From Sulfurovum sp. (GTDB lineage Bacteria > Campylobacterota > Campylobacteria > Campylobacterales > Sulfurovaceae), in contig JAKIUE010000013.1 of assembly GCA_021647715.1 (NCBI GenBank), positions 1 to 35,338 on the forward strand: a stretch of 35,338 bases of DNA, written 5' to 3'. This document shows, piece after piece, positions 1 to 35,338 of the stretch (its first letter is position 1; the number at the start of each line of letters is the position of its first letter). The notes under the pieces were generated by a model. That model did no database searches and was not told the DNA's origin. It was given only the letters and a program-made list of their open reading frames with translations. Made by a program: the position numbers and the translations under genes.

Positions 1-2
1 CA

Positions 3-614
<612 letters not shown>

Positions 615-690
615 GAACCGTTAAGTAAACGACAATAGTTTGTCGTTTACAGGTTCGGAACCGAAACGGTCGTAGCGATAGCGAAGCCGT
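615..690 (+). repeat. Nested inverted repeats after guaB
   Basis: The stretch right after the guaB stop can fold strongly. An 11-bp perfect stem pairs 625-635 with 640-650 around a 4-nt loop. It is enclosed by GAACC at 615-619 and GGTTC at 652-656. GGTTC at 652-656 can alternatively pair with GAACC at 658-662. A third arm may pair ACGG near 675 with CCGT near 687, with two TAGCGA direct repeats between them. There is no clear U-run, so it is a weak intrinsic terminator candidate; it could be a processing site or a small palindromic repeat. Confidence 0.5.
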
Positions 691-721
691 GTAGGCAATA
701 AATATATAAATAAGGATATTT

Positions 722-982
722 ATGAAGAATTTACCTAATTTTGATGGAAAAGTTGTATCTTTTGGTTTACCCGATAGCACATTAGCTATATTTAATCCAA
801 AGTTTGAAAAACTAGCAGGTCGAATTTTCATTACAGGCACAATTCCTGAAGAATATACAAAAAATAATTATGCTTTAGGTAATTCATGTGCAATTTCTTG
901 GGATGCAATTACAGATTATATTGTTTTTAAAGATGAAAAAGCATATAAAAAACAGATGAAGAAATCAGCTAAAAAGAAATAA
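722..982 (+). CDS. Hypothetical small protein, 86 aa
   Basis: I do not recognise this protein. It has 86 residues, no signal peptide, no membrane segment and no cysteine pair; the C-terminal 20 residues or so are very lysine-rich. The ATG at 722 is preceded by an AAGGAT Shine-Dalgarno, and the codon use resembles that of its neighbours, so I think it is real. It stands alone between guaB and the HigBA cassette, with hairpins on both sides, so it is probably transcribed separately or by read-through from guaB. An orphan accessory gene is the simplest reading. Confidence 0.6.
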   Translation: MKNLPNFDGKVVSFGLPDSTLAIFNPKFEKLAGRIFITGTIPEEYTKNNYALGNSCAISWDAITDYIVFKDEKAYKKQMKKSAKKK

Positions 983-994
983 AATATTTTCTCG

Positions 995-1019
995 CGTTGC
1001 ACCTTTCTAAGGTGTAACG
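995..1019 (+). other. Hairpin downstream of the 86-aa gene
   Basis: An 11-bp stem (995-1005 with 1009-1019, one G-U pair) closes a 3-nt loop. There is no T-run after it, so it may be a Rho-independent-like 3' end, an RNA-stabilising hairpin or a recombination relic. Confidence 0.4.
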
Positions 1020-1042
1020 TCTACTTCACTCCCAAGTAAAAA

Positions 1043-1095
1043 TAAACCATAAATCACAAGATATTACATAGTAAGCACTAACAAATATTTACATA
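1043..1095 (+). repeat. Left copy of imperfect direct repeat bounding higBA
   Basis: Four blocks occur here in the same order as at 1713-1760: ACCATAAA (1046), ACAAGATAT (1056), ACAAATATT (1081) and TACATA (1090). Gaps between the blocks differ in length. The blocks lie either side of the higBA cassette. Confidence 0.5.
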
Positions 1096-1116
1096 TAACG
1101 ACATATGTGCTATACT
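1088..1116 (+). promoter_or_regulatory. higBA promoter with palindromic operator, probably leaderless
   Basis: A -35 TTTACA (1088-1093) and an extended -10 TGCTATACT (1108-1116) are 17 bp apart. The 8-bp palindrome ACATATGT (1101-1108) sits in the spacer, where HigA could bind. The expected transcription start, about 7 bases after the -10, coincides with the higB ATG at 1122. Confidence 0.65.
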
Positions 1117-1121
1117 ACTTT

Positions 1122-1403
1122 ATGATAAAGATATTTAAGTGTAAAGAGACGCAAAAAATATACAATAGAACGTTCTCTAAAAAGCTACCGCAAGACATAC
1201 AAAGGTCTGCCTACAAGAAACTTCTGATGATAGAAGCTTCTATAGATGTAGATGATTTGAAAATACCACCTGCAAATAGGTTGGAAAAATTATCTGGCAA
1301 TAGAGAAGGGCAGCATAGCATACGGGTCAATAAACAATACCGTATCTGTTTTAGGTGGGAAAATAGCTTTGCATTTGATGTTGAGATAGTGGATTATCAT
1401 TAA
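1122..1403 (+). CDS. higB: HigB toxin, RelE/HigB-family mRNA interferase
   Basis: Toxin of a type II toxin-antitoxin system; family members cleave mRNA on the ribosome. The 93-residue protein starts MIKIFKCKET and carries the family signature KLSGNREGQHSIRVNKQYRI followed by a C-terminal VEIVDYH. I chose ATG 1122 over the in-frame GTG at 1107 because homologues start MIKxF and because the promoter -10 element overlaps the GTG region. No Shine-Dalgarno precedes 1122, which fits leaderless translation. higA follows 15 nt downstream in the usual toxin-first order. Confidence 0.9.
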   Translation: MIKIFKCKETQKIYNRTFSKKLPQDIQRSAYKKLLMIEASIDVDDLKIPPANRLEKLSGNREGQHSIRVNKQYRICFRWENSFAFDVEIVDYH

Positions 1404-1418
1404 TATAAGGAGCTAACA

Positions 1419-1712
1419 ATGAAGATAACACCAATACACGCAGGAGAAATCCTATTAGAAGAGTTTATGCAACCTTTTGGGCTTAGTCAAAATGCATTGG
1501 CTAAGGCATTACATGTAACACCAAGACGCATTAATGAAATAGTCAATAAGAAAAGAGCAATAACAGCAGATACAGCATTGCGTCTTGCGAAATTTTTTGG
1601 AAATTCTGCTGAGTTTTGGATGAACTTACAAAATAGGTATGATTTGGAGAGCGCGAGAGATGCACTTTCTGTGAAGATAAATGATGAAGTTGAATTGTAT
1701 CATGCTTCGTAA
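1419..1712 (+). CDS. higA: HigA antitoxin, XRE-family DNA-binding protein
   Basis: Antitoxin and autorepressor partner of HigB. The 97-residue protein begins with the HigA/VapI signature (P-x-H-x-G-E-I-L-x-E-E-F), then a helix-turn-helix around residues 23-60 (LSQNALAKALHVTPRRINEI), and ends with the family stretch ALRLAKFFGNSAEFWMNLQ. GGAG stands eight bases before the ATG, unlike higB, so the antitoxin has the stronger initiation site. It probably represses the promoter at 1088-1116 alone or with HigB. Confidence 0.93.
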   Translation: MKITPIHAGEILLEEFMQPFGLSQNALAKALHVTPRRINEIVNKKRAITADTALRLAKFFGNSAEFWMNLQNRYDLESARDALSVKINDEVELYHAS

Positions 1713-1760
1713 TAGACCATAAAGCAGTTACAAGATATAATTTACAAATATTAGTACATA
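1713..1760 (+). repeat. Right copy of imperfect direct repeat bounding higBA
   Basis: Blocks ACCATAAA (1716), ACAAGATAT (1730), ACAAATATT (1744) and TACATA (1755) match the left copy at 1043-1095 in the same order. This copy contains the putative metY -10 element. Confidence 0.5.
1736..1741 (+). promoter_or_regulatory. Putative metY -10 element (TATAAT)
   Basis: A perfect TATAAT lies 30 bp before the metY start, with a start of transcription expected near 1748 and an AAGGAA ribosome-binding site downstream. No good -35 is visible, as is common for sigma-70 promoters in this phylum. Confidence 0.5.
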
Positions 1761-1770
1761 AGGAAAAATA

Positions 1771-3039
1771 ATGCATGAGCAAACACTAGCACTGCACGCA
1801 GGATATGAAAAAGATAATCAAAAAACAATGGCAGTACCCATTTATATGAGCACGGCTTTTGATTTTGGGAGTGCTGATTTTGCGGCGAGTAGTTTTAACC
1901 TAGAACAGGGCACAGATAATGTGTACACTAGAGTAGGTAACCCTACTAATGCTATATTGGAGAGAAGATTTGCTGAGGTTGAGGGAGGAAGTGCTTCACT
2001 TGCTGTGGCAAGCGGAATGGCTGCTATTTTTTATAGTATACTTAATGTTGCTGAAGCAGGTGATAACATTGTTGTATCTAATCAACTTTATGGGGGAACG
2101 GTTACACTATTTTCACAGACATTAAAAAAACTAGGCATAGAGAGTAGATTTTTTGATGTTCATGAACCTGAAGCGATAGAAGAACTCATAGACGACAAGA
2201 CAAGATGTCTCTTTTTTGAGACCATTTCAAATCCGAGTATTGATGTACCTAACTTTGATGCTATAGTAAGTATGGCTGATAAACATGGAATATTGAGCAT
2301 TGTAGATAATACAGTAGCCACACCTATGCTTTGTAAACCATTTGATTTTGGTGTAGATGTTGTGGTGCATAGTGCCAGTAAATATACTACGGGCCAAGGT
2401 ACGGCTATAGGTGGGCTTATTGTTGAGCGTAAAAACTTGTATGAAAAAATAAAAGGTAACAGTAGATACCCTTACTTTAATGAGCCAGAAGTTTCCTATC
2501 ATGGTTTAGTATTTGCAGACTCTGTAGTAAGTCCAGTATTGTTCACCTTTAGAACTCGAATGATACTTTTACGTGACACTGGGGCAGTACTTAGTCCGTT
2601 TAATACATGGTTGTTTATACAAGGGTTAGAAACATTGGCATTGAGAATGAAACAACATACACAAAGTGCATTAGAAATAGCAAAGTGGCTTCAGAAGAAA
2701 AACATTGTAAAAAAAGTGAATTACCCACTTCTAGAAGGCGATAAAAACTATGAAAATGCATCTAAATATCTTGCAAAGGGAGCGAGCGGTCTACTTAGTT
2801 TTGAAGTAGAAGACTATGCAACAGCAAAAAAGATATTGGACAAAGTAGAGATATTTTCTATTGTTGCAAACATAGGAGATAGTAAATCTATCATCAATCA
2901 TTCTGCATCTACAACACATCAGCAGTTAAGTAAAGACGAACTACTAAAAGCAGGAGTGAGTGAAGGATTGATAAGATTGAGTGTAGGGCTTGAAGATACA
3001 CAAGATTTGATTGATGATTTGACAAAAGCATTAGGGTAA
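1771..3039 (+). CDS. metY: O-acetylhomoserine sulfhydrylase
   Basis: Cytoplasmic pyridoxal-phosphate enzyme that converts O-acetylhomoserine and sulfide to homocysteine, the direct sulfhydrylation route to methionine. Its 422 residues fit the MetY subgroup of Cys/Met-metabolism enzymes. Visible are the N-terminal HAGYE motif, YTRVGNPT (residues 52-59), the cofactor-stacking NQLYGGT region, IVDNTVATP, and SASKYTTGQGT with the PLP lysine at K204. The start has an AAGGAA site. metX, which makes its substrate, lies just downstream behind its own promoter. Confidence 0.95.
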   Translation: MHEQTLALHAGYEKDNQKTMAVPIYMSTAFDFGSADFAASSFNLEQGTDNVYTRVGNPTNAILERRFAEVEGGSASLAVASGMAAIFYSILNVAEAGDNIVVSNQLYGGTVTLFSQTLKKLGIESRFFDVHEPEAIEELIDDKTRCLFFETISNPSIDVPNFDAIVSMADKHGILSIVDNTVATPMLCKPFDFGVDVVVHSASKYTTGQGTAIGGLIVERKNLYEKIKGNSRYPYFNEPEVSYHGLVFADSVVSPVLFTFRTRMILLRDTGAVLSPFNTWLFIQGLETLALRMKQHTQSALEIAKWLQKKNIVKKVNYPLLEGDKNYENASKYLAKGASGLLSFEVEDYATAKKILDKVEIFSIVANIGDSKSIINHSASTTHQQLSKDELLKAGVSEGLIRLSVGLEDTQDLIDDLTKALG

Positions 3040-3081
3040 TCGTAGGCTACTGTTGCTACAGCACCTTTACAAGTTTAAATA

Positions 3082-3090
3082 TGATAAAAT
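3082..3090 (+). promoter_or_regulatory. Extended -10 promoter for the metX operon
   Basis: TGATAAAAT (TG, one base, TAAAAT) at 3082-3090 lies 33 bp before the metX ATG. It would drive metX-xseB and the two overlapping genes after it. Confidence 0.5.
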
Positions 3091-3122
3091 CATACAATTA
3101 AATTTAAACACCAAAGCAGCCT

Positions 3123-4217
3123 ATGAAAATTGAAACCAAAACAGCACAATTTAGCTCCCCTTTATACCTAGAGAGTGGGCGTATCATAGAGCCGTATGAA
3201 ATTACGTATGAGACTTATGGTGAACTAAATGCAGACAAGTCTAATGTTGTTTTGATCTGTCATGCCCTCTCAGGTTCTCACCATGCAGCAGGGGTGTATG
3301 AAGGTGAGCGTAAAGCTGGTTGGTGGGACGGTCTTATCGGTGATGATAGGGCTATAGATACGAAGAAATATTTTGTTATCTCTACAAATGTACTGGGTTC
3401 TTGCTTTGGAACAACAGGCCCTATGAGTAACAACTACACGACACAAGCACCTTACCGATTGAAGTTTCCAGTAGTGACCATAAAAGACATGATACGTGCA
3501 CAGATGTATCTACTCTCTGACCTTGGGATACATCATGTTAAAGCGATTATAGGTGGCTCAATGGGTGGTATGCAAGCGTTACAGTTTGCTGTAGATTATC
3601 CAAACTTTGCAGATGATATCATTGCTTTAGCAGCGACATATGCAACACGTCCATGGACCATAGCATTTAATAAAGTAGCTGTAGAAGCTATACGGAGAGA
3701 CCCACGTTTTAACCATGGTAATTATGAAGTAGATGCATTTAAAGAAGAAGGACTTGATGGACTTGCTATTGGACGTATCGCAGGACATATCTCTTATCTT
3801 TCCCCAGACTCTATGGATAATAAGTTTGGGCGTAATTATGTCAATAATGATGGGCTTTTTGAGCTTTTTGGGCGTTATGAAGTGGAACGTTATATGGAAT
3901 ACAATACCAATAGCTTTTCTAAAAACTTTGATCCATTGTCATATCTCTATATAGTAAAGGCTATTAATACGTTTAATCTCAGTCGGGGATATGACTCTTT
4001 ACATGATGCAATAGAAAGAATCAAAGCAAGGGTACATTTGATAAGTTTTTCATCTGATTATCTATTTTTCCCTTCTGAAATGGAACATATAGCTAATATG
4101 ATGAAACGTAATGGACAAGAGTATACGTACTTGGAAGTAAAAAGTGACTATGGACATGATGCTTTTTTGGTTGAATTAGATAAATTTGAAGAGAATATTA
4201 AGGATGTATTAACATGA
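3123..4217 (+). CDS. metX: Homoserine O-acetyltransferase
   Basis: Transfers an acetyl group from acetyl-CoA to homoserine, giving the substrate of MetY; an alpha/beta-hydrolase-fold enzyme of methionine synthesis. The 364-residue length is typical. Seen are the oxyanion segment ALSGSHHAAG, the specificity region around GWWDGLIG, the nucleophile elbow GGSMGGMQ with S146, and the C-terminal SSDYLFFPSE and YGHDAF segments that carry the catalytic Asp and His. Its stop overlaps the xseB start as ATGA, indicating translational coupling. Confidence 0.96.
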   Translation: MKIETKTAQFSSPLYLESGRIIEPYEITYETYGELNADKSNVVLICHALSGSHHAAGVYEGERKAGWWDGLIGDDRAIDTKKYFVISTNVLGSCFGTTGPMSNNYTTQAPYRLKFPVVTIKDMIRAQMYLLSDLGIHHVKAIIGGSMGGMQALQFAVDYPNFADDIIALAATYATRPWTIAFNKVAVEAIRRDPRFNHGNYEVDAFKEEGLDGLAIGRIAGHISYLSPDSMDNKFGRNYVNNDGLFELFGRYEVERYMEYNTNSFSKNFDPLSYLYIVKAINTFNLSRGYDSLHDAIERIKARVHLISFSSDYLFFPSEMEHIANMMKRNGQEYTYLEVKSDYGHDAFLVELDKFEENIKDVLT

Positions 4218-4423
4218 AGAATAAAACTTTTGAAGAAAAATTAGAACACTCTAAAGTACTTTTAGAAAAGCTTATGAATCCTGAAATTACACTTGAAGAG
4301 TCTGTAAAACTCTATGAAGAGGGACTAAAAAATATTAAAGATGCCCAAAAACTGATTGAAGAAGCCAAAACAAAAATAACTGTTATTGATCAAGAAAATC
4401 AAACGATTCAAGAGGATAAATAA
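4214..4423 (+). CDS. xseB: Exodeoxyribonuclease VII small subunit
   Basis: Small subunit of exonuclease VII, which degrades single-stranded DNA and supports mismatch repair and recombination. The 69-residue protein matches the family: TFEEKLEHSKVLLEKLMNPE, then the strongly conserved LEESVKLYEEGLK, then a helix ending in ITVID. It is slightly shorter than the usual 75-85 residues. It overlaps metX (ATGA) and the following gene (TAATG). xseA is not in the window. Confidence 0.9.
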   Translation: MKNKTFEEKLEHSKVLLEKLMNPEITLEESVKLYEEGLKNIKDAQKLIEEAKTKITVIDQENQTIQEDK

Positions 4424-5232
4424 TGTCACAGTTGGTTGTAGCAGCACTTCAACTTCCCACACTAGGTATGAATGCTACTAGACTAGAGTTTTATTTAAAA
4501 CAAGCCAAACAAAGAGATGCAGATGTGATGTTATTAGGTGAGTATGTTTTAAATCATTTTTTTAAAGAGATTGAAACAATGTCTGTAAATATGGTAAAAG
4601 CCCAAACAAAAAAACACCTTGAATTCCTTAAAGAACTTTCTATGAGTTATGATATTGTTTTTGTAGCACCCATTATAGTTCATAAAAAAGATGGATACCA
4701 TAAAACCATTGTAAAAATAACACCAAACAATATACGCTATTATGAACAGCAAATACTACTCCCTTATGCACATTGGAATGAAAAGAAATTTTTTGCAAAC
4801 AAAGTGCTACCTCTTGAAGATGCTATGACATTTAGTGTTAAAGGATTCAAAGTCATGGTGATGGCAGGGTTTGAACTACACTTTGATCCATTTTGGGAAC
4901 AAGTAACCCGCAAAAAAGTTGACTTAGTACTCTTGCCCACTGCATCAACTTTTGGTTCTCATAACAGATGGAGAGAACTTATTAAAACCAAAGCTTTTTT
5001 ACATGGTTGTTATATATTGCGAGCTAATCGTTTGGGTGAATATGCTGATGATGAGGTTCAATGGAAGTTTTATGGTGATACCATGCTTGTTTCACCTGAA
5101 GGCGAAGTAGAAATGATGCTTGAAGATAAAGAGTCTATGTTGGTTGAAGTCATAGATAAAGCAGATGTAAATGAACACCGTAAGGCTTGGGGGTTTGAAA
5201 AAGAACTAAAAGAACGTGAAAGGTTAGTATGA
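4423..5232 (+). CDS. Nitrilase-superfamily protein, probably catalytically inactive
   Basis: Carbon-nitrogen hydrolase fold, 269 residues, close to the usual size. The family needs a Glu-Lys-Cys triad. By eye the Glu is present (E40 in LLGEYVL), the Lys region reads YYEQQILLP with Gln in place of Lys (about Q110), and the nucleophile elbow reads MAGFELHF, with Gly149 where Cys is expected before [YF]-E-L-x-F. The later conserved region PTASTFGSHNRWREL and the ANRLGE segment are intact, so the fold is kept. It lies between xseB and a ThiF-like gene with overlaps at both ends, which suggests a shared function with the latter. The alignment is manual; the substrate is unknown. Confidence 0.8.
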   Translation: MSQLVVAALQLPTLGMNATRLEFYLKQAKQRDADVMLLGEYVLNHFFKEIETMSVNMVKAQTKKHLEFLKELSMSYDIVFVAPIIVHKKDGYHKTIVKITPNNIRYYEQQILLPYAHWNEKKFFANKVLPLEDAMTFSVKGFKVMVMAGFELHFDPFWEQVTRKKVDLVLLPTASTFGSHNRWRELIKTKAFLHGCYILRANRLGEYADDEVQWKFYGDTMLVSPEGEVEMMLEDKESMLVEVIDKADVNEHRKAWGFEKELKERERLV

Positions 5233-5903
5233 CAACAGAAGAGTACTTTAATAGACAAATACAACTTTGGGGTTCTACTGTACAAAAAAGTTTAGAGAAA
5301 AAGAGAGTTGCCATTATAGGTGCTGGTGGACTTGGGTGTACTTTAGCTATGGCATTAGGTACATCAGGCATTGGTGAGATACATATGGTAGATTTTGATG
5401 ATGTATCTGCACATAATATACATAGACAAATAGCCTTTACCCTTGAGGATGAAGGATGTAATAAAGCAAAAGCAGTATGCAGACTTATTGAGGCTAAAAA
5501 TCCTTTTGTAAAAACCGTGGCATTTGATATGTCTTTTGATGACTTTAAGGAGATGGGAAACAGTTATGATTTGATACTTGATGCTACAGATAACTTGCCT
5601 GTACGTGGTGAGATAGATAAACATGCAAAAGAGATGAACACCCCTTGGATTTATGCATCCGTAGAAGAGTTCAATGGACAAGTATGTTTTTTTGATGAAG
5701 CAAATTTCCAAGTGTTTAATATCTCCGACCATAAGCCAGGGGGTATCACTGCACCAATAGTCATGCATATAGGATCACTTCAAGCAAATTTTGCTTTGCG
5801 TTATTTAGCAGGATTAACGGTGACCAAGGATAAGTTGTATTATGTGTATTTTAATGATGAAGGTGAGTTAATCACACAGAAATTTGGAATGCCAAAAGTC
5901 TAA
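5229..5903 (+). CDS. ThiF/MoeB/HesA-family adenylyltransferase-like protein
   Basis: E1-like family whose members adenylate the C-terminus of sulfur-carrier proteins (MoaD, ThiS) or ubiquitin-like proteins. The 224-residue protein has the starting RQIQLWG motif (R9), the nucleotide loop IIGAGGLG (29-36), MVDFDDV, HRQIAF with its arginine, DATDN and the closing IGSLQANFALRYLAG. The two CxxC pairs that bind zinc in MoeB and ThiF are missing: the second site reads DHKPGGITAPI where MoeB has a Cys-containing segment. It overlaps the nitrilase-like gene by ATGA. Sulfur-carrier activation is the closest guess. Confidence 0.85.
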   Translation: MTTEEYFNRQIQLWGSTVQKSLEKKRVAIIGAGGLGCTLAMALGTSGIGEIHMVDFDDVSAHNIHRQIAFTLEDEGCNKAKAVCRLIEAKNPFVKTVAFDMSFDDFKEMGNSYDLILDATDNLPVRGEIDKHAKEMNTPWIYASVEEFNGQVCFFDEANFQVFNISDHKPGGITAPIVMHIGSLQANFALRYLAGLTVTKDKLYYVYFNDEGELITQKFGMPKV

Positions 5904-5906
5904 TAG

Positions 5907-5915
5907 TGATACAAT
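5907..5915 (+). promoter_or_regulatory. Extended -10 promoter before lipoprotein gene
   Basis: TGATACAAT at 5907-5915 has the TG-n-TACAAT form, 24 bp before the ATG at 5940, with a GGAG site in between. Confidence 0.4.
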
Positions 5916-5939
5916 AGTAAAAATAGAGGAGAGTAGAGA

Positions 5940-6302
5940 ATGAAATTAAAATTTTTCTTTTTATCATTAGGAATTATAGGATTAGTTGGATGTACGCAAG
6001 AGACTCAAAATAGCTTAAGTCGCTCACTTCAAAACTGGACAGGTACCAATGGTGTTTTAGATATTTATGCAGGAGATAAATTGGTACATAAGTTTATACA
6101 TATAGATAAGATATCAACAGCAAAAGGTACAAGTGATGGAGATGCAAGACCTTATAGATATGGATATGGGATAGATGATTTAAATTTAAATGGTAAAAAA
6201 GATCTAGGAGAGGAAAAAGTATATTTTGAGTTCTCCGATTATTCTACCTCATATATCTTTTATGAACGAAACTCAAAGAAAAAGGCAAAGGAAAAGAAAT
6301 GA
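5940..6302 (+). CDS. Predicted lipoprotein, 120 aa
   Basis: Envelope lipoprotein of unknown role. The N-terminus has a basic start, a hydrophobic stretch and a lipobox LVGC with the lipidated Cys at residue 18. The mature part is hydrophilic, with a DLNLNGKKDLGEE stretch that resembles an EF-hand-like Asp/Asn-rich loop, and a Lys-rich tail. A GGAGAG ribosome-binding site precedes the start. The stop overlaps the ridA start (ATGA), so both are co-translated. I recognise no family beyond the lipoprotein signal. Confidence 0.8.
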   Translation: MKLKFFFLSLGIIGLVGCTQETQNSLSRSLQNWTGTNGVLDIYAGDKLVHKFIHIDKISTAKGTSDGDARPYRYGYGIDDLNLNGKKDLGEEKVYFEFSDYSTSYIFYERNSKKKAKEKK

Positions 6303-6691
6303 AATTTATACAGACAAATGAAGCCCCAGAAGCTATAGGACCATATTCTCAAGCTGTAGCAGTCAATGGTATGGTATATACATCTGGACAGATTGCATTA
6401 GATACTAATGGACAGATGGTAGGCATTGATGTGGAGACACAAACCCATCAAGTTTTAAAAAACTTATCTCAAGTACTTAGCGCGGCAGATGCAAGTTTTA
6501 ATGATGTGATTAAAACTACTATATTTTTAGCAGATATGGATGACTTTTTAAAAGTCAATAAAATTTATGCTGAATATTTTGGAAATCATAAACCAGCACG
6601 AAGTACAGTTGCTGTGAAAACATTACCTAAAAATGCTCTTGTAGAGATAGATTGTATTGCTCTCTCAGAGGCACATGTCAATTTCGGTTAA
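6299..6691 (+). CDS. ridA: RidA-family enamine/imine deaminase
   Basis: Hydrolyses reactive 2-aminoacrylate-type enamines and imines released by PLP enzymes, protecting cellular PLP proteins. The length of 130 residues is standard. Family motifs include EAIGPYSQAV (11-20), VYTSGQIALD, GIDVETQTHQVLKNL, the HKPARSTVAVKTLPK segment with substrate-binding R101, and VEIDCIA near the end. PLP enzymes such as MetY are encoded nearby, though co-location with the lipoprotein gene has no obvious functional meaning. Confidence 0.94.
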   Translation: MKFIQTNEAPEAIGPYSQAVAVNGMVYTSGQIALDTNGQMVGIDVETQTHQVLKNLSQVLSAADASFNDVIKTTIFLADMDDFLKVNKIYAEYFGNHKPARSTVAVKTLPKNALVEIDCIALSEAHVNFG

Positions 6692-6719
6692 TTTAAAAAA
6701 ATATTAAACATTTTTTGGG

Positions 6720-6725
6720 TATAAT
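6720..6725 (+). promoter_or_regulatory. rplU-rpmA promoter -10 (TATAAT)
   Basis: TATAAT at 6720-6725 is preceded by a T-run and GGG, the form typical of Campylobacterota sigma-70 promoters, which lack a clear -35. Transcription would start near 6732, giving a 45-nt leader before rplU with AAGGGG as ribosome-binding site. Confidence 0.7.
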
Positions 6726-6776
6726 TGCAAACTTTTAAAAAACATTAAGAAGTCAACAACAATCAAGGGGTTTGCA

Positions 6777-7082
6777 ATGTACGCAATCATTAAAGCAAGT
6801 GGTCAACAATTTAAAGTGCAAGAGGGTGATATCATCTGTTTTGATAACATGGGTCTTGAGCCAAAAGCAGCAGTAGAATTCAAAGAAGTTCTAGCAGTAG
6901 ATAAGGGTGACTTAGTAGTAGGTACTCCATTCGTAGAGGGTGCAGTAGTTAAAGGCGAAGTGATTAATGAAGGTAGAGATAAAAAAGTGATTATCTACAA
7001 AAAGAGAAGAAGAAAAGATTCAAAACTTAAACGTGGTTTCAGAAGAGACTTTACAAGAGTTAGAATTACTAAAATAGCATAA
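6777..7082 (+). CDS. rplU: 50S ribosomal protein L21
   Basis: Large-subunit protein that binds 23S rRNA. The 101-residue protein starts [18 protein letters not shown], the universal L21 opening, and contains [15 protein letters not shown] and the basic C-terminal segment [19 protein letters not shown]. rpmA follows after 35 nt, the near-universal order. Confidence 0.98.
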
Positions 7083-7117
7083 GCTTAAGAAAAATTAAAA
7101 TATAGAAGGAGCACACA

Positions 7118-7372
7118 ATGGCACATAAGAAAGGTCAAGGATCAACTCAGAATAACCGTGATTCGGCTGGACGTCGTTTAGGCGTTAAGAAATTTGGTGG
7201 GGAAGCAGTAATCCCTGGCAACATCATCATAAGACAAAGAGGGACAAAAGTCCACCCAGGTAATGGTGTAGGCATAGGTAAAGACCATACTATATTTGCA
7301 CTTATTGAAGGTGTAGTTAAGTTTGATAACAGAACTGCAAGTCAAAAGAGAGTTTCAGTAGTACCTGCATAA
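7118..7372 (+). CDS. rpmA: 50S ribosomal protein L27
   Basis: Large-subunit protein whose N-terminus reaches the peptidyl-transferase centre. The 84-residue protein begins [20 protein letters not shown], without the cleavable extension seen in Firmicutes, and continues with [18 protein letters not shown]. The start has an AGAAGGAG site. A strong terminator follows just after the stop. Confidence 0.98.
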
Positions 7373-7377
7373 GCATT

Positions 7378-7403
7378 AAAGATCCAAATTATTTGGATCT
7401 TTT
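7378..7403 (+). terminator. Intrinsic terminator after rpmA, shared with convergent gene
   Basis: An 11-bp stem (7378-7388 with 7392-7402) with a 3-nt loop ends in a T-run. The A-rich left flank gives a weaker T-run on the reverse strand, so it can also end the lipoprotein gene at 7404-7712. Confidence 0.85.
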
Positions 7404-7712
7404 CTATAGTATTAAATCCCCATCTTCATCTATTTTTAACAAATCCTTACATTTACTTCTACCTAAAAACCATCCATCAGCATATTTTTGTCGATTTTTA
7501 AAAGACCAATGTGATTTAGTATAGACACCTTTAGAAGTTTGACAACCATCTTTAATGCCTTTTTTGAAGACACCTGGAAAGTGTGCACCAAAATAAATGC
7601 CACTATATGTAAATCCACCTTTATCTGCGGGGAGTTCTCTTTTCATACAACCTGATACTAATATTAATGCGCTTGTTAAAATAAGAGTTTTGTGTATAAC
7701 AGTATATTTCAT
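7404..7712 (-). CDS. Predicted small lipoprotein, 102 aa
   Basis: Reverse-strand envelope protein with no recognised family. The N-terminus MKYTVIHKTLILTS leads into the lipobox LVSGC (Cys22). The mature part is basic and aromatic with two later cysteines, in DGCQTSKG and RSKCKDL, and these could form a disulfide. I chose ATG 7712 rather than the one at 7727 because AGGA stands directly before it and the signal peptide then has normal proportions. It interrupts the rpmA-obgE order that I recall from Campylobacter, so it is probably a lineage-specific insertion. Confidence 0.75.
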   Translation of the reverse strand: MKYTVIHKTLILTSALILVSGCMKRELPADKGGFTYSGIYFGAHFPGVFKKGIKDGCQTSKGVYTKSHWSFKNRQKYADGWFLGRSKCKDLLKIDEDGDLIL

Positions 7713-7770
7713 GTGTAGTCCTATCATTTTTTTTAAAAAAAATTATAGCACTATTTTCCCCCAATTTAGA

Positions 7771-7776
7771 TATAAT
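7771..7776 (+). promoter_or_regulatory. obgE operon promoter -10 (TATAAT)
   Basis: TATAAT at 7771-7776 is preceded by a T/C-rich tract. A start near 7783 gives a 53-nt leader to obgE, with an AAGG site. It likely drives obgE-proB-fmt-birA-parA-parB, which are tightly packed. Confidence 0.6.
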
Positions 7777-7835
7777 TCTAGGATTAATGTAATAGCTATA
7801 TAGATATTACCTGTATAAATATAAAGGTTTTTAGT

Positions 7836-8948
7836 ATGTTTGTAGATAGTGTAGAACTTCTCATAAGTTCAGGTAAGGGTGGAGCAGGTTCCATCTCCTT
7901 TTGGACAGAAAAATTTGTTGCCAATGGTGGACCAGATGGTGGCGATGGTGGTCGTGGTGGTGCTGTATTATTTAAAGTAGATAATAATACTGATACTCTT
8001 TCTGGATTGCGTGGGCGAAAGCACATGAAAGCTGAAAATGGAAGACCCGGAGAAGGTCGTAAATGTTATGGTCGTAAAGGGGAAGATTTGATTGTTACTG
8101 TACCTCCTGGCACTACAGTGGTAGATATGGAAACAGGTGAAGAGCTGATGGACTTACTTAATAAGGGGGATATTATCCCTTTTTTGGAAGGAGGTAAAGG
8201 AGGTTTGGGAAATATGCATTTTAAATCTTCCAGCAATCAAAGACCTACCTATGCTCAACCAGGTTTACCTGGTATCACTAAGCAAGTAAGACTCGAGATG
8301 AAACTTATAGCTGATGTAGGTCTTGTGGGGTATCCCAATGTTGGAAAATCTACACTCATAGCTACACTTTCGAATGCCAGACCTCAAGTAGCAAATTATG
8401 AGTTTACAACACTCACACCAAAGTTAGGTGTTGTGCATATAGGTGATTATGACTCTTTTATGATGGCAGATATTCCTGGTATTATTGAGGGTGCAAGTGA
8501 TGGTAGAGGACTAGGGCATGAGTTTCTTAAACACATAGAAAGAACCAAAACCTTACTTCTTATGATAGATGCAGCAAATTATAGAGAGATGAAATACCAA
8601 TATGAAACATTGTTGGTAGAACTTCAACGCTATTCTAAAACATTAGCAACACGTAAGCATGCGGTTGCTATTACTAAGATAGATTCACTTTCACAAGAAG
8701 AGGTAAATACTTTAACACAAAATTTTTTAGATGATATTGCTTTAGATGCCAATGATATTTTAGGTAAATATAAAGCAGATACTGGATATATAAGTTATGG
8801 ATTTAAAACAGATTTTGGGGTACCTTTACCAGAAGAAAAACCATTGTTTGTATTGCCTATTTCCTCAGTGGCACACATCAATACAGAAGCACTACGCTAT
8901 GCCTTAGGTGAGTTTTCAAAGCATGTGCAAGAAGAACAAGAGATATAA
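7836..8948 (+). CDS. obgE: Obg/CgtA GTPase
   Basis: Ribosome-associated GTPase needed for 50S assembly and linked to growth control. The 370-residue protein has the Gly-rich Obg domain (about 1-157, with [12 protein letters not shown] at 31-42) and a G domain: G1 GYPNVGKST (165-173), the Obg-type switch [10 protein letters not shown]3 DIPG (212-215) followed by IIEGA, G4 TKID and a G5-like SSVAH. It ends soon after the G domain, without a long C-terminal extension. proB starts one base after the stop codon. Confidence 0.97.
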
Positions 8949-8949
8949 A

Positions 8950-9720
8950 ATGCCTTTAAAACGTATAGTGATTAAAGTAGGTTCTCATGTTTTAACCGAA
9001 GATGGTGCTATTGCTAAGGTACGTATGTTATCCCTGGTTGAGTTGACAGTAGCATTGAAAAGAGATAGGTATGAAGTCATTTTAGTAAGTTCAGGTGCTG
9101 TAGCAGCGGGTTTTACACAACTTCCTTTAGACAGAAGTTCTGTAGCAAATAAACAAGCACTTGCAGCTATTGGCCAGCCTCTTTTACTGAAAATGTATCA
9201 AGAGAAGTTTGCCATGTTTGGAATTTTATGTTCTCAAGTACTTTTTAGATCAGATGTATTTGAATCAAAAAAACACATTAATCATGCAAAAGTAGCTATA
9301 GATACATTATTAGAAAATAATGTTGTGCCAATCATTAATGAAAATGACACTGTGAGTATCGAAGAATTAGTTTTTGGCGATAACGATAGACTATCTGCCC
9401 ATGTAACGCATCACTTTGATGCAGAGTTACTTGTTATACTCTCAGATATAGACGCCTTTTATGATAAGGATCCCAATAAGTATGACGATGCAAAACGTCG
9501 TGCAGTAGTGACAGAGATATCTAAAGAGGAACTAGAAGCAGAACATAGTCCTAACAATGACTTTGCAACAGGTGGTATAGTCACAAAGCTACAATCTGCT
9601 GAATTTCTTATGAAACATAATAGAGAAATGTTTTTGGCTTCTGGGTTTGATTTGAGCGATGTGAAGGCTTTTCTTGTGGATGGAAAACATGTAGGTGGAA
9701 CATACTTTAAAAGGAAGTAA
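8950..9720 (+). CDS. proB: Glutamate 5-kinase, short form without PUA domain
   Basis: Phosphorylates glutamate to glutamyl-5-phosphate, the first step of proline synthesis. This 256-residue form holds only the amino-acid-kinase domain: [27 protein letters not shown] and [10 protein letters not shown]. The C-terminal RNA-binding-like PUA domain of the E. coli enzyme is absent, as I recall for other Campylobacterota. The start is ATG 8950, directly after the obgE stop; upstream in-frame starts lie inside obgE. The partners proA and proC are encoded 16 kb away. Confidence 0.95.
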
Positions 9721-9730
9721 AGAAGATAAA

Positions 9731-10645
9731 ATGAAATATAAAATCGTTTACATGGGTACACCCCAATATGCAAGAGAGATACTAGCAACCTTGATAGAAG
9801 CCGATGATATGGATGTGTCACTTGTTTTGACACAACCTGATCGTCCCGTAGGGCGTAAAAAAATGTTGACGCCACCATCTGTTAAAGTATTGGCAGAAGA
9901 GAATCATATAGAAGTGTTACAGCCTGATCGCCTCTCTGATGAGGGAATATTTGAGGCTATTAAAGATGCTAACCCTGATTATATAGTGGTGGCTGCTTTT
10001 GGTCAGATATTACCTAAAAATATACTAGATATTGCTCCATGTATTAACCTTCATGCCTCTATTTTACCACAGTATAGAGGTGCATCACCAGTACAACAGT
10101 CTTTACTCAATGGTGATGAGAAGACAGGAGTCACATCTATGCTGATGGAAGAGGGGTTAGACACGGGAGATATACTGGAGATAGTAGAGTTTGTTATCCC
10201 TAAAGATATGAGGCTTCATGCATTGATGCAACAACTTACTGATGATGCGTGTACGCTTACTTTGAGTACAATACGTCATTTTAAGAGTATTTTACCTCAA
10301 ATGCAAAATGAAGCAAATGCAACTTTATGTAAGAAGATTAAGAAATCTGATGGTCAGATAGACTTTGAAGATGCCGAAATTATCTATAATAAATACAGAG
10401 CATTTGAAGGATGGCCAGGTATTTTTACTAAGAATGGTACAAAATTTGATGGCATGACATTGCTAGAGAAGAAAGAGAAATATACTCCATATGAAATACT
10501 CTCTTTTATAGATGATGCTGTAGTAGTAGGGTGTAGTGGAGGTAGCATAAAAATTGATACTCTTCAGCCTGCGTCTAAAAAAGCCATGGCAGCAAAAGCA
10601 TTTTGTATGGGTAGGGGATTAAAAGTTGGAAACACTATTATTTGA
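9731..10645 (+). CDS. fmt: Methionyl-tRNA formyltransferase
   Basis: Formylates initiator Met-tRNA using 10-formyl-tetrahydrofolate. The protein has 304 residues. Visible are YMGTPQYA at the N-terminus, the catalytic INLHASILPQYRGASPVQ segment with the Asn and His of the active site, and EEGLDTGDIL with the catalytic Asp. The C-terminal domain includes RAFEGWPG. The start at 9731 sits ten bases after the proB stop with an AGAAG site. The last 20 bases overlap birA. Confidence 0.97.
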   Translation: MKYKIVYMGTPQYAREILATLIEADDMDVSLVLTQPDRPVGRKKMLTPPSVKVLAEENHIEVLQPDRLSDEGIFEAIKDANPDYIVVAAFGQILPKNILDIAPCINLHASILPQYRGASPVQQSLLNGDEKTGVTSMLMEEGLDTGDILEIVEFVIPKDMRLHALMQQLTDDACTLTLSTIRHFKSILPQMQNEANATLCKKIKKSDGQIDFEDAEIIYNKYRAFEGWPGIFTKNGTKFDGMTLLEKKEKYTPYEILSFIDDAVVVGCSGGSIKIDTLQPASKKAMAAKAFCMGRGLKVGNTII

Positions 10646-11285
10646 TTCTTTGGATTCTACACAAAAATATCTTGTAGATAAAATTCAAACATCAGAACTG
10701 AAAGCACCTATAGCCGTACAAACATTAGTACAAAAGAATGGTATTGGCTCACGTAATAATAAATGGGTTGGAATAGAAGGAAATTATTTTGCTTCTGTGG
10801 CTATAAAAATTGAAGATTTACCTAGCGATTTAGCGTTACATTCTGCTTCAATATACTTCTCCTTTATCATGAAGAAAACTCTAGAAAAACTTGGTGAAAA
10901 TATCTGGTTAAAATGGCCGAATGACTTCTATAAAAATGATGATAAAGTAGGAGGTACCATTACAAAAAAAGTAAATGATACGTTAGTCTGCGGAATAGGA
11001 ATAAATTTAAAAAAATCTCAAAATGGATACAATGCCTTACAGAACGATATTTCACCTAAAGTATTACTTGAAAGATACCTTTTGTCACTTGAGAAATATC
11101 CTAAATGGAAGGATATTTTTAGAGAGTATAAGGTAGAATTTGAACTAAGTAGAAAGTTTTCAGTTCATATTGAAAACTATGAAAAAGGGCAGTATATAGA
11201 TGCCAAACAAAGCTTAGAAGAGGCATTATTGCAAGATGATGGTTCTCTAATCATAAATGAAAAAAAGGTATTTAGTTTACGATGA
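10626..11285 (+). CDS. birA: Biotin-protein ligase (catalytic domain only)
   Basis: Attaches biotin to acetyl-CoA carboxylase carrier protein. The 219-residue protein lacks the N-terminal helix-turn-helix of E. coli BirA, so it should not be a repressor. Motifs are [11 protein letters not shown] at the start, the GSRNNKW biotinyl-AMP loop (a divergent form of GRGRxxRxW), KWPNDFY and GIGINLKK. The start is TTG 10626, within the fmt 3' end, preceded by AGGGGA; no suitable ATG exists and the DSTQ motif lies 10 residues in, as in homologues. It overlaps parA by ATGA. Confidence 0.92.
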
Positions 11286-12067
11286 GCGAAGTGATAAGTA
11301 TAGCTAACCAAAAAGGTGGCGTAGGTAAAACAACAACAGCAGTAAACTTAGCAGCTTCATTGGCTGAAAAAGGAAAAAAAGTACTCCTTTTAGATATAGA
11401 TCCGCAGTCTAATGCAACCACAAGTTTAGGTTATGCACGTGGTGATTACGAGTTCAATATATATCATGTTTTAAGTGGCTCTAAAAAACTTTCTGAAGTG
11501 CTCTTGCATACACAGATTGAAAATCTTTCTTTGGTACCATCAAATATTGGACTTGTAGGGATAGAAAAAGAATTTTATAACCCTAAAAAGAAAAATAGAG
11601 AACTTGTTTTAAAAGAGAAAATAAAAGAAATTTCAAATCAATTTGACTATATAATTATAGATTCTCCTCCAGCATTGGGACCTATTACAATTAATGTACT
11701 CAGTGCGTCAGATTCTGTTATCATACCTATTCAATGTGAGTTTTTTGCACTTGAAGGATTGGCCCAGTTACTAAATACTGTGAGTCTGTTGAAAAAAACA
11801 ATTAATCCCAAGCTTAAAATAAAAGGTTTTCTTCCGACAATGTATTCCAGTCAAAATAACCTTTCAAAACAAGTTTTAGCAGATTTAAGCCATCATTTTA
11901 AAGATAAGCTTTTTCATATGAAAAAAGGCAAAGAGTGTATTGTTATACCCAGAAATGTAAAGGTTGCAGAAAGTCCTAGTTTTGGTAAACCTGTAACCTC
12001 TTATGCAGCAAACTCCAAAGGATCTCTTGCGTATAAAGATTTAGCTACTGTAATAGTGAGAGGTTAA
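11282..12067 (+). CDS. parA: Chromosome-partitioning ATPase ParA (Soj)
   Basis: Deviant Walker ATPase that binds nucleoid DNA and, with ParB, segregates origins. The 261-residue protein starts [20 protein letters not shown] (deviant Walker A with both signature lysines) and has [16 protein letters not shown] and the [13 protein letters not shown] Walker B region. Its start overlaps the birA stop; parB follows without a gap. Confidence 0.97.
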
Positions 12068-12946
12068 ATGATGGCATTAGGCAGAGGTTTGGGAGATATC
12101 CTTTCTGAAGTAGAAGAGGCGTACGAAAAAGACTTATCTGATATAGATAATTTCGAATTAGAAAAAGATGGGGCAAGAATAGAAGAACTTGCGATTGAAA
12201 CGATTACACCAAACCCTTTCCAGCCACGTAAACATTTTGATAAAGAAGCACTAAAAGAACTCAGTGAATCGATTATTAGTCATGGTTTACTTCAACCTAT
12301 AGTCGTGATAGAAAAAGAAAATGGATATCTTTTAATCGCGGGTGAACGCCGTTTACGTGCACATAAATTAGCAAAAATAAATACCATTAAAGCAATCATT
12401 GCAGACGCAAATATTGATGATATTAAGCTTAGAGAACTTGCACTACTTGAAAATATACAAAGAGAAAATTTAAACGCCATCGAGCTAGCAAATTCATATG
12501 CTGAATTGATAGAAGTTCATAATATCACGCATAATGAACTTTCTTCAGTGGTAAATAAAAGTAGATCACAAATTACAAATACCATGCGTTTATTAACATT
12601 ATCGCCTTATGTACAAAAGTTTCTTATTGCCAATAAAATATCTCAGGGTCATGCAAAAGTGTTGGTTGGTCTTGAAAACAAAAAACAAAAAGTTGTGCTA
12701 GACAGCATACTTGGTCAAAAATTATCTGTACGAGATACAGAGAACATGATAAAAAAGCACAAAAACGAAAATAAGTTAGCAGCGATTAAAAATAGCGAAG
12801 TAGAACCACTTATTGCAAAATATTCAAAAGACTTTGAGTCTAATATACCCTTCAAATATAAAATCAAAACAAAAAGTATTGAGATTAAACTTAACAATGA
12901 AGAAGAGATAAAATATTTTTTGGCATATTTTAAAGAGAAAAAATAG
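12068..12946 (+). CDS. parB: Chromosome-partitioning protein ParB
   Basis: CTP-dependent DNA clamp that loads at parS and partners ParA. The 292-residue protein has the N-terminal ALGRGLGDIL ParA-interacting segment, then ITPNPFQPRKHFD, the CTP-binding GERRLRAHKLA and ENIQRENLNAIE motifs, and a helix-turn-helix around NKSRSQITNTMRLL. A second ATG three bases later is an equally possible start; AGAGG lies upstream of both. I see no parS-like GTTTCACGTGAAAC site in or near the gene. Confidence 0.96.
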   Translation: MMALGRGLGDILSEVEEAYEKDLSDIDNFELEKDGARIEELAIETITPNPFQPRKHFDKEALKELSESIISHGLLQPIVVIEKENGYLLIAGERRLRAHKLAKINTIKAIIADANIDDIKLRELALLENIQRENLNAIELANSYAELIEVHNITHNELSSVVNKSRSQITNTMRLLTLSPYVQKFLIANKISQGHAKVLVGLENKKQKVVLDSILGQKLSVRDTENMIKKHKNENKLAAIKNSEVEPLIAKYSKDFESNIPFKYKIKTKSIEIKLNNEEEIKYFLAYFKEKK

Positions 12947-12993
12947 AGTTTATTCGAATAGTATCTTAGCTAAATGTAATAATAAGTTGCAAT

Positions 12994-13014
12994 AAAATAA
13001 AAACAATTTATTTT
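12994..13014 (+). terminator. Weak A/T-only hairpin after parB
   Basis: An 8-bp A-T stem (12994-13001 with 13007-13014) with a 5-nt loop ends in T residues. It may separate parB from the ATP synthase operon, but the stem has no G-C pairs. Confidence 0.35.
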
Positions 13015-13050
13015 TCATAAAAGACCTTATATTTAATCAAGATGAGATAA

Positions 13051-13070
13051 GCATAATGTTAAAATTATGC
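13051..13070 (+). promoter_or_regulatory. Inverted repeat in front of the ATP synthase operon
   Basis: GCATAAT (13051-13057) and ATTATGC (13064-13070) form a perfect 7-bp inverted repeat with a 6-nt spacer, 22 bp before atpF'. It overlaps -10-like CATAAT and TAAAAT sequences, so it is either an operator over the promoter or a hairpin in the leader. Confidence 0.45.
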
Positions 13071-13091
13071 GAAATTACACGAGGAGTTTTA

Positions 13092-13514
13092 ATGCTTGAC
13101 ATACATTTACCATTGATGTTGTTTGTTTTAGTCTTATTTCTAACCCTTCTTGTTCTTTTAAATAATATGCTATATAAGCCATTGGTTAAATTTATGGATG
13201 ATAGAGATACATCAATAGCAAAAGATTTAGAAGCTTCAAAAAGTTTTAGTAGTAATACGGATGAACTCAATACCAAAGCAGCCGAAAATATTAGCACAGC
13301 TAAAAATGAAGCTGCGGGGATTCGACAGAAAGCAATTGATGATGCAAAAACATTGGCGGCAAATAAAGTTGAAACAAAACAGATTGAAGTTGAAAAAGAG
13401 TATGAGGGATTTGTACAAAAGTTACTTTTGGAAAAAGATAATCTCAAAAATGAGTTACTTTCACAAATGCCTCTATTTAAAGAGAGCTTAAAAGCTAAGT
13501 TTAGCAAGTTATAG
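13092..13514 (+). CDS. atpF': ATP synthase subunit b'
   Basis: Peripheral-stalk subunit that pairs with b to hold F1 against the membrane. The protein has 140 residues: one membrane helix at about 5-27, then YKPLVKFMDDRD and a long charged coiled coil. The start ATG 13092 has GAGGAG before it; the in-frame upstream ATG at 13056 is rejected. First gene of a seven-gene operon b'-b-delta-alpha-gamma-beta-epsilon, in which atpB and atpE are absent as usual for the phylum. Confidence 0.93.
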   Translation: MLDIHLPLMLFVLVLFLTLLVLLNNMLYKPLVKFMDDRDTSIAKDLEASKSFSSNTDELNTKAAENISTAKNEAAGIRQKAIDDAKTLAANKVETKQIEVEKEYEGFVQKLLLEKDNLKNELLSQMPLFKESLKAKFSKL

Positions 13515-13525
13515 GAGGGTAGAAT

Positions 13526-14071
13526 ATGAATAAAAAACTAATAGTATGGTCTCTTATTGTTTTACCAGCGATTCTTTTAGCTTCGGGTGATGCTGAAGCA
13601 ACAAGATACTTTGCGCAAACGGGAAGAACAACAGACTTTTTACCACGTGCATTTAACTTTATCATTTTTGCATCATTGTTATATTATCTACTTGCCAACC
13701 CTATAAAAAACTTTTTTAATGATAGAAAAGAAGGTATTGCTTCACAACTTAAAGAAATTGAAGAAAAACTTCAAGCTGCAAAAGATGAGAAAAAAGAAGC
13801 ACAAGTACGTTTAAAGGATTCTGAACAAAAAGCAACTCAAATTATTGATGATGCAAGAAAAGAAGCAGATCTCTTAGCAAAAAAAATTAATGATGTAAAT
13901 GCAAATGATTTGAAAAATATAGAGAAGCAATTAGCAGAAAAAATATCTCTAGCAGAGAGAAAGTCTGTAAAAGATACGATTGATGAAGTTTTAGGTGAAA
14001 ACATTACAAAAGATGACATCATACTTGATGAGAATAAAGTTATTGATATAATTTCTAAGAAGGTGGCATAG
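13526..14071 (+). CDS. atpF: ATP synthase subunit b
   Basis: Peripheral-stalk subunit. The 181-residue protein has two hydrophobic stretches: a signal-peptide-like N-terminus (about 4-18, ending LLASGDAEA) and the usual membrane helix (about 43-60), followed by ANPIKNFFNDRKEGI and a long coiled coil. The extra N-terminal stretch is, as far as I recall, typical of b subunits in Campylobacterota. Strong GGAGGG ribosome-binding site; atpH follows after two bases. Confidence 0.93.
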   Translation: MNKKLIVWSLIVLPAILLASGDAEATRYFAQTGRTTDFLPRAFNFIIFASLLYYLLANPIKNFFNDRKEGIASQLKEIEEKLQAAKDEKKEAQVRLKDSEQKATQIIDDARKEADLLAKKINDVNANDLKNIEKQLAEKISLAERKSVKDTIDEVLGENITKDDIILDENKVIDIISKKVA

Positions 14072-14073
14072 TT

Positions 14074-14601
14074 ATGGAAGAATTAATTGCAAAAAGATAC
14101 GCAAGTGCACTTTCTTCTGTAGCTAAAGATTTACCAGCTATCTTGGAGGTACTCAATGTCCTTTCAGAAGTGACCGGTACTAAAGAAATAAAATTAGCAC
14201 TCACTTCTCCTATTATCTCTAGTACAAAGAAAACGGAAATGATACTTTCAACACTTGGCAAGGGTGCAGATGTGTTACTTGAAAACTTTGTGAAAATATT
14301 AGGTGAAAATAATAGGTTGGATTTAATCCCAGAAATTACAAAGGTGCTTAACTCTGACCAGCAACGTATAGCAAATGAGTATGAAGGTGTTCTGAAAAGT
14401 GCATCTGTACTTGATGCTAAAGCGTTAGCAGATTTAGAAAAAACACTTAAAAAGTACACAGGCTCAACAATTAAATTAAAGCAAGAAAAAACGGATCTTG
14501 AAGGATTACGTGTTTCAGTTGATGATTTAGGAATAGAGGTAAACTTCTCTAAGCAGAGAGTTAAAGAACAACTCATTGATTTCATTAAGAAATCTTTATA
14601 G
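14074..14601 (+). CDS. atpH: ATP synthase subunit delta
   Basis: Connects the peripheral stalk to the top of F1. The 175-residue protein starts MEELIAKRYASAL, the typical delta/OSCP opening, and ends with the conserved GLRVSVDDLGIEVNFSKQRVKEQL region (usual form: G-G-x-x-x-x-x-x-D-x-x-x-D-x-S-x-x-x-x-L). Part of the atp operon. Confidence 0.94.
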   Translation: MEELIAKRYASALSSVAKDLPAILEVLNVLSEVTGTKEIKLALTSPIISSTKKTEMILSTLGKGADVLLENFVKILGENNRLDLIPEITKVLNSDQQRIANEYEGVLKSASVLDAKALADLEKTLKKYTGSTIKLKQEKTDLEGLRVSVDDLGIEVNFSKQRVKEQLIDFIKKSL

Positions 14602-14616
14602 AGTAGTTAATGGCAC

Positions 14617-14637
14617 TTTTTTGATTTTTTCAAAAAA
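14617..14637 (+). other. A/T hairpin between atpH and atpA
   Basis: An 8-bp stem (14617-14624 with 14630-14637) with a five-T loop lies in the only sizeable gap of the atp operon before epsilon. It could adjust relative expression by processing or pausing, or be a chance poly-T/poly-A pairing. Confidence 0.35.
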
Positions 14638-14666
14638 TGTTGTAAATAAAAGTAAAAGGAGTAGTA

Positions 14667-16181
14667 GTGGCAAATAAATTGCAAGCAGATGAAATAAGCT
14701 CAATCATCAAAGAGAGAATTGAGAACTTTGAAATTGATGTTGACATCAATGAAGTGGGAAAAGTAGTAGGTATCGCAGATGGTATTTCAACAGTATATGG
14801 TCTTAACAATGTTATGGCAGGTGAAGTTGTAGAATTTGATAACGGTGCAAAAGGTCTTGTTTTAAACCTTGAGGAAGCAAGTGTTGGTGTTGTTATACTT
14901 GGTTCAAGTACAGGTATTAAAGAAGGAATGAGTGTCAAAAGAGTAGGAGAACTTCTTAAAACACCTGTAGGTGATGCAGTCATAGGTCGAGTAGTTAACT
15001 CACTGGGTGAACCTGTAGATGGTAAAGGTACTATAGAAGCTACAGAACATAGGTTTATCGAAGAAAAAGCACCAGGGATTATGGCTAGAAAATCTGTACA
15101 CGAGCCACTACAAACTGGTATTAAAGCGATTGATGCACTAGTTCCTGTTGGACGTGGACAAAGAGAATTAATTATTGGTGATAGACAAACAGGTAAAACA
15201 ACGCTGGCTATCGATACAATTATAAATCAGAAAGGGCAAGATGTTGTCTGTATCTATGTTGCGATTGGTCAAAAACAATCAACAGTAGCAGCTACAGTGA
15301 AGAAACTTGAAGAATATGGTGCGATGGAGTATACAATTATTGTAACTGCCTCTGCAGCTGATTCTTCAGCATTACAGTTTTTAGCTCCTTATGCAGGTGT
15401 GACTATGGCTGAATACTTTAGAGATAATGGGAGACATGCAGTTATCTTCTATGATGACCTTTCTAAGCATGCTGTTGCATACAGAGAGATGTCACTTATT
15501 CTTCGTCGTCCTCCAGGACGTGAGGCATATCCAGGAGATGTTTTTTATCTACACTCAAGATTACTAGAGCGTGCGGCAAAACTTTCTGATGATTTAGGTG
15601 CAGGTTCTATTACTGCATTCCCTATCATTGAAACGCAAGCAGGTGATGTCGCGGCATATATCCCAACCAATGTTATTTCTATTACTGATGGTCAAATATT
15701 CCTTGAGACGGACTTATTTAACTCAGGGATTAGACCAGCGATTAACGTAGGGCTTTCAGTGTCTCGTGTTGGTGGTGCTGCTCAAATTAAAGCGACTAAA
15801 CAAGTTTCTGGTACATTAAGGCTTGACTTAGCTTCTTTTAGAGAACTTCAAGCATTTGCACAGTTTGCATCTGATCTTGATGACTACACTAGAGGTCAAT
15901 TAGAGCGTGGACAAAGAATGGTTGAAGTACTTAAACAAGGACCTTACACTCCTGTACCTATTGAAAAGCAAGTTGTAATTATCTTTGCGGGTGCACAGGG
16001 TTTTCTTGATGATATTCCAGCATCTTCAGTGGTTAAGTTTGAGGCTGATCTTATGCCATTTATGGATGCTAAGTATTCTAATATTCTTGATTCCATTAGA
16101 AATGATAAGAAAATCACTGATGAAACAGACACAGAATTAAGAAAAGCTATCGAAGACTTTAAAGCTTCATTTGCTGGATAA
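14667..16181 (+). CDS. atpA: ATP synthase subunit alpha
   Basis: Non-catalytic nucleotide-binding subunit of F1. The 504-residue protein has the Walker [10 protein letters not shown], the [15 protein letters not shown] region, [19 protein letters not shown], and the conserved arginine-finger region [14 protein letters not shown]. The start is GTG 14667 with AAAAGGA before it; the protein begins [14 protein letters not shown] as in relatives. Confidence 0.98.
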
Positions 16182-16193
16182 GAAAGGCTTAAA

Positions 16194-18493
<2,300 letters not shown>

Positions 18494-18520
18494 TCTTAGT
18501 TCTTATCTTAAAGGATATTT

Positions 18521-18907
18521 ATGGAACTCATGAAATTAGAAATCATTACACCAAATGGCATGATATTTGATGGCGAAGTTAAACAAGTGAATTTACCAGG
18601 GTCAGAAGGTGAATTTGGTGTTTTAGCAGGTCATGCAACACTTGTATCACTTTTAGATACAGGTGTTATTGTTATTGATAAAGAAGATGGGAATGAACTT
18701 GCAGTTGCTATTAATTCTGGATATGTAAAAGTTGAAGAAGAAAAAACAACATGTATTGTAGATGGGGCTGTTGCACTTTCTGGTGATGATGGTGAACTTT
18801 CAAAAGCACTTGAAGATGCAAAAGAGTTATTAAAAAGTACAGAAGCTTCTAATAGTGCTATTGCATCTGCAGTAAGTAAAGTAGAGCAAATAGGAAAGTC
18901 ATTCTAA
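18521..18907 (+). CDS. atpC: ATP synthase subunit epsilon
   Basis: Regulatory rotor subunit of F1. The 128-residue protein has the beta-sandwich start LEIITPNGMIFDGEVKQVNLPGSEGEFGVLAGHATLVSLL, which is diagnostic when read in pieces (EGEFGVLAGH), then a two-helix C-terminal domain. The start at 18521 has AAGGAT at good spacing; the ATG nine bases later is an alternative. The next gene starts one base after its stop codon. Confidence 0.96.
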   Translation: MELMKLEIITPNGMIFDGEVKQVNLPGSEGEFGVLAGHATLVSLLDTGVIVIDKEDGNELAVAINSGYVKVEEEKTTCIVDGAVALSGDDGELSKALEDAKELLKSTEASNSAIASAVSKVEQIGKSF

Positions 18908-18908
18908 C

Positions 18909-19487
18909 GTGGAAGCTTTTCTAAATTATTTCACCAATGGCAGTGCAATTACGTTTATTGTACTCCTTTGGCTTTCAATTTATTTTGTAGCAACATTTTG
19001 GGTATTTTTGGATAGATTTGCTATTTTGAATGCTCGTATCTCTTCGGAAGCTAACTCTCTTAAAGCACTTTATACAGGCCAGTCAAAATCAGTGGCAAAA
19101 AACTCACTTATTTTTACTTATCTGTCACGTGTAAATGAACCAAATAAAGCCATATTAGAGGCAGCTTCATCAGATGCTATTCGTGTCTCAACAAAAGGCC
19201 TTACATGGCTTTCTATTATAGCCTCAACGTCACCTTTTATTGGTTTATTTGGTACTGTTATAGGTATTTTAGAAACTTTTTCGATGTTAGGTGGTAAATC
19301 ATCGGCATCTTTGTCCGTAATTGCTCCTGCAATCTCTGAAGCGCTTATAGCAACAGCTGCTGGTATAGCTGTCGCTATTTTTGCATATACATTTCACTTG
19401 ATACTTAAACGTAAAGCATATGAACTTTCATCTTTACTCTCGTCTCAGTCTGAAGTAATACTTTCTCAGGAAGATAAGGAGAAATAG
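18909..19487 (+). CDS. tolQ: TolQ/ExbB-type proton channel protein
   Basis: Inner-membrane subunit that with TolR conducts protons and energises TolA. The 192-residue protein has three membrane segments: about 14-36, about 96-120 and about 140-165. The conserved GLTWLSIIASTSPFIGLFGTVIGI and ISEALIATAAGI segments with pore-lining Thr/Ser are present. It starts at GTG 18909. Context with tolR, tolA, tolB and pal favours Tol over Exb/Ton, though Campylobacterota genomes often carry the exbB name here. Confidence 0.9.
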   Translation: MEAFLNYFTNGSAITFIVLLWLSIYFVATFWVFLDRFAILNARISSEANSLKALYTGQSKSVAKNSLIFTYLSRVNEPNKAILEAASSDAIRVSTKGLTWLSIIASTSPFIGLFGTVIGILETFSMLGGKSSASLSVIAPAISEALIATAAGIAVAIFAYTFHLILKRKAYELSSLLSSQSEVILSQEDKEK

Positions 19488-19882
19488 TGTCTAGTAATTT
19501 CTCTTGGGATGACAGTCCTGACTTAAATATAACACCACTTATGGATGTTATGTTAGTACTTATGGCAATTCTTATGGTCACGGCACCTACACTTACCTAC
19601 CAAGAACAGATTGATTTACCTCAGGGTTCTAAAACAGTAGAAGTAACTAAATCTAAAACACTTACCATACGTATGGATAAAAATAGAAAAATTTATCTTA
19701 AAAATGATAGCTATGGTTTAGATACTTTTGCAGATGATTTTTTAAATCAATCAACTAAGTATGACAAAAATTCTGATGTATATATACGTGCAGATGAAGT
19801 TTTACAGTATAAAGATATTATGTATTTACTTAAATCTGTAAAAGCAGCAGGCTTTGAGAAAGTTTCGCTGTTGACTGAATAA
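19487..19882 (+). CDS. tolR: TolR/ExbD-type protein
   Basis: Inner-membrane partner of TolQ with a single helix and a periplasmic domain. The 131-residue protein contains DLNITPLMDVMLVLMAILMV (about 12-31), where the Asp of PLMDVML is the proton-carrying residue, and the C-terminal region VYIRADEVLQYKDIMYLLKSVKAAG. It starts at a GTG that overlaps the tolQ stop by one base. Confidence 0.92.
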   Translation: MSSNFSWDDSPDLNITPLMDVMLVLMAILMVTAPTLTYQEQIDLPQGSKTVEVTKSKTLTIRMDKNRKIYLKNDSYGLDTFADDFLNQSTKYDKNSDVYIRADEVLQYKDIMYLLKSVKAAGFEKVSLLTE

Positions 19883-19893
19883 AAGGTTTTTAT

Positions 19894-20706
19894 ATGATAG
19901 AAAAACCTTTGAGACTTATTTGGGGTATTATTTCCTTTGGTATATATTTATTATTATTATTTTTATTAATATATTACTTTAATACAAAAAATATTGATAA
20001 ATCCAAAACATATGTAAAAAAGAATGCAGAACGTATACAAGTAGCACTTGCTACTACAAAAGAAATAAGTAAAGAAGTTAAGAAGAGTACTACTCAAAAA
20101 AAACCGGTACCAAAAAAGAAATCAATCAAGAAAAAAGAGTTAAAGCCAGTAGATACTAAGAAGAAAATACTAAAAGAGAAGATAGTTAAAAAGATAGTTA
20201 AGAAAAAACCTATCAAGCCAAAGAAAAAGAATATTAAAAAAGAAAACCTAAAAAAGCCTAAAAAAACATTAGATTTGTTTTCAGATGTCAAAGTAATGGA
20301 GAAAAAACTAGATATAAATATGACAGATAAACCTATTAATACCACACCTAATAGTAATCTAATAAAGGTTGTAGAGAAGCGTAAAAGTGCTACTGAAAGG
20401 ATTAGTAGCTCGTTAAAAGTGCAAGAAAGTACTCGTAGTGGGGAAGAGAATGAATATTTTGCAAAAGTCCAAAGTATGCTTGAAGATTGGCCTGCACAAA
20501 GTGATTTTGCAGGGGAGAAAGCGAAAGTCGTGTTATTTATAAAACCAAGTGGGCGATTTGAATTCAAAGTGAAATCTGGGTCAAGTATTGATGCATTCAA
20601 TGAAGGGCTTATTGCATTTTTGGAGCAGTTACAAAGTATTGGTTTTGGGGAACACATAGGTGAAAAAACCTATGAATATGAAGCAGAATTTATTGCTAAA
20701 GAATAG
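19894..20706 (+). CDS. tolA: TolA-like periplasmic-spanning protein
   Basis: Links the TolQR motor to Pal and TolB at the outer membrane. The 270-residue protein has an N-terminal membrane helix (about 8-29), a long Lys/Pro-rich stretch (about 58-125) with repeated KK and KKK runs, a Ser/Thr-rich linker, and a C-terminal TolA/TonB-like domain beginning near EYFAKVQSMLEDWP and including KVVLFIKPSGRFEFKVKSGS. Sequence conservation is low, as usual for TolA, so the call depends on architecture and position. Confidence 0.85.
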   Translation: MIEKPLRLIWGIISFGIYLLLLFLLIYYFNTKNIDKSKTYVKKNAERIQVALATTKEISKEVKKSTTQKKPVPKKKSIKKKELKPVDTKKKILKEKIVKKIVKKKPIKPKKKNIKKENLKKPKKTLDLFSDVKVMEKKLDINMTDKPINTTPNSNLIKVVEKRKSATERISSSLKVQESTRSGEENEYFAKVQSMLEDWPAQSDFAGEKAKVVLFIKPSGRFEFKVKSGSSIDAFNEGLIAFLEQLQSIGFGEHIGEKTYEYEAEFIAKE

Positions 20707-20750
20707 GAAACTGATATTTTAAATTTAACTTTTAGTATATAAATACCTCT

Positions 20751-20793
20751 TTGACATTTTTTGACTTTATGTTGATATTATGTTGTATATAAA
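20751..20793 (+). promoter_or_regulatory. Possible promoter region before pilT-like gene
   Basis: Two -35-like hexamers, TTGACA (20751) and TTGACT (20761), stand ten bases apart. TATTAT (20776) and TATATA (20786) lie 19 bp from each. The 111-nt gap after tolA (to 20817) and this double arrangement suggest separate transcription of the ATPase gene. Confidence 0.4.
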
Positions 20794-20841
20794 AACAATT
20801 GTAATATATCAAGAGATGTGAACATACAAAGGAGTGAGTAT

Positions 20842-21972
20842 ATGAAAAATAGATTAAATGCGTATTTAAATAAATTATTAGAACTAAATGGTAGTGATTT
20901 ACATTTAAAAGAAGGTTCTTTGGTGCATATGCGTGTAAAAGGTGAGCTGCATGCGTTAAAAGAGGAAAGATTGACACATGATGATATGACTCAGGTTGTT
21001 CAGGAAATACTTACTACAAACGAATTTGCTAGATTAAAAGAAGAGAGAGAATTAGACAGTTCATACACTTTAGATAACAGACGTTACAGAATAAATGTTT
21101 TTCATCATATGCATGGTTTAGGTGTTGCTATGCGTGTTATACCAGAAGATATACTTTCTCTAGAAGATTTACATTTACCTAAAAGTGTAGAAAAATTATC
21201 TGAATTAGAGCATGGATTGATTCTTGTTACAGGTACAACTGGATCTGGTAAATCTACAACATTAGCGGCATTATTAGATAGAATTAATAAAACAAAAAGA
21301 AAGCATATAGTAAGTATTGAAGATCCAGTTGAGTATTTACACAAAGAACATTCATGTCTTATTTCGCAGCGCTCTGTGGGAACGAATACGCAAACCTTTT
21401 CTAGTGCCCTTAAGGCTTCTTTACGTGAAGATGTAGATGTCATTTTTATTGGTGAGTTGCGTGATTTAGAGACTGTTGAAATAGCATTACATGCCGCAAA
21501 CACAGGACATCTTGTTGTTGCGACATTACATACTTTGGATGCAAAAGAGACCATTGGTAGAATTATTGGAATGTATCCAGAAGGAGAGCAAGGACGTATT
21601 CGCACGGCCTTATCTTTTGTATTAGAAGCTGTAGTTTCACAAAGACTTGTAAAAACAAAAGAAGATGAAAGAATACCAGCAGTAGAGATTTTATTGAAAA
21701 CAACAAGAATTGCAGAACTTATTGCAGAAAATAGAGACAGTGAAATCTTAGAAAGTATCGAAAGTGGTAAAGATATTTATGGTACTCAAACATTTGATCA
21801 GTCACTATTACAGCTTTATAATAGAGATATTATTAGTAAGCAAATTGCGTTAAGACATGCAACTAATCCATCAGATTTAAGTTTGAAAATGCAAGGTATT
21901 GATAAAACTACCAATACTGAAACTAAAAATATTCCATCTAGACCAACTAAAGGTGTTTTTGATTTAAAGTAG
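20842..21972 (+). CDS. PilT/PilU-type retraction ATPase
   Basis: Hexameric secretion-type ATPase that drives depolymerisation of type IV pili. The 376-residue protein has an N-terminal PAS-like region, Walker A GTTGSGKST (131-139), ASLREDVD Asp box, a Walker B GELRD (204-208, usually GEMRD) and the His box TGHLVVATLHT, and ends with a 40-residue variable tail. The start ATG 20842 has AAGGAG; the GTG at 20818 lies before that site and is rejected. It sits between tolA and tolB, a place where I recall no such gene in Campylobacter or Helicobacter. PilT or PilU cannot be separated by eye. Confidence 0.88.
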   Translation: MKNRLNAYLNKLLELNGSDLHLKEGSLVHMRVKGELHALKEERLTHDDMTQVVQEILTTNEFARLKEERELDSSYTLDNRRYRINVFHHMHGLGVAMRVIPEDILSLEDLHLPKSVEKLSELEHGLILVTGTTGSGKSTTLAALLDRINKTKRKHIVSIEDPVEYLHKEHSCLISQRSVGTNTQTFSSALKASLREDVDVIFIGELRDLETVEIALHAANTGHLVVATLHTLDAKETIGRIIGMYPEGEQGRIRTALSFVLEAVVSQRLVKTKEDERIPAVEILLKTTRIAELIAENRDSEILESIESGKDIYGTQTFDQSLLQLYNRDIISKQIALRHATNPSDLSLKMQGIDKTTNTETKNIPSRPTKGVFDLK

Positions 21973-22012
21973 GCTTTAATATTAATTAATGAAGATTTCA
22001 ACACTGCCTTGA

Positions 22013-22018
22013 TATAAT
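22013..22018 (+). promoter_or_regulatory. tolB promoter -10 (TATAAT)
   Basis: TATAAT at 22013-22018, with TTGA upstream, gives a start near 22025. That leaves room for the AAGGAA site at 22039-22044 to serve a TTG start at 22051. Confidence 0.6.
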
Positions 22019-22050
22019 GATTTTATCAAAATTATATGAAGGAACTGTAT

Positions 22051-23292
22051 TTGAAGTATGTATTATTAGTATTAGTATTATCATTAAATCTTTTTGCAGT
22101 AGATGCTGCAGTTAAAATTGAAAAAGATGTTGAAAATCGTGCACGCATAGCGATTGTCGATGCATCTACGGTGCAGAACAATGCATTTTTTAAAATCTTA
22201 CAATCTGATTTTAAAATTTCTGGAAATTTTAAAGCAGACACTACACATCATAAAGGTGATATAAATTCAAATTATTTAATACCTGCACTTAAAAGCAAAG
22301 AGTATGTTCTTAAATATGCATTATCTCAAAATACTGGAACCAAACTGCTTGTACGTTTGTTAAGAGCGTCAAATGGTGCAGAAGTATTTAAAAAAAATTA
22401 TACTATCCCCTCAAAAAATAAAACCCCATTTCTTGCACATAAAGCAGTGAGTGACATAAACAAAGCTTTAAAATATCCTGATATATCTTGGATAAATAGA
22501 TATGTTATTTATGCACGTTATACTACACCAGGGAAAAGTGAAATTGTTTTAGCAGATTATACGTTTAATTACAAAAAATCTATTATAAAAGGGGGATTAA
22601 ACCTTTTTCCAAAATGGGCAGATAAAGATCAAAAAAGTTTTTATTATAGTGCATACAATGGTTTAAGACCTATTTTATACAAAATGAATATTTATACAGG
22701 TAGAAAAGTAAAGATGGCAACATCTGAAGGTATGTTAGTATGTTCAGATGTTCGTAAAGATGAAAAAAAAATATTATTAACTATGGCACCCACAGGTCAA
22801 ACTGATATCTATGAATTGGATGTTGCTTCAAAGTCAAAAAGAAGAGTCACCAAATTTAATGGCATTGATGTGAGTGGTAAGTACCTAGACGATGATAGTA
22901 GCATTGTTTTTGTCTCTGATAGATTAGGGTATGCAAATATATTTAAAAAAGGTTTAAGCGCTTCTTCTGTTTCTCAAGTAGTATATCATGGACGTAATAA
23001 TAATGCGGTAGATACACATGGAAGTAAGATTGTCTATGCAAGTAGAGAAAGTCAAAATACTTTTGGAGCAAATACATTTAACATCTATTTAGCTTCATCA
23101 AAAAACAGTAAGACACGCCCTTTGACAACAACAGGAACAAATCAATTTCCTACTTTGTCAGTAGATGGGAATGTTATATTGTACATAAAACATAGAGGTA
23201 ATAGTTCATCAGTAGGATATATAAACTTAACAAGTCAGCAGAGTTTACTTTTTCCTATTTCTGGGCGTAAAATGCAATCTATAGATTGGTAA
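22051..23292 (+). CDS. tolB: Tol-Pal system beta-propeller protein TolB
   Basis: Periplasmic protein that binds Pal and is controlled by TolA. About 413 residues: signal peptide MKYVLLVLVLSLNLFAVDA, an N-terminal domain with RIAIVDAST, and a C-terminal propeller with repeats such as SFYYSAYNGLRPILYKMNI and SIVFVSDRLGYANIFKK. I prefer TTG 22051 because AAGGAA lies just before it and the signal peptide is then standard; ATG 22036 adds five residues but has no ribosome-binding site and lies about 11 nt from the predicted transcript start. Confidence 0.92.
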   Translation: MKYVLLVLVLSLNLFAVDAAVKIEKDVENRARIAIVDASTVQNNAFFKILQSDFKISGNFKADTTHHKGDINSNYLIPALKSKEYVLKYALSQNTGTKLLVRLLRASNGAEVFKKNYTIPSKNKTPFLAHKAVSDINKALKYPDISWINRYVIYARYTTPGKSEIVLADYTFNYKKSIIKGGLNLFPKWADKDQKSFYYSAYNGLRPILYKMNIYTGRKVKMATSEGMLVCSDVRKDEKKILLTMAPTGQTDIYELDVASKSKRRVTKFNGIDVSGKYLDDDSSIVFVSDRLGYANIFKKGLSASSVSQVVYHGRNNNAVDTHGSKIVYASRESQNTFGANTFNIYLASSKNSKTRPLTTTGTNQFPTLSVDGNVILYIKHRGNSSSVGYINLTSQQSLLFPISGRKMQSIDW

Positions 23293-23315
23293 TATAGATA
23301 CTAAAAGGAAAGAGA

Positions 23316-23858
23316 ATGATTAAAAAATCAATGATAACAATGTTGGCACTTTCAACACTCATAATGACTGCGTGTACTCAAAAGGCACCAGATTTAGGCG
23401 GAGAAGAAGGAAAAAATAATATTTCAGATAGTGTCGACATAGCAAATGACACTGTGACTATTGATGAAAATAAATACGGAAATGAAAATACTGATACCGT
23501 GAGTGAAAGTAAGTATAATAGTAGTAGTGATGGATTTCAAAGTATCTATTTTGATTTTGGAGATTATAGCATATCTTCTGAAATGGAAAATCACATTACA
23601 AGCAATACTAATATTGTCAATAGTGAAAGTAATACTATTAAAATTGAAGGTAATTGTGATGAATTTGGAACCGATGAATATAATTATGCATTGGGACTTA
23701 AGCGTGCTAAATCAGTAAAAGATGCCATAGCTGCACAAGGTGTGTCAGAAAGTAAAATGGTTATTATCTCTTATGGCGAGAGCAGCCCAACCTGTTCTAG
23801 TCCAACAGATAGTTGTTATGAAAAAAATAGAAGAGTTGATCTTCGATTGGTGAAGTAA
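23316..23858 (+). CDS. pal: Peptidoglycan-associated lipoprotein Pal
   Basis: Outer-membrane lipoprotein anchoring to peptidoglycan. The 180-residue protein has a lipobox MTAC (Cys20), a Glu/Asn/Thr-rich linker, and an OmpA-like domain (about 73-180) with IYFDFGDYSI, IEGNCDEFGTDEYNYALGLKRA and the closing NRRVDLRL. The peptidoglycan-binding Asp and Arg are in EFGTDEYN and NRRVD. Strong AAAGGAAAG site. Confidence 0.96.
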   Translation: MIKKSMITMLALSTLIMTACTQKAPDLGGEEGKNNISDSVDIANDTVTIDENKYGNENTDTVSESKYNSSSDGFQSIYFDFGDYSISSEMENHITSNTNIVNSESNTIKIEGNCDEFGTDEYNYALGLKRAKSVKDAIAAQGVSESKMVIISYGESSPTCSSPTDSCYEKNRRVDLRLVK

Positions 23859-23863
23859 AGAAA

Positions 23864-24640
23864 ATGAAACGAATTGTTTTGTCTGTATACGTGTATGCTA
23901 CTATGTTATATGCAGAACCGTCCGTATATGGGAATAAAAGTGATTTTAATTCTGTGAATAAAAAAGCTATTACCTTACTTAAAAGGCAAGTACGACAACA
24001 AAACGAACGCATCGCTGGCTTAACAAGTATTATTGAAGGGTTGAGTGCAACTGTCAATAAACTACAACAAAAAAACAAAAGTACTAAGCACCCCAGTAAA
24101 GATACAGACTCTAGTGAACTTCTTGAAGAACTTGGTCGAATGATTGATGAAATCAATGAAAATTATGTTTCGAAAGAAGAACTAATAAAAGTTTTAGAAA
24201 CAGGTGAAGAAAGCCTCCCCAGAAAAATTAAAAATGTATCCAAGAGTAAAACTAAAGAAACTGAATCTTTAAAAGTAAAGAACTCAGCAAAACTCTATAG
24301 TGAAGGGGTGCGTTTATTTGTAAAAAAACGTTATGATGAGGCAAAAAAAAGATTTACTCTCACTGATTCTAATGGACATAAGCCAGCAGCCTCAAATTAC
24401 TATTTAGGTGAAATAGCGTATTATACGAAAAATTATGAAGATGCAATCTTCTATTTTAAAAAAAGTGCGGGTCTTTATGATAAAGCTTCTTACATAGATG
24501 TATTGTTATTGCATACAGCAATATCTTTAGAAAATACAGATGAAAAAATACAGGCAAAAGCATTTTATGAAAATATTATTGAAAATTACAAAGAGAAAAA
24601 AACGGCAACTATTGCCCGTGATAAATTAAAGAAGTTATAA
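23864..24640 (+). CDS. cpoB: CpoB/YbgF-like coiled-coil TPR protein
   Basis: Periplasmic protein that coordinates Tol-Pal with peptidoglycan synthesis at division. The 258-residue protein has a signal peptide ending in YAEPS, a coiled coil (about 36-65, with RQVRQQNERIAGL), a charged linker, and C-terminal tetratricopeptide repeats (about 140-258) starting AKLYSEGVRLFVKKRYDEA. It lies five bases after pal and abuts the next gene with no gap. Confidence 0.85.
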   Translation: MKRIVLSVYVYATMLYAEPSVYGNKSDFNSVNKKAITLLKRQVRQQNERIAGLTSIIEGLSATVNKLQQKNKSTKHPSKDTDSSELLEELGRMIDEINENYVSKEELIKVLETGEESLPRKIKNVSKSKTKETESLKVKNSAKLYSEGVRLFVKKRYDEAKKRFTLTDSNGHKPAASNYYLGEIAYYTKNYEDAIFYFKKSAGLYDKASYIDVLLLHTAISLENTDEKIQAKAFYENIIENYKEKKTATIARDKLKKL

Positions 24641-25255
24641 ATGAAATATATATATCTAAGTCTAATTGTCTTACAGTTTAGTCAGTTACTTCAGGCAGAA
24701 ACACTTTTTTATGAAGGTGATGAAAAAGCTGGGGAAGAAGTTGTTGTAAAAGAATTAACACATGAACTCGTACCTATATCCAAAACAGTTTTTAATGTTA
24801 TTGATTTAAAAAATGGTAAAGAAAAAGTTGTTAACCTAACGGGAAAAGATTTTATCATTGTATCTGTACGCGAAAAAGGAAGCGATGGACGTTTTTATGC
24901 AGTGGATAAAGATGGGACAGTGTGGTGGTCAGGAGCTATTACTTCAGGAGCATTAGAGTTTAGAAGTCCCTCTGGTGTATTTTCTATTTTTCAGAAAAAA
25001 AGACATCATATGTCTACTGCCTTTCCCGATGAAGATGGTGTGAACAATATGGACTTTATGATGAAATATACACATAATGGACATGCTTTACATAAAGGAA
25101 GTGTGGATTGGATGTCTCATGGGTGTATTCATATTGACCCAAAGGACGTGCCAGTTATTTATAATTGGTCTAGACATGGTATGCCTGTAGTTGTGACGAG
25201 ACATACTTATATGCCATTCGCAAAAGACGACTTACGTAAAATTTATTTACGATGA
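24641..25255 (+). CDS. L,D-transpeptidase (YkuD family)
   Basis: Periplasmic enzyme family that cross-links peptidoglycan stems or attaches proteins to them. The 204-residue protein has an N-terminal signal peptide (to about residue 19, LLQA), a domain including FYAVDKDG and SPSGVFSIFQK, and the catalytic MSHGCIHID motif with Cys162, paired with a His in THNGHALHKG (H148 or H151). It starts immediately after the cpoB stop, so it is probably co-expressed with Tol-Pal. Its 3' end overlaps the convergent proC by nine bases. Confidence 0.9.
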   Translation: MKYIYLSLIVLQFSQLLQAETLFYEGDEKAGEEVVVKELTHELVPISKTVFNVIDLKNGKEKVVNLTGKDFIIVSVREKGSDGRFYAVDKDGTVWWSGAITSGALEFRSPSGVFSIFQKKRHHMSTAFPDEDGVNNMDFMMKYTHNGHALHKGSVDWMSHGCIHIDPKDVPVIYNWSRHGMPVVVTRHTYMPFAKDDLRKIYLR

Positions 25256-26011
25256 TAATGCTTTTGCTCTCTCATTAGCTTGCTGTATAGCACTCATACA
25301 CGAAGCACGTACATTTCCATCTTCGAGCGCACCATAACCTGCTGCTGTAGTACCTCCAGGACTCATGACAGAGTCTTTTAGTAAAGAAGGGTGTATCTCT
25401 TGAATCAGTGTGCCGAAACCTCCAAATAAGCCTCTCATAACAAGCATGGCATCTTCTCTTTTTAATCCTTGTTTTACAGCTCCATCTGCTAGAGCTTCAG
25501 CGATGAGTGCTAAGTATGCAGGTCCTGAACCCGCCAAAGCTGTAGCGACATCTATCTCTTTTTCTGAATTTAACCAAAGCGTTTCCCCGATAGAGTTTAA
25601 GATAGCTATAGCTTCATCTTTAGCGGTGACATCACCAGTAAGGGTAGTCATGGACTGTCCAATACTTGCAGCTAAATTTGGCATACTTCTTACAATAGAT
25701 TTTGGCTTTAAATATTTTTTTATATTTTCAATGGTTGTCCCAGCTAAAACAGAAATAAGTAAATCTGCTTTACCTTGAAGTATTTTTCCTATTTCTTCTA
25801 TATTATTTGGTTTGACACATAATAGTACAGTTTTATTACTCATGTCAAAATCTTTAAGTAAGTAAGTGTCTATTCTAAATCCAAGGTTATTGGCAAAATT
25901 ATCTAGTTTTTTTTGGTTGCGACCTACTACTTCAATATTATATTTTTCATGTAATCCTTTGGCAATACTAAGTGCCATATTTCCGTTGCCTATAAATGTA
26001 ATTGTTCTCAT
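25247..26011 (-). CDS. proC: Pyrroline-5-carboxylate reductase
   Basis: Reduces pyrroline-5-carboxylate to proline with NAD(P)H, the last step of proline synthesis. The 254-residue protein has the Rossmann start ITFIGNGNMALSIAKGL, LLCVKPNN, VRSMPNLAASIGQ, ATALAGSGPAYLALIAEALADGAVKQGL and the signature SPGGTTAAGYGALEDG. GGAG lies eight bases before the ATG. It is divergent from proA, so the two share an intergenic control region. Confidence 0.97.
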   Translation of the reverse strand: MRTITFIGNGNMALSIAKGLHEKYNIEVVGRNQKKLDNFANNLGFRIDTYLLKDFDMSNKTVLLCVKPNNIEEIGKILQGKADLLISVLAGTTIENIKKYLKPKSIVRSMPNLAASIGQSMTTLTGDVTAKDEAIAILNSIGETLWLNSEKEIDVATALAGSGPAYLALIAEALADGAVKQGLKREDAMLVMRGLFGGFGTLIQEIHPSLLKDSVMSPGGTTAAGYGALEDGNVRASCMSAIQQANERAKALSS

Positions 26012-26063
26012 TGTTTTCGCTCCATTATAAATTATATAGATTATAGCATTATTAGTATAACTT

Positions 26064-26072
26064 TGTTAAAAT
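26064..26072 (+). promoter_or_regulatory. Extended -10 promoter for proA
   Basis: TGTTAAAAT (TG-n-TAAAAT) lies 31 bp before proA in the 92-bp gap between divergent proC and proA. Confidence 0.45.
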
Positions 26073-26103
26073 AGGAGTATTTAGCGGTTGAAGGAATAAC
26101 AAC

Positions 26104-27339
26104 ATGGAAACATTTTTACAAGAAGCAAAAGCTTCTAGTAGGCTACTCTCGACTTTAAGTGGCACAGATAAAAACAGTATATTAAGAGCTATGGCACAAG
26201 GATTAAGAGATCAATGTGTAGATATTTTAAAAGCTAACGCTTTAGATATGAAAGCTGCAGAAGATAATGATTTAAGTATAGCACTAAAAGACAGGTTACT
26301 TTTAGATGCGTCTAGAGTGGAAGGTATGGCCGTTGCTATAGAAGAGATAGCAGCATTAAAAGAGCCTGTTGGACGTGTGCTAGATGGTTGGTATACAGAT
26401 GCAGGGTTTAAAATAGAAAAAGTTTCTGTGCCCATAGGAGTCATAGGGGTCATTTATGAGTCACGTCCAAATGTTACAGCCGATGTAGGTGCGCTTTGCT
26501 TCAAGTCTGGTAATGTTGCCATACTCAAAGGTGGCAAAGAAGCAGAACATTCTAACCAAATCATAGCAAAGGTACTTCAAGGTGTACTTGCAGCACATGA
26601 TTTACCTACAGCGGCCATAGCACTTTTACCAGATTCTTCACGTGAAGGTGTGGCAAAACTCATTAAGCAAGATAAGTATGTAGACCTTATCGTACCACGT
26701 GGTGGAGAAGCACTTATTAAATATGTCTCATCTAATGCGACTGTACCTGTAGTTAAACATGACAAAGGACTTTGTCATACGTATATAGATAAAAATGCTG
26801 ATTTTGATAAAGCTTTAGCTGTAGCAATTAATGCGAAGTGTAGACGTACAGGTATCTGTGGTGCATTGGAAACCTTACTTGTAGATGAAGTTATAGCTAG
26901 TGATATACTCCCTCGTATCAAAGAAGCATATGAGGCACAAGGCACCCAGATGCGTGGATGTGAAAAAACACGTGAGGTCATAGATGTTAATGTTGCAAGT
27001 GTTGAAGACTATGCTACGGAGTACCTAGATAATATCATTACTATACGAGTAGTCTCTGGAGTAGAAGGGGCTATTAGCCATATAGAAGAGTATGGTTCAC
27101 AGCACTCTGAAGCAATCATCACTGAAAACTATACAACAGCAGAACATTTTTTAAATACAGTAGATGCAGCCTGTGTGTATCTGAATGTAAGTACACAGTT
27201 TACCGATGGAGGTGAGTTTGGATTTGGTGCAGAAGTAGGCATAAGTACAAATAAACTACATGCAAGAGGACCTATGGGTGTGAGTGAACTTACTACATAT
27301 AAATATAAGATTTATGGAAATGGCGAAACAAGACAATAA
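26104..27339 (+). CDS. proA: Glutamate-5-semialdehyde dehydrogenase
   Basis: Reduces glutamyl-5-phosphate to the semialdehyde, the second proline step after ProB. The 411-residue protein has PIGVIGVIYESRPNVTADVG, KSGNVAILKGGKEA, VPRGGEALI and NAKCRRTGICGALETLLV with the catalytic Cys252, then QFTDGGEFGFGAEVGISTNK near the end. AAGGAA precedes the ATG. With proC and the distant proB it completes the pathway within the window. Confidence 0.97.
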   Translation: METFLQEAKASSRLLSTLSGTDKNSILRAMAQGLRDQCVDILKANALDMKAAEDNDLSIALKDRLLLDASRVEGMAVAIEEIAALKEPVGRVLDGWYTDAGFKIEKVSVPIGVIGVIYESRPNVTADVGALCFKSGNVAILKGGKEAEHSNQIIAKVLQGVLAAHDLPTAAIALLPDSSREGVAKLIKQDKYVDLIVPRGGEALIKYVSSNATVPVVKHDKGLCHTYIDKNADFDKALAVAINAKCRRTGICGALETLLVDEVIASDILPRIKEAYEAQGTQMRGCEKTREVIDVNVASVEDYATEYLDNIITIRVVSGVEGAISHIEEYGSQHSEAIITENYTTAEHFLNTVDAACVYLNVSTQFTDGGEFGFGAEVGISTNKLHARGPMGVSELTTYKYKIYGNGETRQ

Positions 27340-27403
27340 AGCTAAGGACTACTAAAGCTTCATTGGCTAGAATAGAAAAAATTAACTAACTAAAGGAATT
27401 ATA

Positions 27404-27916
27404 ATGGCAATTCAAGCAGAAAAAAATGTTGTAGGTATAGAGTACGAAGTAAAAGAAGCAGGCACAACAGAAGTTGTTGATAGTAACAAAGGTGGTAAAG
27501 CACTAGAGTTTATTATGGGAAAAGGTCAAATTATTCCGGGTCTTGAAAAAGCACTTGTAGGTATGGGTGAAGGTGAAAGCTCAGATATCCACGTAAAAGC
27601 TGAAGATGCTTATGGTGAAAGAAAAGATGAAGCAATGCAAACACTTCCAAAAGACCAGTTTGCTGGTGTTGATCTTGTTGAAGGTATGACACTTTATGGA
27701 CAAGGTGAAGATGGACAAAGTACACAAGTGATAGTAAAATCATTTGATGATAAGGAAGTAACTATTGATTTTAACCATCCACTTGCAGGTAAAGACTTAA
27801 TGTTTTCTGTGAAAGTATTAACTGTAAGACAAACAACGATGGAAGAATTGACTTCTGGCGCTGTTGGTGGACCAGCTAGTGGTGAAAGTTGTGGAACAGG
27901 CTGTGGCTGTCACTAA
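27404..27916 (+). CDS. slyD: SlyD-type FKBP peptidyl-prolyl isomerase
   Basis: Cytoplasmic proline isomerase and chaperone; SlyD also serves nickel delivery in some bacteria. The 170-residue protein has EYEVKEAGTTEVVDS, the FKBP core MGKGQIIPGLEKALVGMGEGE, an inserted flap domain (about 70-125), DFNHPLAGKDLMFSVKVLTV, and a short C-terminal metal-binding tail with clustered Cys and His (CGTGCGCH). The tail is much shorter than in E. coli SlyD but keeps three Cys in the final motif and an ending His. Position after the Tol-Pal block is conserved. Confidence 0.95.
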   Translation: MAIQAEKNVVGIEYEVKEAGTTEVVDSNKGGKALEFIMGKGQIIPGLEKALVGMGEGESSDIHVKAEDAYGERKDEAMQTLPKDQFAGVDLVEGMTLYGQGEDGQSTQVIVKSFDDKEVTIDFNHPLAGKDLMFSVKVLTVRQTTMEELTSGAVGGPASGESCGTGCGCH

Positions 27917-27930
27917 TCTTTCGTTCGATT

Positions 27931-27963
27931 GGGCATCATCTTTGCATAAAAAGTTTGATGCCC
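27931..27963 (+). terminator. Hairpin after slyD, probable terminator
   Basis: GGGCATCA (27931-27938) pairs with TGATGCCC (27956-27963), and an inner CTTT/AAAG pairing extends the stem. It is followed by CATTT, a weak T-run. The rest of the gap to 28100 shows no gene. Confidence 0.6.
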
Positions 27964-28106
27964 CATTTAGTCACTTACTCTTAAGTAAGCTCTCTCACTA
28001 CACACCAAACTACTTATACAAATCTAATAGCAACTCAAACGAAACATATTTAATAATACATTTACTTTTAATAACATGACAATTTGCCATTTTTTGGTTA
28101 CTTATC

Positions 28107-28124
28107 TATAATTCTAACTATAAT
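28107..28124 (+). promoter_or_regulatory. Two TATAAT boxes directly before the Mrr-like gene
   Basis: TATAAT occurs at 28107-28112 and 28119-28124, with a T-rich upstream tract. The second would start transcription at or next to the ATG (28131), the first only about 12 nt before it. No Shine-Dalgarno is visible, so translation may be leaderless. Confidence 0.5.
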
Positions 28125-28130
28125 ACTACT

Positions 28131-28637
28131 ATGCAAAATTACACAACATCTGAAATCCAGTCTATTACTCTCTTGGTATTGTTTTTACTTTACTTTGTAT
28201 GGAAAATAAAAAGAATAACCAGAAGATATAAAAATAAGTCTTTACTTAAAAGAAATAGAACATTAAAAAAACTTAAACGTCTCTCGTGGGATGATTTTGA
28301 AGTTTTGTGTATGCAACTATTTTCAAAGATGGGTTGGAGTGTAAAAGGTAATGAAAAAAAAGGTGCAGATGGTGGGGTAGATATTTGGATGCAAAAACGT
28401 TCATTTACTAAAAAAAATATCACAGCAATTGTCCAGTGTAAACGTTATGATGATGCTCTAGTAACAGTAAAAGTCATACGTGAAATGTATGGACTTATGC
28501 ACGAACATGGAGTAACAGAAGCCTACATAGTAACTACTAGCCGTTTTACAAAAGAGTGTTATCCTTTTGTAGAAGGGAAAAAGATGAGACTTATAGACGG
28601 TACTGGACTTTTAAAGTATATACATAAATATGCTTAG
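28131..28637 (+). CDS. Membrane-anchored Mrr-type endonuclease domain protein
   Basis: PD-(D/E)XK-type nuclease of the Mrr_cat family, associated with restriction of modified or foreign DNA. The 168-residue protein has a membrane helix (about 11-26), a very basic stretch (25-50), then the nuclease domain: LSWDDFEVLCMQLFSKMGW, the catalytic core GADGGVDIWM with D84 and VQCKRY with Q102 and K104, and a GLMHEHGVTEAYIVTTSRFT segment. No target-recognition domain is present, unlike full Mrr. It lies between slyD and fabD, which I recall as neighbours in Campylobacter, so it looks inserted. Confidence 0.85.
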   Translation: MQNYTTSEIQSITLLVLFLLYFVWKIKRITRRYKNKSLLKRNRTLKKLKRLSWDDFEVLCMQLFSKMGWSVKGNEKKGADGGVDIWMQKRSFTKKNITAIVQCKRYDDALVTVKVIREMYGLMHEHGVTEAYIVTTSRFTKECYPFVEGKKMRLIDGTGLLKYIHKYA

Positions 28638-28655
28638 TGTAGGTGTACTAAGTGT

Positions 28656-28829
28656 TTATGGCTTTTCTTCATACTTTTCAAAATCTTCTTTTTTAACCCC
28701 ACAGTCTGGACACTCCCAATCATCAGGTATATCTTCAAATGCGGTACCTGGGGCTATGTCACCATCGGGGTCTCCGATTTCAGGATCATAGATGTAATCA
28801 CATACAGTACAAATATATTTTTGGCTCAT
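28656..28829 (-). CDS. Rubredoxin
   Basis: Small one-iron electron-transfer protein. The 57-residue product has the two Fe-binding knuckles [11 protein letters not shown] (Cys7, Cys10) and [13 protein letters not shown] (Cys40, Cys43), plus the conserved [24 protein letters not shown] between them. The start ATG (28829) has AAGGAAAA before it. Rubredoxins in anaerobes and microaerophiles commonly donate electrons to rubrerythrin or superoxide reductase; no such partner is in the window. It ends 18 bases from the convergent Mrr-like gene. Confidence 0.97.
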
Positions 28830-28896
28830 AATTTTCCTTTTTATGTATATTATTGTATTTGTGTGTAGTGTGTGTAGAGTCCTTGTAATAATAAAA

Positions 28897-28905
28897 TGGT
28901 AAAAT
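28897..28905 (+). promoter_or_regulatory. Extended -10 promoter for fabD
   Basis: TGGTAAAAT (TG-n-TAAAAT) at 28897-28905 lies 34 bp before fabD, in the gap between the divergent rubredoxin gene and fabD. Confidence 0.5.
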
Positions 28906-28939
28906 ATACGAAATATTATTACTTAAATAAAGGACAAGT

Positions 28940-29881
28940 ATGTCAATCAAATGTGCATTTGTATTTCCAGGTCAAGGGTCACAAGCAGTGGGTATGGGAC
29001 AAGACTTTTTTAATCATTCAGAAGTGGCTAAAAAGATGCTCATAGATGCCAGTACACAAACAGGCATAGACTTTACAGAATTGATGTTTCAAGAAAGTGC
29101 AATGTTGGGACAAACTGAATACACGCAACCTGCTATTTTACTTGTAGGTGCTATGGCACATAAGTTGTTTATTGATGCTACAGATATAAGGCCTGTACTT
29201 ACTATGGGACACTCTTTGGGTGAGTTTACTGCTTTGGTTGCTGCTGGTGCATTAGATGCAGTCGATGCTGTGAAACTGGTAAACCTTAGAGGTCAGCTGA
29301 TGGCTAAAGCATGTTCTAAACAAGAAGTAGGGATGATGGTATCTTTAGGGCTTGATGATGAAACGGTAGAAAAACTTTGCCAAGAGCAAAGAGATGCAGG
29401 GCTTCAGGTTTGGGCTGTGAACTATAACGCAGATGGTCAAATAGTCATCGCTGGGATTAAAAAAGATTTAGAACTTTTTGCACCTATGGTGAAAGAAGCA
29501 GGGGCAAAAAGAGCAATGTTGCTTGACATGTCCGTGGCTTCTCACTGTCCTTTACTAGAAAGTGCATCTGCACCACTAGAGGCAAAGCTCAAAGAGATGC
29601 TTAAAGATGAGTTCATCGCACCGGTTATTTCAAATGTAACGGCTAAGGCGTATAACACTAAAGCAGAAGCATTAGATTTATTGCCTCAGCAGTTAGTCAA
29701 GCCTGTGTTGTATAAGCACTCTATGGCAAATATTGATGATGATGTGGATTGCTATATTGAGTTTGGACATGGAAATGTGTTGAAGGGACTTAACCGTAAG
29801 GCTACGAAGAAACCACATTTTAATGTGAGTGATATGGCTTCTTTGGAGGCTACGATTGTGGCAATAAAAGAACTTGGATAG
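28940..29881 (+). CDS. fabD: Malonyl-CoA:ACP transacylase
   Basis: Moves malonyl from CoA to acyl carrier protein, supplying fatty acid elongation. The 313-residue protein has FVFPGQGSQAVGMG (8-20), the nucleophile elbow GHSLGEF with Ser92, VNLRGQLM, and the SVASHCPLLESA region with the active-site His. AAAGGAC precedes the ATG. A structured repeat element follows the stop. Confidence 0.97.
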   Translation: MSIKCAFVFPGQGSQAVGMGQDFFNHSEVAKKMLIDASTQTGIDFTELMFQESAMLGQTEYTQPAILLVGAMAHKLFIDATDIRPVLTMGHSLGEFTALVAAGALDAVDAVKLVNLRGQLMAKACSKQEVGMMVSLGLDDETVEKLCQEQRDAGLQVWAVNYNADGQIVIAGIKKDLELFAPMVKEAGAKRAMLLDMSVASHCPLLESASAPLEAKLKEMLKDEFIAPVISNVTAKAYNTKAEALDLLPQQLVKPVLYKHSMANIDDDVDCYIEFGHGNVLKGLNRKATKKPHFNVSDMASLEATIVAIKELG

Positions 29882-29908
29882 TATTTTTTGTTTAATTACC
29901 ATTTAGTT

Positions 29909-30052
29909 TAACTGTGGTGTTGTTATTCTCTTTACTTTTCTAGAAAAGTAAAATAAAAGTCGTCTCTCCTCTCATGCAATCCCGCAGGTACGAGGACAAA
30001 TCACTTCGTTTTCAAGGGTGTTCTGAGAGACAAGGCACGCTTTGCGTGATTA
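29909..30052 (+). repeat. Structured intergenic element, copy A (before mtnN)
   Basis: A 144-nt sequence, closely matched at 30814-30957. In order it holds a 22-bp perfect palindrome around TTCTAGAA (29931-29952), a stem GTCTCTC (29962) with GAGAGAC (30025), a 35-nt core (29968-30002) identical in both copies, an invariant TTTCAAGGGTGTT, and a hairpin CACGC-TTT-GCGTG (30036-30048). Stem positions differ between copies but remain paired. The strand is arbitrary. Confidence 0.9.
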
Positions 30053-30058
30053 ATGAAT

Positions 30059-30071
30059 GTGGCTTTGCCAC
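30059..30071 (+). other. Short hairpin just before the mtnN ribosome-binding site
   Basis: GTGGC-TTT-GCCAC forms a 5-bp hairpin that ends a few bases before the GTGGAG site of mtnN. It is present only beside copy A of the structured element and may affect mtnN initiation. Confidence 0.45.
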
Positions 30072-30085
30072 GAGTGGAGATTTAT

Positions 30086-30775
30086 ATGAAAATAGCTATT
30101 ATGGGGGCTATGCCTGAAGAGGTGGAGCCTATTGTTGCTAAGTTGAATAACTTAAAAAAGACGGATTATGCTGCCAATACCTACTATGAAGGTACGTATA
30201 ATGATCAAGAAGTGGTTGTAGCTTACTCTAAGATAGGTAAAGTTTTTGCTACTTTGACAGCTACTATACTTATAGAGAAGTTTGGCTGTGATACTTTACT
30301 TTTCTCTGGTGTGGCTGGTGCAATAAGTGATGAGCTTAAGATCGGTGATTTGATTATTGCTGATGGGCTTTGTCAGCATGACTTGGATATTACTGCATTT
30401 GGACATCCTTTTGGCTACGTACCAGAGGGTGAAGTCTGTATTCCTTCAGATGTAGAGCTACGAAATGTTGCCAAAGAGGTGGCTGCTTCTAAAGGTTTAG
30501 TACTTAAAGAAGGTATCATCGCTACGGGTGACCAGTTCGTAGCCAATGCAGAGCGTAAGGATTGGATAGGTTCTGAGTTTAAGGCGGATGCTTTAGAGAT
30601 GGAAGGTGCTTCGGTAGCTGTGGTGTGTTCTTCGCTGGGTGTGCCATTTTTTATTCTTCGTGCTATCTCAGATAGTGCAGATATGGATGCGAGTTTTAAT
30701 TTTGATGAATTTCTTGAAAGTTCTGCTAAGATAAGTGCAGATTTTATTCTTTCAATGGTGGATGCGATAAAATAG
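30086..30775 (+). CDS. mtnN: MTA/SAH nucleosidase (also aminofutalosine nucleosidase)
   Basis: Cleaves methylthioadenosine and S-adenosylhomocysteine; in Campylobacter and Helicobacter the same enzyme hydrolyses 6-amino-6-deoxyfutalosine for menaquinone synthesis. The 229-residue protein starts MKIAIMGAMPEEVEPIV with catalytic E12, and has FSGVAGAI, the substrate loop ATGDQFVAN, LEMEGASVAVVC and FILRAISDSAD with the catalytic Asp. ATG 30086 has GGAG; the earlier ATG at 30053 lies within the hairpin region and is rejected. Flanked by the two copies of the structured element. Confidence 0.95.
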   Translation: MKIAIMGAMPEEVEPIVAKLNNLKKTDYAANTYYEGTYNDQEVVVAYSKIGKVFATLTATILIEKFGCDTLLFSGVAGAISDELKIGDLIIADGLCQHDLDITAFGHPFGYVPEGEVCIPSDVELRNVAKEVAASKGLVLKEGIIATGDQFVANAERKDWIGSEFKADALEMEGASVAVVCSSLGVPFFILRAISDSADMDASFNFDEFLESSAKISADFILSMVDAIK

Positions 30776-30813
30776 TTTAGGTTTTATATGTTTGTCATAG
30801 TTCCTTATTGCTG

Positions 30814-30957
30814 TAACTGTGGCGTTGTTATTCTTCGTACTTTTCTAGAAAAGTACGCAAAAGTCGTCATTCCTCTCATGCAATCCCGCAGGTACGAGGA
30901 CAAATCGCTCTGCTTTCAAGGGTGTTAGGAACGACAAGGCACACTATCGTGTGATTA
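30814..30957 (+). repeat. Structured intergenic element, copy B (between mtnN and PP-loop ATPase gene)
   Basis: 144-nt partner of 29909-30052. The palindrome (30836-30857) has outer bases CGT/ACG in place of TTT/AAA. The identical 35-nt core is at 30872-30906. The last hairpin is CACAC-TATC-GTGTG (30939-30952). The outer stem pairs GTCATTCC (30866) with GGAACGAC (30928) with one mismatch. Confidence 0.9.
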
Positions 30958-30972
30958 GATGAGAGGTAAGTA

Positions 30973-31782
30973 GTGAATACAGAACAAGATAAGCAAAGAC
31001 GATCTAAAGCTAAGACTATACCTATGAGTAAAAAACTACTCAAAGTCATAGGCAAAACCAATGCTGAATTTAAACTCATAGGTGAGGGGGATAAGGTACT
31101 TGTGGGACTCAGTGGAGGGAAAGATTCTCTTTCACTTATACATGCACTTAAACACATACAACGTCATGCGCCATTTCGTTTTGAATTTGAGGCGTGTACG
31201 ATTAAGTATGGGATGCCTGATGAGCATTATGAGTTTTTAACGAAACATTGCGAAGAGTACGAGATAAAACATCATGTTTATGACACAAATATCTTTGAAG
31301 TATCTCAAGATGCTATACGTGAAAACTCCTCATTTTGTAGTTACTTTTCTCGTATGAGAAGAGGGGCACTCTATAGTTTCGCAGAAGATCATGGATTTAA
31401 TAAAATCGCTCTTGGTCATCATTTTGATGATACAGTAGAGAGCTTTTTTATGAACATGTTTTACAACGGAAGCATGAGAGCCTTAGCACCTATATACAAG
31501 ACAAGTCGTGGTGTACACCTCATACGTCCACTCATACAAGTACGTGAGCGTCAGCTACGTGATTTTGCTACAGAAAATAATTTACAAATCATCGGTGATG
31601 AGGCCTGTCCTGCCATGCTAAAAGATGTCAAAATGCCTCATGCAAGAGCCAGTACCAAGGCATGGCTCGCAGACATTGAAGCTAACAATAAAGATGCATT
31701 TAAAATGTTTAAAGCCTCGTTTAAACACATACATGATGATACTTTTTTAGACCCTGAGCGTTGGGATAGGGATGATATTTAG
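30973..31782 (+). CDS. TtcA-like PP-loop ATPase
   Basis: N-type ATP pyrophosphatase related to TtcA, which thiolates cytidine 32 of tRNA using an Fe-S cluster. The 269-residue protein has the PP-loop VGLSGGKDSLSL (S47-S52), FCSYFSRMRRGALY, IALGHHFDDTVESFFMNMFYNG and LIRPLIQVRERQLRDFA. Where TtcA has CSxC, this protein has C122-S-Y-F125, and only C212 remains of the second Cys pair, so cluster ligation differs or is absent. The start is GTG 30973 with AGAGG. From memory the gene keeps its place after fabD-mtnN in Campylobacter. Substrate uncertain. Confidence 0.85.
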   Translation: MNTEQDKQRRSKAKTIPMSKKLLKVIGKTNAEFKLIGEGDKVLVGLSGGKDSLSLIHALKHIQRHAPFRFEFEACTIKYGMPDEHYEFLTKHCEEYEIKHHVYDTNIFEVSQDAIRENSSFCSYFSRMRRGALYSFAEDHGFNKIALGHHFDDTVESFFMNMFYNGSMRALAPIYKTSRGVHLIRPLIQVRERQLRDFATENNLQIIGDEACPAMLKDVKMPHARASTKAWLADIEANNKDAFKMFKASFKHIHDDTFLDPERWDRDDI

Positions 31783-31785
31783 AAA

Positions 31786-32733
31786 CTATTTTGTTATATG
31801 AGCAATGATGTGGTATGCATGGCTAAGAGCAAAGGCTATGGAACCACCTTTTCTTACAGCTATGTCTCCTGCTAGGTATAAACCTTTTGTTTCAGACTCA
31901 AAATTTTTATCTAGAATCGCTTTTTCATTTTCATCAAATGTAACGCCAGAAGATTTTAAAAAATCTACAGGTGCAGTACCGCCTATGGCATATATCACTC
32001 TATCATAGACTGTATAGCTCTCATCATTAAAATGTACCTTTGGACGTTCATTTTCATCCTCGAGAGATGTAATGTCTGTATTCATTTTGATTTCTAATCC
32101 ATATTCAGCACTATATTCATAAAGCATTTTTTTATTTGTGTCATTTACTCTTGTAAACTTTTCTTTTCTATATGCTAGGGTTACATTATTTGTTTGTGCG
32201 AGGTCTATGGCATATTCTATTGCAGAATTTCCTCCACCTACCACAAGGACGTCTTCTCCCTCGGAGGATTTATTTATGTTGAAATTTACTTTGTCTCTAA
32301 GTGAAGATGGAGTTTTATAGTCTGGCTTGTTTGGCTTGCCCATTGTTCCTATAGCAATAATGACATTTTTAGCAACATAGTCTACATTGGATGTAGTTAC
32401 TCTGAATACATCCTTTTCTTTTGTTATCTTTTCGACTTCTAAGTTAAATAAAGTATCAATGTTTTCATTGTCTAACAGTGCATCAAAGTAATCTAATGTA
32501 CTTTCTTTTGTGCCATCTTCAAAGTCAACGGATCCTTTGAGTTCAACCACTATGCCTTTATAGTCTTTGTCCACCCTTTTGCTGTCTTTATAAAACTTTC
32601 TTATGGTTTGTGAATGGTTTTCACCTTTTTCTATCATAAGTACCTTGGTAAGTCCTAATGCTTTTGCTTCGATAGCAGAAGCAATACCAGCAGGCCCACC
32701 ACCAACAATCACTACATCATAGGTATGAGACAT
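31786..32733 (-). CDS. fqrB: FqrB-like flavoprotein, thioredoxin-reductase fold without CxxC
   Basis: FAD- and NAD(P)-binding oxidoreductase. The 315-residue protein has the FAD motif VVIVGGGPAGIASA (8-20), the NADPH motif VLVVGGGNSAIEYA in the middle, and GLYLAGDIAVRKGGSIAFAL at the end. The redox-active CxxC of thioredoxin reductase is absent; indeed the protein has no cysteine at all. The stretch KFYKDSKRVDKDYKGIVVELKG closely resembles what I recall of H. pylori FqrB (HP1164), a flavodoxin:quinone or NADP reductase. AAAGGAG precedes the ATG. It is convergent with the PP-loop gene, three bases apart. Confidence 0.82.
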   Translation of the reverse strand: MSHTYDVVIVGGGPAGIASAIEAKALGLTKVLMIEKGENHSQTIRKFYKDSKRVDKDYKGIVVELKGSVDFEDGTKESTLDYFDALLDNENIDTLFNLEVEKITKEKDVFRVTTSNVDYVAKNVIIAIGTMGKPNKPDYKTPSSLRDKVNFNINKSSEGEDVLVVGGGNSAIEYAIDLAQTNNVTLAYRKEKFTRVNDTNKKMLYEYSAEYGLEIKMNTDITSLEDENERPKVHFNDESYTVYDRVIYAIGGTAPVDFLKSSGVTFDENEKAILDKNFESETKGLYLAGDIAVRKGGSIAFALSHAYHIIAHITK

Positions 32734-32750
32734 TTTAGCTCCTTTGTTGT

Positions 32751-32773
32751 GTATCTAGATACGAAAACTATAG
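32751..32773 (-). promoter_or_regulatory. Promoter with palindromic operator for fqrB-like gene
   Basis: On the reverse strand TGCTATAGT gives an extended -10 (hexamer at 32768-32773). The predicted transcript start falls on the 12-bp perfect palindrome GTATCTAGATAC (32751-32762), a good place for a repressor. Confidence 0.5.
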
Positions 32774-32800
32774 CATAAAAATAATTTATTGAATTTATTT

Positions 32801-32809
32801 TGATATACT
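32801..32809 (+). promoter_or_regulatory. Extended -10 promoter for mntA-hepT
   Basis: TGATATACT (TG-n-TATACT) lies 24 bp before the mntA ATG, with a TTTGGAGG ribosome-binding site at 32821-32828. Confidence 0.5.
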
Positions 32810-32833
32810 AACAAAAAATATTTGGAGGTTTTT

Positions 32834-33154
32834 ATGACAAAAAATTATATTATCAATAAATTATTAGAATTAAAACCTACACTTAAAAAAGAAGGTTTTA
32901 AAATAGTTGGCATATTTGGTTCATATGCAAGAGAAGACTATACTTCTAAAAGTGATATAGATATTTTATATACTTTAACTGACCCACATCAATTTATTAA
33001 ACTAAATGGTGGCTTTGGAGCTTTTACTAAGATACGAGAGATGAAAGAGTTCTTGGCAAAAGAATTTGGTAAAAATGTTGATTTTGTGGAAAAAAGTTCA
33101 CTTAGTCGTACTGGAAAAAAGTATATATTGGAAGACTTAGTAAGTGTCGCATAA
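32834..33154 (+). CDS. mntA: MntA-type nucleotidyltransferase antitoxin
   Basis: Minimal nucleotidyltransferase; in the studied MntA-HepT systems it neutralises HepT by adding AMP to it. The 106-residue protein has the family motif GIFGSYAREDYTSKSDIDIL with GSYAR at 29-33 and metal-binding D41 and D43. The start at ATG 32834 has a near-perfect GGAGG site. It overlaps hepT by 11 nt, so the two are translationally coupled in the order antitoxin then toxin. Confidence 0.9.
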   Translation: MTKNYIINKLLELKPTLKKEGFKIVGIFGSYAREDYTSKSDIDILYTLTDPHQFIKLNGGFGAFTKIREMKEFLAKEFGKNVDFVEKSSLSRTGKKYILEDLVSVA

Positions 33155-33494
33155 AAATTTAGCGAAAGTAGCTTTTGTATTGGAGATGATAGAGAACATA
33201 GAAACAGGATGTAGTCGCCATAGTGGTGTAAATGAAGCATTGGATGATGAAGTAGAAGGACGAGCTGCAATACTTATGTTTCTTCTTCAAATTGGAGAGG
33301 CTTTAAAAAATATAGATGCTAAAGATATGCCTAAATATGACTTAAATAGAGAAATCAAAGGTGCATATGACGTGAGAAACTTTATAGCACATGACTATGA
33401 AGGTGTGAACATCATAGTGATAGAAGCTATTTTGAAAGATAATTTGCCTGAGTTAAAAGTGAAGATGCAAAAGCTTTTTGATGATTGGTCTTGA
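33144..33494 (+). CDS. hepT: HepT-type HEPN-domain RNase toxin
   Basis: HEPN ribonuclease toxin partnered with MntA. The 116-residue, largely helical protein has the HEPN catalytic motif RNFIAHDY (R78 to Y85, form R-x4-H-x-Y), in which Tyr85 is the residue modified in characterised systems. The upstream part MIENIETGCSR and RAAILMFLLQIGEALKN is typical for the family. It starts at GTG 33144 within the mntA 3' end, with no strong ribosome-binding site, consistent with coupling. Confidence 0.9.
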   Translation: MSHKNLAKVAFVLEMIENIETGCSRHSGVNEALDDEVEGRAAILMFLLQIGEALKNIDAKDMPKYDLNREIKGAYDVRNFIAHDYEGVNIIVIEAILKDNLPELKVKMQKLFDDWS

Positions 33495-33514
33495 TATACA
33501 AACAACAGAAAGAT

Positions 33515-33805
33515 ATGATGCACTACCTATATGAAAATCAAAATATCCCACAAAAACTAGAAAAATATATCAAGGAAAACAAAGCACTTCATGCGTATTT
33601 TGATGTGAGTTTTCAAGGGATAAAGCCTAAAAATTATTGTGGCTTTTTGTCTATAGATAATGAGAGTTATTTCATCATTCCTAAAATAGTTGACAATACT
33701 GTAGATGTAGACACACAAAATCTAAATACTTTTATGTATATGCTCATGTATGGCTATGATGTGAACTTAAAGCATGAAGATTTGATGCAAGGTATTATCC
33801 CCTAG
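33515..33805 (+). pseudogene. McrC-like N-terminal fragment, 96 aa
   Basis: Resembles the N-terminal region of McrC-type proteins, partners of McrB in modified-DNA restriction. The clue is the pattern KNYCGFLSIDNESYFIIPKI (in McrC: a V-G-V-I-x-x-G-x-x-x-x-I-x-P-K-I segment) followed by a helical NLNTFMYMLMYGYD stretch. Full McrC proteins are about three to four times longer; here the frame stops at 33805 and the opposite strand is taken by an HNH gene, so the nuclease domain is lost. ATG 33515 or the next codon could start it, with only a weak AGAAAG before it. No mcrB is nearby. It could instead be an unrelated small protein. Confidence 0.5.
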
Positions 33806-34340
33806 ACTTATTATCGCTCAATAATTTTTGATAATATTTTTTCATCACTGGTACATAAAGATCTTCCCAACTTTTTTCATCAATAAGATTACTCTTTGCA
33901 TTGTTACATAATGGACATGCTAATATGATATTAGCACAATCATATGGCAATGAACTGTTTTTCCTTTCAATCTCTAAAGTACCAGAAGAACGCTTAGGAC
34001 TTTTAGTATATGTTTTTATAGAGTCCAAGTATGGTAATACTCTCTTGTCTTTATTAAAAAGTTTATATAATGCTTCTTGTGAAATCCCACAATAGCCACA
34101 TTCCTGAGGTTGCTTTTCATACCAATCGTAAAATTCTTTAAAATTATTCTTGAAAGCATCTTTACGTTTGCCTGTAAATTTTTTATATATTTTTTGTATA
34201 TCGCTTATTAACTTATTCACTTCTTCATCACGAAGCCCTTGAAGCTCTTTTCTAGATATATTCATTGATTTTTCAATTTCAGGATAAGTCTTCTTTTGAA
34301 AACTATAAAGATTTATAAATTCATGTTGATTATTTGTCAT
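33795..34340 (-). CDS. HNH-like endonuclease domain protein
   Basis: Predicted nuclease with a zinc-bound beta-beta-alpha metal finger. The 181-residue protein has a helical N-terminal half with an HTH-like KTYPEIEKSMNISRKELQGL region (18-37), then ECGYCG (Cys81, Cys84), TLEIERKNSSLPYDCANIIL and ACPLCNNAKSN (Cys142, Cys145). The usual D-H pair of HNH is E-R here (E125, R126), a variant I recall in some phage and restriction-associated HNH proteins. AAGGTGA precedes the ATG. Its 3' end overlaps the McrC-like fragment, so an insertion here may have truncated that gene. Confidence 0.75.
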   Translation of the reverse strand: MTNNQHEFINLYSFQKKTYPEIEKSMNISRKELQGLRDEEVNKLISDIQKIYKKFTGKRKDAFKNNFKEFYDWYEKQPQECGYCGISQEALYKLFNKDKRVLPYLDSIKTYTKSPKRSSGTLEIERKNSSLPYDCANIILACPLCNNAKSNLIDEKSWEDLYVPVMKKYYQKLLSDNKSRG

Positions 34341-34578
34341 TTTAGATTCACCTTCTTAAGATATAACTATCTATATAATAGAACACACTGTATTGTTTAT
34401 TATGATATTTTAGTGTAAAAAGAATAAAGTAAATATGTCAAAATATGTCAAAAATAAACCTCCTTAAAATGTACCTAATGTATAGGAGCCTAAATAATTA
34501 TTATTTGTGTAGTCGTATTATTGAGTGAAAATGAAAGTATAAAGGAATGTCAGAAAGAAATATAATAATCATTAACTC
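34341..34578 (+). other. AT-rich gap with tandem and operator-like repeats
   Basis: No gene is seen. The stretch holds two adjoining copies of AAATATGTCA (34431-34440 and 34441-34450) and a degenerate operator-like site CCTA-ATGTA-TAGG (34474-34486), followed by another CCTA at 34489. The latter resembles the half-sites in the operator array at 34594-34660. Confidence 0.5.
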
Positions 34579-34607
34579 TTGACAAAACAAAATTTATAAC
34601 CTATAAT
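34579..34607 (+). promoter_or_regulatory. Consensus sigma-70 promoter of the terminal operon
   Basis: TTGACA (34579-34584) and TATAAT (34602-34607) are both perfect and exactly 17 bp apart, unusually strong for this phylum. The -10 lies within a palindrome, so tight repression is expected. Transcription would start near 34614. Confidence 0.85.
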
Positions 34608-34660
34608 ATAGGTAATAAAATATATTAAATAGGTTATGATGCCTATAAAGTAGGTTATGT
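34594..34660 (+). promoter_or_regulatory. Phased operator array around the promoter
   Basis: A 25-bp palindrome with one mismatched pair is centred on 34606, with inner halves ACCTATA and TATAGGT. Half-sites with TAGGT recur in direct orientation at 34609, 34630 and 34651, exactly 21 bp apart, that is two helical turns. The second and third read TAGGTTATG. An opposing CCTAT lies at 34642. The last site reaches the start codon region of the regulator gene. Confidence 0.75.
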
Positions 34661-34662
34661 GT

Positions 34663-34992
34663 ATGTTAGAAGAACTTTTTGGCTCTAAAAATCGTGAGCG
34701 TGTGTTACAGTATGTATTGGCTAGAGGAGAAGGGTATGCTAAAGAGATGGCAGACTTTTATGAGAGTAGTTTAGACCCCATACAAAAACAGCTTGAACGT
34801 TTGGAGACAGGTGGTATATTAGTCAGTAAGACAGTGGGAAGAACTAGACTGTTTATGATGAACCCACGTTATGCTTTTAAGGATGAACTCATTTCTTTGC
34901 TTGTGAAAGCTAGAGCATACTATGAGCCCAAAGAGCAAGAGAGACTTCTTATATCACGTAAACGACCAAGACGTACAGGCAAGCCTCTATGA
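34663..34992 (+). CDS. Winged-helix transcriptional regulator, 109 aa
   Basis: Small DNA-binding protein of the ArsR/MarR-like winged-helix type. The sequence runs LFGSKNRERVLQYVLARGEGYAKEMADFY, then a recognition-helix candidate ESSLDPIQKQLERLETGGIL, a wing with VSKTVGRTRLFMMNPRYAF, and a very basic tail SRKRPRRTGKPL. ATG 34663 is preferred; ATG 34657 is two codons earlier and lies in the last operator repeat. The stop overlaps the next start (ATGA). It is the natural binder of the operator array. It is shorter than AbiEi antitoxins, so homology to them is not claimed. Confidence 0.82.
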   Translation: MLEELFGSKNRERVLQYVLARGEGYAKEMADFYESSLDPIQKQLERLETGGILVSKTVGRTRLFMMNPRYAFKDELISLLVKARAYYEPKEQERLLISRKRPRRTGKPL

Positions 34993-35338
34993 AAATGGTA
35001 AAAGAAATGAACATGGAAGAGTTGGCAACCTATGTATGTACAACATTAGAAAACGAAGGTATTGATACTGTACTTTCAGGTGGTTGCTGTGTTGAACTCT
35101 ATAGTCACGGACGATATACTTCTGACGATATTGACCTGATTGATAGATATAACGGAGGACATAGAAAGATAAAAGAAATCATGGAGAAAATAGGATTTAG
35201 AGAATACAGTATGAAGCGTTACTTTGTTCATGATGATACTTCTCTTTTCATAGAATTCCCGAGAGGTCCCTTAGGGGTAGGGGATGGTCCTATTGAAGAG
35301 ATTGCTACACGAAAAAGTGAAACGGGTATATTAAGATT
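34989..35338 (+). CDS. Nucleotidyltransferase-fold protein, 3' end outside window
   Basis: First 116 residues of a protein of the AbiEii/DUF6036-like nucleotidyltransferase group. It has the fold signature LSGGCCVELYSHGRYTSDDIDL: GG at 31-32, an Arg at 42, and metal-binding D47 and D49, followed by a third acidic residue in LFIEFPRGPLG (E89). The family includes toxins that modify tRNA or proteins with nucleotides. The ATGA overlap with the winged-helix gene means tight coupling. Sequence continues past 35338, so length and the rest of the domain are unknown. Confidence 0.78.
   Translation, partial: MKMVKEMNMEELATYVCTTLENEGIDTVLSGGCCVELYSHGRYTSDDIDLIDRYNGGHRKIKEIMEKIGFREYSMKRYFVHDDTSLFIEFPRGPLGVGDGPIEEIATRKSETGILR

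Follow-up and report, generated by a model that had tools for sequence, protein, structure and literature searches.

The mtnN-like gene in this stretch of Sulfurovum sp. DNA (the window, 35,338 nt of contig JAKIUE010000013.1) stands between two copies of a hairpin-forming element. The locus raises the question of what this element is, which of its strands is under selection, and whether it acts on the genes beside it.

The two element copies in the window

An earlier note on the window had placed the copies at 29909-30052 and 30814-30957, and both were recovered there. The element as modelled, its parts and the neighbouring genes are as follows.

28940-29881, plus strand: fabD-like acyl transferase gene, upstream neighbour (PF00698)
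29911-30051, plus strand: element copy 1 as modelled, fabD-mtnN gap (covariance model R1, 112.8 bits, E 3e-19)
29931-29952, no strand: hairpin 1 of copy 1, a 22-bp palindrome
29962-30031, minus strand: hairpin 2 of copy 1, hypervariable arms 29962-29969 and 30024-30031 (covariation, strand test)
29974-29997, plus strand: 24-nt insertion ATGCAATCCCGCAGGTACGAGGAC in the hairpin-2 loop of copy 1 (missing from other copies; exact 24-nt alignment gap)
30036-30048, no strand: hairpin 3 of copy 1, CACGC/GCGTG (helix 4 covariation)
30086-30775, plus strand: mtnN-like nucleosidase gene, between both copies (PF01048)
30816-30956, plus strand: element copy 2 as modelled, mtnN-PP-loop gap (covariance model R1, 106.7 bits, E 5e-18)
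30836-30857, no strand: hairpin 1 of copy 2, a 22-bp palindrome
30866-30935, minus strand: hairpin 2 of copy 2, arms 30866-30873 and 30928-30935 (covariation, strand test)
30878-30901, plus strand: 24-nt insertion in the hairpin-2 loop of copy 2 (missing from other copies; exact 24-nt alignment gap)
30940-30953, no strand: hairpin 3 of copy 2, CACAC/GTGTG (helix 4 covariation)
30973-31782, plus strand: PP-loop ATPase gene, downstream neighbour (PF01171)

Conserved flanks extend copy 1 to about 29877-30061 and copy 2 to about 30782-30966. On the minus strand a U-run follows the hairpin-2 stem, being the complement of an A-run at about 29955-29958 in copy 1 and lying opposite the A-run at about 30859-30862 in copy 2. 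The two copies share an identical stretch of 35 nt (29968-30002 and 30872-30906), of which none is expected in shuffled sequences. The four compensatory changes described previously are real, with T-A and T-A becoming C-G and G-C in the outer palindrome, C-G becoming T-A in the stem, and G-C becoming A-T in the last hairpin. The statement that the stems stay paired holds for these changes, but it overlooked one unpaired stem position per copy, a C.T in copy 1 (GTCTCTCC/TGAGAGAC) and an A.C in copy 2 (GTCATTCC/GGAACGAC).

Elsewhere in the window, adjacent nucleotidyltransferase (PF01909) and HepT-like (PF01934) genes at 32822-33494 probably form a toxin-antitoxin pair of the HEPN/MNT kind.

Extent and location of the repeat family

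A covariance model of 118 positions was built from 24 copies and detected the element in 57 of 78 Sulfurovum genomes, with 496 copies overall and 0 to 26 per genome. The window genome holds 10 of them (E<=0.01), and copies also lie on a record of Sulfurovum mangrovi. The search of this genome and its relatives that the earlier note had proposed yielded many intergenic copies with covariation, and its idea of a dispersed structured repeat was borne out: the repeat is intergenic, and the 197 copies examined showed real covariation. Neither pairing broken as often as kept nor a purely local duplication was found, and the idea of a structured element survives in altered form. More distant, weaker matches occurred in three other genera of the same family. 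Those in genera g11 and g17 retain the first two hairpins, together with the A-run and an almost unchanged hairpin-2 loop, but have no clear hairpin 3; those in genus g10 are weak.

The element is about 120 nt long, or about 160 nt with its conserved flanks, and consists of a palindrome, an A-run and a hairpin whose stem is hypervariable and whose loop is conserved; copies in this genus have a third hairpin as well. The signature of the family is the 8-bp hypervariable stem below the nearly invariant loop with the A-run alongside; the run counts at least 4 A in every copy tested, and four of its positions hardly vary. The hairpin-2 loop measures about 30 nt and includes two small internal pairs. 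Beyond the modelled part, a T-rich stretch of about 34 nt on the upstream side and a purine-rich one of about 10 nt on the downstream side are also conserved. A terminal stem linking these conserved ends was considered and rejected, as it shows no covariation. At three loci (L041 1414-1556, L053 1397-1539 and L217 2262-2449), hairpin 1 contains inserted short units of other kinds, and the hairpin loops of the element seem to collect insertions.

Rfam gave no match in the window and only scattered sub-threshold matches elsewhere, in line with the earlier failure to place the element in a known RNA family, and no paper naming this repeat in Sulfurovum was found in the literature searched. The family is previously undescribed and REP/BIME-like, and it adds a new repeat to a widespread sulfur-oxidising genus.

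Copies sit at gene 3' ends, with 102 in co-directional, 69 in convergent and 5 in divergent gaps, compared with 36, 7 and 20, respectively, among background gaps of at least 100 nt without the element. In the broad sense of dispersed, intergenic repeats at gene 3' ends that avoid divergent gaps, the element is therefore REP-like. REPs, too, are intergenic and lie at gene 3' ends, their gaps being co-directional or convergent and rarely divergent, and Sulfurovum sp. NBC37-1 is reported with both GTAG- and CGTC-tagged REP superfamilies (PMC3733652). Tail-to-tail inverted pairs of the element occur at several loci.

This distribution bears on the view that the two window copies are cis-regulatory leaders on the plus strand, serving mtnN and the PP-loop gene. 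Both copies do lie shortly before a start codon, and the 3' tail of the element is purine-rich and Shine-Dalgarno-like. Across the family, nevertheless, the copies adjoin many different and unrelated genes at their 3' ends, 69 of 176 between convergent genes; nearly all lack the supposed core, and the overall wobble skew given below lies on the opposite strand. Among the 30 mtnN loci inspected, the element was present at the fabD-mtnN junction in seven and at the mtnN-PP-loop junction in five, and most loci had neither, the same junctions carrying it in some species and being empty of it in others. A leader function is thus very improbable. The minus-strand U-run of both window copies points away from fabD, mtnN and the PP-loop gene; the copies are therefore not expected to terminate mtnN and are probably passive. 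In other species (L213, L226, L232, L235 and L240), the junctions around mtnN hold different, unrelated hairpin repeats, e.g., TAGGGTGGGTATTCTTACCCACCG, and the gap seems to be a hotspot of small repeats.

A different account treats the family as selfish DNA and nothing else: palindromes of the MITE or REP type that a transposase would recognise as single-stranded DNA hairpins and that lie at gene ends because insertion does least harm there. The patchy copy number, the junctions found both with and without the element, the conserved loop, the tail-to-tail pairs reminiscent of REP dimers and the similar distribution of REPs (PMC3733652) all agree with it. Y1/RAYT transposase matches did not correlate with copy number (rho 0.01), with no Y1 match in 11 of the 20 genomes holding at least 10 copies, and a RAYT/Y1 transposase was rejected as the driver; the association typical of RAYT-mobilised REPs is missing from this element. 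No target-site duplication, the mark of a classical MITE, was detected: flank matches stood at 5.53 against 5.44 in shuffled pairings, a comparison in which the exact element ends are uncertain. In addition, the wobble skew changes with the orientation of the adjacent gene, a dependence that would not be predicted if the hairpins were recognised only as DNA. Selfish DNA and nothing more is accordingly rather unlikely. A phage origin was also rejected, with no match in annotated phages and one in an IMG/VR contig.

Two side observations were made among these genomes. One genome of the same genus (G141) has 23 Y1 transposase matches, several identically scored, and zero copies of the element. 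The 395-kb 'plasmid' of Sulfurovum mangrovi (NZ_CP087125.1, L403) encodes rplM, rpsI, sucCD and fumC and may be a piece of the chromosome or a second replicon.

Stem covariation and the probable selected strand

In 94 copies, 97.1% of the structure cells were paired compared with 85.5% after shuffling, and double-sided changes numbered 298 against 81, with slid controls all far lower. The hairpin-2 stem was perfect in 145 of 197 copies and took 42 different sequences, while its loop was nearly invariant. A scan of all column pairs placed the hairpin-2 stem pairs near the top and revealed two further pairs within the loop.

Non-Watson-Crick pairs in the hairpin-2 stem of the 197 copies were unevenly divided, with 40 A.C, 9 G.T and 11 others (p=9e-6), and the A.C to G.T ratio over distinct stems was 36:8. 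An A.C on the plus strand is a G.U on the minus strand. The skew depended on context: the ratio was 29:1 at copies entered by a minus-strand gene and 11:8 at the others (permutation p=0.0008), or 25:1 and 11:7 over distinct stems, for a split that was chosen after the overall skew had been seen, with plain open reading frames as gene calls and related copies. The plus-strand reading adopted earlier does not agree with this pattern, which favours the opposite strand, and does so only where transcription of a gene runs in that direction.

Simple mutation bias was rejected as the cause. At unpaired sites G>A changes are in excess by about twofold whichever the gene context, with no difference in the direction required, and mutation bias alone therefore fails to account for the contrast between the contexts. 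A DNA-level correction of the palindrome, suspected from the rarity of plus-strand G.U, was dropped because the A.C excess is tied to gene direction. The folding energy of the minus relative to the plus strand shifts in the same way as the wobble skew (p=0.001); minus-strand folding energy alone did not differ by gene context (p=0.39).

From sequence evolution and layout we infer that this dispersed REP/BIME-like intergenic repeat is, on balance, probably used as a one-directional terminator. Hairpin 2 would form an intrinsic terminator on the minus strand, where the stem is followed by two bases and 4-8 U, and would serve genes whose transcription enters from the 3' side of the element. The G.U pairs on that transcribed strand would be tolerated exceptions, expected only where such genes enter, as the 29:1 ratio suggests. 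At co-directional positions such as those of the window copies, the terminator would point away, and the element would be tolerated without stopping the genes. Several results count against termination. Intrinsic terminators have short loops, unlike the one here of about 30 nt, and termination does not explain why this loop is so strongly conserved. Window copy 1 folds no better than shuffled sequences (z -0.4 plus, -1.2 minus), and a terminator scan limited to loops of 3-8 picks hairpin 3 rather than hairpin 2. Among co-directional copies, 66 have the terminator idle and 36 the other orientation. Considered separately as a sign of terminator orientation, the distance to the next gene showed no difference.

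Another account is that the family encodes small RNAs. Each would be a minus-strand transcript of about 70-80 nt with its 3' end at the U-run and would act by way of the conserved loop. The nearly invariant loop above a variable stem, kept in two other genera, fits such RNAs, as do the U-run at the 3' end and the strand skew itself. An independent RNA should, however, show the skew everywhere, and it is missing where no minus-strand gene enters; moreover, the up to 26 copies are tied to gene ends, and promoter evidence was not obtained for them. A small RNA family is thus improbable.

The analysis offers a way to read from sequence alone on which strand, and in which copies, the hairpin of a repeat is under selection as RNA. 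Whether REP-like repeats are parasites or serve as functional signals at gene ends, a long-standing question, thereby becomes testable for each copy.

The 24-nt insertion and comparison with known systems

What had been taken for a conserved single-stranded core is a separate insertion. Of the 35 identical nucleotides, 24 (29974-29997 and 30878-30901) are missing from the other copies of the genome: the insertion ATGNAATCCCGCAGGWACGAGGAC sits in the hairpin loop of both window copies and of none of the eight others. These read CTCTC followed directly by AAATCGCT or a close variant, while the window copies read CTCTC, ATGCAATCCCGCAGGTACGAGGAC and then AAATCGCT. The part conserved across the family is the loop on both sides of the insertion site. 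In genome G117 the downstream mtnN copy has the 24-mer and the upstream copy lacks it, as do the downstream copies in three further genomes. Concerted change between neighbouring copies would explain its presence in both window copies.

A third match in the window genome stands alone inside a transposase-like gene (integrase-core match just under the Pfam cut-off), whose homologues in two relatives lack it, one alignment showing a single gap of exactly 24 nt. In an Arcobacteraceae genome, the 24-mer appears as eight extra residues of a peptide deformylase-like gene, and it lies in frame in unrelated genes. A 21-nt core pattern was found in 26 of 175 family genomes, with 0 matches for the reversed pattern. 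Across 84,980 species genomes, 31 of 33 matches had titles that were read as Campylobacterota, and the other two were Rhizobium and Algibacter. Of 49 distinct copies with surroundings, 12 occupied the same place in the element loop under different stems; either the loop is a preferred target, or an insert-carrying lineage of the element has spread. The 24-nt unit is a micro-repeat in its own right that has entered the loop, and it is among the smallest dispersed units seen entering protein genes in frame.

The 24-mer often occurs within arrays of heptamer-like repeats such as AATCACA, AATAATG and AATCCAA (L076, L080, L087, L059, L070 and L118), and a longer form, GTCCGAGCGAAGCGACAACCCCGCAGGAACGAGGAC, is present in other genera. 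On the minus strand of L104, at about 1996-2015, it appears nested in a repeat resembling a CGTC-type REP (TCATTGCGAGGCACGAAGC...ATCC).

Taken together, a combined scenario can be offered tentatively, and with some doubt. A repeat that invades gene ends may have been recruited as a terminator depending on how it is oriented, with wobble pairing that varies by strand and context as the visible sign. Its loop may in turn be favoured as an insertion site by a 24-nt micro-element, which across Campylobacterota would insert with no duplication of the target and, within genes, in frame.

Among known systems, GTAG/CGTC REPs and BIMEs (PMC3733652) resemble the element as dispersed intergenic palindromes at gene 3' ends, rarely in divergent gaps, often in inverted pairs and uneven between species. 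They differ in size: REPs are palindromes of 20-40 bp with a stem of 5-13 bp and a loop of 2-20 bp, whereas the element spans about 120-160 nt (118 modelled positions), forms two or three hairpins and has a hairpin-2 loop of about 30 nt. It also lacks the unpaired GTAG/CGTC tag, since the GTC of a CGTC string at its stem is paired (positions 54-56 with 97-99), and has no link to a Y1/RAYT transposase. Intrinsic terminators of Bacillus cereus share the one-strand stem followed by a U-run and the switching of pairs mainly via G.U and rarely via A.C, with AU/GC switches passing via GU in 68 and via AC in 8 resolved cases (PMC5381666). The Sulfurovum hairpin differs in lying within a dispersed repeat, in its long conserved loop and in that its termination is deduced. 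The 24-mer measures only 24 nt (8 codons), varies in frame between genes and occurs in Campylobacterota without a known mobilising enzyme or tag, and in these respects departs from Rickettsia palindromic elements and intragenic REPs, which it resembles as a short dispersed unit lying in frame within protein genes.
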